This document shows, in pieces, positions 1 through 64,000 of a DNA stretch of 64,000 bases. The DNA lies in the NCBI GenBank assembly GCA_002840275.1, contig PHAB01000007.1, forward strand, positions 1-64,000, in the 5' to 3' direction. The notes under the pieces were generated by a model. That model searched no databases. It worked only from the letters and a program-made list of their open reading frames with translations, and was not told the DNA's origin. Made by a program: the position numbers and the translations under genes. Within the stretch, counting starts at the first letter, position 1, and every line of letters begins with the position of its first letter. This DNA is from Firmicutes bacterium HGW-Firmicutes-14. Lineage in GTDB: Bacteria > Bacillota > Thermincolia > Thermincolales > UBA2595.

Positions 1-2
1 GG

Positions 3-104
3 GAGAGCGTCTTCTTACGGAAGGGTTACCAGGGGCGGGCGCCGCTGATGTCCCAGGCGGACGCCGGTGATGTTTATTGCTTTTTGCCCCTCCATATATT
101 ATAA
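3..104 (+). other. possible 3' tail of an upstream gene
   Basis: One plus-strand frame stays open from base 3 to a TAA at 102-104 (33 codons), and another is open from base 2 to a TGA at 68-70. Neither tail resembles a protein I recognise. Because the promoter of the next gene lies at 77-105, the frame ending at 70 fits slightly better as a coding end, but the window starts too late to decide. Confidence 0.2.
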
Positions 105-105
105 T
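77..105 (+). promoter_or_regulatory. sigma-A-type promoter for the hutP-like gene and aroH
   Basis: TTGCTT at 77-82 and a perfect TATAAT at 100-105 are separated by 17 bases. Transcription would start near 111-113 and give a leader of about 85 bases before the first gene. Confidence 0.6.
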
Positions 106-151
106 TAGTTTTAATATGGTGGCAGGAAGGCAGGATGGTTTAGGGGAACGG

Positions 152-175
152 AACACTCCCGCCGGGAGTGTTTTT
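152..175 (+). terminator. leader terminator (attenuator candidate) before the hutP-like gene
   Basis: AACACTCCC (152-160) and GGGAGTGTT (164-172) form a perfect 9-bp stem with a 3-base loop, and T residues continue to 175. It lies between the promoter and the Shine-Dalgarno of the gene it precedes, so it can only make sense as an attenuator or as a leftover of an upstream unit. The leader holds several NAG triplets (123, 127, 131, 141), the kind of site HutP binds in Bacillus. Confidence 0.7.
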
Positions 176-195
176 AATTGAGAGGTGATTGAAAG

Positions 196-618
196 TTGGG
201 AGGACACGTTGGGAGCCGTAAAACTGCATCTGTGGCTGTTAAAATGGCTCTTACCGAAAGCCGTGAGGAAGAAAAACACCTGCAGAAGGTTTATGCCCAG
301 GAAGGGATTAAGACAGCGGCCGTCGATTACGGGGGGGAATTTATCACTTCTGTCAAGAAGATAGTAGAAAGAGCAGTAGTCGCCGCCAAAAGAGAAGGGG
401 TTATCAGGGACACCCATAGTGACGAGGGTGCGGTAGCCGGTGCTGCCAGGGAAGCCTTGACCCAGATTATGCCCAAAGCCGTGGGTTTAAATGTGGGAGG
501 CAAGATAGGAATAGCCCATCAGAATGACCATATTACTGTAGCGGTGTTTTTCGGGATAGGCCTGCTTCACCTGGATGAAGTCTCAATCGGCCTGGGACAC
601 AGGGCGGTCTCATCATAA
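196..618 (+). CDS. HutP-family RNA-binding protein
   Basis: A 140-residue protein resembling HutP, the homohexameric RNA-binding antiterminator that in Bacillus subtilis controls the histidine utilisation operon. The match is over the whole length, with the region around T-H-S-D (near residue 74) and the C-terminal G-L-G-H matching the places where HutP has metal-binding histidines; one of the usual three histidines seems missing. The start is TTG at 196 with AGGTG at 183-187; no ATG fits. No hut genes are present: the gene is followed after 27 bases by aroH and then the trp operon, and its own leader contains a terminator. I infer a role in sensing an aromatic-pathway compound and possibly autoregulation; the ligand is unknown. 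Confidence 0.75.
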   Translation: MGGHVGSRKTASVAVKMALTESREEEKHLQKVYAQEGIKTAAVDYGGEFITSVKKIVERAVVAAKREGVIRDTHSDEGAVAGAAREALTQIMPKAVGLNVGGKIGIAHQNDHITVAVFFGIGLLHLDEVSIGLGHRAVSS

Positions 619-645
619 CAAAACCTGCAGGAAGGGAGAATGGAT

Positions 646-1020
646 ATGGGAGAGAAAGTTGTTCGCGGAATTAGAGGAGTAATAACTGTTAAAGAGAATA
701 CGGCAGAAGAAATTCGCAGGTCAACCATGGAACTTCTAAAGGTATTGGTCAAGGCCAATGATATAAAGACCGAGGATATTGCCAGCATTTTTTTGACTAC
801 TACCCCTGACCTCAATGCGGATTTTCCGGCTTATGCAGCCAGGGAAATGGGCTGGACCCTTGTTCCCCTGCTCTGTGCCAGAGAGATTGATGTCCCTACC
901 GCAATGCCCGGGTTGATAAGGGTTCTCATGCATGTCAACACCACTAAGAGCCAGGACCAGATTAAGCACTGTTACCTCGGCGAAGCAGCTTCATTAAGGC
1001 CTGACCTGTCGGACAACTGA
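646..1020 (+). CDS. aroH: chorismate mutase, AroH type
   Basis: Monofunctional chorismate mutase of the trimeric Bacillus AroH class, converting chorismate to prephenate for Phe and Tyr synthesis. It is 124 residues long, the usual size, and begins with the class-typical R-G-I-R-G motif; arginines near residues 5, 8 and 61 and the C-A-R-E-I segment are consistent with the active site. An ATG at 640 is also in frame, but the GGAAGGGAG box at 630-638 leaves it almost no spacer, so 646 is the better start. It follows the hutP-like gene and precedes the trp leader, suggesting co-expression with the former. Confidence 0.9.
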   Translation: MGEKVVRGIRGVITVKENTAEEIRRSTMELLKVLVKANDIKTEDIASIFLTTTPDLNADFPAYAAREMGWTLVPLLCAREIDVPTAMPGLIRVLMHVNTTKSQDQIKHCYLGEAASLRPDLSDN

Positions 1021-1060
1021 GCCTCAAAAGACATAGTAGATAAATACAGGTAAATTTAAG

Positions 1061-1090
1061 TTGACACTTGAATTTGTCCTGTGGTATATT
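1061..1090 (+). promoter_or_regulatory. trp operon promoter
   Basis: A consensus TTGACA at 1061-1066 is followed by TATATT at 1085-1090 with an 18-base spacer. It lies just upstream of the TRAP-site leader, so initiation near 1097 would place all the (G/T)AG triplets in the transcript. Confidence 0.75.
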
Positions 1091-1117
1091 GTATACATAG
1101 TTGAGAACAGCCAGTTT

Positions 1118-1196
1118 GAGTTTGTTTGAGAAGAGTGCAGAGAAGAGCATAGCTGAGCCGAGAAGAGCTGAGATGAGTATCACTGGTTTTATTGAG
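1118..1196 (+). promoter_or_regulatory. TRAP (MtrB) binding site and antiterminator in the trp leader
   Basis: Eleven GAG or TAG triplets start at 1118, 1128, 1133, 1140, 1145, 1150, 1155, 1160, 1165, 1170 and 1175, mostly at 5-base period; further triplets start at 1098, 1103 and 1194. TRAP is an 11-subunit ring that binds one such triplet per subunit when loaded with tryptophan. Bases 1182-1188 can pair with 1203-1209 (7 bp, one G-U), a structure that excludes the terminator stem; it may extend by pairing 1176-1178 with 1210-1212, into the last triplet. Bound TRAP would therefore favour termination. The mtrB gene is not in this window. Confidence 0.85.
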
Positions 1197-1202
1197 AAGA
1201 CT

Positions 1203-1240
1203 AACCGGTACTTATTTTGAGTGCCGGTTTTTTGATTTTT
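1203..1240 (+). terminator. trp leader attenuator terminator
   Basis: AACCGGTAC (1203-1211) pairs with GTGCCGGTT (1221-1229), 9 bp including one G-U, followed by a T-rich run to 1240. The 5' arm is shared with the antiterminator described for 1182-1209, as expected for a TRAP-controlled attenuator. Confidence 0.85.
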
Positions 1241-1321
1241 TAGGACAATGTCAAGCAGAATTAAAACCGAGAAACAGATTTGACAGATTTGGAAAGTCAG
1301 AAACTGAAAGGGGAGGGAGAT

Positions 1322-2785
1322 ATGTTTTACCCCGGTTTGGAAGAATATACCGAGATGAGCAAAGAGTATAACCTGGTTCCGGTTTATACGGACCTGATAG
1401 TCGATATGGACACTCCGATCTCCATTTTCAAAAAGGTCTGCCGGGAAAACTATACATACCTGCTGGAGAGTGTGGAGGGCGGTGAAAGCCTGGCCAGGTA
1501 TTCATTTATCGGCCTCAACCCTTTTGTCACCTACAAACATTTTGGAGAAACCGGTACAGTTGAGGATGCTGACGGGGAAAATCACGTTACCGGGGACCCC
1601 CTGGATATCCTTAGATCGATTATGGAACACTACCGGGCCCCGAAGGTGGATGACCTCCCCAGGTTCTACGGAGGTGCGGTTGGATATTTTGGGTATGACC
1701 TTGTCAGGCATATCGAACAGATTCCCGAGGAGACCGTGAATGACCTGGAACTTCCAGACTGCCACTTTGTCCTGACCCGCCTGGTCCTGATTTTTGACCA
1801 TGTCAAACACCGGGTTAAAATAGTCGTTAACACTGAACCCGGAAGTGACCCGGCCGAATCGTACCAAAAGGCCGTTGCCAGGATAGATGCGGTAAAAAAA
1901 CTGATCAACGAACCGGCAGAGTTAAAAAACGGGACCGGTAAGGCCGGCGGGCGTGGTGAATTCACATCAAATATGACCAAAGAACAATTTATGGACAAGG
2001 TCGTAAAGGCCAAGGAATACATCAGGGCAGGAGACATTTTCCAGGTTGTCCTTTCCCAGAGGCTGAAGACACCCCTGGCCGGGGACCCCTTTGATATCTA
2101 CAGGACCCTGAGAACGGTTAATCCGGCCCCCTATCTGTACTACCTCAATTTTGGCGGGACAGTCATTATAGGATCATCCCCCGAGATGCTGGTAAGGGTT
2201 GAAGACGGAAAGGCCCAGACCTGCCCAATTGCAGGTACACGGCCGCGGGGCCGGACAGCTGCAGAGGACAGGACACTGGAAAAGGAACTGCTCGCAGATG
2301 AAAAGGAGAAAGCAGAACACGTTATGCTGGTAGACCTGGGGAGAAATGACTTGGGCAAGGTGTGTGATTATGGTACTATAGAGGTAAGCGGTTTTATGGA
2401 GGTTGAAAGATACTCTCACGTTATGCACATAGTCTCCAATGTCACCGGAGAGCTGCTGCCGGGCCGGACGGTATATGATGCTTTAAGGGCCTGTTTTCCG
2501 GCAGGGACTTTATCCGGAGCACCCAAGATAAGGGCGATGGAAATAATCGAAGAACTGGAACCTGCCAGGAGAGGAGTATACGGAGGGGCCATCGGGTATT
2601 TCGGGTTTACCGGCAATATGGATACATGTATCACTATCCGCACCATCCTGGTGCATGAAGGAATGACTTACATTCAGGCCGGAGCGGGAATTGTAGCAGA
2701 TTCAGACCCTGAAAGAGAGTATGATGAGACCATAAATAAGGCCGGGGCGCTTTTGGAAACCTTAATGCTCAGGGAGGTCGGATAA
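1322..2785 (+). CDS. trpE: anthranilate synthase component I
   Basis: Catalyses chorismate plus ammonia to anthranilate, the first committed step of tryptophan synthesis. The 487-residue protein has the N-terminal domain with the L-L-E-S motif (near residue 44) used for tryptophan feedback inhibition and the C-terminal chorismate-binding domain with P-I-A-G-T-R-P-R-G and G-R-N-D-L motifs. An in-frame TTG at 1280 is possible, but GGAGG at 1312-1316 supports ATG 1322. It is the first gene behind the TRAP leader and its stop is directly followed by the trpG start. Confidence 0.96.
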   Translation: MFYPGLEEYTEMSKEYNLVPVYTDLIVDMDTPISIFKKVCRENYTYLLESVEGGESLARYSFIGLNPFVTYKHFGETGTVEDADGENHVTGDPLDILRSIMEHYRAPKVDDLPRFYGGAVGYFGYDLVRHIEQIPEETVNDLELPDCHFVLTRLVLIFDHVKHRVKIVVNTEPGSDPAESYQKAVARIDAVKKLINEPAELKNGTGKAGGRGEFTSNMTKEQFMDKVVKAKEYIRAGDIFQVVLSQRLKTPLAGDPFDIYRTLRTVNPAPYLYYLNFGGTVIIGSSPEMLVRVEDGKAQTCPIAGTRPRGRTAAEDRTLEKELLADEKEKAEHVMLVDLGRNDLGKVCDYGTIEVSGFMEVERYSHVMHIVSNVTGELLPGRTVYDALRACFPAGTLSGAPKIRAMEIIEELEPARRGVYGGAIGYFGFTGNMDTCITIRTILVHEGMTYIQAGAGIVADSDPEREYDETINKAGALLETLMLREVG

Positions 2786-3349
2786 ATGATCGTAATGATT
2801 GACAATTATGATTCCTTTACATTCAACCTGGTCCAGTACCTGGGTGAAATGGGGGAAGATATCAGAGTTTACCGCAATGACAAGATAACGGTTGAGGAAA
2901 TTGAAGAAATGTCCCCAGACCACATTGTTATTTCACCGGGACCCTGCACTCCCAATGAAGCGGGTATCTCTCTGGAACTGATTGAGAAACTGGGGGGGAA
3001 AATTCCTGTTCTTGGGGTCTGCCTGGGCCACCAGTCCATCGGACAGGTATATGGCGGTACAGTAGTGAGAGCCGAGAACCTCATGCATGGAAAGACATCT
3101 GTCATTCATCATGACGGTAAGACAGTTTTCGCCGGTATTCCTTCACCTTTTACTGCTACCAGGTACCATTCCCTGATAATTGACCGGGACAGTCTTCCCA
3201 ACTGTTTCGAAATCAGCGCCTGGACAGAGCAGGGGGAAATTATGGGTCTCAGGCACAAGGATTTTTTGGTGGAAGGGGTACAGTTCCACCCCGAATCTAT
3301 CCTGACTGAACACGGTAAAAAGCTGCTGAAGAATTTTTTGCAGCTCTAA
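2786..3349 (+). CDS. trpG: anthranilate synthase component II (glutamine amidotransferase)
   Basis: Supplies ammonia from glutamine to TrpE. The 187-residue class I amidotransferase shows the nucleophile in G-V-C-L-G-H-Q (near residue 79) and the His-Glu pair in Q-F-H-P-E-S. The ATG begins on the base after the trpE stop, so translation is coupled and 1:1 stoichiometry is likely. It may also serve PabB, as in Bacillus; this cannot be judged here. Confidence 0.96.
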
Positions 3350-3404
3350 ATATATAAAATATCATTAGCTGAGCACAGCAAGTCCAGAGGAGGAGAGTTG
3401 AGAG

Positions 3405-4442
3405 ATGATTAAGGAAGCTATCAACAAGGTCGTGAGGGGCCGGGACCTTACCGAACAGGAAGCGGTAGAACTGATGGAGGATATTATGAGCGGAAAAGCC
3501 ACCGATGCCCAGATAGCAGCATTTATTACCGCTCTGAGGATCAAAGGGGAAACGGTTGACGAGATTACAGGATTCGCCAGGGTAATGAGACAGAAGGCCA
3601 CAGCGGTAAGGACCGGCCATCCCCTGCTCCTTGACACCTGCGGTACCGGTGGGGACGGTTCCCATACATTTAATATTTCCACCACCGTGGCCTTTGTAGT
3701 GGCAGGTGCCGGGGTGCCTGTAGCCAAACACGGCAACCGCTCTGTTTCCAGCCGCAGCGGCAGTGCCGATGTGCTGGAAGCCCTGGGGGTAAACATCAAC
3801 ATTGCTCCTGAACAAGTGGGAGAGTGTATAGATAATGCGGGTATCGGATTTCTTTTTGCCCCGGCCCTGCACGGTGCCATGAAATATGCCATAGGACCCC
3901 GCAGGGAAATAGGAATCAGGACTGTTTTCAACATCCTGGGACCCCTGACCAATCCGGCCGGCGCACAGGCCCAGGTACTGGGGGTCTATGACCCGTCTCT
4001 TACCGAAGTGATGGCCGGGGTACTGGCAAACCTTGGTACCAGGTCAGCTTTTGTTGTCCACGGAGAAGGCGGTCTTGACGAGGCCTCCACCCTTGGTCAG
4101 ACCAGGATAAGTGAAGTCAGGGAAGGCCGGGTCACAACTTATTATCTCAATCCCCGGGATTATGGGATTGCATATACTACTATCGAAAAACTAAAGGGCG
4201 GAACAGCCGAAGAAAATGCAGTTATTACCGGGAACATCCTCCAGGGAGAAACAGGTCCCCGGAGAGATATAGTCCTGCTTAATGCTGCCCTGGCCCTGGT
4301 GGCTTCCGGTGTGGCCCGGGCAGTGGAAGAAGGCCTGGCCCTGGCAGCATCGGCCATCGATACCGGAAAAGCGGCAGAAGTCCTGGATAAACTGGTCCGG
4401 TTCACCCAGGCTCTTGCAGATCCCGAAACAAAAGTTGGGTAA
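3405..4442 (+). CDS. trpD: anthranilate phosphoribosyltransferase
   Basis: Transfers the phosphoribosyl group of PRPP to anthranilate. Standard length (345 residues), with the C-G-T-G-G-D glycine-rich PRPP site near residue 79 and the K-H-G-N-R-S-V-S-S segment following. A GGAGGAG box at 3390-3396 precedes ATG 3405. The gene is followed by a 329-bp palindromic element that separates it from trpC, so it is the last trp gene before an interruption in the transcript. Confidence 0.96.
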
Positions 4443-4460
4443 AAATTATAAGAGCCAGTC

Positions 4461-4789
4461 AGTGCCCCATCCAGCAGCGTTGACCTGATTTTTTTTTCAT
4501 AAAATAATGTTTTATGAGGATTGATATATACAACGGAATTACTCTTGGCTCCCTTGTGCGCCTCTAAGGCGAAATCACTGATTCCGCCTCCGGTTTCACC
4601 CGTCCAAGCGACCTCCTGTCGCTGGACGGCTCCGGCATCCATGCCTTCGCCGAAGGCTCCATCAGTGTTTTCGCCTAAGAGGCGCAACAATGGAACCAAA
4701 GGCAAATCCTTTTGTATATATCAATCCTCATAAACACATGAGTTTACCGGCAACTATATTATCAGGTCAACGCTGCTGGATGGGGCACT
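4461..4789. repeat. nested palindromic element, copy 1 (trpD-trpC)
   Basis: The ends 4461-4489 and 4761-4789 are perfect 29-bp inverted repeats. Inside, 4511-4533 and 4712-4734 are perfect 23-bp inverted repeats containing TGATATATACAA. The enclosed arms are again imperfectly complementary (shared CGCCTCT, AAGGCGAAA and CACTGAT blocks), and near the centre CCGTCC pairs with GGACGG and GCGAC with GTCGC. No ORF of its own is supported. The same asymmetric sequence recurs in reverse orientation at 36166-36593. It is either a non-autonomous mobile element (MITE-like) or a mobile structured RNA; no clear target duplication is visible. Confidence 0.85.
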
Positions 4790-4817
4790 AGGATAAATCG
4801 ACAATGGAGGCATTAAA

Positions 4818-5615
4818 TTGATTCTTGACCGGATCGTTGAACACAAAAAAATGGAAGTACAGGAGAACAAGAAACAGGTTCCCACCGAAATGCTCCGGGA
4901 GAAATGTGAAAACCTCAGGGCAGGATTCAAAAAACGGCCATTTGCCGTTGCTTTGAGGGGGGAGGGTGAAGTATCTCTCATTGCTGAGATAAAAAAGGCC
5001 TCACCTTCTAAGGGCCTTATTCGCCCGGATTTTGATCCCGTAAATATCGCCGGAATTTATTCCGGTGCGGGGGCGGCAGCCATCTCTGTCCTGACCGACA
5101 GGGAATTCTTCCAGGGCAGCCCTGAGTACCTGGCAACGGCGCGGACTGTTACAGACCTGCCCCTGCTGAGGAAGGATTTCATCATTGACCCCTGCCAGAT
5201 TTATGAAGCGAAACTGCTGGGGGCAGATGCAGTGCTGCTGATAATGGCGGTGCTGGATGATGATGAGGCCTGCCGGTTCCTCGATATCGCTTCCGGGCTT
5301 GAGCTGGATTGCCTGGCAGAGGTGCATACTGAGGCTGAAATGGTCAGGGCCCTGGCAATAGGGGCAAAAACAATAGGAATTAATAACCGTGACCTGAAAA
5401 CCTTTAAAACAGACCTGGAGACCACGTTCAGACTGAGAGAAATGGTTACCCGACCTGATGTGACAGTTGTCAGTGAGAGTGGAATAAACAGCAGGAATGA
5501 TATGGAACGGCTCCTTAACCACGGTGTGCATGCAGCGCTGGTCGGTGAGGCCCTGATGAGGGAGCAGGATATCGGGCGGAAAGTACAGGAACTTCTGGGG
5601 AAGGAAGCATCATGA
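4818..5615 (+). CDS. trpC: indole-3-glycerol phosphate synthase
   Basis: Closes the indole ring of carboxyphenylamino-deoxyribulose phosphate. The 265-residue TIM barrel shows the E-I-K-K-A-S-P-S motif near residue 58 (catalytic Lys), L-L-R-K-D-F, G-I-N-N-R-D-L and S-E-S-G-I motifs. GGAGG at 4805-4809 precedes a TTG start at 4818. The stop overlaps trpF by 4 bases. It is the first trp gene downstream of the palindromic element, so its expression depends on read-through of that structure or on an unseen promoter. Confidence 0.96.
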   Translation: MILDRIVEHKKMEVQENKKQVPTEMLREKCENLRAGFKKRPFAVALRGEGEVSLIAEIKKASPSKGLIRPDFDPVNIAGIYSGAGAAAISVLTDREFFQGSPEYLATARTVTDLPLLRKDFIIDPCQIYEAKLLGADAVLLIMAVLDDDEACRFLDIASGLELDCLAEVHTEAEMVRALAIGAKTIGINNRDLKTFKTDLETTFRLREMVTRPDVTVVSESGINSRNDMERLLNHGVHAALVGEALMREQDIGRKVQELLGKEAS

Positions 5616-6241
5616 TCATAAAGGTGTGTGGATTGAAAGAAAAGGAGCATGCCCTGTCTGCCGCCCGGGCGGGGGCTGATTTAATAGGGTTTGTCTTTGC
5701 CGGCAGTCCCCGCCGGGTAACCCCGGAACAGGCAGGTTCAATAATCAGGGAACTGCCGGGGACTGTAAAAAAAGTCGGTGTTTTCGTTGACGAGGACAGC
5801 GGGGTCGTGAATGATATAATATCCCGCTGCGGCCTGGATATGGTCCAGCTGCATGGCCGGGAAACACCGGATTACTGTGGTGAAATTATATGCCCGGTAA
5901 TCAAGGCATTCCGAATCAGGGATGCAGAAACCCTAAATCAGATGATACCTTACCGGGACAAGGTGGAAATGTTCCTGATGGATACATATGTTCAGGGGAC
6001 CACAGGAGGTACAGGGAAAACATTTGACTGGTCCCTGGCCCGCCGGGCCTCAGACCTGGGAAAAGTCCTTCTCGCAGGAGGGCTGACCCATGGCAATGTA
6101 AGGACAGCCATTGAACTGGCAAAACCTTACGGTGTGGATGTGTCAAGCGGTGTTGAGACCGGCGGGGTGAAAGATATAACAAAAATTGAAGCATTTATTG
6201 CCGAAGCAAGGGGGAATCAGGATGTGCGTATTACCGGATAA
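5612..6241 (+). CDS. trpF: phosphoribosylanthranilate isomerase
   Basis: Amadori isomerase between the TrpD and TrpC steps. The 209-residue barrel starts with the family motif K-V-C-G-L (catalytic Cys at residue 6) and has the catalytic Asp in the M-D-T-Y segment and a phosphate-binding D-V-S-S-G-V-E near the C-terminus. Overlaps trpC by 4 bases and trpB by 20. Confidence 0.95.
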
Positions 6242-7415
6242 GAGAGGACATTTCGGCGTTTTTGGCGGCAAGTTCGTGCCGGAAACCCTGATGCCGGCCC
6301 TGGCCGAGCTGGAGGAGGCATATGAAGAAGCCAAAAACGACACGGCTTTTCTGGATGAACTATATTACTACCTGAGGGAATATGTTGGCCGGCCGTCACC
6401 TCTGTATTTGGCCGACAGGCTGACAAAATACTGCGGGGGCGCCAAAATATATCTTAAGAGAGAAGACCTGAACCATACCGGGGCCCATAAGATCAACAAT
6501 ACCATCGGTCAGGTGCTCCTGGCCAGGAGGATGGGAAAAAAGCGGGTTATCGCAGAGACGGGGGCAGGGCAGCACGGGGTTGCCACAGCCACTGCAGCGG
6601 CCATGTTCGGGCTTGAATGTATAGTTTTCATGGGAGAGGAAGATATCAGAAGACAGGAACTGAACGTATTCCGGATGAAGCTCCTGGGAGCCAGAGTCGA
6701 ACCTGTTTCATCAGGGAGCAGGACCCTGAAAGATGCCATGAATGAGGCTATCAGGGACTGGGTGACAAATGTAAGGACTACTTTCTATGTCCTGGGTTCC
6801 GTTGGGGGACCGCATCCGTATCCCATGATAGTCAGGGATTTCCAGAAAATTATCGGTGAGGAAACCAGGAACCAGATAGTTGAAAAGGAAGGACGACTTC
6901 CTGATTATATATTGGCCTGTGTGGGAGGAGGCAGCAATGCCATGGGGATTTTCTACCCGTTCCTCCAGGAACAAAAAGTAAAACTCATCGGGGTTGAGGC
7001 TGCAGGCCGCGGCCTGGACACACCGTATCATGCAGCCACTCTGACCGGGGGGTCCAAGGGTGTCCTGCACGGTGCCTTCACCTACATACTTCAGGATGAT
7101 GACGGACAGATTCTTGAAGCCCATTCTGTTTCCGCCGGGCTGGATTATCCCGGGGTCGGGCCGGAACACAGTTTCCTGATGGAATCCGGCAGGGTTGAAT
7201 ATACCAGTGTTACCGACAGTGAAGCATTGGAGGCGTTCCAGGTCCTGTGCCGGACTGAAGGAATTATCCCCGCCCTGGAGAGTTCCCATGCCCTGGCCTA
7301 TGCCTTGAAAATGGTTCCACAGACGGACCCGGAAGAAATCGTTGTGCTCAACCTGTCCGGGCGCGGTGACAAAGATGTACAGACAGTTACCGGATTGCTG
7401 GAGGTGGATAGATGA
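6222..7415 (+). CDS. trpB: tryptophan synthase beta chain
   Basis: PLP enzyme condensing indole with serine. The 397-residue protein begins in the usual G-x-F-G-G-x-F-V-P-E way and has the PLP lysine in H-K-I-N-N-T and the phosphate-binding G-G-G-S-N. An in-frame ATG at 6186 would add 12 residues within trpF; the GGGGG box at 6210-6214 and family length favour ATG 6222. It is the TrpB1 class that pairs with TrpA. Confidence 0.96.
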
Positions 7416-8269
7416 TCACGGCAGGAAAAAAAGATACAGTGCAGAACAGAATACCGGAAAAGTTTTCTCTGTTGGCCGGAAAAGGGGAAAAGGCGCTGGT
7501 TACCTTTATCACGGCAGGTGACCCTGACCTGGAAACCACCGGAAAACTTGTATTGACCCTGGAGAAGGCCGGGGCTGATATTATTGAACTGGGGGTCCCC
7601 TATTCAGACCCCCTGGCTGACGGGCCAATAATTGAGCAGGCTTCCCAAAGGGCTCTCAGGTCAGGCACTACCCTGAAAAAGATTTTCCGGACGGTTACGG
7701 AACTCCGGAGAGAGACCCAAATTCCCATCATACTGATGACCTATTATAACCCGTTATTAAGGTACGGCCTGGATAAGGTGGCAGAAGATGCAGCCATTGC
7801 CGGTGTCGATGGATTTATAGTTCCTGACCTGCCCATGGAAGAATCGGATGAGTTTAAATCACTGCTAAAGCCCCAGGGAATATGCATGATTCCGCTGGTG
7901 GCGCCTACCAGCGGTCCCCGGCGGATAAAGATGATTGCCGGGAATGCTGAGGGTTTTGTCTATTGTGTTTCCCTAACCGGGGTCACAGGGGTAAGAGAAG
8001 GTGTCCCTGACAACCTGAAGGAGTTCATGGGGATGGTCCGGGAAGCCACAGATACTCCTCTGGCTGTTGGTTTCGGTATATCGAACCCGGAACAGGTAAA
8101 GGTGATTTCTCAATACTGTGATGCGGTAATAGTAGGCAGCGCTTTGGTTAAGACTATTGGAGAAAAGGGAAGTTCTCCTGAATTGCAGAATGAAGTATTT
8201 AGAATGACTGAGAGCCTCAAAGGGCCTTTGAAAGGCAGCGGTCTTGATAAAGCCGCCTTCGGGAGGTAA
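7412..8269 (+). CDS. trpA: tryptophan synthase alpha chain
   Basis: Cleaves indole-3-glycerol phosphate and channels indole to TrpB. A 285-residue TIM barrel; catalytic Glu in [16 protein letters not shown] near residue 61, and phosphate-binding G-F-G-I-S near residue 220. ATGA overlap with trpB. The first 20 residues and a charged C-terminal tail exceed the core, but no better start is visible. Confidence 0.96.
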
Positions 8270-8274
8270 AGGAA

Positions 8275-9129
8275 ATGGGATACAAACTTGTCAGCAGAAA
8301 AGAAAAACCCGATAACACGGTGGTCAAGGTCGGAAATGTCATTGTCGGCGGTGATTGCCTGACCGTTATTGCGGGACCGTGTGCAGTTGAGGACAGGGAA
8401 CAATATATACAGGTTGCAGGCTATCTAAAGAAATTGGGAGTCCAGATGCTTAGAGGCGGCGCCTTTAAACCCCGGACATCCCCATATGCCTTCCAGGGCC
8501 TGGCAAAAGAGGGTCTGGATATACTTGCCGAAGCCGGAAGGGTGACAGGATTGCCCATTGTAACTGAGGTCATGGATACCAGGGATGTGGAAGCAGTTGC
8601 CGGATATGCGGATGTTATCCAGATCGGCAGCCGTAATATGCAAAATTTTATCCTGCTGAAAGAAGCAGGCCGCACCGGTAAACCTGTCATGCTGAAAAGA
8701 GGACTTTCTGCTACTATCGAAGAGTGGCTCATGGCGGCTGAATATATAATGGCAGAGGGGAATTCAGATATAATAATGTGTGAACGGGGTATCCGGACCT
8801 TTGAAACCCATACCAGGAACACCCTTGATATCAGCGCCATTCCGGCTGTTAAACACCTGTCCCACCTGCCTGTGATAGTTGACCCAAGCCATGCGGCAGG
8901 AAGGTGGGGGATGGTTGCTCCCCTGGCAAAGGCATCAGTGGCTGCCGGAGCAGACGGGCTGCTGATCGAAGTACATCCATGCCCAAATGAGGCCCTGTGT
9001 GATGGGGGACAATCCCTTACCCCGGGCAATTTTGCCCAGCTCTTAGGTGAATTGGTCCCGGTTGCTGAAGCCGTGGGGCGAAAGTGTAAATGCGAGGCAA
9101 AACACCTTGTCAAAAAAAGCATAATATGA
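8275..9129 (+). CDS. aroF: DAHP synthase, short form without N-terminal regulatory domain
   Basis: 3-Deoxy-7-phosphoheptulonate synthase, joining PEP and erythrose 4-phosphate at the entry of the shikimate pathway. It is a KDO8P-synthase-like type I enzyme (A-G-P-C-A-V-E, G-G-A-F-K-P-R-T-S-P-Y, R-G-x-S-A-T-x-E-E-W motifs). At 284 residues it lacks the ferredoxin-like regulatory domain of about 70 residues that the next gene has, and it carries an unusual basic, Cys-containing tail. Five bases separate it from trpA, so it belongs to the trp operon. Lack of the regulatory domain suggests weaker allosteric inhibition by Tyr/Phe; inference. Confidence 0.9.
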   Translation: MGYKLVSRKEKPDNTVVKVGNVIVGGDCLTVIAGPCAVEDREQYIQVAGYLKKLGVQMLRGGAFKPRTSPYAFQGLAKEGLDILAEAGRVTGLPIVTEVMDTRDVEAVAGYADVIQIGSRNMQNFILLKEAGRTGKPVMLKRGLSATIEEWLMAAEYIMAEGNSDIIMCERGIRTFETHTRNTLDISAIPAVKHLSHLPVIVDPSHAAGRWGMVAPLAKASVAAGADGLLIEVHPCPNEALCDGGQSLTPGNFAQLLGELVPVAEAVGRKCKCEAKHLVKKSII

Positions 9130-9238
9130 TAATATTTTTTATGTAGTATGGTAGATTGCTTAAAAAGGACAAGAGAATTTTGGGAATTATCGGTAGTATG
9201 GCAGGAAGGGAGGTCAAGGCAAAGCTTTGGTTTATTCA

Positions 9239-9267
9239 GGCACTCCTTTTTTAGGGGTGTCTTTTTT
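9239..9267 (+). terminator. Rho-independent terminator after the trp-aroF unit
   Basis: GGCACTCC (9239-9246) pairs with GGGGTGTC (9254-9261), followed by six T at 9262-9267. It separates the trp transcript ending with the first DAHP synthase from the second DAHP synthase, though no clear new promoter is seen between them. Confidence 0.75.
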
Positions 9268-9303
9268 GGCAAATTGGCTAAAATAATTTTGGAGGGATGA
9301 GTT

Positions 9304-10317
9304 ATGATAGTAGTTATGCACAGCGGCGCTGAAAAAAACGAAATAGATGAAGTGCTGGAAAGGCTGCAGGGCCTTGGATTTCAAATTCACCTTTCCCAGG
9401 GTGTGGAAAGGACCATTATAGGCGCCATAGGTGATAAGACCAGGCTGAATGAAACCGCCCTGGAAGCAATGCCGGGGGTTGAGAAGGTTGTACCCATACT
9501 CCAGCCATATAAGCTTGTCAGCCGGGAGTTTAAGGACCACAACTCTGTGGTCAGGGTCGGTGAACTGGAAATGGGCAGAGAAAAGATTCATGTAATGGCC
9601 GGCCCGTGTGCTGTTGAGAGCAAGGAACAACTGATGGAGACCGCAAAACAGGTAGCCAGGGCCGGAGCAACAGTGCTCAGAGGGGGAGCATTCAAACCCA
9701 GGACATCACCCTATGCTTTTCAGGGTCTTGAGGAAGAAGGGCTGAAAATGCTGGCAGAGGCCCGGGAAAGCACCGGTCTCAAGATTATAACTGAGGTTGT
9801 CGACCCCAGGACAGTAGAACTGGTTTCAAGATATGCGGATATTCTGCAGATTGGGGCCAGGAATATGCAGAACTTCTTTTTACTCAAAGAAGTGGCCCAA
9901 TCCGAAAAACCTGTTGTCCTAAAAAGAGGACCTTCAGCGACGGTGGAGGAATGGCTTATGGCGGCGGAGTATTTAATGTCAGGCGGCAATTATAATGTCA
10001 TTTTATGTGAACGCGGAATCCGCACCTTTGAACCATACCTGAGGAATACTCTCGATCTGAGTGCGGTCCCGGTGGCAAAACACCTGTCCCACCTGCCGGT
10101 TATAGTTGATCCCAGTCATGCCATCGGGAAGTGGAGGTTTGTCAAACCAATGGCCATGGCAGCTGTTGCCGCCGGCGCAGACGGGCTGCTCATCGAAGTC
10201 CATCCGAACCCGGCCCAGGCCCTTTGTGACGGGCCCCAGTCCCTTACTCCGGACAACTTTATGGATCTGATGAGCGAATTAGGCAGGGTTGCATCTGTCC
10301 TTGGCCGGGTTGTTTGA
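9304..10317 (+). CDS. aroF: DAHP synthase with N-terminal ferredoxin-like regulatory domain
   Basis: Same reaction as the preceding paralogue. The 337-residue protein has a ferredoxin-like domain at residues 1-70 (Thermotoga type, the site of feedback inhibition) before the catalytic barrel with A-G-P-C-A-V-E near residue 100. The two catalytic domains are clearly related over their full length. A GGAGG box at 9291-9295 precedes ATG 9304. It begins the aroF-tyrA-aroA group. Confidence 0.93.
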   Translation: MIVVMHSGAEKNEIDEVLERLQGLGFQIHLSQGVERTIIGAIGDKTRLNETALEAMPGVEKVVPILQPYKLVSREFKDHNSVVRVGELEMGREKIHVMAGPCAVESKEQLMETAKQVARAGATVLRGGAFKPRTSPYAFQGLEEEGLKMLAEARESTGLKIITEVVDPRTVELVSRYADILQIGARNMQNFFLLKEVAQSEKPVVLKRGPSATVEEWLMAAEYLMSGGNYNVILCERGIRTFEPYLRNTLDLSAVPVAKHLSHLPVIVDPSHAIGKWRFVKPMAMAAVAAGADGLLIEVHPNPAQALCDGPQSLTPDNFMDLMSELGRVASVLGRVV

Positions 10318-10367
10318 GACCATAGGATAATTAAAAGGCGGGGAATGTAAAAGGTGGGGAATGGCTT

Positions 10368-11474
10368 TTGAAACCTTTGTTTAGAAAAGTGGTAATTATC
10401 GGTGTGGGGTTAATAGGAGGTTCCCTGGGAACGGTCCTGGTAAACAGGGGACTGGCCGGAAGGGTCACGGGGGTTGACACGGACAGTGCAAATCTTGACC
10501 TTGCCCTCGAACTGGAGGCCATCCACGATACTTCACCGACCCCCGAAAAGGCGGTAACCGGAGCGGACCTTGTTGTCGTTTCCGTCCCGGTAGGAATCAC
10601 TATTGATATCATTAGAAGGATTGCACCTTTTCTGGAACAGGGGTGTATTGTTACCGATGTGGGCAGCACTAAATCCAGAATTGTCAGGGAGGCCCGGGAA
10701 GTAATGCCTGAGGGTACATATTTTGTAGGCGGGCATCCCATGACAGGTTCAGAAACTGCAGGGGTTAAGGGTGCAGACAAGTATCTCTTTGAAAATGCGG
10801 TTTATATTCTTACACCTGCCCCGGGGACAGACCGGGAAGCCCTGGCTGTGGTCCGGGAAATGGCGGGTGCCCTTGGATCAAATGTCATAGAAATGGACCC
10901 TGACGAACACGACCTGATGGTGGCTGCTGTCAGCCATATCCCCCATCTTATTGCCACTGCCCTGGTGAATACGGCCGGGGAACTGCAAGAGGACCACAAA
11001 GGCCTGTTCTTGCTTGCAGCCGGTGGATTCAGGGATACAACCAGGATTGCGTCAGGACATCCTTTAATGTGGAAGGATATATGCCTGACAAACAAGGAAA
11101 ATATTCTGATCGTAATTGACCGTTTCAGGGCTGTCCTGGACCGGACCGCAAAACTAATTGCAGAGTGTGATGACAAAGGACTGGAGATAGAACTGGCCAA
11201 TGCAAGGGAACTGAGGAGGAACATCCCTTCCAAGATGAGAGGTTACCTCCCGCTGGTTCACGAAATTGTTGTCACGGTACCGGACAAGCCGGGTGTTATT
11301 GCTAACTTGGCAGGCAGCCTGGGAGACGAGAATATCAATATCAACGACATTGAAATATTAAGAGTAAGAGAAGGAGAAGGCGGGACCATCAGACTTGCCC
11401 TGGGCAGTGAGGATGATGTGGTCAGGGCCCTGGAAATATTAAAGGAGAAAGGCATAACTGTTAAGAGAAAATGA
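10368..11474 (+). CDS. tyrA: prephenate dehydrogenase with ACT domain
   Basis: NAD-dependent oxidation of prephenate to 4-hydroxyphenylpyruvate for tyrosine. The Rossmann motif G-V-G-L-I-G-G-S is at residues 12-19; G-x-H-P-M-T-G-S-E (near residue 121) and S-H-I-P-H (near 190) are family signatures. Residues 300-368 form an ACT domain (V-T-V-P-D-K-P-G-V-I), the likely tyrosine sensor. The start is TTG at 10368 behind AAGGTGG; no in-frame ATG is near. Confidence 0.95.
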   Translation: MKPLFRKVVIIGVGLIGGSLGTVLVNRGLAGRVTGVDTDSANLDLALELEAIHDTSPTPEKAVTGADLVVVSVPVGITIDIIRRIAPFLEQGCIVTDVGSTKSRIVREAREVMPEGTYFVGGHPMTGSETAGVKGADKYLFENAVYILTPAPGTDREALAVVREMAGALGSNVIEMDPDEHDLMVAAVSHIPHLIATALVNTAGELQEDHKGLFLLAAGGFRDTTRIASGHPLMWKDICLTNKENILIVIDRFRAVLDRTAKLIAECDDKGLEIELANARELRRNIPSKMRGYLPLVHEIVVTVPDKPGVIANLAGSLGDENININDIEILRVREGEGGTIRLALGSEDDVVRALEILKEKGITVKRK

Positions 11475-11480
11475 GAGTAG

Positions 11481-12779
11481 GTGCGGAATTTGAACCTGCG
11501 GTTGATTAGCGCCAAAAAGATTCAGGGAGAAATAACCGTTCCGGGTGATAAATCCATATCCCATAGGGCTGTGATGCTGGGATCCCTGGCCAAAGGGATA
11601 ACCAGAATACAGAATTTCCTGATGGGAGAAGACTGTCTTAGTACCATCAGGTGTTTTAAAGCAATGGGGATCGATTTTGAGTATACTGATGATAACATCA
11701 TTATAGTGAGAGGAAGGGGTCTGCATGGTTTGCGTGAACCTGATACAGTGCTGGATGTGGGCAATTCCGGCACAACCATAAGGTTAATCATGGGGATATT
11801 GGCAGGCCAGACTTTCTTTTCAGTTGTTACCGGTGATGATTCCATACGAAAAAGGCCTATGGGCAGGGTTACTGAACCCCTGAAAGAAATGGGGGCAAGC
11901 ATCGTCGGAAGACAAAACGGAACCCTGGCCCCTATAGCAATCCAGGGAGGTTCCCTGAGGGGCATACGGTTTGTTTCTCCGGTGGCCAGCGCCCAGGTTA
12001 AGTCTTCGGTCCTGCTGGCAGGTCTCTATGCCAGGGGGCAGACTATTGTCTGGGAACCTCAGAAATCCAGGGACCATACTGAACGTATGCTGTCATACAT
12101 GGGAGCGGAAGTAGAGACCACGGACAGGGTCGTAAAGATAACGGGAAACCCCGGCCTGGAAGGAAAACCGGTCGAGATTCCCGGAGACATATCTTCAGCC
12201 GCTTTCTTCATGGTGGCTGCGGCGGCTCTGCCAGGCTCCCGCCTCAGACTGAACAGGGTAGGGATTAACCCTACCAGAACAGGTGTTATTGATGTCCTGA
12301 GAAATATGGGAGCGGAGATTTCCATAGTCAACGAAGATATTGTTAACGGTGAACCGGTAAGCGACCTTATTGTAAGGGGAGAAGGTCTTAAGGGGACTGT
12401 TATTGAAGGTGAAATAATTCCCAGGCTGATAGACGAAATTCCGGCCATAACTGTGGCGGCTGCTGTAGCCGAAGGTGAAACGATAATCAGGGATGCTGCC
12501 GAACTGAAGGTCAAAGAATCCAACAGGATATCCACTATAGCTTCTGAACTGAGAAAGATGGGGGCTGAAGTCAGAGAACTTAAAGACGGACTTCAGATTA
12601 CCGGTATACCGTCTTTGAAGGGAGCCATCTGTGAAAGTCACGGAGACCACCGGGTAGCTATGTCCATGGCGGTAGCAGGGTTAATAGCGGAAGGTAAAAC
12701 AACCGTTAAGAATGCCAAATGTGTGGGGATTTCATTTCCCGGATTTGAAAGACACCTGGATGATTTGACGGTGCAATAA
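11481..12779 (+). CDS. aroA: 3-phosphoshikimate 1-carboxyvinyltransferase (EPSP synthase)
   Basis: Joins PEP to shikimate 3-phosphate. A 432-residue two-domain protein with P-G-D-K-S-I-S-H-R near residue 21, L-D-V-G-N-S-G-T-T-x-R-L near 90, and K-E-S-N-R-I near 344. The start may be GTG 11481 or in-frame TTG 11490; GAGTAGGTG just upstream fits the TTG slightly better. An alanine replaces the class I glycine in the G-N-A-G region; here G-N-S-G-T-T is typical of class II enzymes. Confidence 0.95.
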   Translation: MRNLNLRLISAKKIQGEITVPGDKSISHRAVMLGSLAKGITRIQNFLMGEDCLSTIRCFKAMGIDFEYTDDNIIIVRGRGLHGLREPDTVLDVGNSGTTIRLIMGILAGQTFFSVVTGDDSIRKRPMGRVTEPLKEMGASIVGRQNGTLAPIAIQGGSLRGIRFVSPVASAQVKSSVLLAGLYARGQTIVWEPQKSRDHTERMLSYMGAEVETTDRVVKITGNPGLEGKPVEIPGDISSAAFFMVAAAALPGSRLRLNRVGINPTRTGVIDVLRNMGAEISIVNEDIVNGEPVSDLIVRGEGLKGTVIEGEIIPRLIDEIPAITVAAAVAEGETIIRDAAELKVKESNRISTIASELRKMGAEVRELKDGLQITGIPSLKGAICESHGDHRVAMSMAVAGLIAEGKTTVKNAKCVGISFPGFERHLDDLTVQ

Positions 12780-12832
12780 ACAACAGTATTCTTGAGGGGC
12801 CTTAAAGGATTTGACAAAATCCACAAAAATAA

Positions 12833-12885
12833 GACGGCATATTTATTCACATCTGTATGCGCCGATTAAGAATAAATATGCCGTC
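12833..12885 (+). terminator. hairpin terminator after aroA with conserved loop
   Basis: A perfect 16-bp stem (12833-12848 with 12870-12885) carries a 21-base loop and is followed by T-rich sequence. A near copy, arms and loop, lies at 59621-59673 after cobC; both loops share ATGC-R-CCGATT. The rest of the 214-base gap before cmk holds a TGTCGAA heptamer at 12937-12943 and nothing else I can name. Confidence 0.7.
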
Positions 12886-12992
12886 ATTAATTTTTCTTTT
12901 TGGCGGAAGAATATCTGCAAGGAAAATAAAAAATTTTGTCGAAAAAGATTTAGATGTTTTATTACTGAAAAAATTACGGTAGGAGTGAAAAC

Positions 12993-13673
12993 ATGCAGGG
13001 GAAGAACCGCAGAGGGGTAGTTGCTATCGACGGTCCTGCCGGTGCAGGCAAAAGTACTGTTGCCAGGCAGGTATCAAGGGACCTGGGGTATATATATATA
13101 GACACCGGGGCCATGTACCGGGCCCTCACCCTGAAGGCCCTGAGACTGGGAACAGACCTTTATGACCATGGGGCCCTTACTGAATTGGCGCATCATACTA
13201 ACATAAAAATCAGTTATTATGACCACACCCAGATGATCATTATGGACGGTGAGGATGTAAGCACTGAGATACGTTCACCGGAAGTATCCCGGAATGTTTC
13301 CCTGGTTGCGCTTGTACCGGGGGTCAGGCTGGAAATGGTAAAACTGCAGAGAGAACTGGCCCGGGAAGGCGGTGTGGTGATGGACGGGAGGGATATCGGG
13401 TCTTATGTGCTCCCAGATGCCGATTGCAAGATATTTCTTACCGCCTCAACGGCAGAAAGGGCCAGGAGAAGGGCCAGGGACCTGGAGGCAGCCGGTTATA
13501 CTATCAACCTGGCGGAGCTTGAACAGGAGATTATCAGAAGAGATGAAATTGACAGCACCCGGGAAATGGCACCCCTGATCAAGGCTGATAATGCGATTCT
13601 TATTGACACTTCAGATATGGGTTTTGAAGAAGTGGTAAATGAAATAAAAAAGTGTATTTTACAATCCACGTAA
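12993..13673 (+). CDS. cmk: cytidylate kinase
   Basis: Phosphorylates CMP and dCMP. A 226-residue P-loop kinase: G-P-A-G-A-G-K-S-T near residue 15, D-T-G-A-M-Y-R near 37, and D-G-R-D-I-G near 130. An AGGAGTG box precedes ATG 12993. The position next to aroA and before ispH-S1 is a common Clostridia arrangement. Confidence 0.95.
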   Translation: MQGKNRRGVVAIDGPAGAGKSTVARQVSRDLGYIYIDTGAMYRALTLKALRLGTDLYDHGALTELAHHTNIKISYYDHTQMIIMDGEDVSTEIRSPEVSRNVSLVALVPGVRLEMVKLQRELAREGGVVMDGRDIGSYVLPDADCKIFLTASTAERARRRARDLEAAGYTINLAELEQEIIRRDEIDSTREMAPLIKADNAILIDTSDMGFEEVVNEIKKCILQST

Positions 13674-13712
13674 GGGCCAAATGTTTTTTTCCAGAAGATT
13701 TTGGAGGAATTT

Positions 13713-13733
13713 ATGGTTTTGCCTAGAACTTAA
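13713..13733 (+). other. six-codon mini-ORF with strong ribosome binding site
   Basis: TTTTGGAGGAATTT directly precedes ATG 13713, which opens a frame of six codons (M-V-L-P-R-T) ending in TAA. It lies in the 119-base gap between cmk and ispH. In related genomes a plsC-type gene often sits between cmk and ispH, so this may be a relic; a leader-peptide role is also conceivable. Confidence 0.25.
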
Positions 13734-13792
13734 AAAACATGAAAAGGCCGGGGAATATCAACAACATTTTATAAAGGTGATTATGAGGTGAT

Positions 13793-15988
13793 ATGATGAA
13801 AACTGTCCTCGCGCCTAAGGCAGGGTTCTGCTTCGGGGTTAAAAGGGCCCTGGACCTGGTCATGAAGACTGCCCGGGAAACAAATGCAAACATCTATACC
13901 CTTGGCCCGTTAATTCACAATCCACAGGTTGTTGAGGACCTTTCCAAAAAAGGGATTAAGGAAGCGAACGACATTACAGATATACCTGGCGGTGTGGTTA
14001 TTGTCAGATCCCACGGGGTGGGCCCGGAAATATTCAAAAAAGCCGGGGAACTAAACCTGCATATTGTTGATGCCACATGTCCCTTTGTCAAGAAAGCCCA
14101 GGAACTGGCTAAGGAATTGAATGAACAGGGTTACCAGGTAGTGGTCGTAGGTGACAAAGAACACCCCGAAGTAACGGGTATTCTTGGCTGGACAGGCCAC
14201 AACGGGATAGTGGTGGAAACACCTGAACAGGCGGCCGGGCTTCCTTCATTCGAGAAGATCGGAATTATCAGCCAGACAACCCAGCCGGAAGAAAATTTTA
14301 ATAAAATAGTATCTGTTCTCAAGGAAAAATCCGAACAGGTAGCAACATATAACACAATCTGCCATGCCACAAGGGACAGGCAGGATGCTGCCGTCGAACT
14401 GGCGAAAAAGGTTGACCTGATGATTGTTGTGGGAGGCAAGAACAGCGCCAACACCCAAAAACTGGCCCGGCTCTGTGCAGATACCGGTACAGTGACTTAC
14501 CACATTGAAACTGCCGGTGAATTCAGGGACCAATGGCTGGATGGCAGAAAACTGGTTGGGATTACAGCCGGGGCGTCAACACCGGATTGGATTATAGAGG
14601 AGGTTAAGAGTCACATGGAAGAGGTTACAACCCAGGAAAATGAAAAGAGGCAGCTTGAACAGGCTCTGGAAGTCAAAGAAATCCGTAAAGGTGATATTGT
14701 CAAGGGTATAGTAGTCCAGATTGGTGATGATGAGGTTCTGGTTGATGTAGGAGGAAAATCTGAGGGGGTAATACCTTTAAGGGAGTGCTCCTGTTGTGAT
14801 ATAAGGTCTCCCAAAGCAATGTTTAAAATCGGAGATGAAGTAGTTGTTGCAGTTATCAGGGTCCAGGATGATGAAGGGAAAATCCTGCTTTCAAAGCGGA
14901 AAGCCGATGCTGAAAGGGCATGGGATGTATTGAAGAAAGCACAGGCTGAAAGGACCACGATAGAAGGAGTGGTTACAGAGGTTGTCAAAGGCGGACTCTT
15001 GCTGGATGTGGGAATACAGGCTTTTATGCCGGCATCTCTTGTAGAAAGAGGATATGTCGAAGACCTGTCCAAATATATCGGAGAAAAACTAAAGGCCCAT
15101 GTAATTGAAGTTAAACGGGAAGCAAGGAAGGCAATTCTGTCCAGGAAATCGATCCTTGAAGAAGAGTACCGGAAACAAAGAGATATATTATGGGATGAAA
15201 TTGAAGAAGGACAGGTCCGAACGGGTATTGTCAGAAGGCTCACAAACTTTGGCGCCTTTGTTGACCTGGGCGGGTTAGACGGACTTCTGCATGTATCTGA
15301 GATGGCGTGGTACAGGGTCGGCCACCCTTCCGAAATCCTCAATGAAAATGATGAAATCGAGGTTTTTGTTTTAAGTGTTGATAAGGAAAATGAAAAAGTA
15401 TCCCTGAGCCTGAAAAAAATAATTCCCAACCCCTGGCAGGATATTGGCGAAAAATACAGCGCCGGACAGACGGTATCAGGCAAGGTGGTTAGGCTGGCTC
15501 CATTCGGGGCATTTGTTGAACTGGAACCTGGTGTGGATGCCCTTGTCCATATATCCCAGCTTTCTGACAGGAGAATAGGCACTCCGGCTGAAGTGGTTGA
15601 AACAGGACAGGAAATTGAAGCCAAAATAATCGACATTGATGTAGAAAAACATAAAATAAGCCTCTCAGTAAAGGAACTTAAAAAAGATACACAAAAGGCT
15701 GAAGATAAAAAAGCCGTTGATGCCCATCAACAGGAGGAAGAACCGGCAGTAACGGTAGGAGATACTGTTGGGGAGGCAATACAAAAAGAACTGACCAGGG
15801 TTAGTGAGGGAACAGGGGAAGGAACAGCACCAAAAGAAACTTCCGAAATTCCGGAAGAACCGGAAGAACTGGAAGAACCGGAAGAACCGGAAGAACCGGA
15901 AGAACCGGAAGAACCGGAAGAACCGGAAGAACCGGAAGAACCGGAAGATCCCGCTGAAGAAAATACGGCCGATACTAAGGAGAAATAA
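13793..15988 (+). CDS. ispH: IspH-ribosomal S1 fusion protein
   Basis: Residues 1-280 are 4-hydroxy-3-methylbut-2-enyl diphosphate reductase, last enzyme of the MEP isoprenoid pathway, with iron-sulphur cysteines in G-F-C-F-G-V, D-A-T-C-P-F-V and T-I-C-H-A-T. Residues about 300-650 hold four S1 RNA-binding domains; the third and fourth are the best conserved (N-F-G-A-F-V-D-L, P-F-G-A-F-V-E-L). The first has a C-S-C-C cluster. The C-terminal 50 residues are almost only Glu and Pro, from nine-base tandem repeats. ATG 13793 and 13796 are both possible. IspH-S1 fusions are known in Clostridia; the acidic tail looks specific. Confidence 0.93.
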   Translation: MMKTVLAPKAGFCFGVKRALDLVMKTARETNANIYTLGPLIHNPQVVEDLSKKGIKEANDITDIPGGVVIVRSHGVGPEIFKKAGELNLHIVDATCPFVKKAQELAKELNEQGYQVVVVGDKEHPEVTGILGWTGHNGIVVETPEQAAGLPSFEKIGIISQTTQPEENFNKIVSVLKEKSEQVATYNTICHATRDRQDAAVELAKKVDLMIVVGGKNSANTQKLARLCADTGTVTYHIETAGEFRDQWLDGRKLVGITAGASTPDWIIEEVKSHMEEVTTQENEKRQLEQALEVKEIRKGDIVKGIVVQIGDDEVLVDVGGKSEGVIPLRECSCCDIRSPKAMFKIGDEVVVAVIRVQDDEGKILLSKRKADAERAWDVLKKAQAERTTIEGVVTEVVKGGLLLDVGIQAFMPASLVERGYVEDLSKYIGEKLKAHVIEVKREARKAILSRKSILEEEYRKQRDILWDEIEEGQVRTGIVRRLTNFGAFVDLGGLDGLLHVSEMAWYRVGHPSEILNENDEIEVFVLSVDKENEKVSLSLKKIIPNPWQDIGEKYSAGQTVSGKVVRLAPFGAFVELEPGVDALVHISQLSDRRIGTPAEVVETGQEIEAKIIDIDVEKHKISLSVKELKKDTQKAEDKKAVDAHQQEEEPAVTVGDTVGEAIQKELTRVSEGTGEGTAPKETSEIPEEPEELEEPEEPEEPEEPEEPEEPEEPEEPEDPAEENTADTKEK
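15860..15951 (+). repeat. nine-base tandem repeat encoding Glu-Glu-Pro
   Basis: The unit GAAGAACCG is repeated about ten times with one Leu-coding variant near the start, inside the ispH-S1 reading frame. Unit length is a multiple of three, so copy-number changes keep the frame and only alter the length of the acidic tail. Confidence 0.85.
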
Positions 15989-16042
15989 TTAATAAGGCCC
16001 TCTTTATAAAATTGAGATTTGTTTTCTTTTACTATAGAAACG

Positions 16043-16107
16043 GTAAGTGGCAGACATATTCCGGAACGACGAGTCTGACGTCGTGAAGGAATATGTCTGC
16101 CACTTAC
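16043..16107. terminator. bidirectional terminator hairpin
   Basis: 16043-16062 and 16088-16107 form a perfect 20-bp stem; ACGACG (16066-16071) and CGTCGT (16079-16084) form a second stem inside. It lies between the converging ispH-S1 and SIR2-like genes and touches the stop codon of the latter. Its CAGACATATTCC arm resembles the arms of hairpins at 20787, 30033 and 43278. Confidence 0.7.
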
Positions 16108-17066
16108 TACTCCATCCATTCCTCAAAGTATATGCCCAGGTTGATTAGCCGGTTTCCGTAAATTTGTTTAAACCTTTCGGCTGCCGGCCGGGGACCGTCT
16201 ATGAGGTAAATATCCTGGCCTGGTTCTGCCATACGCCCGCCAAAGTCAAAAAGCTGGTAAGAAAGGATATCTGCTTCAGGAAGGGAATACCCGATAAAAT
16301 ATATCTCCCTTGCCCCGGTTAAAATCTCCAGGGCCCGGAACCATAAATTGCGCAGGGAAGGCAGGGTATATGACTTAAACAGTGTAGGTGCGATAATAAA
16401 GTGTTTTAGCGGGACCTGCCTGCCGGACAATAAACACCTGGCACAGGTCAGCTGTTTTTTGGGGGCACTGTCGGCGGATTCCGGTCCATTTGCCGGGTGG
16501 CCGGTTATACCGTGAGAGAAGATAAATATTTCCCCGCATATGTGACAGAAAAAGGCATTGATGGAACCGTGAAGCTTAAGAATTTTAACGGATTCAGAAG
16601 ATGTTTCTTTTTTTTCTTCCCGGAGCAGGTAATCATACTTCCTGCCTGTTAAGGTTAACAGGGATTCTATGATAAGGTCATAATTAAAAGATATTATTGC
16701 ATCAGATGCCTTTATAAAGCTGATAAAATCCAGGTATGCCCGGTGCCCGGGTTTTATGCGCCCGGGAGAAAGCAGGCCGGTAAACTCACTCAGCAGTTGT
16801 TCTTCGTAGAAGGAAACCTCACTGTAATCCACATTTGAATAAGGCCGGTAATGCCTGATCAGGTCCAGCCTGCTGAGCACTTCTTCCAGGTTTGTATTGC
16901 TGATCCAGTCTTCCTGTCCCCTGAACAGGAAACTCCCCAGGTAAGATTTCAGTTCAGTTATTCCGGGTTTTTCCGGCCTGCCGAATATTTTGCTGAGAAC
17001 GGAACGGGATAAAGGCGCCCCGGCCAGAGCGGAAAATCCGGAACCCAGAACAAAAACACGGTTCAA
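16107..17066 (-). CDS. stand-alone SIR2-like protein
   Basis: A 319-residue protein of the SIR2-like (NAD-binding) superfamily. Seen: N-terminal G-S-G-F-S-A-L-A-G-A-P nucleotide-binding loop, F-N-Y-D near residue 150, L-K-L-H-G-S with the candidate catalytic His near residue 167, two C-x2-C pairs about 48 residues apart (F-C-H-I-C and T-C-A-R-C) likely binding zinc, and a C-terminal G-Y-S-L-P segment. AAGGAGGT directly upstream of a TTG at 17064-17066 decides the start; an ATG 7 codons earlier overlaps that box. It is the only minus-strand gene in the first 50 kb. SIR2-like proteins include protein deacylases and NAD-degrading defence effectors; with no partner gene here, which of these it is stays open. 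Confidence 0.7.
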   Translation of the reverse strand: MNRVFVLGSGFSALAGAPLSRSVLSKIFGRPEKPGITELKSYLGSFLFRGQEDWISNTNLEEVLSRLDLIRHYRPYSNVDYSEVSFYEEQLLSEFTGLLSPGRIKPGHRAYLDFISFIKASDAIISFNYDLIIESLLTLTGRKYDYLLREEKKETSSESVKILKLHGSINAFFCHICGEIFIFSHGITGHPANGPESADSAPKKQLTCARCLLSGRQVPLKHFIIAPTLFKSYTLPSLRNLWFRALEILTGAREIYFIGYSLPEADILSYQLFDFGGRMAEPGQDIYLIDGPRPAAERFKQIYGNRLINLGIYFEEWME

Positions 17067-17217
17067 AAACCTTACCTCCTTCAGCACATGTAATCCACTA
17101 ATATATTGAAACGTTTTGTCAGCCTTTATACCTTGACCCCTGGGTTAGTGCTCTGATATACTTGTGCTAGCACCAGTTCAGAAGTCCTAACAATTGTTTA
17201 CCCCATGGAGGCCAAAG

Positions 17218-18246
17218 ATGAGCAGGATTACCGAACGGGAAAAGGAAATACTTAAATTATTAAAAAATGACCCCATGATTTCCCAGGAGGAATTGGCCGG
17301 TTTGATGGGAATTACGCGTTCAGCTGCTGCCGTACATATATCCAACCTCATAAAAAAGGGGTTTATCCTGGGCCGGGGGTATGTATTTAACGATAAAACC
17401 GGGGTCCTGGTGATTGGCAGGGTACTTGTTGAGATAGAAGCCGGCGGAGAAGAAAAGGAAAGCGGCAGTTCCTTCATAGATATAGAGCCAGGAGGCACGG
17501 GTTACCTGATAGCTTCCCACCTTGCTTCCCAGGAAATTCCCACATTACTGATGAGTGTTATCGGCCGGGATGAATGGGGCGGAATCATTGGAGAAAAGCT
17601 AAAGAAAAGCGGTGTAGATGTCAGGTATTTAATGATACAAAACAAGTTTCCGACACCCAGAAGAGTTATTTTAACAACCGGTCAATCGTCCCGGGAAAAC
17701 ATGATTACAGATGCCCGGGCAATGGAGGCAATTTCCGGAAACAGCCTGCATACTTTAGGTATAACAATTGACAACTGCAGGATGGTAATACTTGATTCAG
17801 ATATTCCACCCGGTGTCTTCACACAAATTCTCCGGATGGCGGGAGATGCCGGAATCCCCCTTTGTATAAGGTTATCTGAAGAACAAACAGACCTGGTTCA
17901 CAGAGATGACCTTCCGGGGGTGTTTATGACCGTGATGCCGGCACCGGCTGCTGAAGCGGTTTCCGGTTTGCGGATCAGACATATCGAGGATGCCATGGAA
18001 GCAGCCAGGGAAATCAACCGGCTTGGTGTCGAAATTTCTGCCGTGGTCCTGGCTGATCAGGGGGTAGCGCTGGCATATAACAAGGGTACGGTTTCGGTTC
18101 CGATAATGCCGGTACAGGATAAGACAGGTAAATTTTCTCTGGATATATTTACCGCCGGTCTGGTATCCGGTATTCTGCAGGGATATGACCACAGGCAGGC
18201 GGTCAGGTTTGGAATGGGAATTGCGGTTTGCAGGGTAAGAAAATGA
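17218..18246 (+). CDS. HTH-PfkB fusion protein with altered kinase loop
   Basis: Residues 1-55 form a winged helix-turn-helix (S-R-I-T-E-R-E-K-E-I-L-K-L-L start) and residues 60-342 a ribokinase/PfkB-like domain. Such fusions occur in pseudouridine and other nucleoside kinases (E. coli YeiI type). The usual D-T-x-G-A-G-D-x-F catalytic and anion-hole loop is replaced by D-K-T-G-K-F-S-L-D-I-F, two residues longer and lacking G-A-G. GGAGG at 17206-17210 supports ATG 17218. It may be a weak kinase or a ligand-sensing transcription factor; both are inference. Confidence 0.75.
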   Translation: MSRITEREKEILKLLKNDPMISQEELAGLMGITRSAAAVHISNLIKKGFILGRGYVFNDKTGVLVIGRVLVEIEAGGEEKESGSSFIDIEPGGTGYLIASHLASQEIPTLLMSVIGRDEWGGIIGEKLKKSGVDVRYLMIQNKFPTPRRVILTTGQSSRENMITDARAMEAISGNSLHTLGITIDNCRMVILDSDIPPGVFTQILRMAGDAGIPLCIRLSEEQTDLVHRDDLPGVFMTVMPAPAAEAVSGLRIRHIEDAMEAAREINRLGVEISAVVLADQGVALAYNKGTVSVPIMPVQDKTGKFSLDIFTAGLVSGILQGYDHRQAVRFGMGIAVCRVRK

Positions 18247-18316
18247 AGGAAATTGTCCGAAGGGAAGGAAAAACCATGGAAGATGTAGAAACTATAGTTG
18301 CCGGAAAGGTGGTTTC

Positions 18317-19357
18317 ATGTCAAAGGAAATTACGGTAGAGGAAGCCCTTGCTTTACCGGGGGCCAAAATAATAGATGTAAGGTCAGAAAGCGAATATCTT
18401 GAAGCAACTATTCCGGAAGCAGTGAATATACCTTTACTGACGGATGAAGAGCGGGCTGCCGTTGGCACTGCATATAAGAAACAGGGACCTGACCAGGCGC
18501 GGATGATGGGATTGGAATATGTATCACCAAGGTTGCCCGGAATGATAAAACAGCTCCGGGAACTGTCAGAAAAAGGGCCGCTTGTGGTTTTCTGCTGGCG
18601 CGGAGGTTTGCGCAGCAAATCTGTATATTCTGTACTGGAATCCCTGGGTCTGCCTGTCTACAGGCTTATCGGCGGGTATAAGGCTTACCGCAGGTATGTC
18701 AATTCATATCTCGACAGACCGCTGCCTCACCGGATAGCTGTAATTCACGGTTTGACGGGGGTAGGCAAGACTGAGGTTCTGGGACACCTGAGGGAAATTG
18801 GCGCTCCGGCTGTTGACCTGGAAGGTCTGGCCAATAACAGAGGTTCTGTTTTTGGCCAGATAGGATTGGAAAACCAGCCAAGCCAGAAGATGTTTGAAAG
18901 CCTTCTGGTTAAGGAACTGGCTTTATGGGAAGACACCGGTTATATTATTGTTGAATGTGAGAGTCGAAGGATAGGGAGGGTCATTCTCCCACCGTCTCTA
19001 AGTGAGGCCATGAAATCCGGAGTAAAGATTCTCACATACTGCTCCATACAGGAACGGAAAGAGCGGATTAAGAGGATTTACAGCCGGGACTCGCTCCAAA
19101 ACAGGGAGGAACTTAAAAGAGCTATTAGATCCCTTGGCAGGAGAATAGGAGGAAAAAGGGCTGAGGAATTCTGTGATATGATTGATAGAGGGCTTTTGGA
19201 TGAAGTTGTGGAATATCTGCTGGTCAACTATTATGACCCGCTATACAAATATCCTGCCGGACCCTGCACTGACTACGCCCTGTGTGTTGACACCACTGAT
19301 CCGGACAGGGCGGCTGAGTCAGTAAAAGAATTTTTGACAGGCAGGTTCGGAAAATAG
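18317..19357 (+). CDS. mnmH: tRNA 2-selenouridine synthase
   Basis: Replaces sulphur by selenium (or geranylates) at the wobble 2-thiouridine of certain tRNAs, using selenophosphate. The 346-residue protein has an N-terminal rhodanese domain with the catalytic Cys in V-F-C-W-R-G-G (near residue 94) and a P-loop domain with G-L-T-G-V-G-K-T (near 149). Implies a SelD elsewhere in the genome, as none lies in the window (the SelD-like gene at 48540 is HypE). Confidence 0.9.
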   Translation: MSKEITVEEALALPGAKIIDVRSESEYLEATIPEAVNIPLLTDEERAAVGTAYKKQGPDQARMMGLEYVSPRLPGMIKQLRELSEKGPLVVFCWRGGLRSKSVYSVLESLGLPVYRLIGGYKAYRRYVNSYLDRPLPHRIAVIHGLTGVGKTEVLGHLREIGAPAVDLEGLANNRGSVFGQIGLENQPSQKMFESLLVKELALWEDTGYIIVECESRRIGRVILPPSLSEAMKSGVKILTYCSIQERKERIKRIYSRDSLQNREELKRAIRSLGRRIGGKRAEEFCDMIDRGLLDEVVEYLLVNYYDPLYKYPAGPCTDYALCVDTTDPDRAAESVKEFLTGRFGK

Positions 19358-19387
19358 AATTTTAAAGCAGAATTCGGAGGTGCATAA

Positions 19388-20224
19388 ATGAGTACCATCG
19401 GAGAATCCCTGAGGAATGCCCGAAAAGCAAGAGGCATAAGCCTTGAACAGGCAGAGGAAGATACGAAAATCAGGAAGAGATATCTGCAGGCTCTTGAAGA
19501 AGGAGATTATGATGCTATACCGGGCCGGGTTTATGCCAAGGGTTTTTTAAGAAACTATGCCAGATTCCTCGGGTTAAACGAGGAAGAGATTATGCTGGAA
19601 TACAAGCTTTTAGGAACTCCTGCCAGGGATAATTTTAATAAGGAAAATTTTGAAAACACCCTTAGCAAAAGGAAGCTCAACAGGTCAGGCCGGAAAACGT
19701 ACATGATAACAGTTATAGTAGCAGTTCTGGCCGTGATAACCCTGGGGGTTTATGGCTACATTTTTAGTAACAAACCTGAAGTGGATAAGGAAGGCGGCAA
19801 AGGTCCCGGAACTGAGCAGACTGATAATGAAAACAAGTTGAATGACCAAAATCAAGGTCAAAACCAAAACGGGGCGGGTGAACCCGGTACTGAACCCGGT
19901 AATGTTCCGGAAAACGGCGGCGGCAGCCCGGCTAATGAATCTCCGGGAGGCAGTGACACTCCTGTTCATGACCAGGCAGGCGTTAAAGTTGTACTCGACG
20001 GTATTGCTGAAAAATGCTGGGCAAGGGTTACTGTTGACGGGACTGTTATATTTGAAGGTGATATTAATCCGGGGGATTCAAAATCATTTGCAGGAGAATC
20101 GCTTATCCGGGTTAGACTTGGCAGCGCCGGAGCTGTGGAAGTTACAGTTAACGGCGAGAAAGTGGGGGTACTTGGAAGGATGGGTGAAGTAATTACCAGG
20201 GATTTTACCCCGGCTGGCAATTAA
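19388..20224 (+). CDS. rodZ: RodZ-like cytoskeletal/HTH membrane protein
   Basis: Residues 1-70 form a Cro/C1-type HTH typical of RodZ (E-D-T-K-I-R-K-R-Y-L-Q-A-L-E-E-G motif region), followed by a basic stretch, one membrane helix (residues about 102-124), an Asn/Gln/Gly/Pro-rich linker and a C-terminal DUF4115-type beta domain (residues 195-278). RodZ links MreB to the cell envelope in rods. AATTCGGAGGTGC precedes the ATG. The next genes are conserved single-copy genes, with no mre genes near. Confidence 0.85.
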   Translation: MSTIGESLRNARKARGISLEQAEEDTKIRKRYLQALEEGDYDAIPGRVYAKGFLRNYARFLGLNEEEIMLEYKLLGTPARDNFNKENFENTLSKRKLNRSGRKTYMITVIVAVLAVITLGVYGYIFSNKPEVDKEGGKGPGTEQTDNENKLNDQNQGQNQNGAGEPGTEPGNVPENGGGSPANESPGGSDTPVHDQAGVKVVLDGIAEKCWARVTVDGTVIFEGDINPGDSKSFAGESLIRVRLGSAGAVEVTVNGEKVGVLGRMGEVITRDFTPAGN

Positions 20225-20248
20225 AAAGACTCGAAAGCAGGTGAAAAA

Positions 20249-20749
20249 ATGGCGTCCAAGGAAAACTCTTTTGACATCGTATCAGAAGTGGACATGCAGG
20301 AAATTGACAATGCATTGAACCAGGCAAGACGGGAGATCCAGACCCGTTTTGATTTCAAGGGAAGCAAAAGTGAGATAAAATTTGACGGGAAAACCGTTAC
20401 CCTTATTTCAGACGACGACTTTAAACTTAAGAACGTTGTGGATATCCTGGAGAGTAAAGCCATTAAAAGGGGGATTGACCTGAAGGCTTTTAAATACGGG
20501 AAAGTTGAAACGGCAGCGGGAGATACCGTTCGTCAGAGTGTCGAAATAATCCAGGGGATTGAGACTGACCTGGGCAAACAGATTGTGAAGGATATCAAGA
20601 ACACAAAACTTAAGGTACAGGCATCCATTCAAGGTGATAAGTTAAGGGTTTCCGGCAAGAACAGGGATGACCTTCAGGCGGTAATCAAGTTAGTTAAAGA
20701 AAAGGATTATAAGGTGCCTCTCCAGTTCACCAATTACCGTTCTGGATAG
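20249..20749 (+). CDS. yajQ: YajQ-family nucleotide-binding protein
   Basis: A 166-residue member of the YajQ family (S-F-D-I-V-S-E-V-D start, R-F-D-F-K-G-S, F-K-Y-G-K-V-E, K-D-I-K near the end), a soluble two-domain protein reported to bind cyclic di-GMP or nucleotides. AAGCAGGTG precedes ATG 20249, 24 bases after rodZ. Role in this organism unknown. Confidence 0.9.
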
Positions 20750-20786
20750 ATATTAATGAAATTTGTTGACAAAATCACATATATAA

Positions 20787-20864
20787 AAGACCGGTTTTGC
20801 ATATTCCTAACCAAGACCAACGGGCGACAGAGAGTCCGGCCGGGGAATATGCAGGACCGGTCTT
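20787..20864. terminator. long intergenic hairpin between yajQ and ygiQ
   Basis: 20787-20794 pairs with 20857-20864 (8 bp) and, after a 4-base internal loop, 20799-20807 pairs with 20844-20852 (GCATATTCC with GGAATATGC). The 36-base apical loop contains no recognised motif. No strong T tract follows, so termination is uncertain; the arms resemble those of hairpins at 16043 and 43278. Confidence 0.55.
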
Positions 20865-20928
20865 ACTGCATTTTAGCCATTGAGAACCGTTCTTACAGTA
20901 TTTCGGTAAAACCTTTCAAGGAGAACAA

Positions 20929-22716
20929 ATGGATTATACCGGTTTTCTTCCCATGACAAGAGAAGAAATGGAAAACCGCGGGTGGTATTATGTTGACTTC
21001 CTGCTGGTAACGGGAGATGCTTATGTCGACCATCCAAGTTTCGGAGCGGCAATAATCGGGCGGCTGCTGGAACAGATGGGATTCAGGGTAGGTATCATAG
21101 CTCAGCCGGATTGGCGCGGTACTGAAGATTTTACCGGACTGGGCAAACCGAGGTATGCCTGCCTGGTGACAGCAGGAAACCTGGATTCTATGGTCAGCAA
21201 TTATACCGGAAACAAAAAACCGCGCAGTGAGGATGTATATTCACCCGGTGGGCGGACCGGACACAGGCCTGACCGGGCAACTATTGTGTACTGCAACAAA
21301 CTCAGGGAAGCATGGCCGGGAATTCCCCTGATAATAGGAGGAATAGAGGCCAGCCTGCGCAGGCTGGCTCATTATGATTACTGGGATAACAGGGTTCGCC
21401 GGTCGGTACTGCTGGATTCCAGGGCGAACCTGCTGGTTTACGGTATGGGGGAGAAACAGGTTGAAGAAATTGCTCTGAGGTTGTCCCGAGGAGAATCCGT
21501 TGAGGATCTGACTAATATTCGCGGCACTGTATATGCCTCGTCCCAAATACCTGATAAAGAGGTGGTCACCCTTCCTCCTTTTGAGGAAGTGCATACCGAT
21601 AAGGGTAAATATGGGGAGGCCTTCCGGCTTTCATATTATGAACAGGACCCATTTTACGGGAAATCCCTGGCACAGGCTCACGGAAAAAGGTTCGTCATCC
21701 AGAACCCGCCTGCAGTACCCCTGACAACAGAGCAACTGGACCGTCTATACGAAATGCCGTTTAAAAGGGCATTTCACCCGGTATATCGTGATAAGGGAGG
21801 CGTCCCGGCCCTAAAAGAGGTAGAATTCAGTATCACGGCCCAGAGAGGCTGTTTCGGGGGTTGTGCTTTTTGTGCCCTGTCGTTTCACCAGGGTTGTATA
21901 GTTCAGGCCAGAAGCCATGATTCGATATTGAAAGAAGCGAAACTTCTAACAGAAATGCCCGGCTTTAAAGGTATTATTCACGATGTAGGCGGTCCAACGG
22001 CCAATTTCCGGCATCCTGCCTGTAATCAGCAGTTAAAAAGGGGGAAATGCCGGGACCGGTTGTGCCTTGTCCCTGCCAGGTGTAAAAAGGTCAAAACAGA
22101 CCATTCAGACCTGATCAGGCTTCTCAGGAAACTGCGCAGCCTTCCGGGGGTGAAGAAGGTATTTCTGAGGTCAGGGCTCAGGTATGATTACCTGGTATAT
22201 GATGATGATCCGGGAGTTTTGGAAGAGATATGCAGGCACCACGTAAGCGGCCAGCTGAAGGTGGCACCTGAGCACGTTTCAGACCGGGTTCTTAAACTGA
22301 TGCGGAAACCCGGTCAGGAAGTATTCCGGGAATTTACCCGGCGTTATAGTGAAGTTAATCAAAAACTTGGCCGGAAACAATACCTGGTGCCGTATTTTAT
22401 CACCTCTCATCCGGGATGTACCTTAAGGGATGCGGTAAGTCTTGCCGAATATGCCCGGGACATGGGTTACCACCCGGAACAGGTACAGGACTTCACACCT
22501 ACTCCGGGCAGCCTGTCAACCTGTATGTATTACACCGGAAAGGACCCGCTGACAGGTGAAAGGGTGTATGTTCCGAAAACGGCCGGGGAAAGGAAGATGC
22601 AGAGAGCCCTATTGCAGTACAGGGATCCTAAAAACAGGCAGTTAGTGAGAGAAGCGCTGAAAAAAGCTGGAAGGGAAGACCTCATCGGCAGGGGGCCTAA
22701 GTGCCTGGTCAGGTAA
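20929..22716 (+). CDS. YgiQ-family radical SAM protein
   Basis: A 595-residue radical SAM protein. The B12-binding-like N-terminal region (residues 1-270) precedes the cluster-binding C-F-G-G-C-A-F-C motif near residue 308, and the C-terminal domain is of the DUF3362 type. AAGGAGAAC precedes ATG 20929. The family is widespread and its reaction has not been established, so no function is assigned. It is followed by its own promoter-separated rimO. Confidence 0.88.
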   Translation: MDYTGFLPMTREEMENRGWYYVDFLLVTGDAYVDHPSFGAAIIGRLLEQMGFRVGIIAQPDWRGTEDFTGLGKPRYACLVTAGNLDSMVSNYTGNKKPRSEDVYSPGGRTGHRPDRATIVYCNKLREAWPGIPLIIGGIEASLRRLAHYDYWDNRVRRSVLLDSRANLLVYGMGEKQVEEIALRLSRGESVEDLTNIRGTVYASSQIPDKEVVTLPPFEEVHTDKGKYGEAFRLSYYEQDPFYGKSLAQAHGKRFVIQNPPAVPLTTEQLDRLYEMPFKRAFHPVYRDKGGVPALKEVEFSITAQRGCFGGCAFCALSFHQGCIVQARSHDSILKEAKLLTEMPGFKGIIHDVGGPTANFRHPACNQQLKRGKCRDRLCLVPARCKKVKTDHSDLIRLLRKLRSLPGVKKVFLRSGLRYDYLVYDDDPGVLEEICRHHVSGQLKVAPEHVSDRVLKLMRKPGQEVFREFTRRYSEVNQKLGRKQYLVPYFITSHPGCTLRDAVSLAEYARDMGYHPEQVQDFTPTPGSLSTCMYYTGKDPLTGERVYVPKTAGERKMQRALLQYRDPKNRQLVREALKKAGREDLIGRGPKCLVR

Positions 22717-22725
22717 AAGTTGTTT

Positions 22726-22754
22726 TTGACACTCTTGTATCAATACCATATACT
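22726..22754 (+). promoter_or_regulatory. consensus promoter for rimO
   Basis: TTGACA at 22726-22731 and TATACT at 22749-22754 with a 17-base spacer. Start of transcription near 22761 gives a 30-base leader before the TTG start of rimO. Confidence 0.75.
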
Positions 22755-22790
22755 AGTATATATAATCTCTTAATTGGGGGAATACAGCAG

Positions 22791-24119
22791 TTGGCCGAAG
22801 TAAAGATTATCACCCTGGGCTGTGCCAAAAACCTGGTTGACTCTGAAGTGATGACAGGCATGCTTAGGGACGCGGGTTTTACCATTGTGGACAATGAAGA
22901 ACAGGCAGAACTCCTATTAATAAATACCTGTGGTTTTATTGCAGATGCCAAAAAAGAATCTGTCAGGACTATCCTGGAAGCGGTAAGGTCTAAGGCGGAA
23001 GGTCACTTTAGGGGAATTATTGTAACCGGCTGCCTGGCCCAGCGTTACAAGGATGAACTGCTGGCCGAAATTCCTGAAATTGACGGGATGATTGGGACAG
23101 GGGAACTGCCCCGCATTGCCGAAGTTGCCCGGGAAGTGGCCGGCGGTGGAAAAAAAACTCTTTTTGGCGGGCCCTCGTTTCTCTATGACCATAAAATGCC
23201 CCGGGTTCTCCTGACCCCAAAATACTATTCATATCTGAAAATAGCAGAAGGCTGTGACAACAGGTGTGCATATTGTGCCATCCCGGAAATAAGGGGAGGA
23301 TACCGAAGCAGGCCTGTGGAATCCATAATCACTGAAACTGCAAACCTGGCTGCCGGGGGTGTCAGGGAAATCAACCTGATTGCCCAGGATACGACCAGAT
23401 ATGGATTGGATCTATATGGGGAATTTGCGTTAGACAAGCTCCTGGCCCGGCTCAACGAAACCGAGGGACCGTCCTGGATACGGGTCCTCTATGCCTACCC
23501 GACTCATTTCACTGACCGGCTCATAGAAGTCATCGCAGCCGGTGAAAAGATATGCAAGTATCTTGATATCCCGCTACAGCACGCAGACGACCATATTCTT
23601 AAATCGATGAACAGGCAGGGTACAATGGCGGATATTACCGGCCTGGTAGAAAAGCTGAGACTGAGCATTCCGGAGCTGGCTGTCCGGACAACATTTATCG
23701 TGGGTTTTCCGGGCGAAACCGCTGAGCGGTTTAAAGTTCTGGAGGATTTCATAAAACACATGGAATTTGACAAGGTAGGTGTGTTTACATATTCACCTGA
23801 AGAAGGCACACCTGCTGCCGGTATGCCCGGACAGGTGCCCGATGAGATAAAGGAAGAACGGAAAGACCGTCTGATAGAAATACAGCAGGATATTTCCCTG
23901 AAAAAAAACAGGAAAAAAATCGGTTCGACAGTCTTTGCTTTGATTGAAGGAAAATCTGAAGACAAAGAAGAAATATATGTCGGGCGAACTCAAACCGATG
24001 CCCCCGAGGTTGACGGCAGTATCTTTGTTAAAGGAAAACGGCTTAAACCCGGTGACATTGTTCTGGTGCAGGTTACCCACGCATATGAATATGACTTGAT
24101 TGGAGAGGTCCGGCAATGA
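22791..24119 (+). CDS. rimO: ribosomal protein S12 methylthiotransferase
   Basis: Methylthiolates the conserved aspartate of ribosomal protein S12. The 442-residue protein has the UPF0004 domain (T-L-G-C-A-K-N-L-V-D-S-E at the N-terminus), the radical SAM C-D-N-R-C-A-Y-C motif near residue 155 and a C-terminal TRAM domain. An open frame extends upstream to 22701, but the promoter at 22726-22754 and GGGGGA at 22776-22781 place the start at TTG 22791. Overlaps pgsA by 4 bases. Confidence 0.95.
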   Translation: MAEVKIITLGCAKNLVDSEVMTGMLRDAGFTIVDNEEQAELLLINTCGFIADAKKESVRTILEAVRSKAEGHFRGIIVTGCLAQRYKDELLAEIPEIDGMIGTGELPRIAEVAREVAGGGKKTLFGGPSFLYDHKMPRVLLTPKYYSYLKIAEGCDNRCAYCAIPEIRGGYRSRPVESIITETANLAAGGVREINLIAQDTTRYGLDLYGEFALDKLLARLNETEGPSWIRVLYAYPTHFTDRLIEVIAAGEKICKYLDIPLQHADDHILKSMNRQGTMADITGLVEKLRLSIPELAVRTTFIVGFPGETAERFKVLEDFIKHMEFDKVGVFTYSPEEGTPAAGMPGQVPDEIKEERKDRLIEIQQDISLKKNRKKIGSTVFALIEGKSEDKEEIYVGRTQTDAPEVDGSIFVKGKRLKPGDIVLVQVTHAYEYDLIGEVRQ

Positions 24120-24661
24120 ATCTGCCAAACAGGATAACCCTGGCCAGGATAGTACTGGTCCCTATTTTTCTGTTGATTCTTTCCGTGAAAATAAAATACG
24201 GGCATTTTCTGGCAGCGGCAGTATTTATCCTGGCAGCAAGTACTGACGGCCTTGACGGCTATCTGGCAAGGAAGAGAAACCAGGTAACCAAACTGGGCAA
24301 GTTTATGGATCCGCTGGCAGATAAGCTTTTAGTATCAGCAGCCCTGATTTCCCTGGTCGAACTTGGCAAGATTTCTGCCTGGGTTGCTTTTATCATTATC
24401 GGAAGGGAATTTGCCGTAACCGGACTCAGGTCAATTGCCGCCGCGGAGGGAGTTGTTATATCGGCCAGCAGGCTTGGTAAGGCCAAGACCGTTTCCCAGA
24501 TAATAGCTATTGTATTTCTGTTTTTACAGGATTTCCCCTTCAGTCTCCTGAAAATCCCCGCCGGAAAACTGGCCATGGGGGTTGCGGTGTTTTTTACCAT
24601 ATGGTCAGGGCTTGATTATTTCAGAAGGGCCCGGCATCTTCTTAAGGCGGGACAAAAATGA
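24116..24661 (+). CDS. pgsA: CDP-diacylglycerol-glycerol-3-phosphate phosphatidyltransferase
   Basis: Makes phosphatidylglycerol phosphate, precursor of phosphatidylglycerol and cardiolipin. An integral membrane protein of 181 residues with the CDP-alcohol phosphotransferase signature D-G-L-D-G-Y-L-A-R with G-K-x-M-D-P-L-A-D (residues 44-65) and four or more membrane helices. Overlaps both neighbours by 4 bases, and is paired with pgpA, the next enzyme of the pathway. Confidence 0.95.
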   Translation: MNLPNRITLARIVLVPIFLLILSVKIKYGHFLAAAVFILAASTDGLDGYLARKRNQVTKLGKFMDPLADKLLVSAALISLVELGKISAWVAFIIIGREFAVTGLRSIAAAEGVVISASRLGKAKTVSQIIAIVFLFLQDFPFSLLKIPAGKLAMGVAVFFTIWSGLDYFRRARHLLKAGQK

Positions 24662-25128
24662 GAAACAATCTAATCATTATGTTTGCCACCGGCCTGGGTC
24701 TGGGATTGGTTCCCCGGGCGCCCGGGACTGTTGGCACGGTTCTGGGGCTGGTATTTGCAGTTCTTGTGCCTGACAGCATCTACCTGATAGTAATAATCAG
24801 TGTCCTGGGTGTGTGGGTTTCAGGTGAAGCGGAAAAAATCCTGGGTGAACATGACTGCCCAAAAATTGTCATAGATGAGATAGCGGGTCTTCTCATAGCC
24901 GCATATTACCTTCAAGGTTATTATCTGATTGCGGCTTTTTTGCTTTTCAGGTTTTTCGATATATTAAAACCGTTCCCCATAAACAGGCTGCAGCGACTGC
25001 CCGGCGGATTCGGGGTCATGGCTGACGACCTGGCCGCAGGACTGCTGACCAATCTTATAATCCACTTTGTTATACAACTTACTTCATTTTCTCAAGCTGT
25101 TTTAATAATTCAGTACTCATGGCAATAG
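24658..25128 (+). CDS. pgpA: phosphatidylglycerophosphatase A
   Basis: Dephosphorylates phosphatidylglycerol phosphate. A 156-residue membrane protein with the family motifs P-x-A-P-G-T-x-G-T (residues 19-27), I-D-E-I-A-G near 74 and A-D-D-L-A-A-G near 122. The stop codon at 25126-25128 lies within the left end of a palindromic element, so the last few residues (around Q-Y-S-W-Q) appear to be donated by the insertion rather than ancestral. Confidence 0.9.
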   Translation: MRNNLIIMFATGLGLGLVPRAPGTVGTVLGLVFAVLVPDSIYLIVIISVLGVWVSGEAEKILGEHDCPKIVIDEIAGLLIAAYYLQGYYLIAAFLLFRFFDILKPFPINRLQRLPGGFGVMADDLAAGLLTNLIIHFVIQLTSFSQAVLIIQYSWQ

Positions 25129-25368
25129 CCAAGATATCTGGTGAGGCAATGTACCAATTTTCCGCACCGGCGTCGGAGGAATCTAACCTTGCTCCTGGCG
25201 AAGTCGCGGACTAAACCGCCAATTCGTCATCCGTGACTCAGTGGCGGCTTCGCCATCCGTGGCTCCGGTCCGTGACTTCGCTTAGCGGTGACTTCGGTAA
25301 GATTCCTCACGACGCCAGCGCAAGGAAAATTTTGTACAATGCCTCACCAGATACCTCGGCCATTGCCA
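25120..25368. repeat. nested palindromic element, second type (after pgpA)
   Basis: The ends 25120-25154 and 25334-25368 are inverted repeats matching at about 31 of 35 positions. Inward, ATTTTCC, CGGCGTCG-GAGGAATCT-ACC and their complements continue the palindrome to a GC-rich centre with repeated CCGTGACT and GGCTTCGCC words. No ORF is supported. End sequences differ from the element at 4461 and 36166, yet size, layout and central vocabulary (GGCTTCGCC, GGCTCCGG) are alike. It fills nearly the whole pgpA-thioesterase gap. Confidence 0.8.
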
Positions 25369-25399
25369 AGAGGACAATAATTGTACCAGGAGGAGGAAA

Positions 25400-25843
25400 A
25401 TGGCGAAGAAACTGCCGACATACAAAAATTGTTTTATTTGTGGTACACAAAACGAAATCGGACTTCAGGCCAGGTTCTGGACAGAAGGGGAATTGGCCTT
25501 TTCCGAATGCCGGCCGGACAGCAGGTATGAAGGATATAAAGGGATCATCCATGGCGGTGTTGTTTCAGCCATGCTTGATGAAACAATGGGTAAGGCTATA
25601 ATGGCCGCAGGAGGGCCGATGGCCATGACTGCAAAGCTCAATGTCCGTTTCCGGAAATCAGCCCTGGTGGGCCGGAAACTTACCTTTGAGGGTGAATGGA
25701 CAGGCAAGAAAAGGGTGTTTTATGAAACCAGGGGCAGGGCTTTGAATGAAAGCGGAGAAGTTGTCGCTGAAGCAACAGGGTTATTTGTCGAGGTACCGGA
25801 GGAAGAAAGTAATGAAATCATTGCATACCTGGATTGGAAATAG
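25400..25843 (+). CDS. PaaI-type hotdog thioesterase
   Basis: A 147-residue hotdog-fold protein with the family H-G-G-V-V-S-A-M-L-D-E-T motif at residues 50-61 and a short N-terminal C-F-I-C-G segment. It probably hydrolyses an acyl-CoA; the substrate cannot be read from the sequence. AGGAGGAGG precedes ATG 25400. It overlaps the next gene by 32 bases. Confidence 0.85.
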   Translation: MAKKLPTYKNCFICGTQNEIGLQARFWTEGELAFSECRPDSRYEGYKGIIHGGVVSAMLDETMGKAIMAAGGPMAMTAKLNVRFRKSALVGRKLTFEGEWTGKKRVFYETRGRALNESGEVVAEATGLFVEVPEEESNEIIAYLDWK

Positions 25844-27302
25844 AAAGAGGTCAGGCATTTTGAGGTTGTGGAAGATGGCAGGTCTGATATTTCTTTTAAT
25901 AATTATTGCCGTATCGGTATACGGTATATTAAAACCACTGCCCCGGGGTATTTCGGTGGAGAACGGGCCGTACCCTGTCACCGGGGTAGAATTTATTTAT
26001 GACCTGACATTTCAGAAAGACGGTAAAACTGTCAGGGAACAACAGATATTTGACCGGATATATGAATTGATTGATGAGGCCGAACAGTTCATTATCATCG
26101 ACATGTTCCTGTTTAATGACGATTATGACAGGAAGACCAGCTATCCCGGCCTGTCCTCCCGGCTGACGGAAGCGCTGGCTGCTAAAAAGGAAGAAAACCC
26201 GGACATTGAAATAACCTTTATTACAGATGAAATAAATACCTTTTATGGTTCCTACCCGTCAGAACACCTGGAAAAACTGAAGGAATACGGTATCCGGGTC
26301 ACCATGACAGACCTCACCCGGCTCAGGGACCCTAACCCGGTCTTTTCCGGTTTTTGGAGAACTGCTGTCCGGTGGTTCGGGACAGCCGGACAGGGCTGGC
26401 TGGCCAATGCCTTCAGCCCGGATTCTCCTGATGTTACTTTACGGTCCTATCTTAGGCTGCTTAATTTTAAGGCCAATCACCGGAAAGTGGTAGTCACTGA
26501 GAAAAAAGCCCTGGTAACTTCTGCCAACCCCCATGATGCCAGCGGGTATCATTCCAACATTGCTTTTGTTGTTGAAGGGGGGATCATACCTGAGATAGCA
26601 GCATCAGAAAAGGCGGTTGCAGATTTTTCCGGAAACGGGGACGCCATAAGCAAGAAAGCTATTGTACAGACAGGTGAAAAGAAAGATAACGGGTCCAAAT
26701 CAACGGCTGGGAATATGCAGGTAAGCCTGTTAACAGAAGGGAAAATCAGAAAACACATCCTTGATACAATAAAAGAAGCCGGCCCGGGGGATATAATCTG
26801 GATGGGGATGTTTTACCTTTCGGAACGAGATATTATCAGAGAGCTAATCGTCGCATCCGGAAGAGGCGCCCAGGTGAAACTTGTTCTGGATCCCAATAAG
26901 GATGCCTTTGGCATGGAAAAAAACGGGGTACCCAACAGGCCTGTGGCAAATGAAATGGTTACAGAGTCTGAAGGGGAGATCAAGGTCAGGTGGTATGATA
27001 CCAGGGGCGAACAGTACCATTCGAAATTTGTCATGGTTAAAGGACGGGAAACCAGCGTTATTTATGGCGGGTCCGCCAACCTTACGAGAAGAAATATCAT
27101 GGATTTCAACCTGGAGACTGATCTTAAGATTGTTGCACCTAATGACAGTGAACTGGTTAGGGAAATTAACGGGTATTTCGAACGGATATGGAATAACGAA
27201 GGCGGCAATTATACTGTGGATTATGAAAAATACAGGGACCGGTCATCTTTCAGGAAGGTTCTTTACCGTTTTCAGGAATGGAGCGGTCTCTGCAGTTTTT
27301 AA
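25812..27302 (+). CDS. membrane-anchored phospholipase D-like protein
   Basis: A 496-residue protein with one N-terminal membrane helix (residues about 17-37) and two PLD-like halves. The first half has F-K-A-N-H-R-K (HxK core, near residue 223) and A-N-P-H-D-A-S; the second has Y-H-S-K-F (near 404) and G-S-A-N-L-T-R-R-N. The aspartates expected in the full HKD motifs are not in the usual place. GGAGGAAG before ATG 25812 fixes the start; an in-frame ATG at 25746 lies inside the previous gene. Near pgsA and pgpA a role in phospholipid (cardiolipin-like) metabolism is plausible, but nuclease or other PLD functions are possible. Confidence 0.8.
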   Translation: MKSLHTWIGNRKRSGILRLWKMAGLIFLLIIIAVSVYGILKPLPRGISVENGPYPVTGVEFIYDLTFQKDGKTVREQQIFDRIYELIDEAEQFIIIDMFLFNDDYDRKTSYPGLSSRLTEALAAKKEENPDIEITFITDEINTFYGSYPSEHLEKLKEYGIRVTMTDLTRLRDPNPVFSGFWRTAVRWFGTAGQGWLANAFSPDSPDVTLRSYLRLLNFKANHRKVVVTEKKALVTSANPHDASGYHSNIAFVVEGGIIPEIAASEKAVADFSGNGDAISKKAIVQTGEKKDNGSKSTAGNMQVSLLTEGKIRKHILDTIKEAGPGDIIWMGMFYLSERDIIRELIVASGRGAQVKLVLDPNKDAFGMEKNGVPNRPVANEMVTESEGEIKVRWYDTRGEQYHSKFVMVKGRETSVIYGGSANLTRRNIMDFNLETDLKIVAPNDSELVREINGYFERIWNNEGGNYTVDYEKYRDRSSFRKVLYRFQEWSGLCSF

Positions 27303-27320
27303 TTTAATCCAAGGTTAACT

Positions 27321-27360
27321 ATCCACTCCCTGTTTGCATAGACTAAACCAGGGAGTGGAT
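27321..27360 (+). promoter_or_regulatory. hairpin covering the ribosome binding site of the next gene
   Basis: 27321-27335 and 27345-27360 form a 12-bp stem, plus 3 bp beyond one bulge. No T tract follows, and the GGGAGTGG at 27351-27358 that serves ATG 27367 is inside the stem, so the hairpin could hide the ribosome binding site or be an operator-like palindrome. Confidence 0.5.
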
Positions 27361-27366
27361 GTAATT

Positions 27367-27765
27367 ATGAGGGGTAAAAACAACATTATAAATCCTGTGA
27401 AGGCGGCAGAATTGGGGAAGCAACTGCAGACCCTGGGCCAGCTTTTTGTGACCGTGTCAGGCATGCTTAATCAGGCCCAGGGGATTGTTCCCGTTATAGA
27501 GGTCATGAAAAAACCCAAAGGGAACCCCGTACAACAGTCTTCCCAGCAGATACCTCAGGCGCTTATGAATTTGGTGAAGATGATGCAGCAGCCACAGCAG
27601 GTACTGCAGCCACAGCAGGCACCGGAAATACCTCCTGAAAAGGTCAAACAGATTGAAGAATTGGCAGGGCTGGTTTCCCAGCTGAAAAACGAGGTGCAGG
27701 AACTCAGGGGAACAATTGACAAACTTCAAAAACAACTGAACAGAGAACAGAAACAAAAAGGATGA
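27367..27765 (+). CDS. small Gln-rich coiled-coil protein, unknown
   Basis: I do not recognise this 132-residue protein. Residues 1-50 are mixed helix-like (K-A-A-E-L-G-K-Q-L), residues 50-85 are rich in Gln and Pro with Q-Q-P-Q repeats, and residues 88-128 have a heptad pattern ending in a very basic tail, suggesting a coiled-coil oligomer. No membrane segment. Start ATG 27367 is chosen over 27334 because of the GGGAGTGG box. It is monocistronic between the PLD-like gene and a promoter at 27851. Confidence 0.6.
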   Translation: MRGKNNIINPVKAAELGKQLQTLGQLFVTVSGMLNQAQGIVPVIEVMKKPKGNPVQQSSQQIPQALMNLVKMMQQPQQVLQPQQAPEIPPEKVKQIEELAGLVSQLKNEVQELRGTIDKLQKQLNREQKQKG

Positions 27766-27850
27766 ATGAAAAAGGTGCCCATTTTTGACACAAGTCCTTT
27801 CTTATTCACCCTTTTCCATCTTTTCCATAAGGAAACCCCTCACAACTGTA

Positions 27851-27859
27851 TGTTATAAT
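27851..27859 (+). promoter_or_regulatory. extended -10 promoter
   Basis: TGTTATAAT is an extended -10 element (TGn-TATAAT); no good -35 is visible 17 bases upstream. It precedes the membrane protein-protease pair by about 30 bases. Confidence 0.5.
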
Positions 27860-27886
27860 GAGCCTAACAGGAAGGGGGGGAAGTCT

Positions 27887-28444
27887 TTGACTATTAAGGG
27901 ACTAAGGGTTTACGTAATTATTGCTGCAGTAATTTTAACTCTGGGGACTCTCTTAACACTACAATTTATCTACCAGAAATACAATGTGGAACAACCCCTT
28001 TTTAAACTGTATTCCCAGACAAAACTGGTCAAAGGTGTAAAGATTGAAGATAAGGGAAACCCTGTCAGAATAATTGTCAATATGAAAAAGACGGACAACC
28101 TCCAGCAGGCTTACCTGGATCTTAAAGGATATACAAAACAGGTAATGGGCAATCATGAATTTGTCATCGAACTGAGGGATCAGAGGACAAAATCCCTGGA
28201 AGACACTTACTATAAAAGCCAGTTTATTATTTACGAGGCCAAAACCAAGGGTGATTTTACAAGGATGGCCGAAGTTATTGATAACCATGCCAGGGAAGCA
28301 GGCGCCCAATCGCGGATATTTATCGATGATGAAAACATATATATACAATTCACAAAAGACGACAATTACCTTTATGAGATTATTTCCAGGAAAAGCGACC
28401 TTGTGGGGAATATTGCCGACAGGATGGGAAGTGGACAGGTGTGA
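27887..28444 (+). CDS. single-pass membrane protein coupled to FtsH-like protease
   Basis: A 185-residue protein with one membrane helix at residues about 7-28 and a long C-terminal domain that should lie outside the cytoplasm. A G-rich Shine-Dalgarno (GGAAGGGGGGG) decides TTG 27887; the frame is open from 27785. I do not recognise the family. The segment after the helix (L-Y-S-Q-T-K-L-V-K-G-V) faintly recalls the periplasmic domain of FtsH. Its end overlaps the GTG of the protease gene by 4 bases, so the two are made together. Confidence 0.6.
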   Translation: MTIKGLRVYVIIAAVILTLGTLLTLQFIYQKYNVEQPLFKLYSQTKLVKGVKIEDKGNPVRIIVNMKKTDNLQQAYLDLKGYTKQVMGNHEFVIELRDQRTKSLEDTYYKSQFIIYEAKTKGDFTRMAEVIDNHAREAGAQSRIFIDDENIYIQFTKDDNYLYEIISRKSDLVGNIADRMGSGQV

Positions 28445-29943
28445 CAAGGAAGATTATTAAAGAAATAGGCCTGGGATCCGGCATTGCTGTCCTTGGCTTT
28501 TTAATTTGGAAGGGCTATGATATTGTCCCTCTAATATTTATAATGGCATTCTTTGCAGTCATATATTTCCTGGCAGAAAGCAAAGGCTTGATAAAATCAA
28601 TGAGTTTTCAGGAAGTTACAGGAAACACGAACAGTGGTGTTGGGTTTGACGATATCGGTGGACAGGAAACAGCCATCAGGGAACTGAAAGAAGCCCTGGA
28701 TTTTTTAAGGAATTATGAGAAGATAAAGGGAATGGGCATCAGGCCTCTAAAAGGCTTACTGCTGACAGGGCCTCCCGGAACCGGCAAAACACTGATGGCA
28801 AAAGCGGCCGCAACGTATACCGATGCGGTTTTTGTTGCCACTTCCGGATCTGAGTTTGTAGAGATGTATGCAGGTGTAGGGGCCCAAAGGGTGAGGAAAC
28901 TCTTTAAAACCTCCCGGGAAAATGCAGTCAAACAGGGAAAAAATAATGCCATAGTATTTATTGATGAAATTGAGGTGCTGGGTGGTAAAAGAGGGCAGTA
29001 TTCCGGTCACATGGAATATGACCAGACCCTCAACCAGCTCCTTGTGGAGATGGACGGACTGAAAACCGATGACTCTGTCAGGCTCCTCCTGATAGCTGCC
29101 ACTAACAGGGCTGATATGCTGGATCCGGCGCTGATGAGACCCGGCAGGTTCGACAGGCAGGTCAAAGTTGACCTGCCCTGCAAAGATGGCAGGGCAGAGA
29201 TTATAAGAATCCACACCAGGAATAAACCGGTAGCCCCGGATGTTGACCTAAAGGTTATTGCCAGGGAAACCTTCGGATTTTCAGGGGCACACCTGGAAAG
29301 TCTGGCCAATGAAGCAGCGATTTATGCCTTCAGAGAGGGGGAGGCAGAAATAACCCTGCGTCATTTTAAAGAAGCCATAGATAAGGTCATAATGGGGGAA
29401 AAACTGGACAAGCGTCCTAACCCTGACGAACTTAAAAGGGTCTCTGTACATGAAACCGGGCATGCCGTGATAAGCGAACTTCTTAAGCCTGGTTCTGTCT
29501 CCACTCTTACCATCAGCCCCCGGGGCAATGCTCTTGGATACATGAGACAGACCCCTGAGGATGACACATATCTGTATACACTGGAACAACTGGAAACCCA
29601 GATATGTATAATGCTGGCCGGCGCTCTCTCCGAAGAACTTATATTCAGCAGCAGGAGCACCGGTGCGGCAAATGATTTCGAAAAGGCTGTGGAACTGGCC
29701 AGGAAAATTGCGTCTGCGGGAATGTCAACCCTGGGAGTAATATCTGAAGACAACGTTCCCAGGAATAAGATGCATGACGTAATAACAGAAATTCTTAAAA
29801 AACAGGAGGAACGGGTAATCAGATACCTGAAGCCTTACAAGGAAAGGATTATGGAAGTAACAGATATCCTGCTGGAGCAGGAGCGGTTGTCCGGCGAAGA
29901 TTTCAGAAAACGGGTGTTTCCTGAAGAAGTCAAGGCTGTTTAG
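28441..29943 (+). CDS. FtsH-like AAA membrane metalloprotease lacking the external domain
   Basis: A 500-residue AAA protease. Two membrane helices (residues about 9-45) are joined by only a few residues, where FtsH normally has a domain of about 70 residues outside the membrane. The AAA core has Walker A G-P-P-G-T-G-K-T (near 113), Walker B F-I-D-E (near 176) and S-R-H region T-N-R-A-D with R-P-G-R-F-D-R; the zinc site is H-E-T-G-H near 341. All catalytic residues are present. It is shorter than FtsH (about 600-640) and is translationally coupled to the membrane protein upstream. Likely a specialised membrane protein quality control enzyme; substrates unknown. Confidence 0.85.
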   Translation: MTRKIIKEIGLGSGIAVLGFLIWKGYDIVPLIFIMAFFAVIYFLAESKGLIKSMSFQEVTGNTNSGVGFDDIGGQETAIRELKEALDFLRNYEKIKGMGIRPLKGLLLTGPPGTGKTLMAKAAATYTDAVFVATSGSEFVEMYAGVGAQRVRKLFKTSRENAVKQGKNNAIVFIDEIEVLGGKRGQYSGHMEYDQTLNQLLVEMDGLKTDDSVRLLLIAATNRADMLDPALMRPGRFDRQVKVDLPCKDGRAEIIRIHTRNKPVAPDVDLKVIARETFGFSGAHLESLANEAAIYAFREGEAEITLRHFKEAIDKVIMGEKLDKRPNPDELKRVSVHETGHAVISELLKPGSVSTLTISPRGNALGYMRQTPEDDTYLYTLEQLETQICIMLAGALSEELIFSSRSTGAANDFEKAVELARKIASAGMSTLGVISEDNVPRNKMHDVITEILKKQEERVIRYLKPYKERIMEVTDILLEQERLSGEDFRKRVFPEEVKAV

Positions 29944-29988
29944 CCTGTTCTGTGCATATGTCCGATTAACAGAGTTCTAAGTGTCAGG

Positions 29989-30004
29989 TGGAGTTTGGAC
30001 TCCA
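29989..30004 (+). terminator. short hairpin after the protease gene
   Basis: TGGAGT (29989-29994) and ACTCCA (29999-30004) form a 6-bp stem with flanking G-U/G-C extension; an A/T-rich stretch with five T follows about 12 bases later. Weak terminator candidate. Confidence 0.4.
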
Positions 30005-30032
30005 TCTGGTAAATATTTTTCCCGATACAGTG

Positions 30033-30085
30033 GCAGACATGTTTCCGGAAGGTGGATACAGATGAACGGAACATGCCTGCTTTTT
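30033..30085 (+). terminator. hairpin with T tract before cinA
   Basis: GCAG-CATGTT-CCG (30033-30047) pairs with CGG-AACATG-CTGC (30067-30080) with one mismatch and one bulge, followed by TTTTTC. The arm is a variant of the CAGACATATTCCGG arm at 16043. Probably terminates the upstream unit. Confidence 0.55.
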
Positions 30086-30126
30086 CTGGTTAAGGACATA
30101 TTTTTACATGATATAAAATATTTTCT

Positions 30127-30190
30127 CTTTCCGAAGGAAGGTTTTCTTTCAAAAACTAAAGAATAATCTTAATAATTGGGTTTCGGAAAG
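30127..30190 (+). promoter_or_regulatory. possible ribosome-site-sequestering stem before cinA
   Basis: CTTTCCGAA (30127-30135) is perfectly complementary to TTCGGAAAG (30182-30190), which overlaps the start of the cinA Shine-Dalgarno region (AAAGGTGG at 30187-30194). The 46-base loop is A/T-rich. Could modulate cinA translation. Confidence 0.35.
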
Positions 30191-30203
30191 GTGGATGTTC
30201 CAG

Positions 30204-31448
30204 GTGAGGGCTGAATTGATTTCTACAGGGACAGAACTTCTTCTCGGACAGATTTTGAACACTAATGCAAAGTTTCTTGGAGAGCGGCTGGCAAGGCTGG
30301 GGATTGACGTCTTTTTTCAGACGACTGTTGGGGACAATGAGTCACGGTTGGCGGAAGTACTGCATACAGCCCTCAAAAGGGCGAATTTAATCATTATAAC
30401 GGGGGGATTGGGCCCAACTTCAGATGACCTGACCAAGGAGACAGCTGCCCGGGTTTTGGGGCTTGAACTGTTAACCGATGAATTATCCCTTGTCCGCATA
30501 GAAGATTTTTTTAGGGTTCGCGGCCGCAAAATGCCTGAGATGAACAGGAAACAGGCCCTTATGCCTGCCGGGGCGCTGGTTCTGGCCAATATGGCAGGCA
30601 CAGCTCCCGGGATGATTGTTGAACAGGCCGGAAAGTCAATTGTGATCCTTCCCGGTCCACCGGTTGAAATGGAGCCTATGTTCCTGGAAACTGTTGAACC
30701 CTATCTTAAGAAAAAACTTGGAGAGGACAGGGTGCTTATTGTTTCCCGGATCATTAAAGTACTTGGTTTGGGGGAATCGACAATTGAAGAGAAAATCCGT
30801 GACTTGGTTGATAAACAGGTAAACCCTACTATAGCTTTCCTGGCCCCCCGGGGGGAGGTATATATTAGGGTTACGGCAAAAACCGGCACGGAAAAGGAAG
30901 CTATGGAGATGATAGCCGGGATTGAGAACGAAATCAGGAAACGGCTGGGAGATTATGTTTATGGCGCTGACGGGGAGACCATGGAGTCGGTAGTTGCAGG
31001 TTTGCTTAAACGCCATGGCCTGACCGTTTCAGTGGCTGAATCCTGTACAGGAGGATTGATCGCCAAAAGGTTAACCGATGTTCCCGGGGTTTCTGAGAAC
31101 TTTATGTATGGAATCGTCACCTATTCCAATGATGCTAAAACACGGTTTCTTGGTGTTTCTGCCGGGACCCTGGAAAAACACGGCGCTGTCAGTGAGGATA
31201 CCGCATCTGAAATGGCCTTTGGCGTAAGGCAGGCCGGAGGAACAGACCTGGCCCTTTCTGTCACGGGAGTTGCCGGTCCCGGAGGGGGTACCCCGGAAAA
31301 ACCTGTTGGGCTGGTTTTTATCGGTTTTGCCGAGGGGAATAATGTTGCCGTAAAAAGGCACCTCTTCACCGGTGACCGGGAAGTAATCAGGTGGCAGACA
31401 GCAAATGCGGCCCTCAACCTTCTTAGAGGATACTTAATGCAACTATAA
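30204..31448 (+). CDS. cinA: CinA family protein (competence/damage-inducible, NMN amidohydrolase)
   Basis: A 414-residue two-domain CinA. The N-terminal domain (MoeA/Mog-like, residues 1-170) has S-T-G-T-E-L-L-L-G and G-G-L-G-P-T-x-D-D motifs; the C-terminal domain (residues 250-414) is the PncC-type NMN deamidase with A-E-S-C-T-G-G. ATG 30195 abuts the AAAGGTGG box, so GTG 30204 with a 9-base spacer is preferred. As in Bacillus, it lies near recA, here with three genes between. Confidence 0.9.
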   Translation: MRAELISTGTELLLGQILNTNAKFLGERLARLGIDVFFQTTVGDNESRLAEVLHTALKRANLIIITGGLGPTSDDLTKETAARVLGLELLTDELSLVRIEDFFRVRGRKMPEMNRKQALMPAGALVLANMAGTAPGMIVEQAGKSIVILPGPPVEMEPMFLETVEPYLKKKLGEDRVLIVSRIIKVLGLGESTIEEKIRDLVDKQVNPTIAFLAPRGEVYIRVTAKTGTEKEAMEMIAGIENEIRKRLGDYVYGADGETMESVVAGLLKRHGLTVSVAESCTGGLIAKRLTDVPGVSENFMYGIVTYSNDAKTRFLGVSAGTLEKHGAVSEDTASEMAFGVRQAGGTDLALSVTGVAGPGGGTPEKPVGLVFIGFAEGNNVAVKRHLFTGDREVIRWQTANAALNLLRGYLMQL

Positions 31449-31467
31449 ATACCGAAGGGATGAGTCG

Positions 31468-32865
31468 ATGAAGAAATATTCTCACTACCTGTTGATTCCG
31501 TTATTTGCAGTGATAGGAGCATTGGTATTTGTCAATCTTTTTGCCAGGGTTGACTTCAGCATTCAGGCCCTTCATGCCAGTCTGTCAATCCATCCTTCTT
31601 CCAGCGGGGGAACAGAACTTCATGTGAAACCGGTCGGTGTGGTCAAGGCTCATACTCACCGTACCCCTGTGAATATTGATATATCCCTGGAAAATATCGA
31701 CCTGGACGGATTAAAAGAGATACTGACCGAGGGGACTAAACAGGACGAACTAATTGATGAGGCCAGGATGGAAGTGGTCAGGGCAATGAAAAAACTTGTC
31801 TGGCTGTCCATCATTTTAAGTTTCTGCGGAGGGGTTTTCGGGCTGATCATCCTTCAGCGAAGAAGTGTTAAAGAATTATTGCTGGGAGGGTTAATTGGAT
31901 TTCTGACCGTCTCTTTTCTCCTTTTTGGCACATATAAGACCTATGATATACAACGGTTCCAGTCGCCGGAATATGAAGGGATGTTAAAAGCTGCTCCCTG
32001 GATGATAAACCTTGTCCAGGAAAGTTTCATTACGGTTGATACATGGGGCAGGCAGATGGAAGGTATAGCCACTAATCTTTATGGCCTTTTCCGCAGGGTT
32101 GAAAGCTTGCAGGCTGTAGCTCCGGGGGACGGACAGCTGAAAGTTCTTCACGTATCGGATATTCATAACAATCCGGCCGCCTTTGATTTTATCGGTCAGG
32201 TTGTGAAAACCTTTGGGATTAATCTGGTGGTAGATTCCGGGGACCTGTCTGATTTTGGGACTCCCCTTGAAGCAGCTTTTACCGAAAAAATAAAAGACCT
32301 GGAAGTGCCTTATGTTATTGTACCGGGTAACCATGAAACTCCGTTTATCACGGAAGAACTTAAAAAGACGCCTAACCTGACGGTGCTGGACGGTGAAATA
32401 ATTACTGTCCAGGGGTTAGTAATAGCCGGTATAGGAGACCCTGCATCAAAACGCAATGAAAGTGATCCGTCCAGACCGGAAGAACATGATGTTGCTGTGG
32501 AAAAGTTTTATTCATTACTGGAGAGATCGGGCACATCTCCTGATATTTTTGTTGCCCATGCCCCGATAATTGCCGTTCGTTTTTGGGGACAAATCCCGGT
32601 TGTCCTTTCAGGACATACTCACCGATACAAAATTCAAACCCGGCAGAAATCGGTATTTATAAATGCCGGCACATCGGGAGCATCAGGTATGGGCGCCCTG
32701 AAGACCAAAGAAGAAATTCCATATACTTTCGTCCTGCTCCATTTTGACCGCACAGAAGATGGGGTGAGGTTAAAATACAGTGACACTATAAGTATTTCCA
32801 ACCAGCAGAGCGGTTATAGCCTGGACCGCAGAGTATATCCGAACCTATACAAGCCCCAGGAATAA
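31468..32865 (+). CDS. membrane metallophosphoesterase
   Basis: A 465-residue protein with membrane helices at about residues 8-26, 112-130 and 137-157 and a calcineurin-like phosphoesterase domain from residue 225: S-D-I-H-N-N, S-G-D-L-S-D-F, P-G-N-H-E-T, A-H-A-P and S-G-H-T-H-R provide the metal ligands. Topology suggests a catalytic domain outside the cytoplasm or on its inner face; not decided. A GGGATGAG box precedes ATG 31468. Substrate unknown (lipid-linked or nucleotide phosphate possible). Confidence 0.8.
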   Translation: MKKYSHYLLIPLFAVIGALVFVNLFARVDFSIQALHASLSIHPSSSGGTELHVKPVGVVKAHTHRTPVNIDISLENIDLDGLKEILTEGTKQDELIDEARMEVVRAMKKLVWLSIILSFCGGVFGLIILQRRSVKELLLGGLIGFLTVSFLLFGTYKTYDIQRFQSPEYEGMLKAAPWMINLVQESFITVDTWGRQMEGIATNLYGLFRRVESLQAVAPGDGQLKVLHVSDIHNNPAAFDFIGQVVKTFGINLVVDSGDLSDFGTPLEAAFTEKIKDLEVPYVIVPGNHETPFITEELKKTPNLTVLDGEIITVQGLVIAGIGDPASKRNESDPSRPEEHDVAVEKFYSLLERSGTSPDIFVAHAPIIAVRFWGQIPVVLSGHTHRYKIQTRQKSVFINAGTSGASGMGALKTKEEIPYTFVLLHFDRTEDGVRLKYSDTISISNQQSGYSLDRRVYPNLYKPQE

Positions 32866-32882
32866 GTGGTTATGAAAATAAC

Positions 32883-32910
32883 ATGACAAATCCGGTTATT
32901 TTGATATAAT
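32883..32910 (+). promoter_or_regulatory. promoter for the DEAD-box helicase gene
   Basis: ATGACA at 32883-32888 and TATAAT at 32905-32910 with a 16-base spacer, followed by a 42-base leader. Confidence 0.6.
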
Positions 32911-32958
32911 TAATTTGGTTAAACATCGATACCGATTGAGAGGAGATAATCTGATTCT

Positions 32959-34557
32959 ATGCATGAATTGAAAAAGTTTGGTTCACTGGAATTAAGCAGA
33001 AGGGTTTTAAATGCCATTACAGATATGGGGTTTGAAGAGCCTTCACCCATTCAGGCAGAAGCAATTCCGCTTCTTATGGAAGGGGAGGATGTTATAGGAC
33101 AAGCCCAGACAGGAACGGGAAAAACTGCTGCTTTCGCAATCCCGATTTTGGAAAAGATGAACCCGAAGTTTCGCGGCGTCCAGGCGCTGGTACTCACCCC
33201 TACACGGGAATTGGCCATCCAGGTGGCTGAAGAGATAACAAAAATAGGGAAATATAAACAGAGCCGTGCTCTTGCCATATATGGGGGACAATCCATTGAC
33301 CGGCAGATACTGACCCTGAAAAGAGGGGTTCATATAGTTGTAGGGACACCGGGAAGGCTCCTCGATCATCTCAGGCGAAAGACCCTGAAGCTGGACAGCA
33401 TCCGTTTTGCGGTCCTTGATGAGGCTGATGAAATGCTGGATATGGGTTTTATTGATGATATTGAGACTATTTTGCGGGAAACGCCAGGGGAGAAACAGAC
33501 CCTGCTGTTTTCTGCCACCATGCCTGCTGAGATTCAGCGGCTGGCAAAGAAATACCTTAGAAACCCCAGGTTTGTTTCCGTCAGCAGGGATGAGCTCACA
33601 GTTCCCCAGATTGAACAGGTTTTTTATGAAGTGAAAGAGTTTAATAAGCTGGAAGGGTTATGCCGGGTCCTTGACGTAACCGATATAAAGCAGGCCATAA
33701 TATTCTGCCGCACAAAACGCGGAGTGGATGAACTGGTAGCCGGGCTTGAAGCCAGAGGTTACGAATCTGAAGGACTTCACGGTGATTTGACCCAGGCCCA
33801 GAGGAACCGGGTCATGAGAAAATTCAGAGAAGGAAGGGCGGAAATCCTGGTGGCTACGGATGTCGCAGCCCGCGGACTGGATATTGAGAATGTCAGCCAT
33901 GTGATAAATTACGATATTCCCCAGGACCCGGAATCATATGTTCACCGGATTGGGCGCACAGGCCGGGCCGGAAAAGCGGGAAGCGCCGTATCTTTTGTGA
34001 TTCCCAAGGAATACAGGCTGCTAAGACTTATAGAAAAAACCGTCAACACCAGAATAAAAAGATGCCCCCTGCCGACGTTTGAAGATGTGCTTGAAAGCCA
34101 GAGAGAGGTTATCATTGACCGCCTTAGTGACACACTGCAAAAGGGTGGGCTGGAACATTACAGGTCAATCGTAGAAGAGATGGCAGGCAACCACGAGAAT
34201 GAAGAAATAGCCGCTGCAGCCCTGAAACTGGCTTTTGACATTGAGGGTTCTCATGAAACCATAGATGCCGGGGAAGTCGACTTTGGCAACACAGGTGCAA
34301 AAGAAGGAATGGTCAGGTTTTTTATGAATATTGGGAGGGAAAATGAACTCAGGCCCCAGGACCTGGTAAGGACTATAGCTGAGGAAGCAGGTGTTCCCGG
34401 GGGGACCGTCGGGGCAATCAGGATATTTGACAGGTTCACATTTGTTGAAGTCCCAAGAGAGTATGCCGAAAGAGTCCTTTATTCTATGGACCGGAGTATT
34501 ATCAACGGGCGAAGGGTGCACATGGAACCGGCCAAGGTACGAAACAGACAGGATTAA
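32959..34557 (+). CDS. DEAD-box RNA helicase
   Basis: ATP-dependent RNA helicase of the CshA/DeaD group. The 532-residue protein has Q-T-G-T-G-K-T (motif I), P-T-R-E-L-A, T-P-G-R, D-E-A-D (near residue 154), S-A-T, A-R-G-L-D and H-R-I-G-R-T-G-R, followed by a C-terminal DbpA-like RNA-binding domain at residues 450-525. GGAG at 32942-32945 is somewhat far from the ATG. Likely acts in ribosome assembly or mRNA turnover. Confidence 0.92.
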   Translation: MHELKKFGSLELSRRVLNAITDMGFEEPSPIQAEAIPLLMEGEDVIGQAQTGTGKTAAFAIPILEKMNPKFRGVQALVLTPTRELAIQVAEEITKIGKYKQSRALAIYGGQSIDRQILTLKRGVHIVVGTPGRLLDHLRRKTLKLDSIRFAVLDEADEMLDMGFIDDIETILRETPGEKQTLLFSATMPAEIQRLAKKYLRNPRFVSVSRDELTVPQIEQVFYEVKEFNKLEGLCRVLDVTDIKQAIIFCRTKRGVDELVAGLEARGYESEGLHGDLTQAQRNRVMRKFREGRAEILVATDVAARGLDIENVSHVINYDIPQDPESYVHRIGRTGRAGKAGSAVSFVIPKEYRLLRLIEKTVNTRIKRCPLPTFEDVLESQREVIIDRLSDTLQKGGLEHYRSIVEEMAGNHENEEIAAAALKLAFDIEGSHETIDAGEVDFGNTGAKEGMVRFFMNIGRENELRPQDLVRTIAEEAGVPGGTVGAIRIFDRFTFVEVPREYAERVLYSMDRSIINGRRVHMEPAKVRNRQD

Positions 34558-34580
34558 GAAGGAATTTTGGCAGGGTAGTG

Positions 34581-35039
34581 ATGGGCATGCATAAGCTAAT
34601 TGCAGAAATGTTGTTTTCAAAGGCTGCCTTTCTGGCCAATGCCTGGTATGCTTCACATATGAGGCATTTTGATCAGCTTGGGGAATATAAGAACTTCTTC
34701 AGGGCCAGATTTGGGGCAGACAGGCAGCTTTGTTACGAATTGATGGTTATTTTATCCAGGTATCTAGAGGAATCAGATGTTTCCGGGGAAGTAGTTTCCT
34801 GGGTGGAACGGGCATATTCAGTAAGGGTGTTTGACCGGATAAATGAGGAATTATTTTCCCTTAGAATAAGACTTTTGACAGAGGTTATTGACAATGAACT
34901 GAAGTTTTTAAATGAGACAGGAAAGATTAGTGAAACAGAAATGAAGTTATCCCAGGCCAGGATATCGGAGTTTTTGCAGCAAGTAAAAACGAAATATATT
35001 GAAAGGATTGACAGTAGTTCGAACCCTGACATTTTTTAA
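34581..35039 (+). CDS. conserved-looking helical protein before recA, unknown
   Basis: I do not recognise this 152-residue protein. It is predicted mostly helical, with hydrophobic N-terminal residues (M-L-F-S-K-A-A-F-L-A-N-A-W-Y) but no clear membrane segment, and a charged middle. GTG 34578 and ATG 34581 are alternative starts. It sits 24 bases after the helicase gene and ends just before the recA promoter. Confidence 0.6.
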   Translation: MGMHKLIAEMLFSKAAFLANAWYASHMRHFDQLGEYKNFFRARFGADRQLCYELMVILSRYLEESDVSGEVVSWVERAYSVRVFDRINEELFSLRIRLLTEVIDNELKFLNETGKISETEMKLSQARISEFLQQVKTKYIERIDSSSNPDIF

Positions 35040-35046
35040 ATACCTG

Positions 35047-35075
35047 TTGACAGCCTATTCCAGATTATGTATAAT
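35047..35075 (+). promoter_or_regulatory. consensus recA promoter
   Basis: TTGACA (35047-35052) and TATAAT (35070-35075), both perfect, with a 17-base spacer. Confidence 0.85.
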
Positions 35076-35087
35076 GGAAAAGAAAAC

Positions 35088-35101
35088 CGAACACATGTTT
35101 G
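35088..35101 (+). promoter_or_regulatory. LexA (SOS) box of recA
   Basis: CGAACACATGTTTG matches the Gram-positive LexA consensus CGAAC-N4-GTTCG at 9 of 10 fixed positions. It lies just downstream of the predicted transcription start, where bound LexA would block initiation or elongation. Confidence 0.75.
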
Positions 35102-35114
35102 AGGAGGATGCCTG

Positions 35115-36137
35115 ATGTCTGATAAAACAAAAGCACTGGAAATGGCTTTACACCAGATTGAAAAGCAGTTCGGCAAAGGGTCAATAATGAAACTGGGAGA
35201 AGCGGCTGCCAAGATGAATGTTGATGTGATCCCGACAGGCGCACTGAGCATTGATATTGCCCTTGGTGTGGGGGGCATTCCCAGGGGGAGGGTCGTAGAG
35301 ATATATGGGCCTGAATCTTCAGGCAAGACGACTGTTGCCCTGCATATAGTTGCTGAAGCCCAAAAACTAGGGGGGACTGCCGCTTTTATCGATGCCGAGC
35401 ATGCCCTTGACCCTGTTTATGCCAGGAAACTGGGAGTAGATATTGATAATCTGCTGGTATCTCAGCCTGATACGGGCGAACAGGCCCTGGAAATCGCTGA
35501 AGCCCTTGTGCGCAGCGGGGCAGTAGATGTTATTGTCGTAGATTCAGTGGCAGCCCTGGTACCGAGGGCAGAGATTGAGGGTGAGATGGGTGATGCCCAT
35601 GTGGGACTTCAGGCCAGGCTGATGTCGCAAGCCCTGCGGAAACTGACAGGTGCTATTTCCAAATCCCATACAGTTGCAATTTTTATTAACCAGATCAGGG
35701 AAAAGGTGGGCATAATGTTCGGAAACCCTGAAGTTACTCCCGGTGGACGGGCTCTTAAGTTTTATGCTTCTGTCAGGCTGGAAGTCAGGAAGACTGAAAC
35801 CCTCAAACATGGTGCCGATATAATCGGAACCCGGACCAGGGTGAAGGTTGTTAAGAACAAGGTTGCCCCTCCGTTTAAACAGGCTGATTTTGATATAATG
35901 TATGGGGAAGGTATATCCCGGGAAGGGAGCATCATAGACATAGGCGCCGATATGAATATAATTGAAAAAAGCGGTGCGTGGTATTCCTATAAAGGTGAGC
36001 GGCTTGGACAGGGAAGGGAAAATGTCAAGGAGTACCTAAAAGAGCATCCGGAGATCCTCAGCGAAATAGAGGGCAAGATAAGAGAAGCCCTGAATGTGGG
36101 AGCGATACGCCAGACCAGTGCTGCTGAAGAGGAATAG
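35115..36137 (+). CDS. recA: recombinase RecA
   Basis: Catalyses homologous strand exchange and LexA self-cleavage. The 340-residue protein has Walker A G-P-E-S-S-G-K-T (residue 67 on), the E-I-E-G-E-M-G-D loop 1 and the [10 protein letters not shown] loop 2 region; the C-terminal tail is acidic. GAGGAGGATG precedes ATG 35115. Promoter and SOS box are immediately upstream. The recA-recX distance is widened by a palindromic element. Confidence 0.98.
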
Positions 36138-36165
36138 AAGGGATTAATAATTTACTAAAACCGGA

Positions 36166-36593
36166 CCAGTGCGCTGTCTGGCAACGTTAACCTGTTTTTT
36201 CGAATTAATTTCGAATTAATATAGTTGCTGGTATATTGATGTGTTTATTAGAGTTGATATATACAAAAGGATTTGCCTTTGTTTCCATTGTTGCGCCACT
36301 TGGCGAAAACACTGTTGGAGCCTTCGGCGAAGGCACGGATGCCGGAGCCGTCCAGCGACAAGCTGCGGAGCCGTTGGCGCTTCAGCGCCTTACGGATCCG
36401 GCGTACCCCTTGCGGGTAGAGGTCGCTTGGACGGGTGAAACCGGAGGCGGAAGCAGTGATTTCGCCTTAGAGGCGCATAATGGAAACAAGAGTAATTCCG
36501 TTGTATATATCAACCCTAATAAAACATTATTTTATACAGCGATTTTAAAAGACTTCAAAAGAAAAAGGTCAACGTTGTCCGAAGGGGCACTGG
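36166..36593. repeat. nested palindromic element, copy 2 (recA-recX), inverted relative to copy 1
   Basis: The ends 36166-36197 and 36566-36593 are imperfect inverted repeats (CCAGTGC outermost, CAACGTT with ACCT inside). 36244-36266 and 36501-36523 are 23-bp inverted repeats with one mismatch and share TGATATATACAA with the copy at 4461. Long stretches next to them are nearly identical to copy 1 on the opposite strand, including the arm asymmetry, so it is the same element inserted in reverse. Its centre has about 70 extra bases with two more small hairpins. An open frame through it into recX is an accident. No transposase. Confidence 0.85.
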
Positions 36594-36610
36594 AAATTAT
36601 TGAGGTTATC

Positions 36611-37090
36611 ATGAAGATTAAAAACAATGAAAATCATTCCGGGACCCGGGAAGCAAAGGACTATGCCCTGCGATTTATTTCTTACAGGCCGAGGACAGTC
36701 TGGGAAGTAAAACAGCGTCTCACAATCAGGGGTTATAAAAGTGATATAATATCGGGAGTCATTGAATTCTTAAATGAATATGATTTCCTCAATGATGAAA
36801 AATTCGCCCGGATGTGGGTTAGGAACAGGACTAATGAAAAGCCATGTGGCAGGTACAGGATATACTGTGAGTTAAGGCAGAAGGGAGTCGCCAAAGATAT
36901 TATTGAAAAAGCCCTGGCTGGGTTTTCCCAAGAAAAAGAACACCAAATGTCTGTATCGTTAGTTGAAAAAAAATGCAGGAAAACATCTTTTGATTATAAA
37001 AAACTGCAGGGATTTCTTCTCAGGAGAGGGTTTGACCCTGAAATAGTCAAGAAAGTCCTGGCTGATTATATAAAAAACCATTCTGAATAA
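36611..37090 (+). CDS. recX: RecX regulatory protein
   Basis: Modulates RecA filaments. The 159-residue protein has the family pattern of three helical repeats with Y-A-L-R-F-I-S-Y-R-P-R-T at the N-terminus and D-E-K-F-A-R-M-W-V-x-x-R near residue 70. The reading frame is open far upstream through the palindromic element, but homology and length begin at ATG 36611 behind GAGGTT. Its link to recA may be weakened by the element. Confidence 0.88.
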   Translation: MKIKNNENHSGTREAKDYALRFISYRPRTVWEVKQRLTIRGYKSDIISGVIEFLNEYDFLNDEKFARMWVRNRTNEKPCGRYRIYCELRQKGVAKDIIEKALAGFSQEKEHQMSVSLVEKKCRKTSFDYKKLQGFLLRRGFDPEIVKKVLADYIKNHSE

Positions 37091-37109
37091 CCAATAGAGA
37101 TGGACCTTC

Positions 37110-37138
37110 TTGACAGATAGTCCAAAAAAACTTACAAT
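37110..37138 (+). promoter_or_regulatory. rny promoter
   Basis: TTGACA at 37110-37115 and TACAAT at 37133-37138 with a 17-base spacer. Transcription from near 37145 gives a leader of about 265 bases. Confidence 0.7.
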
Positions 37139-37144
37139 TAAATA

Positions 37145-37409
37145 TGGGAGAAACTAGAATGAGGTTTTAACTACCATAAGGTTATGGTTTCTTATAAAAT
37201 AAACTTTCCTCGTCAGGAACTAATAAATAACATGTAAATAAAGATGAGGGGGCAGGTTTAAAGTATAAAGGAACTATCCGGGTTTCCTGTGTAAGTTGCC
37301 GGATTTATATTTATGGTAGAAAGATCTTCTTCGAACCGGGTTTCTACTCGGTTTTTTGTTTGTGAAAATAAGAAACAACCCAAATAATCGATATTGGAGG
37401 TGAACAAAT
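37145..37409 (+). promoter_or_regulatory. structured rny leader with competing hairpins
   Basis: The gap between recX and rny contains small hairpins (ACCAT with ATGGT at 37172-37187, TTCCT with AGGAA at 37205-37218) and two mutually exclusive stems: a terminator (37334-37340 with 37347-37353, then TTTT) and an alternative in which 37316-37322 pairs perfectly with 37341-37347. CCGGGTTTC occurs twice (37278 and 37337). This is the layout of an attenuator or riboswitch; it matches no class I know. Confidence 0.5.
37334..37357 (+). terminator. terminator inside the rny leader
   Basis: AACCGGG (37334-37340) pairs with CTCGGTT (37347-37353), with one G-U pair and a 6-base loop, followed by TTTT and further T-rich sequence. 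Confidence 0.6.
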
Positions 37410-38948
37410 ATTAACGGTCAGACAACAATCATAGCTGTTGTGATAGGGGTTATTGCATTTATTGCCGGTTATTTCCTTAGAAGGGCACTGGCAGAGGCTA
37501 AGATAACATCAGCTGAAGAAGCTGCGAGAAAAATCAGGGAAGATGCTGATAAAGCCGCAGAAGCCAGAAAACGGGAAGCCGTTTTGGAAGCCAAAGAGGA
37601 AGTATTGAAGTTCCGTAACGAAGTTGAGAAAGAACAGCGGGAGCGCAGGAGTGAACTCCAAAGAATGGAAAGACGCCTTACCCAGAAGGAGGAATCTCTC
37701 GACCGGAAGATTGAGTCAATTGAGCGTAAGGAAGAAAAACTTACCCATAAGGAGTCTGAAATTGACAACGTCAGGAATCAGATTGAGGGACTTCACGCAA
37801 AACAGGTAGCTGAACTGGAAAGGCTCTCCGGATTGACTTCAGATGAGGCCCGCGAAATACTCCTGGCCAACATTGAAGAAGAAATAAAACATGAAGCAGC
37901 AATGTTGATCAAGGAGATAGAAAACCAGGCCAAAGAAGAGGGAGAAAAGAAAGCCAGGGAGATTATCGCCCAGTCCATCCAGAGATGTGCGGCAGACCAC
38001 GTGGCAGAAACAACGGTTACAGTTGTGGCCCTGCCAAATGATGAAATGAAAGGCCGTATCATTGGACGTGAGGGACGGAATATCAGGACCCTGGAGACCT
38101 TGACCGGTATTGATCTCATTATTGATGATACCCCGGAAGCAGTTATCCTGTCGGGTTTTGACCCAATCCGCAGGGAGGTTGCCAGGATATCCCTTGAAAA
38201 ACTTATTCTGGATGGAAGGATTCATCCTGCCAGGATAGAAGAAATGGTTGAAAAGGCTCGCAAGGAAGTAGAAAACAGCATAAGGGAAGCAGGGGAGCAG
38301 GCTACCTTTGAAACAAATGTACACGGACTTCATCCTGAACTTGTTAAGCTTTTGGGACGGTTAAGGTACCGTACAAGCTATGGGCAAAATGTTCTCAGGC
38401 ATTCAATTGAGGTTTCACATCTTGCAGGAATGATGGCTGCTGAACTTGGAGTAGATATTACCCTGGCAAAAAGAGCCGGTCTGCTTCATGACGTAGGTAA
38501 GGCCATAGACCATGAAATGGAAGGGCCCCACGTTGTAATCGGGGCTGACCTTGTAAAGAAATACAAGGAATCCGCAGCGATAATACATGCTGTTGCCGCT
38601 CATCATGGGGATGAAGAACCCAAAACTATTGAAGCTGTTCTGGTACAGGCCGCAGATGCGATTTCTGCGGCGCGTCCGGGGGCAAGAAGAGAAACCCTGG
38701 AATCTTATATTAAACGCCTGGAAAAACTTGAGGCAATTACCAACTCTTTTGAAGGGGTCGAAAAGTCTTTTGCAATTCAGGCAGGACGGGAAGTCAGGGT
38801 AATGGTCAAGCCTGATAAGGTAGATGATTTGACTGCGGTACGTCTGGTGAGAGATATCGCCAAGAAGATTGAAGAAGAGCTTGAGTATCCCGGTCAGATA
38901 AAAGTTATGGTTATCCGGGAAACAAGAGCCGTAGAATATGCTAAATAA
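37410..38948 (+). CDS. rny: ribonuclease Y
   Basis: Membrane-anchored endoribonuclease that starts bulk mRNA decay in Firmicutes. It has an N-terminal membrane helix, a long charged coiled coil (residues about 35-190), a KH domain with [10 protein letters not shown] (near 222) and an HD domain with L-L-H-D-V-G-K (near 357). A perfect GGAGGTGAA at 37397-37405 is followed after 4 bases by ATT at 37410, which opens the frame 30 bases before the first conventional start (GTG 37440). Starting at GTG would leave the box 35 bases away and cut the membrane helix, so ATT initiation is likely (512 residues). Confidence 0.9.
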
Positions 38949-38958
38949 GAAAACAAAT

Positions 38959-38990
38959 GGGTGTCCTGAAAGGGGCACCCTCTCTTAATT
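38959..38990 (+). terminator. rny terminator
   Basis: GGGTGTCC (38959-38966) pairs with GGGCACCC (38973-38980), one G-U, followed by TCTCTTAATT. Confidence 0.65.
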
Positions 38991-39127
38991 AGCGAGGGGA
39001 AACTGTCAGACCACCCGGCAAGGTATATATTGGCATGATATTTTTTTAAAAATCACCGGCAGTTTGCAGGAAATATCCCTCTAAGTACAGAACTCTTCTG
39101 AATTGAATAGAATGAGAGGTGAACACC

Positions 39128-39652
39128 ATGCAACTGCAGTACAAATCAAAGCCCCATGAAGATGTTTCCGACAGTATAGGTTTGCTGATATCTATCTTAG
39201 TACGTTATCCGGAAGTAGGAACCATAAATTATGACCCCATAAAACAGAACCTAAAATTCACTTTTATCTTATCAAGTGTATTAGAAAATAATGAATTGGA
39301 TAATTTTAAAAAGACAATGATTGAAAGTATTGAAATATATAACTACCTGGAAGAAAGGTCTCCCAGTATTGTGGTAGTGGACCACAATATCTGTGATACC
39401 TTCACCATGTTTGAGGTGACCAGGGATGTGGAAACTCTTGCCCAGCATGAGATTTCCATGGTGATTGAACTGGTCCGTCAGAACTTCAGCCAGACACTTA
39501 TTACGGAAAAGAATGACCACCTGCTGGAAGAGGACCTGCTGATGCAGGAAGAACTTATTGAACATATGCTGGAGAACATAAAAATATCATACCCTGAAAA
39601 AAATCTTATTGCCTTCAGGGAAGAAGGACGGGTATTGGTGTTTAATAAATAA
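39128..39652 (+). CDS. conserved-type acidic protein between rny and ymdB, unknown
   Basis: I do not recognise this 174-residue protein. It has alternating strand-like and helix-like segments and a strongly acidic C-terminal half (E-E-D-L-L-M-Q-E-E-L-I-E), with no signal or membrane segment. AGAGGTGA before ATG 39128 decides the start over GTG 39119. Only 18 bases separate it from ymdB, so the two are probably co-transcribed. Confidence 0.65.
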   Translation: MQLQYKSKPHEDVSDSIGLLISILVRYPEVGTINYDPIKQNLKFTFILSSVLENNELDNFKKTMIESIEIYNYLEERSPSIVVVDHNICDTFTMFEVTRDVETLAQHEISMVIELVRQNFSQTLITEKNDHLLEEDLLMQEELIEHMLENIKISYPEKNLIAFREEGRVLVFNK

Positions 39653-39670
39653 ACCGGAGGAAAGAGTCTT

Positions 39671-40447
39671 TTGCGAATCTTAATGGTTGGAGATATTGTC
39701 GGTCGTCCCGGAAGGCGTGCTTTGAGGGAAACCATCGGAGGAATCCGTCAGGAACTGAAACTGGATATGATTATTGCTAACGGAGAAAACGCCGCCGGTG
39801 GAAACGGTATTACCGGGGCCATAGCCCAGGATATATTCAGTTTTGGTGTGGATGTGCTTACAATGGGCAACCATGTCTGGGACAAAAAAGATTTCGCCTC
39901 TTATATAGACAGGGAACCAAGAATCATTAGACCTGCCAATTATCCACCCGGTACTCCCGGGACGGGTATGGTGATTTATAATATTAACGGTGTGGATGTG
40001 GGAGTAATAAATCTTTCCGGCAGGGTCTTTTTGCCTGACCTGGATTGCCCTTTCAGGACAGTTGACAGGCTTATCGAAGAAATCAAAAAACGGACTAATA
40101 TCATACTGATAGATTTTCATGCCGAGGCAACTTCAGAAAAGGCTGCCCTCGGATGGTATGTTGACGGAAGGGCTACTGCTGTCGTGGGCACCCATACCCA
40201 CGTCCAGACTGCGGATGAAAGAGTGTTACCCAATGGTACAGCTTACATAACTGATTTAGGAATGACCGGACCGGTTAATTCTATTATTGGTGTAAAGCCG
40301 GATTTGGCTTTACAGAAATTTATAACTCAAATGCCGGTTAGGTTTGAGGTTGCTGAAGGCCCTTACCAGTTTAATGCTGTAGTGATTGAGGCAGATGAGA
40401 AGACAGGAAAAGCTGAAACCATTGAGAGGGTTATTAATTTAGAATAG
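39671..40447 (+). CDS. ymdB: YmdB-family metallophosphodiesterase
   Basis: A 258-residue calcineurin-like enzyme; Bacillus YmdB hydrolyses 2',3'-cyclic nucleotides and affects biofilm and RNase Y-dependent regulation. Metal ligands lie in V-G-D-I-V-G, N-G-E-N, G-N-H-V-W-D, D-F-H-A-E and G-T-H-T-H-V-Q. GGAGG at 39657-39661 precedes TTG 39671. The rny-ymdB-spoVS order is conserved in spore formers. Confidence 0.92.
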   Translation: MRILMVGDIVGRPGRRALRETIGGIRQELKLDMIIANGENAAGGNGITGAIAQDIFSFGVDVLTMGNHVWDKKDFASYIDREPRIIRPANYPPGTPGTGMVIYNINGVDVGVINLSGRVFLPDLDCPFRTVDRLIEEIKKRTNIILIDFHAEATSEKAALGWYVDGRATAVVGTHTHVQTADERVLPNGTAYITDLGMTGPVNSIIGVKPDLALQKFITQMPVRFEVAEGPYQFNAVVIEADEKTGKAETIERVINLE

Positions 40448-40494
40448 TAGCTTTTTAAATTATTAAACTAATCTGAAAGAAATATTTGTGAAAA

Positions 40495-40523
40495 AGAGGA
40501 ATTTTTAGTTAATTCTCGAATAT
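40495..40523 (+). promoter_or_regulatory. sigma-H-type promoter of spoVS
   Basis: AGAGGAATT (40495-40503) fits the -35 form RnAGGAwww and CTCGAATAT (40515-40523) the -10 form RnnGAATww apart from its first base, with an 11-base spacer. spoVS of Bacillus subtilis is transcribed by sigma-H. Confidence 0.6.
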
Positions 40524-40579
40524 ATACCTTTATAAAAAAAAACGGACAAATATTGATTCAATTAAAGGAGGTTCTAAAC

Positions 40580-40843
40580 ATGGCAGAGATATTGAAGGTT
40601 TCCGCGAAATCTAATCCCAATTCAGTTGCCGGGGCTTTGGCGGGAGTTCTGCGCGAACGGGGTGGGGCCGAGCTTCAGGCTATTGGCGCCGGCGCTCTGA
40701 ATCAAGCAATTAAAGCCGTAGCTATTGCCAGAGGTTTTGTAGCGCCAAGTGGAGTTGACCTGGTATGCATTCCTGCGTTCACCGATATCATTATTGATGG
40801 TGAAGAAAGAACGGCAATCAAGTTAATTGTAGAACCCAGATAA
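40580..40843 (+). CDS. spoVS: stage V sporulation protein S
   Basis: An 87-residue Alba-fold protein nearly identical in pattern to SpoVS (L-K-V-S-A-K-S-x-P-N-S-V-A-G-A-L-A start). It affects septation and spore coat/cortex steps in Bacillus. AAAGGAGGT precedes ATG 40580; the open frame from 40553 is irrelevant. Presence marks the organism as a spore former or a descendant of one. Confidence 0.97.
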   Translation: MAEILKVSAKSNPNSVAGALAGVLRERGGAELQAIGAGALNQAIKAVAIARGFVAPSGVDLVCIPAFTDIIIDGEERTAIKLIVEPR

Positions 40844-40942
40844 GTCGTCCGTTTTATTAAAAAAACATGAACAGAATTTATGGGTAAACCCTTTTAAGGG
40901 ATTATTGTGTCCAAATGACTGCGATTATTAATATACTCGTCT

Positions 40943-40978
40943 GACCTGTTTGTTCATTTATGAATAAACAGGTCTTTC
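40943..40978 (+). terminator. spoVS terminator
   Basis: GACCTGTTT (40943-40951) and AAACAGGTC (40966-40974) flank TTCAT/ATGAA, giving a stem of 9 bp plus 5 bp across a mismatch, followed by TTT. Confidence 0.75.
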
Positions 40979-41018
40979 CATCATATAATGTCTAACAAAC
41001 GCTAAGGGGGCATTTGTG

Positions 41019-42011
41019 ATGGTACGGAGCACTATTCCTGTTAATGCATTGGAATTACACAGGAAGCTCATTGTGGCCGATGGTCATTGTGACACTATTC
41101 TTAAGATTGCCAGGGGAGAGACAGAGCTAAACAAGTATTCCGGGTCAGGGCATATTGACCTGGTAAGAATGCAGGAGGGCGGAGTAAGGGTTCAGTTCTT
41201 TGCTGCGTTTATTGAGAGCATGTTCAAACCCTTCAGTTCTTTGACCCGGGCCATGCAGCTGATAGATACATTTTATTCCGAGGCAGAAGCCTGCAGTCAT
41301 ATGCTTGCGGTAGGTTTGTCAATGAGCCAGGTTCACAGGGAACTTAGGTGCGGGAAAATAGTTGCTGTCCTGGGTATAGAGGGTGGGGAGGTGTTAAACG
41401 GGGATATCTCGGTGCTAAGGGTATTATTTAGGCTGGGAGTGCGTTTCCTGGGGCTGACCTGGAACCAGAGAAACCAGATAGCGGATGGGGTTCAGGAGAG
41501 TATCACGGGTGGGGGTCTGACCCAGTTCGGATGTGCAGTGGTAAAAGAGATGAACAGGCTGGGCATGATAATTGATCTGTCCCACATTTCTGAAGCCGGT
41601 TTCTGGGATGTGCTTAAAACTTCCTGCTGTCCGGTAATGGTTTCCCATGCTAACTGTTACAGCCTGTGCAATCACCCCCGTAACCTCAATGACGACCAGA
41701 TAAAGGCCCTGGCCCGTAATAACGGAATTATGGGACTGAGCTTTGTCCCGCAATTTATTGGCGGAAATGACAGGGCAATAGATGATTTCCTGGATCATGT
41801 TGATTATGTGGCAGCCCTTGCCGGAACCGGGGTCATAGCCCTGGGATCGGACTTTGACGGTATAGACCATACTGCAGCCGGTTTGGCTGACTGCCGGTGC
41901 TACCCTGCTATTACCGCCGGACTTTTGGAACGGGGATATACCGAAAAGGAGATCCGGGGTATAATGGGAAATAATATATTAAGCTTGATGGAGAATATTC
42001 TGAAGCAATAA
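41019..42011 (+). CDS. membrane dipeptidase (renal dipeptidase family)
   Basis: A 330-residue zinc peptidase of family M19: D-G-H-C-D-T near residue 20, E-G-G-E near 125, S-H-I-S and V-S-H-A-N near 190-210, and G-S-D-F-D-G near 278. It likely cleaves dipeptides, possibly including D-residues. AGGGGG upstream supports ATG 41019; GTG 41016 is alternative. In spore formers a homologue is often near sporulation genes. Confidence 0.88.
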   Translation: MVRSTIPVNALELHRKLIVADGHCDTILKIARGETELNKYSGSGHIDLVRMQEGGVRVQFFAAFIESMFKPFSSLTRAMQLIDTFYSEAEACSHMLAVGLSMSQVHRELRCGKIVAVLGIEGGEVLNGDISVLRVLFRLGVRFLGLTWNQRNQIADGVQESITGGGLTQFGCAVVKEMNRLGMIIDLSHISEAGFWDVLKTSCCPVMVSHANCYSLCNHPRNLNDDQIKALARNNGIMGLSFVPQFIGGNDRAIDDFLDHVDYVAALAGTGVIALGSDFDGIDHTAAGLADCRCYPAITAGLLERGYTEKEIRGIMGNNILSLMENILKQ

Positions 42012-42068
42012 CCGGAGAATACTGGCGGGAAACAAAAACTAACAGTGGTGTACCAGGGGGAAAGCAGC

Positions 42069-43238
42069 TTGAAAAAATCAAAAAAGCTCGAAGACTTTAG
42101 ATCGGCGGTATTTGCCGAGCTGCAGAGAATAAAAGATGAGGTTAGGTCCCAGGGTAAATCAATTATCGATTTGGGGATTGGGAGTCCTGACAGGCCTCCT
42201 GCACCCCATGTTTATCACGCCCTGCAGGAAGCAATTGAGAACCTGGGCAACTACGGATATCCTTCCTCAAAGGGAACCGGGGAACTGAGGGAAACCATAA
42301 CCTGGTGGTATAAAAAAAGGTTTAATGTTGACCTGGACCCTGAGTCAGAGGTCCTGGTGCTGATGGGTTCACAGGATGGATTGGGACACCTGCCCCTTTG
42401 CTTTTTGGACCCTGGGGATATAGCCCTTATTCCTGACCCGGGTTACCCGGTATACAAGGCAGGGGTAGCTCTCGCAGGAGGAACGGTTTACCCCATGCCC
42501 CTCAGAAAGGAAAACCGATTCCTTCCGGATTTTGATTCCATCCCGGCGGATATCGCCGGAAGAGCGAAAATGATGATTTTAAATTATCCCAACAACCCTG
42601 TAGCAGCTGTTGCAGATTTAGATTTCTTTGAAAAGGTTGTCAGGTTTGCTGTTAAACATGAGATAGTGGTTATACATGACCTGGCATATTCTGAACTGGC
42701 TTTTGATGGATACAGGCCGCCGAGTTTTTTACAGGTGCCGGGGGCTAAAAATATCGGAGTGGAACTCCATTCGGTTTCTAAGACCTATAACATGGCAGGC
42801 TGCCGGCTTGGATTTATTGCAGGCTCAGAAGAAGCAATCGAAGCCCTGGCCAGGATCAAGTCGAACATAGATTACGGGGTTTTTTTGCCTGTTCAGCAGG
42901 CCGGGATCGCGGCCTTAAGAGGACCGCAGGACATAATCGATCAGAATGTTGCCATCTATAAAGCCAGACGGGACCTTCTGGTTAACGGTCTGGCAGAAAT
43001 AGGCTGGATAGTAGATAAACCTAAGGCTACCATGTTTGTATGGGCTAAACTGCCTGAAGGGTATTCTTCATCTGAGATATTTTCCGAAGAAGTACTTAGA
43101 AAGACAGGGGTTGTTATGGTACCCGGCGTGGCTTTTGGGAAAGAGGGGGAAGGATATGTCCGTATTGCCCTTGTCCAGGATGCCAGTTTCATTACCGAGG
43201 CTGTCCGCCGGATAAAACAGGAATTCTGTTTTGAGTAA
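42069..43238 (+). CDS. class I/II aminotransferase, LL-diaminopimelate aminotransferase-like
   Basis: A 389-residue PLP enzyme with the Lys in S-V-S-K-T-Y-N-M-A-G-C-R-L-G (near residue 238), N-Y-P-N-N-P and a conserved L-G-I-G-S-P-D N-terminus. It resembles the DapL/MalY-like group that includes LL-diaminopimelate aminotransferase, but Asp/Ala aminotransferases are near relatives. AGGGGG at 42055-42060 supports TTG 42069 over the GTG at 42045. Confidence 0.82.
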   Translation: MKKSKKLEDFRSAVFAELQRIKDEVRSQGKSIIDLGIGSPDRPPAPHVYHALQEAIENLGNYGYPSSKGTGELRETITWWYKKRFNVDLDPESEVLVLMGSQDGLGHLPLCFLDPGDIALIPDPGYPVYKAGVALAGGTVYPMPLRKENRFLPDFDSIPADIAGRAKMMILNYPNNPVAAVADLDFFEKVVRFAVKHEIVVIHDLAYSELAFDGYRPPSFLQVPGAKNIGVELHSVSKTYNMAGCRLGFIAGSEEAIEALARIKSNIDYGVFLPVQQAGIAALRGPQDIIDQNVAIYKARRDLLVNGLAEIGWIVDKPKATMFVWAKLPEGYSSSEIFSEEVLRKTGVVMVPGVAFGKEGEGYVRIALVQDASFITEAVRRIKQEFCFE

Positions 43239-43277
43239 ACCGGTTTGTTCCAATGAGGGCCTGCTGAATTAGCAAAA

Positions 43278-43317
43278 TATATGCCCGGAAGTCTAAAGAA
43301 ATAATTCCAGGCATATA
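43278..43317. terminator. hairpin after the aminotransferase gene
   Basis: TATATGCC-GGAA (43278-43290) pairs with TTCC-GGCATATA (43305-43317) across one mismatch, with a 14-base loop. No long T tract; related in arm sequence to hairpins at 16043 and 20787. Confidence 0.5.
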
Positions 43318-43321
43318 CTAT

Positions 43322-43337
43322 ACCCAGAATATTCTGG
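43322..43337. promoter_or_regulatory. perfect 16-bp palindrome next to a ribosome binding site
   Basis: CCCAGAATATTCTGGG is a perfect palindrome; its last bases merge with the GGGAGGG box (43335-43341) of the following gene. It may be an operator for a dimeric protein or a small RNA hairpin. Confidence 0.45.
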
Positions 43338-43351
43338 GAGGGAACACGGTG

Positions 43352-43618
43352 ATGAAGAGCGGGACCACCGAATTCTGGGAGGCCAGGGTACGGGAACTGG
43401 AAGACAAAATAGAACACCTGAGGTTTAGCAGGCGGGTGCTGATGAACCTGATAGAACGGATTGAGAAGGACAAATCTGAACTTCTGTCAAAATTAGAGAA
43501 AGAGAATAAGAAACTGCAAAAAAGCAACAGCAGGTTTGCCAGGACATTATTGCACAAGAACAGACAGATTATTGAAATGGAAACTAAAATGCAGAAGAGT
43601 GGACGATTGGAACTATGA
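43352..43618 (+). CDS. small coiled-coil protein, unknown
   Basis: An 88-residue, highly charged protein, predicted to be a nearly continuous coiled coil from residue 10 on (E-L-E-D-K-I-E-H-L-R, E-K-E-N-K-K-L-Q-K). No known domain recognised. GGGAGGG supports ATG 43352; GTG 43349 is in frame. It lies immediately before a DnaA-box cluster. Confidence 0.6.
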   Translation: MKSGTTEFWEARVRELEDKIEHLRFSRRVLMNLIERIEKDKSELLSKLEKENKKLQKSNSRFARTLLHKNRQIIEMETKMQKSGRLEL

Positions 43619-43631
43619 AAAACAGAAAAAG

Positions 43632-43674
43632 TTATCCACAACTTTATCCACACAGGGTCAATATTTGTGAATAA
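43632..43674. promoter_or_regulatory. cluster of three DnaA boxes
   Basis: TTATCCACA occurs at 43632-43640 and 43644-43652 on the plus strand and TTATTCACA at 43666-43674 on the minus strand; all fit TTATNCACA exactly. A/T-rich sequence follows, and TTCGACA, the complement of the Spo0A-box core, lies at 43703-43709. The rest of the gap to 43914 holds a terminator and a promoter. Confidence 0.75.
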
Positions 43675-43716
43675 TCTGAAAATAACATAATAAATTTCTT
43701 TCTTCGACAGCTTTTG

Positions 43717-43735
43717 GGCCTTCCGGCCTTTTTTT
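43717..43735 (+). terminator. short terminator
   Basis: GGCC (43717-43720) and GGCC (43725-43728) close a TTCC loop, followed by seven T. Short stem, strong T tract. Confidence 0.5.
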
Positions 43736-43828
43736 AAATCACACTGAAAAAGGTTTTATTTTTAATAACGACAATTTCGGCTTCGGGGTAAAAACGGTCG
43801 AATTCCCCGGTATAAATGTCGGAAACTA

Positions 43829-43858
43829 TTGCTAAAAACGGAATTCTACTGGTATAAT
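43829..43858 (+). promoter_or_regulatory. promoter of the LysM gene
   Basis: TTGCTA (43829-43834) and TATAAT (43853-43858), spacer 18. Confidence 0.55.
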
Positions 43859-43913
43859 TAGTGTAATGATTATGAAAACCCTTCAACTTGTTAGTTTTGT
43901 TTGGGAGGTCTGC

Positions 43914-44810
43914 ATGAGATTACGAAAAGAGGGGCATTTCAGGAAAATAGGCACAGCATTTTTCCTGTCCGGAGCAGTCCTGTTCACGGTAAACCTGACT
44001 CAGCCCCGGACTGTGGATAATCCTCAGTCCGGTAATCCGGTTAACAATCCAATGGAGACGATACAGGTTACCCAGCGTACGTATGAACCCAGTGAAAACG
44101 CGGGCATCAGGGCGCCTGAACCGGATGTACAGGCTAAACCCACTGAGGACTTTACTTATTCAGTGATACAGGGTGATACCCTGTATGACCTGGCTCTCAG
44201 ATTCGGAGTCAGTGTGGATATGATTTCTGCGGCCAACGGACTGGCCTCTGACATGCTGTCCATAGGCCAGAAGCTGCTTATTCCTGCATCAGGGGAAGTT
44301 AAGGTAGTCAAGGTTGCCAGGACACCGGCAAAAAAGGCTCCTGTGATTGCTAAAACATCGGGAACAGTATCCCGGTCCAAGTATTCAGGCCGGGCTCAGG
44401 GTGAATTGATTCCCTGGGATGAAGCAGCGGGCTTGCTGGCCCGGGGGGAATCAGCTGCTGTAATAGATGTCGATACCGGGTATACTTTTAATATAAAGCG
44501 AAAGGGCGGAACAAACCACGCGGATTGTGAACCCCTGACCAAAGATGATACAGCAATTATGAAAAAAATTTACGGTTCCTGGAGCTGGAACCGCCGGGCT
44601 GTGGTAGTTTCAGTGGACGGGAAAAACATAGCTGCCTCAATGGCGGGTATGCCGCATGGCAGCCAGACACTGACGGGCAACGGTTTTGCCGGTCACTTTG
44701 ATATTCATTTCCTGGACAGTATGACCCATGGGTCTTCTTATACAAAATCGGGGAAGCCTATGGTTGATTCACAGCACCAGGCAATGGTCAAGAAAGCCGC
44801 AGGCCAATAG
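43914..44810 (+). CDS. LysM-domain cell wall protein with conserved C-terminal domain
   Basis: A 298-residue exported or anchored protein: N-terminal signal-anchor (residues about 10-28), a linker rich in Pro, Asn and Gln, a LysM peptidoglycan-binding domain at residues 84-130 (Y-S-V-I-Q-G-D-T-L-Y-D-L-A), and a C-terminal domain with N-H-A-D-C-E-P-L and G-H-F-D-I-H-F-L plus T-H-G-S. These His/Asp motifs look catalytic or metal-binding, but I cannot name the enzyme class. GGGAGGT before ATG 43914 fixes the start over 43866. Confidence 0.8.
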   Translation: MRLRKEGHFRKIGTAFFLSGAVLFTVNLTQPRTVDNPQSGNPVNNPMETIQVTQRTYEPSENAGIRAPEPDVQAKPTEDFTYSVIQGDTLYDLALRFGVSVDMISAANGLASDMLSIGQKLLIPASGEVKVVKVARTPAKKAPVIAKTSGTVSRSKYSGRAQGELIPWDEAAGLLARGESAAVIDVDTGYTFNIKRKGGTNHADCEPLTKDDTAIMKKIYGSWSWNRRAVVVSVDGKNIAASMAGMPHGSQTLTGNGFAGHFDIHFLDSMTHGSSYTKSGKPMVDSQHQAMVKKAAGQ

Positions 44811-44846
44811 GCAGACGGAATTTTAAAATCTGCCTGCCTCACAAAT

Positions 44847-44880
44847 TAAGCATCTTTCCTTGGGAAAGATGCTTAGATTT
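44847..44880 (+). terminator. terminator after the LysM gene
   Basis: A perfect 13-bp stem (44847-44859 with 44863-44875) and 3-base loop, followed by GATTTTGT. Confidence 0.7.
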
Positions 44881-44926
44881 TGTGCTCTGCAAACATAATA
44901 AAAGCTGTAAGGAAGGAACAGAAAAA

Positions 44927-47236
44927 ATGTGTGCAGCCGGAAAGATATCTGCTACAAGATACATGGTTTTTGTCAGAGGGACAGTTCAGGGTGTCGGATT
45001 CAGGCCGTTTATCTACCGTCTGGCCCACAGGCACAGCCTCAATGGGATTATCATCAACAACCCGCAGGGTGTCGAAATCGATGTCGAAGGGAAACAGGGC
45101 GCAATCGACAAATTTATTGAAGCTATCCGGAAAGAAGCGCCTCCCCTGGCCAAGATAGAAGACATTTCACTAAAAAAGCTGGCAACAGCAGGCTATACGG
45201 ATTTCAAAATTGGAGAGACTGAACGCTGCGGAAGTGCGGATATGCCTGTAGCGGTGGATGTTGCAGTATGCAGTGACTGCCTTAAGGAAATGTTCGACCC
45301 CTCAGACCGGAGGTATGGATATGCATTTATAAACTGTACCAACTGTGGCCCGAGGTTTACCATCATCAGGGACCTGCCTTATGACAGGGAATTTACGACA
45401 ATGCGGGCTTTTCCCATGTGCCCGGACTGTATTACTGAATATAATGACCCGGGTGACCGCCGCTTTCACGCCCAGCCCAATGCCTGCCATTCATGCGGCC
45501 CGGCAGTAACGCTGAGGGACTCCTCCGGGGGTATAGTGAAAACCAAAAACCCTGTTCAGAGGGCAGCCGTGTTGTTAGCTGATAAACATATCCTTGCAGT
45601 CAAGGGCCTGGGAGGTTACCACCTGGTTTGTAATGCCCTGGACAATGATACCGTCAGCGCCTTAAGGGAGAGGAAGGTAAGGGAAGATAAACCCTTTGCC
45701 GTTATGTCAGCTGATATTAATCAGGCCGGGGAATATTGTGTCATAAGTGATGAAGAAGCCGCCCTGTTGGAAACTCCGGCCAGGCCCATAGTTCTACTGA
45801 AAAAGAAAAACAACCTGATTGCAGAAGAGGTGTCTCCGGGCAATAGCTTTAACGGGATGATGCTGCCATATACCCCGCTGCACCATCTGCTTTTTCAGTA
45901 CCTAAATTTTCCCCTGGTTATGACAAGCGGCAACCTGAGTGATGAACCGATAACCTATGAAGACCCTGATGCATTTATGAGGCTGGGTCAGATTGCTGAT
46001 TTTTTCCTCACTCATAACAGGGAAATCTGTCACCGCTGTGATGATTCGGTAACCCGTATTTACCGGGGTCGGGAATATCTTTTAAGGAGGTCAAGGGGAT
46101 ATGTCCCGGCTCCGATTACACTGCCCTGGGAAATGGGACAGGTCCTGGCTGTGGGAGGAGAACAGAAAAACACCTTCTGCCTGACCAAGGGCCGGAATGT
46201 TTTTGTCAGTCACCATATAGGGGATTTGGAAAACCTGGAAACCCTTCAGGCTTTTGAACGGGAAATAAAGATATATAAGAAGCTGTTTAATGTTGAACCT
46301 GAACTGGTTGCTTATGATATGCATCCCGAATACCTTTCCACCAAGTATGCCCTGGACCTGCCGGGAATCAGGACAATTGGGATCCAGCACCATCATGCCC
46401 ATATCGCAGCATGCATGGCTGAAAACGGCCTGGACGGGTGGGTGCTGGGGGTGGCCTTCGACGGGACGGGCTTTGGCCCTGATGGCTCAATCTGGGGTGG
46501 AGAATTCCTCTATGCTTCACTGGCGGATTTCAAAAGGGCCGCCCACCTGAAATATGTACCGATGCCCGGTGGTGCGAGGGCAGTAAAAGAACCGTGGAGA
46601 ATGGCTGCGGGATACCTCTACAGCCAGTTTGGCAGTGATTGGAGAAAGCAAAAGGAAGCACCGTTTCTCTCCCAAAAGAACGGTATGCTCCTGGATGCCC
46701 TGGAACAGGTGATGGAAAAATGGATAAACTGCCCACCCACATCAAGCATGGGAAGGTTCTTTGATGCAGTTGCTTCAATTATCGGAATCAGGCAAGAAGT
46801 TAATTATGATGGTCAGGCCGCGATTGAAATGGAGCAGGTGGCATTAAAGGCGGAAGAAAAGGTTGACATAACATATAATTATGTAATCAAAGAAGGCGGT
46901 CCCTGGGAAATTGATACCGAACCTGTTATAATGGAGATATTGAATGACCTGAAAAGGGGGAAAGGCCCAGGATATGCAGCATACAGATTTCACCATACTG
47001 TCAAAGAAATAATCACTGCAGTCTGCCTGCGGGCCAGAGAAAAATACCGGGAAAATCGTGTAGCCTTAAGTGGAGGAGTTTTTCAGAATATGCTGCTTCT
47101 CGACCTGGTACACCGGGACCTGGAGAAGAACGGTTTCCAGGTTTATGTCCACAGTATCGTTCCGGCCAATGACGGGGGTATTTCCCTGGGACAGGCGGTT
47201 ATAGCAAATGAAAGGAGGAAACTGGGATGTGTTTAG
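44927..47236 (+). CDS. hypF: carbamoyltransferase HypF
   Basis: Makes the cyanide ligand precursor of [NiFe] hydrogenases from carbamoyl phosphate, passing carbamoyl to HypE. The 769-residue protein has an acylphosphatase domain (R-G-x-V-Q-G-V-G-F-R-P-F near residue 19), two zinc-finger repeats (C-x2-C pairs between residues 110 and 185), a YrdC-like domain and a Kae1/TobZ-like C-terminal domain with H-H-H-A-H. GGAAGGA supports ATG 44927 over the ATG at 44882. Overlaps hypC by 10 bases. Confidence 0.96.
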   Translation: MCAAGKISATRYMVFVRGTVQGVGFRPFIYRLAHRHSLNGIIINNPQGVEIDVEGKQGAIDKFIEAIRKEAPPLAKIEDISLKKLATAGYTDFKIGETERCGSADMPVAVDVAVCSDCLKEMFDPSDRRYGYAFINCTNCGPRFTIIRDLPYDREFTTMRAFPMCPDCITEYNDPGDRRFHAQPNACHSCGPAVTLRDSSGGIVKTKNPVQRAAVLLADKHILAVKGLGGYHLVCNALDNDTVSALRERKVREDKPFAVMSADINQAGEYCVISDEEAALLETPARPIVLLKKKNNLIAEEVSPGNSFNGMMLPYTPLHHLLFQYLNFPLVMTSGNLSDEPITYEDPDAFMRLGQIADFFLTHNREICHRCDDSVTRIYRGREYLLRRSRGYVPAPITLPWEMGQVLAVGGEQKNTFCLTKGRNVFVSHHIGDLENLETLQAFEREIKIYKKLFNVEPELVAYDMHPEYLSTKYALDLPGIRTIGIQHHHAHIAACMAENGLDGWVLGVAFDGTGFGPDGSIWGGEFLYASLADFKRAAHLKYVPMPGGARAVKEPWRMAAGYLYSQFGSDWRKQKEAPFLSQKNGMLLDALEQVMEKWINCPPTSSMGRFFDAVASIIGIRQEVNYDGQAAIEMEQVALKAEEKVDITYNYVIKEGGPWEIDTEPVIMEILNDLKRGKGPGYAAYRFHHTVKEIITAVCLRAREKYRENRVALSGGVFQNMLLLDLVHRDLEKNGFQVYVHSIVPANDGGISLGQAVIANERRKLGCV

Positions 47237-47457
47237 CGGTTCCGGCAAAAATTATTTCCGTTAAAGACAGTGTTGCTGAGGTGGAGATTGGCGGTGTATG
47301 GAGGGCTGTCAGTCTGGACCTGGTCCCTGAGGCCGTGGTTGATGACTATGTCCTGGTACATGCCGGTTTTGCCATCCAGGTTGTTGATGAAGAAGAGGCT
47401 TTAAAGACCCTGGAACTTTTTAAGGAGATAATGGAACATGAACATGAGGTTTCTTAA
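47227..47457 (+). CDS. hypC: hydrogenase maturation chaperone HypC
   Basis: A 76-residue chaperone with the essential M-C-L-A-V-P N-terminus, which with HypD holds the Fe(CN)2CO group. AAAGGAGG precedes the ATG. Overlaps hypF upstream and hypD downstream. Confidence 0.95.
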   Translation: MCLAVPAKIISVKDSVAEVEIGGVWRAVSLDLVPEAVVDDYVLVHAGFAIQVVDEEEALKTLELFKEIMEHEHEVS

Positions 47458-48538
47458 GGAATACAGGGATGGGAATCTGGCCAGGGAAATCCTTGGAGAA
47501 ATCAAAAAAATATCCCTCAAACCGGCAAAACTTATGGAAGTGTGCGGAACCCATACCGTTTCAATTTTCAGGCATGGAATACGGGACATCCTGCCTGAAA
47601 ACATAAACCTGATTTCCGGTCCGGGATGCCCTGTGTGTGTCACACCCAACAAACATATCGATGAGGCTATCGAATTGTGCCGGAGGCCTGATGTTGTGCT
47701 TACCACATTCGGAGATATGATGAAAGTGCCTGGTTCCGGTTCAAGCCTGGCAGCGGAAAAGGCTGAAGGTGCAGATATCAGGATCGTATATTCCACCATG
47801 GATGCGGTTGATATTGCCAGGGACAATCCAGACCGGGAAGTTGTCTTTTTCGGGATAGGGTTTGAAACCACAAGCCCTACAATAGCGGCAGCGGTTCTCA
47901 GGGCAGAAAGGGAGGGTGTCTCCAACTTCTCCATTGTAGGCGCCCAGAAGCTCATACCTGAGGCTATAAGGGCCCTGCTGGAAAACAATGAGGTAGGGGT
48001 GAACGGATTCATCCTTCCGGGTCATGTCAGCGCCCTGATAGGTATAGAACCCTACCGTTTCATTGCCTCGGAATTTGGGATACCGGCAGTTATAATAGGG
48101 TTTGAACCTGTGGATATTCTTCAGGGTATACATATGCTGGTGAAACAGATTGAGGCAGGGGAAGCCAGGACAGAAATCCAGTATACCCGGGGTGTCCCGC
48201 CGGGAGGGAACCCTCATGCGATGAAAATACTGTTTTCGGTTTTTGAGCCTGGAGATGCACTGTGGCGGGGGATTGGAAGCATTCCGGGGACTGGGCTGAA
48301 GCTGAAGAAGGAATATAGGAGATTTGATGCGGTTGGCCGGTTCGGTATCGAGATTACCGGGGACAGGGAGCATCCGGGATGCAGGTGCGGGGATGTCCTG
48401 AGAGGAGTGAAGACTCCACTGGATTGCGGGCTTTACGGTAAGGCCTGTATACCGGAAAACCCGGTGGGACCGTGCATGGTTTCTGTGGAGGGTACGTGTG
48501 CAGCTTATTATAAATACGGGATGAGAAGGAGTGGATGA
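47438..48538 (+). CDS. hypD: hydrogenase maturation factor HypD
   Basis: An iron-sulphur protein of 366 residues carrying the Fe(CN)2CO assembly with HypC. Conserved M-E-V-C-G-T-H-T (near 39), G-P-G-C-P-V-C (near 67) and a C-terminal cluster of cysteines around G-C-R-C-G-D-V-L and Y-G-K-A-C. Start ATG 47438, with 47444 as an alternative. Confidence 0.95.
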   Translation: MNMRFLKEYRDGNLAREILGEIKKISLKPAKLMEVCGTHTVSIFRHGIRDILPENINLISGPGCPVCVTPNKHIDEAIELCRRPDVVLTTFGDMMKVPGSGSSLAAEKAEGADIRIVYSTMDAVDIARDNPDREVVFFGIGFETTSPTIAAAVLRAEREGVSNFSIVGAQKLIPEAIRALLENNEVGVNGFILPGHVSALIGIEPYRFIASEFGIPAVIIGFEPVDILQGIHMLVKQIEAGEARTEIQYTRGVPPGGNPHAMKILFSVFEPGDALWRGIGSIPGTGLKLKKEYRRFDAVGRFGIEITGDREHPGCRCGDVLRGVKTPLDCGLYGKACIPENPVGPCMVSVEGTCAAYYKYGMRRSG

Positions 48539-48539
48539 C

Positions 48540-49547
48540 TTGGCTGACAGGATATTACTGGCTCACGGCAGTGGAGGCAAATTGTCCCATGAACTGGTCA
48601 GACAAATCTTCCTGCCTGTATTTGACAATGATGTACTGAACCGGCTGGATGACAGGGCTGAGATAGAGACTTCGGGAGTCAGGCTGGCCTTTACCACTGA
48701 TTCCTTTGTGGTTAACCCGCCCTTTTTTGCGGGTGGGGATATCGGCAAACTGGCTGTCTGCGGGACAGTCAACGACCTGGCGATGGGAGGCGCGGACCCT
48801 CTTTTTCTGAGCGCAGGATTCATCATTGAAGAGGGATTTCCCATGGAACTTTTAAAAAAGATCGTGGAATCCATGAGACAGACATGTGATGAATCTGGGG
48901 TCAAAATAGTATGTGGAGATACCAAGGTCGTGGAAAAAGGGTCTGTGGACCGGATATTTATAAATACCTCCGGGATCGGCGCTGTGCCGGAAGGGGTCAG
49001 CATATCGGGCAGCCGGGCGAAGCCGGGAGATAAAGTTATAATTAACGGTTATATTGGTGACCATGGAATGGCAGTAATGGCTCAGCGTCAGGGATTAACC
49101 TTTAAAAAAGATATTTCCAGTGACTGTGCCCCTCTTAACGGACTGGTAAAAGAAATGCTTGGGGTGACCAAGGATATCCATGTACTGAGGGATCCTACCA
49201 GGGGAGGGGTTGCCACAACCCTGAATGAAATAGCGGGCCAGAGCGGGGTTGGCATCGTCCTTTGGGAAGAAACCCTTCCCATCAGGAACCAGGTGGCCGC
49301 GGCCTGTGAAATACTGGGGTTTGACCCGCTTTACGTGGCCAATGAAGGTAAGGTGCTGGCTGTGGTCCCGGCTGACAAGGCCGGCCGGATGCTGGAGAGC
49401 ATGAAGAAAAACAGGTACGGCACGGAAAGCGCCGTGATAGGAGAGGTAGTCAGTGACCATCCGGGCAGAGTTGTCCTGGCAACAGGCATAGGAGGCCACA
49501 GAATCGTGGATATGCTGGTTGGCGAACAGCTGCCCAGGATATGTTAG
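48540..49547 (+). CDS. hypE: hydrogenase maturation factor HypE
   Basis: ATP-dependent dehydratase that turns the thiocarbamate on its C-terminal Cys into thiocyanate. The 335-residue AIR-synthase-like protein has L-A-H-G-S-G-G at the N-terminus, T-D-S-F-V, and ends in the diagnostic P-R-I-C. GTG 48531 overlaps the AAGGAG box, so TTG 48540 is preferred. No hypA, hypB or hydrogenase subunit gene is in the window. Confidence 0.95.
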   Translation: MADRILLAHGSGGKLSHELVRQIFLPVFDNDVLNRLDDRAEIETSGVRLAFTTDSFVVNPPFFAGGDIGKLAVCGTVNDLAMGGADPLFLSAGFIIEEGFPMELLKKIVESMRQTCDESGVKIVCGDTKVVEKGSVDRIFINTSGIGAVPEGVSISGSRAKPGDKVIINGYIGDHGMAVMAQRQGLTFKKDISSDCAPLNGLVKEMLGVTKDIHVLRDPTRGGVATTLNEIAGQSGVGIVLWEETLPIRNQVAAACEILGFDPLYVANEGKVLAVVPADKAGRMLESMKKNRYGTESAVIGEVVSDHPGRVVLATGIGGHRIVDMLVGEQLPRIC

Positions 49548-49605
49548 AGGAAATGGTATTGATATGTCGAATAAACAATTGATCCTGAAGCAAAGAGGAG
49601 ATATT

Positions 49606-50028
49606 ATGCGCATTGCTGTTATTGACGGACAGGGTGGAGGTATAGGCAAATATATAATCGAGCGGTTAAGGAAGGAACTCCCGGAAGAAACGGAGATCCT
49701 GGCCCTGGGCACAAATGCCCTGGCAACAGCTGCAATGCTCAAGGCAGGGGCTGATGACGGGGCAACGGGAGAAAATGCCGTGGTTTTTAATGCCGGGAGG
49801 GTCGATATGATCACAGGCCCGATTGGAATTATTATGGCTAATGCCATGTTGGGAGAGGTAACCCCAAAAATGGCTGAAGCCGTTTCTTCCAGTACCGCCA
49901 GGAAATTCCTGCTGCCCCTGACCAGGGATGATATATCTATCGTGGGTTATTCTCCTGAACCGCTGCCCCACCTGATTTCTAACCTTTTGGAGCGGATTTC
50001 GAAAATGTCCGGGGGCAGTCGGCCCTAG
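49606..50028 (+). CDS. DUF3842-type protein
   Basis: A 140-residue soluble protein with an N-terminal nucleotide-binding-like motif (V-I-D-G-Q-G-G-G-I-G) and A-L-G-T-N-A-L-A-T-A-A-M, as in the DUF3842 family of Clostridia. AGAGGAGATATT before ATG 49606 fixes the start. It follows hypE but a link to hydrogenase maturation is not known. Converges with the next gene, overlapping by 4 bases. Confidence 0.75.
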   Translation: MRIAVIDGQGGGIGKYIIERLRKELPEETEILALGTNALATAAMLKAGADDGATGENAVVFNAGRVDMITGPIGIIMANAMLGEVTPKMAEAVSSSTARKFLLPLTRDDISIVGYSPEPLPHLISNLLERISKMSGGSRP

Positions 50029-50579
50029 TTGAGTTCATCGGCCTCTAAAAGCAGGGACAGCTCTTTAGAAACAGCTGCCAGGTCCTTGTTATGGTGATTG
50101 CGCAGCAGAAACACCAGGTCTTCGTCAAGCCCTGCGTCCTCGGCCATGGCAGCTCCAATTTCGTCATGGTAAAGATGGATGTAAAATGTATTTCGCCAAC
50201 CGGGCAGGCCGGTGACGGGTCCTTTTTGGGCAAATCTTGCTGCCAGTCCCGGTGAAATGGTATTGACCAGAACGTATCCTGCCCTGGACAAAAGATTTAA
50301 ATTACCCCTGGTTTTTCCGATGTCGTGGAGAAGGGCTGCTTTTATTAATTTTTGGCAGTCGATTTCCGGAATTCGCGCGGAAAGCAGCTGGACAGTTCCG
50401 GCTGCATTGACACAGTGTTTCTGGACAGCCGGGTCCATACCGTAAAAAAGGCGTTTTTCGCCAGGGTCAAGATAATTCTTCACAGTTTCATGGTCTTCCG
50501 GTTCCATCCGGGAAAAAACTGCCCTGATAAACTGCCTGATTCTCTTTGCTATTCTAGTGGTTAAGTTCTGTCTGCTCAT
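50025..50579 (-). CDS. HD-domain phosphohydrolase
   Basis: A 184-residue protein with L-L-H-D-I-G-K near residue 87, H-D-E-I-G near 141 and N-H-H near 166, the metal ligands of an HD-type phosphohydrolase (HDIG-like). AGGGGAT upstream supports ATG at 50577-50579; the frame is open further to 50705. Substrate unknown. Confidence 0.8.
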   Translation of the reverse strand: MSRQNLTTRIAKRIRQFIRAVFSRMEPEDHETVKNYLDPGEKRLFYGMDPAVQKHCVNAAGTVQLLSARIPEIDCQKLIKAALLHDIGKTRGNLNLLSRAGYVLVNTISPGLAARFAQKGPVTGLPGWRNTFYIHLYHDEIGAAMAEDAGLDEDLVFLLRNHHNKDLAAVSKELSLLLEADELN

Positions 50580-50735
50580 ATATGATATCCCCTGATTTTG
50601 ATAAATCGGACCCTGATACTGATGACCGGGTCCGGCGCAATTATGCGGCCTAAACCAGTATATCATAAAAACCGGTTTATAATGGAAAATTTTAAAAAAT
50701 CGCAATAACTTACAGACAAGAACGGGTTATTATGA

Positions 50736-50741
50736 TATAAT
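50736..50741 (+). promoter_or_regulatory. -10 element of the cob operon promoter
   Basis: TATAAT at 50736-50741, with a poor -35 (CAGACA at 50713-50718, spacer 17). Transcription would begin about 15 bases before the riboswitch. Confidence 0.5.
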
Positions 50742-50761
50742 AATTTGTATAAAAAAATACA

Positions 50762-50905
50762 TTTCCGGTGTTCCAGGGAATCAGGATAAGCCTGAGCGGT
50801 CTCCGCCACTGTAGCCAGGGAATACCCTTACATTTTGCCACTCAAAAACGGGGAAGGCGTAAGAGGTGTTTTGATCTGGGAGCCAGGATACCGGCCCGGA
50901 AGTAA
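50762..50905 (+). promoter_or_regulatory. cobalamin riboswitch
   Basis: The conserved elements occur in order: GGTG near 50768, CCGCCACTGTA (50803-50813), a GGGAAGGCG arm (50851-50859) and the B12 box GAGCCAGGATACCGGCCC region (50879-50896). It precedes the cobalamin operon, consistent with feedback repression by adenosylcobalamin. Confidence 0.88.
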
Positions 50906-50975
50906 CCATTCAGTCCTTCGCGAGAAAGGATTATGGTCGTATGGTAAGGCTTCTCAGGCCTTAAGTATACCATTT

Positions 50976-51002
50976 CCTCAGTCGCGAATACTGGGGATTT
51001 TT
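50976..51002 (+). terminator. expression-platform terminator of the cobalamin riboswitch
   Basis: CCTCAGT (50976-50982) pairs with ACTGGGG (50990-50996), followed by ATTTTT. Between riboswitch and terminator, 50938-50973 forms another hairpin (GGTAAGGC with GGCCTTA-type pairing) that could act as antiterminator. Confidence 0.65.
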
Positions 51003-51033
51003 AATTTACCAGGGAAATTCTAAGGAGAAGTTT

Positions 51034-51594
51034 ATGAGGGGAAAACTAATTTTTGTTACAGGTGGAATCAGAAGTGGTAAAAGTGAGTTTGCCGAAAGGC
51101 TGACGGCTGGCATGGGGGGCAGGATTACATATATAGCAACCGCCCAGGCGCTTGATGATGAGATGAGGCACCGTATCAGGCTGCACCGGGAGAGAAGGCC
51201 TGACACCTGGAAGACTGTTGAAGAGCCTTACAGGGTGGCCCAGGCCATCAGGGAGCATGGCCGGGATTCCCAGGTTGTGATGATTGACTGCCTGACAATA
51301 CTTGTAAGTAACCTGATGTTTAGGATAGAAGAAATAAAGGGACAGGAATTTAAAAAGGAATTTCAGGGGGAAATAGTTGAGGAAATAACCTCCCTGGCAA
51401 GGGCAGCCCTGGAGGCGCAGGCCCATGTGGTGATTGTTTCCAATGAGGTCGGGATGACACTGGTGTCAGATAATTTCCTCGGCAGGCAGTACCAGGAACT
51501 GGTGGGAATAGCCAACCAGACAGTTGCGAGGCTGGCGGATGAGGCTTACCTGGTGGCTGCCGGATACCCTGTTATCTTAAAAAACCAGGCATAA
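51034..51594 (+). CDS. cobU: adenosylcobinamide kinase/guanylyltransferase
   Basis: Activates adenosylcobinamide(-phosphate) to the GDP form for nucleotide loop assembly. The 186-residue protein has the P-loop G-G-I-R-S-G-K-S at residues 9-16 and the R-x-H-R-x-x-R-P-D-T-W motif near 51. TAAGGAGAAG precedes the ATG. First gene of the cob operon. Confidence 0.93.
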   Translation: MRGKLIFVTGGIRSGKSEFAERLTAGMGGRITYIATAQALDDEMRHRIRLHRERRPDTWKTVEEPYRVAQAIREHGRDSQVVMIDCLTILVSNLMFRIEEIKGQEFKKEFQGEIVEEITSLARAALEAQAHVVIVSNEVGMTLVSDNFLGRQYQELVGIANQTVARLADEAYLVAAGYPVILKNQA

Positions 51595-51662
51595 AAGTAG
51601 CATATAAAGATGCATATAAAGAAACATAAAAGTAAGATATTCAGTGAAAGGAGCAGTTCTTC

Positions 51663-53237
51663 ATGAAGGCAAATTGTATTATGTTGCAGGGGACCGGGTC
51701 ACACGTAGGCAAAAGTGTGCTTGTTTCAGCTCTCTGCAGGATTTTCCTGCAGGATGGATATAAGGTGGTCCCGTTTAAATCCCAGAACATGGCCCTCAAT
51801 TCGTATGTTACCAGGGATGGGGGGGAAATGGGAAGGGCCCAGGTTGTGCAGGCTGAGGCAGCCGGTCTGGCTCCAAGTGTTTTGATGAACCCGGTACTTC
51901 TTAAACCGACAGGACAGGCCACATCCCAGGTAATCGTCCTCGGCAGACCTGTCGGCAATTTATCTGCCAAGGAGTACCATGAAAAATACAATATGCAGGC
52001 CCTGGGTGTCGTCCGGGAATCCCTTGATAGACTCAGGAGTGATTTTGAAATCGTAGTGATAGAAGGGGCAGGCAGCCCTGCTGAAGTCAACCTGCAGGCA
52101 ACCGAAATCGTTAATATGAGGATTGCCAGGATGGCAGACTGTCCTGTAATACTGGTAGCTGATATTGATAAAGGCGGGGCTCTTGCTTCTGTTGTTGGGA
52201 CCCTCGAACTGCTGGACCCCGCTGACAGGTCCCGGGTTGCCGGTATACTTATTAACAAGTTCCGTGGCGATGTCAAACTGTTTCATCCTGCGGTGGATTT
52301 CCTGGAAAAAAAGACAGGAGTGCCTGTATTGGGAATAATCCCGTACTTCCAGGGTTTCAGGGTCCAGGAAGAAGACACTATTCCTGAGGATACCCTGAGG
52401 GCAGGTAAAAAGACGGTGGAAAACAAGATTGATATAGCAGTTGTCAATCTTCCCCATATATCCAACTTTACTGATTTTGACCCCCTTGAAGATGAACCCG
52501 ATGTCCAGCTGAGGTATGTGGGCAAAGGGGATAAACTGGGCAGCCCGGACATGATAATAATTCCCGGCAGCAAAAATACAATCCATGACATGGCCTATCT
52601 GGAAAAGTCTGGCCTGGCAAGGGAGATCAGGGAACAGGAGATAAGGGGTATTCCCATCGTGGGAATATGCGGAGGTTTCCAGATTATTGGCAAAGAACTC
52701 CATGACCCCCTTCATACCGAATCAGATATTGACAGCATCAAGGGACTGGGGCTTTTAGACATAACAACAACTTTCGATCCGGAAAAAATTACCACCCAGG
52801 TTAGTGCGGAAGTAATTGGCTCAGGGAGTTTCCTTGGCGGTGTGGGTGGCAGCACCGTGACTGGGTACGAGATCCACATGGGACGTACCGACCTGGGTGA
52901 AGGTGTGGAACCGGCCTTCAGGATTTTTGAACGGTCCGCAAAGGAGGTAAATATCCTTGACGGGGCTGTCCGTTCGGATGGGAGGGTCTTCGGTACATAT
53001 ATCCACGGAATTTTTGATAATGACACCTTCCGCAGGCATATCCTTGATTTGATCAGGGAGGACAAAGGCTGGGGACCTCTCAGCGCCGATGAAGTGCTGA
53101 CTGTTTTTGAGCAGCGGGAAAAGGATTTTAATAAACTGGCAGATGTAGTCCGAAACAGCATGGACATAGATAAACTGTACGAAATCATGAACCTGGAAAT
53201 CCCTGAGAAAGTGGCCAAGGGCCAGGGAGCCGGATAA
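51663..53237 (+). CDS. cobQ: cobyric acid synthase
   Basis: Amidates four side chains of adenosylcobyrinic a,c-diamide using glutamine. The 524-residue protein has an N-terminal dethiobiotin-synthetase-like domain (G-T-G-S-H-V-G-K-S at residues 9-17) and a C-terminal class I-like amidotransferase with nucleophile in G-I-C-G-G-F-Q (near 337) and the His in Y-I-H-G-I-F. GAAAGGAGC precedes the ATG. Confidence 0.95.
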   Translation: MKANCIMLQGTGSHVGKSVLVSALCRIFLQDGYKVVPFKSQNMALNSYVTRDGGEMGRAQVVQAEAAGLAPSVLMNPVLLKPTGQATSQVIVLGRPVGNLSAKEYHEKYNMQALGVVRESLDRLRSDFEIVVIEGAGSPAEVNLQATEIVNMRIARMADCPVILVADIDKGGALASVVGTLELLDPADRSRVAGILINKFRGDVKLFHPAVDFLEKKTGVPVLGIIPYFQGFRVQEEDTIPEDTLRAGKKTVENKIDIAVVNLPHISNFTDFDPLEDEPDVQLRYVGKGDKLGSPDMIIIPGSKNTIHDMAYLEKSGLAREIREQEIRGIPIVGICGGFQIIGKELHDPLHTESDIDSIKGLGLLDITTTFDPEKITTQVSAEVIGSGSFLGGVGGSTVTGYEIHMGRTDLGEGVEPAFRIFERSAKEVNILDGAVRSDGRVFGTYIHGIFDNDTFRRHILDLIREDKGWGPLSADEVLTVFEQREKDFNKLADVVRNSMDIDKLYEIMNLEIPEKVAKGQGAG

Positions 53238-53239
53238 CA

Positions 53240-54184
53240 ATGCTTCAGATATTTGCAGCTTATGTCATTGACTTGATAATAGGGGACCCCAGGCATATTC
53301 CCCATCCTGTGGTCATAATAGGTAAAGGGATAGATGCCGCTGAGAAAGTCCTTCGCCGGTTTGCCGCCCCGGTTTTGGGCCTGAAATTGTCAGGACTTAT
53401 ACTGACGGTCATTATAGTCGGGGTCACCTATGCCGCAATGCGGGGAATTGTTAAAGGAGCGTACAGGCTGGACCATTGGGTTGGAATAATAACTGAAATA
53501 TGGTTTCTGAGCACCACTATTGCCGTGAAAGGATTGAGCAGTGCGGCAATGGAAATATACTCCCTTTTGGATAAGGGGGACCTCTCCGAAGCCCGCCGGA
53601 AAGTGGGCTGGATAGTGGGCCGGGATACCCAATCCATGGATGAAGGGGAAATAACACGGGCAACTGTGGAAACCGTTTCCGAGAATATTGTTGATGGGAT
53701 AATCGCCCCCCTGTTCTATGCCTTTATCGGGGGGGTACCCCTGGCAATGGCCTATAAGGCCGTTAATACCCTGGACTCCATGGTGGGATACAGGAATGAG
53801 AAGTACATGGAATTCGGGTGGGCATCGGCCAAGTTTGATGACCTTTGTAACCTTATCCCAGCCCGGGTAACGGGCTTTATACTGCTAATAACATTTCTGG
53901 TGACAGGGAGACCTGTGAAAAACGCCCTTAAAATGATACAAAGGGATGCCTGTAAGCATCCAAGCCCTAACAGCGGAATTCCGGAAGCGGCCATGGCCGG
54001 GGCCCTCGGGGTCAGATTGGGGGGGCTCAATTACTACGGCGGGGTGGAATCTTTCAGGGCTTATATGGGAGATTCAGTTACCGGCCTGAAAAAGGCCCAC
54101 ATCCTTGATACCGTTAGGATTATGCATGTTGCCTCAGTAATAACTCTGGCGGCCGGAGCCGTGGTTTTATATCTTATTAGTTAA
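53240..54184 (+). CDS. cbiB: adenosylcobinamide-phosphate synthase
   Basis: Membrane enzyme attaching aminopropanol phosphate to cobyric acid. The 314-residue protein has several membrane helices and the family motifs D-L-I-I-G-D-P-x-x-x-P-H-P-V near the N-terminus and E-N-x-V-D-G-x-x-A-P-L-F-Y near 150. Two bases separate it from cobQ. Confidence 0.93.
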   Translation: MLQIFAAYVIDLIIGDPRHIPHPVVIIGKGIDAAEKVLRRFAAPVLGLKLSGLILTVIIVGVTYAAMRGIVKGAYRLDHWVGIITEIWFLSTTIAVKGLSSAAMEIYSLLDKGDLSEARRKVGWIVGRDTQSMDEGEITRATVETVSENIVDGIIAPLFYAFIGGVPLAMAYKAVNTLDSMVGYRNEKYMEFGWASAKFDDLCNLIPARVTGFILLITFLVTGRPVKNALKMIQRDACKHPSPNSGIPEAAMAGALGVRLGGLNYYGGVESFRAYMGDSVTGLKKAHILDTVRIMHVASVITLAAGAVVLYLIS

Positions 54185-54195
54185 GGAAGGATAAC

Positions 54196-55662
54196 ATGAG
54201 TACTGCCGGTAACATAAGTGATACTATAAACATTCCCAGGTTCATGATTGCAGGCACTCACAGCGGGGTGGGCAAGACCACTATAACCACAGCGGTTATG
54301 GCCGCTCTGGCCGGCGAAGGATACCGGGTCCAGCCTTATAAAGTGGGGCCGGATTATATTGACCCCACCTATCATACTATTGTGACAGGAAACAGGTCCC
54401 GGAACCTGGATGCCTGGATTCTCCGGGAAGAGACAGTCAAAAGATTATTTACGTCTTCTGCGGTAAGGTCCGATGTAGCTGTTATAGAAGGGGTTATGGG
54501 AGTATTTGACGGTTCCAGCGGAACAGGGGATAATGGGAGTTCAGCCCATATCGCCAAACTTCTGAAGTGCCCCGTGGTTCTGATCCTTGATGTCAAATCC
54601 ATGGCCAGGAGCGCTGCTGCAGTTGCCCTGGGTTTTAAGAATTTTGATCCTGAAATGAATATTGCAGGTATTATCTTAAACCGGATTGGCAGTGACCGGC
54701 ATTTGAGACTGGTAAGGGAAGCCATTGAGAAGTACTGCGGAATCCCTGTTGTGGGATATGTGAGGAAAAATGCGAACCTGGAACTGCCGTCACGGCATCT
54801 GGGGCTTGTACCAACTGTTGAGGGAGGGGAATTGACAGATATGGTCAATTCCCTGGCCGGCGAAATACGAGAAGGGATAGACCTGGACTGTTTGATAGAT
54901 ATTGCCCGCTCGGCCGTTCACCTGGATGTTCAGGCAAATGAGATTCCTGAAATAAAAGGTGGCTCCGACCAAGGGCAGGGGCAAAATAACATTTCTGGAG
55001 ATCCCAAAGTCCGCATAGGCATAGCTCTGGATGAAGCCTTTTCTTTTTATTACCAGGACGGTCTGGAAGTACTGGAACAATGCGGTGCGGAACTTGTCCC
55101 CTTCAGCCCGGTACATGATGCGGGCCTCCCCGGGGATATTGACGGGATATACATCGGAGGAGGTTTCCCCGAGATGTTTATCGGGGAACTGGCGGCAAAT
55201 CACGGATTGATGAGGAAAATTAAGGAAGCCGGTTCGGCTGGTATGCCTGTCTTTGCCGAGTGCGGGGGACTTATGTACCTGTCAGCATCCATTGTGGATT
55301 TTGAGGGGACCCGTTATCCCATGGTGGGGTTGGTGCCGGCATCATGTATCATGGAAAAGAAGCTGGTAGGAATGGGGTATGTGGAAGCCGAATCATTAAC
55401 TGAGAACATATTAGCTCCGGCCGGTAAAAAGGCCAGAGGTCATGAGTTTCACTATTCAAGAATAGAGCCGGAGACAGCGGATTTTAGCTGGGCGTACCGC
55501 CTGGGAAGAAACAGGTACAGGGAGACTGTAATGGACGGCTATTCAGAAGGTAGTGTTCTGGCATCCTATGTGCACCATCATTTTGCTTCAGACCCGGAGC
55601 TTGCCGCGCGATTTATTGACAAATGCAGTCAGTTTAAAAAGAACCGGGAGAGGAAGGGTTAA
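54196..55662 (+). CDS. cbiA: cobyrinic acid a,c-diamide synthase
   Basis: ATP- and glutamine-dependent amidation of cobyrinic acid at a and c. The 488-residue protein has G-T-H-S-G-V-G-K-T-T near residue 20 and an amidotransferase domain with A-E-C-G-G-L-M-Y near 355 and a C-terminal Y-V-H-H-H. An upstream corrin-ring pathway is not in the window. Confidence 0.93.
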   Translation: MSTAGNISDTINIPRFMIAGTHSGVGKTTITTAVMAALAGEGYRVQPYKVGPDYIDPTYHTIVTGNRSRNLDAWILREETVKRLFTSSAVRSDVAVIEGVMGVFDGSSGTGDNGSSAHIAKLLKCPVVLILDVKSMARSAAAVALGFKNFDPEMNIAGIILNRIGSDRHLRLVREAIEKYCGIPVVGYVRKNANLELPSRHLGLVPTVEGGELTDMVNSLAGEIREGIDLDCLIDIARSAVHLDVQANEIPEIKGGSDQGQGQNNISGDPKVRIGIALDEAFSFYYQDGLEVLEQCGAELVPFSPVHDAGLPGDIDGIYIGGGFPEMFIGELAANHGLMRKIKEAGSAGMPVFAECGGLMYLSASIVDFEGTRYPMVGLVPASCIMEKKLVGMGYVEAESLTENILAPAGKKARGHEFHYSRIEPETADFSWAYRLGRNRYRETVMDGYSEGSVLASYVHHHFASDPELAARFIDKCSQFKKNRERKG

Positions 55663-55664
55663 AA

Positions 55665-56258
55665 ATGCAGGTAATCAGAGAACTGGGACTGGTTCAGGTC
55701 TATACAGGAAAAGGGAAAGGCAAGACCACCGCCGCCCTGGGACTCGCGATGCGGGCCGTGGGACACGGTTTCAGGGTACATATGATCCAGTTTATGAAAG
55801 GGCGCTGTTATGCAGGAGAGATTCTGACAGCCCAGAAGCTGTCTCCCTTTTTTACTGTCAGCCAATTTGGCCGGGGCTGCCGGATCGGTGCCCTGATTAG
55901 ACAGGGATACAGGAAATGCATAGGCTGCGGGGATTGTTTCATAAAGGACCGGGGACCTGACAGGGATGATTTTGAACACGCCCAGATGGGATTGGACGAA
56001 GCCGGAAATTTTATGAGTGAAGGCAAAGCCGACATTGTTATCCTGGATGAAATAGGGAATGCCCTCAGGTATAAGCTGGTGACAGTTGAACAAGTGGCAG
56101 ACCTGATAAAAAATAAGCCAAAAGAAGTGGAACTGGTTTTAACCGGCCGCGGTATTCCACAGGAAATACTGGATTTGGCTGACCTGGTAACTGAGATGAA
56201 TGAAATCAGTCATCCTTTTAAAAAAGGTGTTACAAGCAGGCGGGGGATTGAATATTAA
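55665..56258 (+). CDS. cobO: corrinoid adenosyltransferase with cysteine cluster
   Basis: Adenosylates cob(I)yrinic acid a,c-diamide or related corrinoids. The 197-residue CobA/BtuR-type protein has the P-loop G-K-G-K-G-K-T-T near residue 16 and I-L-D-E-I near 126. Residues about 72-92 include C-R-I-G and K-C-I-G-C-G-D-C, four cysteines clustered in a loop where most relatives have few, suggesting a bound metal or disulphide. Two bases after cbiA; its stop overlaps the cobS start. Confidence 0.9.
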   Translation: MQVIRELGLVQVYTGKGKGKTTAALGLAMRAVGHGFRVHMIQFMKGRCYAGEILTAQKLSPFFTVSQFGRGCRIGALIRQGYRKCIGCGDCFIKDRGPDRDDFEHAQMGLDEAGNFMSEGKADIVILDEIGNALRYKLVTVEQVADLIKNKPKEVELVLTGRGIPQEILDLADLVTEMNEISHPFKKGVTSRRGIEY

Positions 56259-56992
56259 TGTGGTCCAGTTTTGTGTTTGCACTGCAGTTTCTGACCCGAA
56301 TACAGATTGCCAGCCCTGAGTTTGACTACCGGAAATGTGGTCAGGGTTCAGCCTTTTTCCCGCTGGCCGGGGCAATTATAGGCTTGTTCCTGTATGCCGT
56401 TTCGGCAATCGGCGGGAAGTTATTTCCCCATTCGGTAACTGCGGCATTTTTAATCATTGCCGGAGTAATTGTATCCGGGGGACTGCATCTTGACGGGTTT
56501 ATGGACAGCATGGACGGCCTTTTCAGCGGCCGGACCCGGGAACGCAAACTGGAAATCATGAAAGACAGCCGTGCCGGTTCCTTCGGGGTAATCGGTGTGG
56601 TCTGCCTTTTCCTGTTAAAATTTGTTTTTTTCATCGAACTGCTTAACAGCGGAAAAGTCGGCTGGCTGTTCGCCGTTCCGGTCTTTTCCCGGTGGGCCAT
56701 GGTCTATGCCATCAGGTTTTTTCCTTATTTGCGGTTGGAAGGGCTGGGTAACCCTTATTCTGACCATACGGGGAACAGGGAGTTTGGCCTGGCAACAGTT
56801 ATCATGGCTGTAACCCTTATATTGGCACTGAGGGAAAAGGCTGCGGTTTTTCTTCCCCTTATACCGGTGATACACCTTTTCTCAGACCGTGTATCCCGCA
56901 GTCTGGGAGGACTCACAGGGGACATATATGGGACAATTGCTGAAACCATGGAGGCCGCCGGGCTGATAGCTGTTTATCTGATCTATGTATAG
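56258..56992 (+). CDS. cobS: cobalamin synthase (adenosylcobinamide-GDP ribazoletransferase)
   Basis: Membrane enzyme joining the two halves of the coenzyme. The 244-residue protein has multiple membrane helices and the conserved G-L-H-L-D-G-F-M-D-S-M-D-G-L motif near residue 73 and R-A-G-S-F-G near 107. One-base overlap with cobO. Confidence 0.93.
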   Translation: MWSSFVFALQFLTRIQIASPEFDYRKCGQGSAFFPLAGAIIGLFLYAVSAIGGKLFPHSVTAAFLIIAGVIVSGGLHLDGFMDSMDGLFSGRTRERKLEIMKDSRAGSFGVIGVVCLFLLKFVFFIELLNSGKVGWLFAVPVFSRWAMVYAIRFFPYLRLEGLGNPYSDHTGNREFGLATVIMAVTLILALREKAAVFLPLIPVIHLFSDRVSRSLGGLTGDIYGTIAETMEAAGLIAVYLIYV

Positions 56993-57013
56993 ATTTATCC
57001 AGAGGTGACAAAA

Positions 57014-57961
57014 ATGCTGGGAACTGCAAGAGCGCCAGGAACATGTGGTGAATTGATCCAGGGGAAAATTGACGGGACAAATATTTTGGTCACTTGTCCG
57101 GTTAATCTTTATTCAACGGTAACCGCCAATCTGGATTCATCCGGGATAATAAAAGTTGATAAAAGTCTGTCCAAGGTCAGGCTGGCGGCGGAAAAGACCC
57201 TGGAACTGCTGGGTTTAACCGGTACGGGGGTTAATATAGGGGTCTTCTCAGATATCCCCCCGGGCAAAGGGATGGCCAGCAGTACAGCCGATATTTCGGC
57301 AACATGTGCCGCTGTTGCCTGTGCGGCCGGGGTCCGGCTGTCAGCGTGGGACATAGCGGAAATAGCCCTGTCTGTCGAACCTACGGATGGAATAATGTTC
57401 CCGGGTATAGCACTGTTTGACCATGTGGAGGGAAAGGTGGCCAGAATACTGGGAGAAGCCCCGGACATGGAATTGGTTATCGTTGACCTTGGCGGGACAG
57501 TTGACACTGTCAGTTTTAATGCAAACCTGGAGCTGGACAATATGAACAGGCTCAAGGAACATAAGATTGCCCTGGCGCTGGAGAAGATAGAAAGAGGTCT
57601 AGGCAGGGGCGACTTGGCATCAATAGGTGAAGCGGCAGCAGAAAGCGCTTTTGCTAACCAGCATATCCTGTATAAACCTGAACTTGAAACATTATTCCAG
57701 GTATGCAGAGAACTGGGTGGGCTGGGAGTCAATGTGGCTCACAGCGGCACCGTGGTCGGACTCATGTTTGAGGCAGACAGGAATTCTGCTGCCTCTGTGC
57801 AAACGGTTTTGGCCGAAAGAGGATATACGGTTTTCTGCGGTTCCCGCCTGATTGGCGGAGGGATAGAAATACTAACAGATAAAGCGGGGGAAAAGATATG
57901 GGGACCGTTAAACGAATACATGGGGGAAATATACGGGAGGCAGCGGAAAATTACGGGCTGA
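57014..57961 (+). CDS. pduX: PduX-like L-threonine kinase (GHMP kinase)
   Basis: Probably phosphorylates L-threonine for the aminopropanol arm of cobalamin. The 315-residue GHMP kinase has P-G-T-C-G-E-L at the N-terminus and the ATP loop I-P-P-G-K-G-M-A-S-S-T near residue 84. AGAGGTGA supports ATG 57014 over GTG 57005. It overlaps the next gene, cobD, whose product uses its product, by 64 bases. Confidence 0.85.
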   Translation: MLGTARAPGTCGELIQGKIDGTNILVTCPVNLYSTVTANLDSSGIIKVDKSLSKVRLAAEKTLELLGLTGTGVNIGVFSDIPPGKGMASSTADISATCAAVACAAGVRLSAWDIAEIALSVEPTDGIMFPGIALFDHVEGKVARILGEAPDMELVIVDLGGTVDTVSFNANLELDNMNRLKEHKIALALEKIERGLGRGDLASIGEAAAESAFANQHILYKPELETLFQVCRELGGLGVNVAHSGTVVGLMFEADRNSAASVQTVLAERGYTVFCGSRLIGGGIEILTDKAGEKIWGPLNEYMGEIYGRQRKITG

Positions 57962-59022
57962 ATGAAAAGGATATCCTTGACTTCAGTGCCAATATTAACC
58001 CACTGGGGCCTTCACCCCGAGTTATTAAAACTCTGATTGAGAACATGGATGCTGTGGTTAACTACCCTGACCCTGATGCAAAGCTTCTGCGGGCAACTGT
58101 TTCCGACCGGCTGGGTATACCGGAAGAGATGATTGTGGCCGGGAACGGAGCGGTGGAAATTATTTACCTGCTGATGAAAACCATGCAGCCCCGCAAAGCC
58201 TTAATTCCTGCACCGACTTTTAATGAATATGAAATTGCGGTGAGGATTAACAGGGGACGTACAAAAGACCTTTTGCTGGATGAGGGGAAGGGATTTGTCC
58301 TTGATAAGGAAGAAATATTCCGGCAGTGGGATGACACGGATGTGATATTCATTTGTAATCCCAACAACCCGACAGGAAACCTGACGGGCAGGGCTGAAAT
58401 GGAGGAGATTATCCAAAGGGCGGCCAGGCTTGGAAAATGTGTGGTCATAGATGAAGCCTTCATGGATTTTGTAGCAGACAGGGTTAATTACTCTGCCGTA
58501 GAACTGGTATCAAAATATGATAATTTTTTTGTACTGTATTCCCTGACCAAGTTTTTTGCCATCCCCGGACTTAGGCTGGGTATTGGCCTGGGCAATCCGG
58601 GAATCATTAAGCGGATAAATGAGATCAGGGACCCGTGGAATGTCAATAGTTTTGCCCAACTGGCCGGTATTGAGTCCCTCAGGGATGAAGAATTCATCCG
58701 ATCCTCTGTTGAATATATTTCGGGGGAGAAGGAATACCTCTACCATAGGATAATGTCTGTCAAGGGACTAAGGCCTTTTCACCCAAGTGTCAATTATATC
58801 TTTATCAATGTGGAGGCTTCCGGCTATTCTTCAGCAAAAATCAGCAGGGTTTTGGGTGAACAGGGAATTCTTGTCAGGGACTGTGGAACATATAAGAACC
58901 TCAGGCCTGTATATATTAGGGTGGCTGTGAAGAAAAGGGAGGAAAACGATAGATTGGTGGCAGCCCTGAATGAGTTAGGGAGGAACTTGAATGGAACAGG
59001 TGACCAGGCTTTATTTGGTTAG
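57898..59022 (+). CDS. cobD: threonine-phosphate decarboxylase
   Basis: PLP enzyme converting L-threonine O-3-phosphate to (R)-1-amino-2-propanol phosphate. The 374-residue HisC-like protein has H-G-G-N near the N-terminus, C-N-P-N-N-P-T-G near 152 and the PLP Lys in Y-S-L-T-K-F-F-A-I-P-G-L-R-L-G near 216. GGGGG at 57886-57890 precedes ATG 57898, inside pduX, so translation is strongly coupled. Confidence 0.88.
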   Translation: MGTVKRIHGGNIREAAENYGLNEKDILDFSANINPLGPSPRVIKTLIENMDAVVNYPDPDAKLLRATVSDRLGIPEEMIVAGNGAVEIIYLLMKTMQPRKALIPAPTFNEYEIAVRINRGRTKDLLLDEGKGFVLDKEEIFRQWDDTDVIFICNPNNPTGNLTGRAEMEEIIQRAARLGKCVVIDEAFMDFVADRVNYSAVELVSKYDNFFVLYSLTKFFAIPGLRLGIGLGNPGIIKRINEIRDPWNVNSFAQLAGIESLRDEEFIRSSVEYISGEKEYLYHRIMSVKGLRPFHPSVNYIFINVEASGYSSAKISRVLGEQGILVRDCGTYKNLRPVYIRVAVKKREENDRLVAALNELGRNLNGTGDQALFG

Positions 59023-59620
59023 GCATGGTGAAACACAATGGAACAGGAGCCTCAGGTACCAGGGACACCGGGATATCCCGTTAAGTGAAGAGGGATATTC
59101 CCAGGCACAAAAAATCGCCCGGAGGCTGTCCCGGGAGAAGTTAGAAGGTGCTTATGCCAGTGACCTGTCCAGGGCGCTGGAAACAGCAAAAGTTATCGCG
59201 GGATTTCACGGCCTTAAAGTCAAGGCAGTCCCCCAGCTGAAGGAGACCAATTTCGGTCTTTGGGAAGGACTGACGTACAGTGAAATAGATGAACAGTTTC
59301 ACGAAGTTATGAAGGGCTGGCGCAGCAATCCGAGAGATACAAAAATCCCGGGCGGGGAGTCCCTTGGCGAGGTTGCAGACCGCTGCCGGGCAGGTCTCGA
59401 ACAGGTTGTAAAAGAAAACAAAGGGAAAAGCGTGCTGGTGGTGGCTCACGGCGGTATCATCAGGATTGCAGTTGCCACCGTACTGGGCATGGACCTGAAT
59501 GATTACTGGAAAATAAAACAGGATAATGTATCACTGAACATTATAGAGTATTATGAAAAGGACCGGGCAATACTATGTCTTCTGAATGATACCGCCCATC
59601 TGGGACCGGAGTGTTTGTGA
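58991..59620 (+). CDS. cobC: alpha-ribazole phosphatase (histidine phosphatase family)
   Basis: Removes the phosphate from alpha-ribazole phosphate or cobalamin phosphate. The 209-residue protein has L-V-R-H-G-E-T-Q-W-N near residue 8 and V-A-H-G-G near 152. Overlaps cobD by 32 bases; last gene of the operon. The family also contains general phosphoglycerate mutase-like phosphatases, but context is strong. cobT is not seen. Confidence 0.88.
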   Translation: MEQVTRLYLVRHGETQWNRSLRYQGHRDIPLSEEGYSQAQKIARRLSREKLEGAYASDLSRALETAKVIAGFHGLKVKAVPQLKETNFGLWEGLTYSEIDEQFHEVMKGWRSNPRDTKIPGGESLGEVADRCRAGLEQVVKENKGKSVLVVAHGGIIRIAVATVLGMDLNDYWKIKQDNVSLNIIEYYEKDRAILCLLNDTAHLGPECL

Positions 59621-59677
59621 GATGGTCTATTTATTCAAGTCTTAATGCACCGATTCAGAATAAATATGCCATCTTTT
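59621..59677 (+). terminator. cob operon terminator with conserved loop
   Basis: 59621-59636 and 59658-59673 form a 16-bp stem with two mismatches and a 21-base loop, followed by TTTTT. It starts on the base after the cobC stop. Arms and loop closely match the hairpin after aroA (12833-12885). Confidence 0.8.
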
Positions 59678-59758
59678 TATGTCTTTTATGTATAAGAAGC
59701 GCGGCAGGAAAGTAAAATGGTACAAGATAAAATCACTCGACCCTGAGGAGGGCGAAAA

Positions 59759-60046
59759 ATGCCGTGGCTTGATGAAGATGTAAAAAAAAGACTTGTAATG
59801 CTCCTTAACCTGCCCAGGTCAGTGCCCCTTGTTTGGAACCTGGCTTGGGACAAACGAGTCCAGTGGCCGGCCAAACTCCTTTTTTTGGGCGGGGCGCTGG
59901 CTTATTTTCTGCTCCCTTATGACCTTATCCCTGATTGGCTGCCCCTGGTTGGTCAACTGGATGACCTGACCATTCTGTTTTTACTGGTGGAAAGGTTTAT
60001 TGCCGGAGTGCCGGAAAATTTAATACGGCAGTATATAGACAAGTAA
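59759..60046 (+). CDS. small DUF1232-type membrane protein
   Basis: A 95-residue protein with the DUF1232/YkvA pattern [10 protein letters not shown]-x-x-G-x-x-D-D, preceded by a hydrophobic stretch (residues 37-54) and ending in a second one. It contains a basic N-terminal segment. GAGGAGGGCG precedes the ATG. Function of the family unknown. Confidence 0.8.
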
Positions 60047-60080
60047 ATATATCAACCCTATAAGACAATAAATATACGCC
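60046..60080. repeat. possible remnant of the palindromic element
   Basis: Immediately after the DUF1232 stop, GTA-ATATATCAACCCTA-TAA and an A/T-rich stretch ending in ATAC resemble bases 36504-36536 of the element copy in the recA-recX gap. Only this short segment matches, and the remaining gap to 60179 contains one small hairpin (AATGGC at 60110-60115 with GCCATT at 60128-60133). Confidence 0.25.
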
Positions 60081-60178
60081 GGATTATTTTTCTAAAGAAA
60101 GAAGCAATAAATGGCAGGGGTTTTTCGGCCATTGATGAATATAACAATAAAGGAAACTTACTTAAGGTGGGGTTAAGT

Positions 60179-61882
60179 ATGCTGACCGAAGATTTTCTGT
60201 CTGCAGCCAAGGGGGAAAGGACCGCTGACCTGGCGCTGAGAAACGCCAGGGTGATAAACGTTTTTTCGGGGGAAATCCTGGAAACCGATATAGCGATATA
60301 TAAAGGTCACATAGCGGGTTTCGGGGATTATGACGCTCATATGGAGCACGACCTGGAGGGGCGCTATGCTGCCCCGGGTTTTATTGACAGTCACATTCAT
60401 ATTGAGAGTTCGATGCTCCTGCCGCATAATTTCGGCAGGGTTGTCATCAGGTGGGGGACCACAACTGTTGTCACTGACCCCCACGAAATAGCAAATGTTC
60501 TTGGGATTGACGGGATAAGGCTTATGCAGGCCAGTGCGGAACTGGGCCCTGTGGATGTAAGAATAATGGTTCCTTCGTGTGTGCCGGCAACTGACATGGA
60601 AACAGCAGGGGCCCAGCTGGGTGCTGCTGAAATAGAACGCCTTTTAAAAGAGACCGGTATAATCGGCTTAGCAGAAATGATGAACTTTCCCGGGGTGGTC
60701 AACAGGTTCCCTGATGTTCTTGAAAAAATAAGGGCAGCTTGGGGCCGGCCAATAGATGGGCATGCACCGGGCCTTGTCGGTAAAGACCTGAATACATATG
60801 TGGCAGCGGGCATATCATCAGATCATGAATGTACTTCTTTAGAAGAAGCCTGTGCAAAACTGCGGGCCGGGATGTATATTATGATCAGGGAAGGGTCAAC
60901 CGCCAAGAATCTTGAAACCCTTCTCCCGGCAGTCAATGAACGCAATGCTTCAAGGTTTATGCTGGTTACCGATGATGCCAACCCGGAAGACCTGCTGCAT
61001 GGGCACCTGAATCTAACCCTGAAAAAGGCTGTCGCCCTTGGATTGGATCCGGTTACCGCACTGCGCATGGTGACAATTAATCCTGCCCAGTATTTTGGGT
61101 TCAGAACAGCAGGCGCGTTAGGACCGGGTTATCAGGCCGACGTAGTGGTATTGGATGACCTGACGGAATTTAAACCATACAGGGTGTACAAAAAGGGTAC
61201 TGTAGTTGCCCGGGAGGGGATTCCGGTTAAGGACTGGCCTCTGAAAAACTTTCCTGTTATGACCAGTATGAATGTTACCCTTCCGGAAGAACCTTTCAAA
61301 ATAAAGGCAAGAAAGGATAATGTAAAGGTAATCGGAATAATTCCCGGACAGATTGTTACCCGGAACCTGTCAGAAACACCGAAAATAATTGATGGGAATG
61401 CGGTTTCAGACATAGATAAAGACCTTCTTAAAGTGGCAGTTGTTGAGAGACATACAGGATCCGGAAATGTTGGGCTGGGGTTTGTACATGGATTTGGCCT
61501 GAAGAAAGGGGCTCTGGCTTCTTCTGTTGCCCATGACAGCCATAATATTATAGTTGTGGGGACTGATGACCATGACATGGAGAAGGCTGTTCAGGAAATA
61601 ATTAATATGGGTGGCGGCCTGACCGTTGTCGGAGAAGGACGGGTTTTGGCCAGGCTCCCGCTCCCCGTTGCGGGACTTATGTCGGCAGATGAAGTAAACA
61701 CCGTTTTGAAAGGGATAAATGAACTTAAAAAAGAAGCCCGTGCTTTGGGCTGTATCCTGGATGAGCCTTTTATGGCCCTGTCTTTCCTCTCCCTGCCGGT
61801 CATACCTGACCTGAAACTCACAGATAAAGGCCTTGTGGATGTGGGCAAATTTAAGTTTGTCCCTCTCTTTGGAAAAGATTAA
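60179..61882 (+). CDS. ade: adenine deaminase
   Basis: Converts adenine to hypoxanthine in purine salvage. The 567-residue amidohydrolase has P-G-F-I-D-S-H-I-H-I-E-S-S near residue 63, D-P-H-E-I-A-N-V near 102 and H-A-P-G near 198, all metal-site motifs of bacterial Ade. AAGGTGGGG precedes ATG 60179. Confidence 0.95.
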   Translation: MLTEDFLSAAKGERTADLALRNARVINVFSGEILETDIAIYKGHIAGFGDYDAHMEHDLEGRYAAPGFIDSHIHIESSMLLPHNFGRVVIRWGTTTVVTDPHEIANVLGIDGIRLMQASAELGPVDVRIMVPSCVPATDMETAGAQLGAAEIERLLKETGIIGLAEMMNFPGVVNRFPDVLEKIRAAWGRPIDGHAPGLVGKDLNTYVAAGISSDHECTSLEEACAKLRAGMYIMIREGSTAKNLETLLPAVNERNASRFMLVTDDANPEDLLHGHLNLTLKKAVALGLDPVTALRMVTINPAQYFGFRTAGALGPGYQADVVVLDDLTEFKPYRVYKKGTVVAREGIPVKDWPLKNFPVMTSMNVTLPEEPFKIKARKDNVKVIGIIPGQIVTRNLSETPKIIDGNAVSDIDKDLLKVAVVERHTGSGNVGLGFVHGFGLKKGALASSVAHDSHNIIVVGTDDHDMEKAVQEIINMGGGLTVVGEGRVLARLPLPVAGLMSADEVNTVLKGINELKKEARALGCILDEPFMALSFLSLPVIPDLKLTDKGLVDVGKFKFVPLFGKD

Positions 61883-61998
61883 AACTATATCGTCCTCTTT
61901 TTGCTGATAAGACAGATCCAACCTCCGTTCTGCTGTTTATGAATAATATTAACTGGGCACCATATTCATGGACCAACTAACGAGACGGAGGGATATGT

Positions 61999-62223
61999 AT
62001 GGAAATATTTCTGCGAGGACGGGTGCCCTGGGAGGCGGGACCTAATTTAAAAGAAATGACTGACGAAGTCGGGATAGACATGGACCGGTTCGTGGAAGCA
62101 ATCGGGGCAAATAAATCTGACATGGAGATGGCATCAGAATTTGGAGTCAGTGAAAAGACAATTGAATCTTTAAGAGAGCATTTTTTCCGTAAGGGGCTGG
62201 GTACCACCGTCGGCCAGGATTAA
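61999..62223 (+). CDS. small helix-turn-helix-like protein
   Basis: A 74-residue protein; residues 35-60 (M-E-M-A-S-E-F-G-V-S-E-K-T-I-E-S-L-R) fit a helix-turn-helix pattern. The rest is unrecognised. GAGACGGAGGG precedes ATG 61999. May be a small DNA-binding regulator; no target is evident. Confidence 0.6.
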   Translation: MEIFLRGRVPWEAGPNLKEMTDEVGIDMDRFVEAIGANKSDMEMASEFGVSEKTIESLREHFFRKGLGTTVGQD

Positions 62224-62229
62224 AAACAT

Positions 62230-62287
62230 AGGGGAATAGTTATTCCGGTAATGGTATTTTCACCATGGACCTGAATACTATTCCCCT
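62230..62287. terminator. convergent terminator with inner hairpin
   Basis: AGGGGAATAGT-ATTC (62230-62245, one bulged T) pairs with 62273-62287; inside, ATGGT (near 62251) and ACCAT (near 62262) form a second stem. A T-run follows on the minus-strand side, so it fits best as the terminator of the minus-strand gene and serves both converging genes. Confidence 0.6.
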
Positions 62288-62304
62288 GAATACTATACCC
62301 CTTC

Positions 62305-62496
62305 TTAATCGGCATTGACCCAGCCCCAGCTTTCAACAGGCTCATCAGGGGCTTCTTTTTTTTCGTCAGTCCGGTTGTTTTTAGTCTCGTTTTCATCGTA
62401 ACCGTAAAAAGCGTCAGATGAATAAATCGGGTCGGTATAGTAATTTACTGACACATTAGGTGGTGGATAAGGAGATTTTTTCCTGTTTTTTTTCAT
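62305..62496 (-). CDS. small Pro/Tyr-rich protein, unknown
   Basis: A 63-residue, highly hydrophilic protein with a basic, Pro-rich start (K-S-P-Y-P-P-P-N), Tyr-rich middle and acidic end, reminiscent of spore-coat-like or disordered proteins, but without a known family. The only strong Shine-Dalgarno (complement of 62513-62519) is well placed for an ATG at 62503 that opens a different, 15-codon frame, not for this ATG 62496. Either translation is coupled or the gene is not real. Confidence 0.4.
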   Translation of the reverse strand: MKKNRKKSPYPPPNVSVNYYTDPIYSSDAFYGYDENETKNNRTDEKKEAPDEPVESWGWVNAD

Positions 62497-62625
62497 CTTT
62501 CATGAAGAAAATCACCTCCAGTTACATAATATTATATTTCATTGAATAATCCAATATACAGAAACAGAGGATAAAAACAATCAGTGGAGAAATATAAAAA
62601 CAATGAAGAAGAGGAGTTAAAGACT

Positions 62626-63021
62626 GTGTTTAGATGGATAGCGTTTTTTACGATTATACCGGTAACTGAAATAATTATTTATGTGCAGTTGGGCCAATAT
62701 ATAGGAGTGTTACCTACCCTTGTGCTTATCCTGGGAACAGGAGCGGCTGGGGTCATCCTTACCAGGCAGCAGGGATTTTATATCTTGGCAAAGGTAAAGG
62801 AAGAACTCCGGATGGGCTCAGTGCCGGGCAACCAACTGCTTGAGGGGCTGCTTGTGCTTATAGGGGCTGTGCTGCTTATTACCCCCGGACTTTTAACCGA
62901 TATTACCGGTTTTATCGTTTTGTTTCCCTTTACCCGGGTATATATACGGGAAATCCTGAAACGAAAACTGAGGAAATGGGTCAATGAAGGTAAAATTGAC
63001 ATATATTTTCATACCCGTTAA
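62626..63021 (+). CDS. fxsA: FxsA-family membrane protein
   Basis: A 131-residue membrane protein with several helices and the family G-x-x-L-L-I-T-P-G-L-L-T-D motif near residue 86, where the E. coli relative counters phage exclusion by F. An in-frame GTG lies at 62584, but GAGGAG with a 9-base spacer and the family N-terminus favour GTG 62626. Confidence 0.85.
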   Translation: MFRWIAFFTIIPVTEIIIYVQLGQYIGVLPTLVLILGTGAAGVILTRQQGFYILAKVKEELRMGSVPGNQLLEGLLVLIGAVLLITPGLLTDITGFIVLFPFTRVYIREILKRKLRKWVNEGKIDIYFHTR

Positions 63022-63147
63022 CAGCGATAAATCGAGGATAAGTCGCGAATAAATCAATATATTAATATAGCGCATTAAACATTTTTTTGATATAATTATC
63101 AAAATAAAGCAGAGGCAGTATGAAACAGAGAAGGGGGAGATAAAATT

Positions 63148-64000
63148 TTGGAGGAACGCATTCTGAAAGAAGGCCTGACATTTGATGATGTATTATTAGT
63201 CCCGGCAAAGTCAGAAGTATTGCCCAGGGATGTTGATACTTCCACATATCTGACCAAGAGGATCCGTCTTAGTATTCCCTTAATGAGCGCCGGGATGGAT
63301 ACGGTGACAGAGGCCCGCCTGGCCATAGCTATTGCCCGGGAAGGCGGGATAGGTATCATCCATAAGAATATGACTATCGAAAGACAGGCCTTGGAAGTAG
63401 ATAAGGTTAAACGCTCCGAACACGGGGTAATTACTGACCCGATATTCCTTTCACCGGACCACCCGGTAACCGATGCCCTGGAAATCATGGAACGGTACCG
63501 GATTTCCGGGGTGCCCATAACTGTGGATAATGTCCTGGTAGGAATCCTTACCAACCGGGATTTAAGGTTTGAGACAGACTATTCCAAGAGTATCAAGGAA
63601 GTTATGACCAGGGATGGCCTGATTACTGCCCCGGTGGGGACGACCCTGGAACAGGCCAAAGAGATACTTTGGCAGCACAAAGTTGAGAAGCTTCCGATAG
63701 TGGACAGCCAGAACCACCTCAAAGGCCTTATCACAATAAAAGATATTGAGAAGGCCAGGATATATCCCAATTCTGCCAAGGACAGCAAGGGCAGGCTGCT
63801 GGTAGGGGCGGCGGTAGGTGTTTCCAAAGACATGATGGAACGGGTGGAAGCATTGGTTAATTCCAGGGTGGACATCCTTTGTGTGGATACTGCCCACGGG
63901 CATTCAAAGGGAGTGCTTGATGCAGTTCACATGATAAAATCCAAGTATCCGGGTGTAGACATTGTAGCCGGTAACGTGGGTACCGCCGGAGCAACCAGGG
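63148..64000 (+). CDS. guaB: IMP dehydrogenase, 5' part
   Basis: NAD-dependent oxidation of IMP to XMP, the committed step of guanine nucleotide synthesis. Bases to 64000 encode 284 codons: the start of the barrel ([19 protein letters not shown]), two CBS domains (residues about 90-205) and the barrel up to G-N-V-G-T. The catalytic Cys loop lies beyond the window. The start is TTG 63148 behind AAGGGGGAGA (63131-63140); a TATAAT at 63091-63096 may belong to its promoter. Confidence 0.95.

Follow-up and report, generated by a model that had tools for sequence, protein, structure and literature searches.

Short palindromic repeats such as RUP, BOX, QMITE, ERIC and RPE have been reviewed among the bacterial MITEs and palindromic repeats (PMC10969869). 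TwoAYGGAY (RF01731; Weinberg et al. 2010, PMC2864571) is a structured RNA family, and the proposal that it is a CsrA-binding sRNA was made as early as 2014 by Gardner and Eldai (PMC4333381). E. coli csrB falls into the same Rfam clan, CL00106, and the high-affinity CsrA/RsmE site is an ANGGAX hexaloop, with GGA, set directly on a stem (PMC4005645). The locus described here touches on each of these systems. It was found in a window of 64,000 nucleotides (the whole stretch of DNA that was analysed) from Firmicutes bacterium HGW-Firmicutes-14, and its 329-bp feature is a MITE-like, non-autonomous repeat. We consider it likely that this is a mobile element with a divergent TwoAYGGAY core, which would be moved by a transposase acting in trans, would present GGA hairpins as CsrA decoys or sites, and would owe its nested structure to landing in palindromes.

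Within a trpEGDCFBA operon, the element lies between trpD (3405-4442) and trpC (4818-5615), and the ORF list of the window holds no plausible gene or ORF within its 329 bp; on both points the earlier note on this DNA was correct. The three nested levels that it had described, with perfect 29-bp ends, perfect 23-bp inner repeats and a third, imperfect palindrome inside, were recovered as well. In a repeat search of the window, the left terminal inverted repeat AGTGCCCCATCCAGCAGCGTTGACCTGAT (4461-4489, plus strand) is complementary at 29/29 positions to the right one (4761-4789, minus strand). The inner palindrome consists of a left arm, TTTATGAGGATTGATATATACAA (4511-4533, plus strand; 21 matches in the genome, control 0), and an inverted copy of it identical at 23/23 positions (4712-4734, minus strand), both embedded in a longer imperfect pair of 43 nt, whereas the third pair (4557-4593/4650-4686) is imperfect, with 84% agreement over 37 nt. 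A/T-rich stretches separate the outer from the inner arms and form the unpaired spacers of the element. These nested repeats far exceed chance, and folding, which the earlier note had proposed as a check, gave energies 18-22 SD better than those of shuffled sequences on both strands (minus strand, -204.7 kcal/mol, z -18; plus strand, -188.3 kcal/mol, z -22).

The interior of the palindrome resembles TwoAYGGAY over the full length of the covariance model (4544-4700, minus strand; RF01731 model positions 1-168, 38.7 bits, E 6.8e-5), with a score below the gathering score of 43. Copies in a relative, G001, score up to 48.2 bits, and three of them exceed 43. Because the score is 38.7 bits here and homologues in that relative reach 48.2, the core in the window is best described as a divergent TwoAYGGAY homologue rather than as a certified member. 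Its fold is a stem bearing two hairpins, each of which exposes GGA in a loop of the AYGGAY type. Hairpin 1 (GGC-AUGGAU-GCC; 4634-4645, minus strand) has an intact AYGGAY hexaloop of the CsrA/RsmE ANGGAX type, and hairpin 2 (GCGAC-AGGAG-GUCGC; 4608-4622, minus strand) has a loop that departs from AYGGAY and retains GGA; in a sibling copy (L003) both AYGGAY loops are intact, the loop of hairpin 2 being ACGGAU. Other Rfam candidates, namely PK-BYV (E 0.44) and microRNA families matching palindromic copies, fell below threshold and were dismissed as chance matches to hairpins.

The source genome contains no fewer than 11 dispersed copies, at 11 loci distributed over 10 contigs, eight near-complete and three internally deleted, as well as several fragments, all at unrelated places, the best match other than the trp element itself having an E value of 1e-116. 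The pattern of the terminal inverted repeat alone matched 13 times and its reversed control 0 times; solitary element ends also occur, and one mini-element of about 85 bp (L041) consists of little beyond the two ends. A second copy within the window (36168-36592, plus strand) occupies the gap between recA and recX, neighbours whose names were read from sequence, and its RNA strand is in sense with these genes. An additional hairpin-rich insert of about 57 nt sits in its hairpin 2 and recurs in two further copies (L007 and L008). In 7/7 relatives from the same family, trpD and trpC are 18-72 nt apart, compared with 378 nt here, and the element is absent from the gap. Because this gap is short in all seven, the simplest view of the trp element is that of an insertion specific to its lineage. 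Thus, the element has the features of a MITE: it is short, lacks a transposase gene, has 29/29-bp terminal inverted repeats, is dispersed in copies and has an empty site in relatives. The earlier note had suggested a copy search and a comparison of the site in relatives, and it held that a single copy, or presence at the same place in all relatives, would speak against mobility; neither was found. Its two guesses both gained support, that of a non-autonomous transposon from the multiple copies and the seven relatives that lack the element at this place, and that of a mobile structured RNA from the multiple copies together with the match of the core to a known structured-RNA family. No autonomous partner was found in the draft assembly of the source genome, either by the terminal-repeat pattern or by terminal repeats plus subterminal DNA, and a search of the draft assemblies of G125, G001 and G259 for DDE_Tnp_1 genes yielded none with matching ends. 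Judged by TrpC, Peptococcaceae MAGs (53-57% identity) are among the nearest named relatives. Directly after trpA stand two adjacent similar ORFs (8275-9129 and 9304-10317), putative tandem DAHP synthases, of which the second has an N-terminal extension.

In a covariance-model search, TwoAYGGAY was present in 44 of 299 genomes of the phylum, frequently at 8-9 scored copies per genome, and no match arose in the 14 control genomes; given this multi-copy occurrence, the family behaves in these genomes as a dispersed repeat rather than an RNA confined to one locus. In an alignment of 29 cores from approximately 27 genomes (42% mean identity), nearly all invariant or near-invariant columns fall within the two CAnGGAnG loops, and compensatory (double) changes occur at 11 of the 13 consensus pairs. 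The most conserved columns of these cores are thus those of the ANGGAX hexaloop on its stem, which the core displays. In 25 genomes out of 27, the inverted arms that flank the core pass the 99th percentile of cross-family controls; arms from different families are unrelated in sequence, despite the relatedness of the cores. What is newly added here is that many genomes of the phylum have TwoAYGGAY as a repeat in multiple copies, that it nearly always lies within long palindromic arms that differ between lineages, and that its most conserved letters are those of the two GGA loops. The gene for CsrA is encoded in the source genome (contig C56, 126821-126976, E 1.1e-24) and in 42/44 genomes with TwoAYGGAY, compared with 171/255 others (Fisher p 4e-5, in a test that ignores phylogeny); among genomes at least 90% complete, the figures are 38/39 and 161/228. 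This co-occurrence is a new, independent test of the proposed link between TwoAYGGAY and CsrA. The two carriers without a csrA match are 75% and 94% complete. The latter (G186) has nine TwoAYGGAY copies and is a possible counter-example to CsrA dependence.

The flanks of the copies are most telling in a relative, G125, in which the element arms (terminal inverted repeat CAGAnTGTnGACAAA) were matched 106 times. Directly outside both ends of most of the copies examined in this genome stands the same complete, locus-specific, terminator-like hairpin, for example CAATCCCTTGATTTTTATCAAGGGATTA on either side of L334; since both flanks carry the same hairpin, what is duplicated at the target site is the hairpin. 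The 95th percentile of the control was exceeded by 29 of 35 flank pairs (G125 supplied most of the pairs, and G116, G039 and G259 a few), and 21 of these 29 duplications contain a perfect stem of 6-12 bp, compared with 6 at the 99th percentile of random 21-mers; one copy in G039 (L059) has a comparable duplicated hairpin. At L324-L353 and L152-L159 of G125, the flanking direct-repeat hairpins measure approximately 15-28 bp, and the length of the duplication tracks that of the hairpin. The simplest reading of these flanks is that insertion in G125 would target a terminator stem-loop and duplicate it; terminator stem-loops were not found described as a transposition target in the literature searched. 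At the trp copy, neither a hairpin target (3 pairs across) nor a clear target-site duplication was seen, and the origin of its nesting can therefore be approached only by analogy: nesting might arise when such elements land in or beside other palindromes, and the trp copy may likewise stem from the insertion of one palindrome into another. Repeats nested within repeats occur elsewhere: in G001 (L086/L100, L074, L083 and L091) and in G036 (L357, L362 and L377), the TwoAYGGAY core hosts other repeats, several of them palindromic, or has its hairpins replaced by them.

Given its place within the operon, its very stable sense-strand hairpin and a promoter-like 10/12 site at 4480-4508, the element could be viewed as a trp-specific attenuator or riboswitch-like leader controlling trpCFBA. 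However, it is missing from the same gap in the seven relatives, it occurs at unrelated loci, including recA-recX, and the structured-RNA strand of the trp copy is antisense to the operon, which makes such a leader very improbable. Orientation over 75 loci points the same way: between co-directional genes, 19 copies are in sense and 28 in antisense, and only 29 of the 75 loci have a downstream gene in sense. This is not the arrangement of a leader, which argues against the Rfam type cis-regulatory for TwoAYGGAY. A conserved promoter inside the element was also rejected, as the hexamers of the trp copy are not kept across copies. Because its RNA is antisense and one GGA loop is altered, the trp copy is probably a tolerated insertion and not a trp regulator, and, with loop 2 reading AGGAG, little CsrA function is expected from it. 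Its sense-strand hairpin may affect trpCFBA via termination or processing, a weaker statement than that of the earlier note, according to which the element must affect the expression of these genes.

The absence of any orientation bias relative to genes can also be read as favouring the idea that TwoAYGGAY is a DNA signal, whose stem and loops are recognised in single-stranded or cruciform form by a transposase or another host protein and whose likeness to CsrA sites is accidental. Wobble pairs fit this idea in that G.U is not preferred over A.C on the presumed RNA strand of the arms (76:78) and hardly so in the basal stem (41:35); with wobble pairs symmetric between the strands, the arms look like DNA palindromes, and the palindromic targets, too, suggest recognition of hairpin DNA. 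However, the hairpin stems show a slight excess of G.U (17:9), much like that of terminator-like controls (19:9), the loop letters match the high-affinity CsrA/RsmE consensus (PMC4005645) and lie on one strand (122 vs. 0, partly by construction, the model being oriented), and csrA co-occurs with TwoAYGGAY. A purely DNA-level role thus appears unlikely to us. It is rather doubtful, too, that the core moves on its own into the loops of existing palindromes, including other MITEs, so that the outer arms belong to the target. The same core does occur in palindromes that are unrelated to one another, including some from a single genome (G001 L018 and L019; G247), outer elements without the RNA exist (G001 L084 and the mini-element of the source genome), and several G001 copies (L014 and L016) lie inside a hairpin loop, with flanks that form the hairpin and a duplicated loop. 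However, the statistic for loop targets in G001 is suggestive and does not clearly exceed its control, and arms common to dozens of copies per genome indicate that arms and core move there as a unit. Palindromes without a core were rejected as proof of empty sites; those of G125 retain remnants of the core and look like deletions.

According to the preferred reading, that of a MITE-like element with a TwoAYGGAY core, the element would move as DNA, by means of a trans-acting transposase that works on its ends. Once transcribed, the strand that carries the GGA loops would bind CsrA through its two hairpins, and the scattered copies could serve as small decoys for CsrA or provide sites for it within host transcripts. 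Tentatively, one might envisage a whole class of such elements in the phylum, which would carry CsrA-decoy RNAs, insert into hairpin DNA with a preference for terminators, duplicate the whole stem-loop, keep the terminator on the far side, add a decoy to the 3' ends of host transcripts and, by repeated insertion, build Russian-doll structures. A family that Rfam classes as a cis-regulatory RNA is thus seen to travel as cargo within a mobile, palindromic repeat, and terminator stem-loops are suggested as a transposition target by the hairpin-sized duplications in G125. If CsrA binding is true, selfish DNA spreads sites for a global regulator throughout genomes, with dozens of copies in some of them, and a route from transposon to regulatory network becomes directly testable.

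Compared with TwoAYGGAY RNA as described, the element shares the basal stem, the two AYGGAY-type hairpins and a wide occurrence in the same phylum, whereas the window copy scores under the gathering threshold and has one altered loop. Rfam lists the family as cis-regulatory; here, it is a dispersed repeat set in palindromic arms with terminal inverted repeats and without a leader-like orientation. CsrA-binding sRNAs of the CsrB/RsmB type (RF00018) likewise present GGA in hairpin loops and belong to the same clan. However, they have many sites and a single dedicated gene, whereas TwoAYGGAY has two putative sites and many mobile copies, for which CsrA binding is predicted. Like RUP, BOX, QMITE, ERIC and RPE (PMC10969869), the element is short and gene-less, has inverted-repeat ends, is multi-copy and folds into hairpins, and pneumococcal repeats also insert into one another, which may be compared with the nesting seen here. 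Unlike these repeats, it has as its cargo a conserved structured RNA whose loops are of the CsrA type (CsrA is not mentioned in that review), and its target duplication in G125 is an entire terminator hairpin. Thus, the trp element is ordinary as a MITE; less ordinary are its cargo, an RNA of the CsrA clan, the mobility of the TwoAYGGAY family and the hairpin-sized duplications in a relative.
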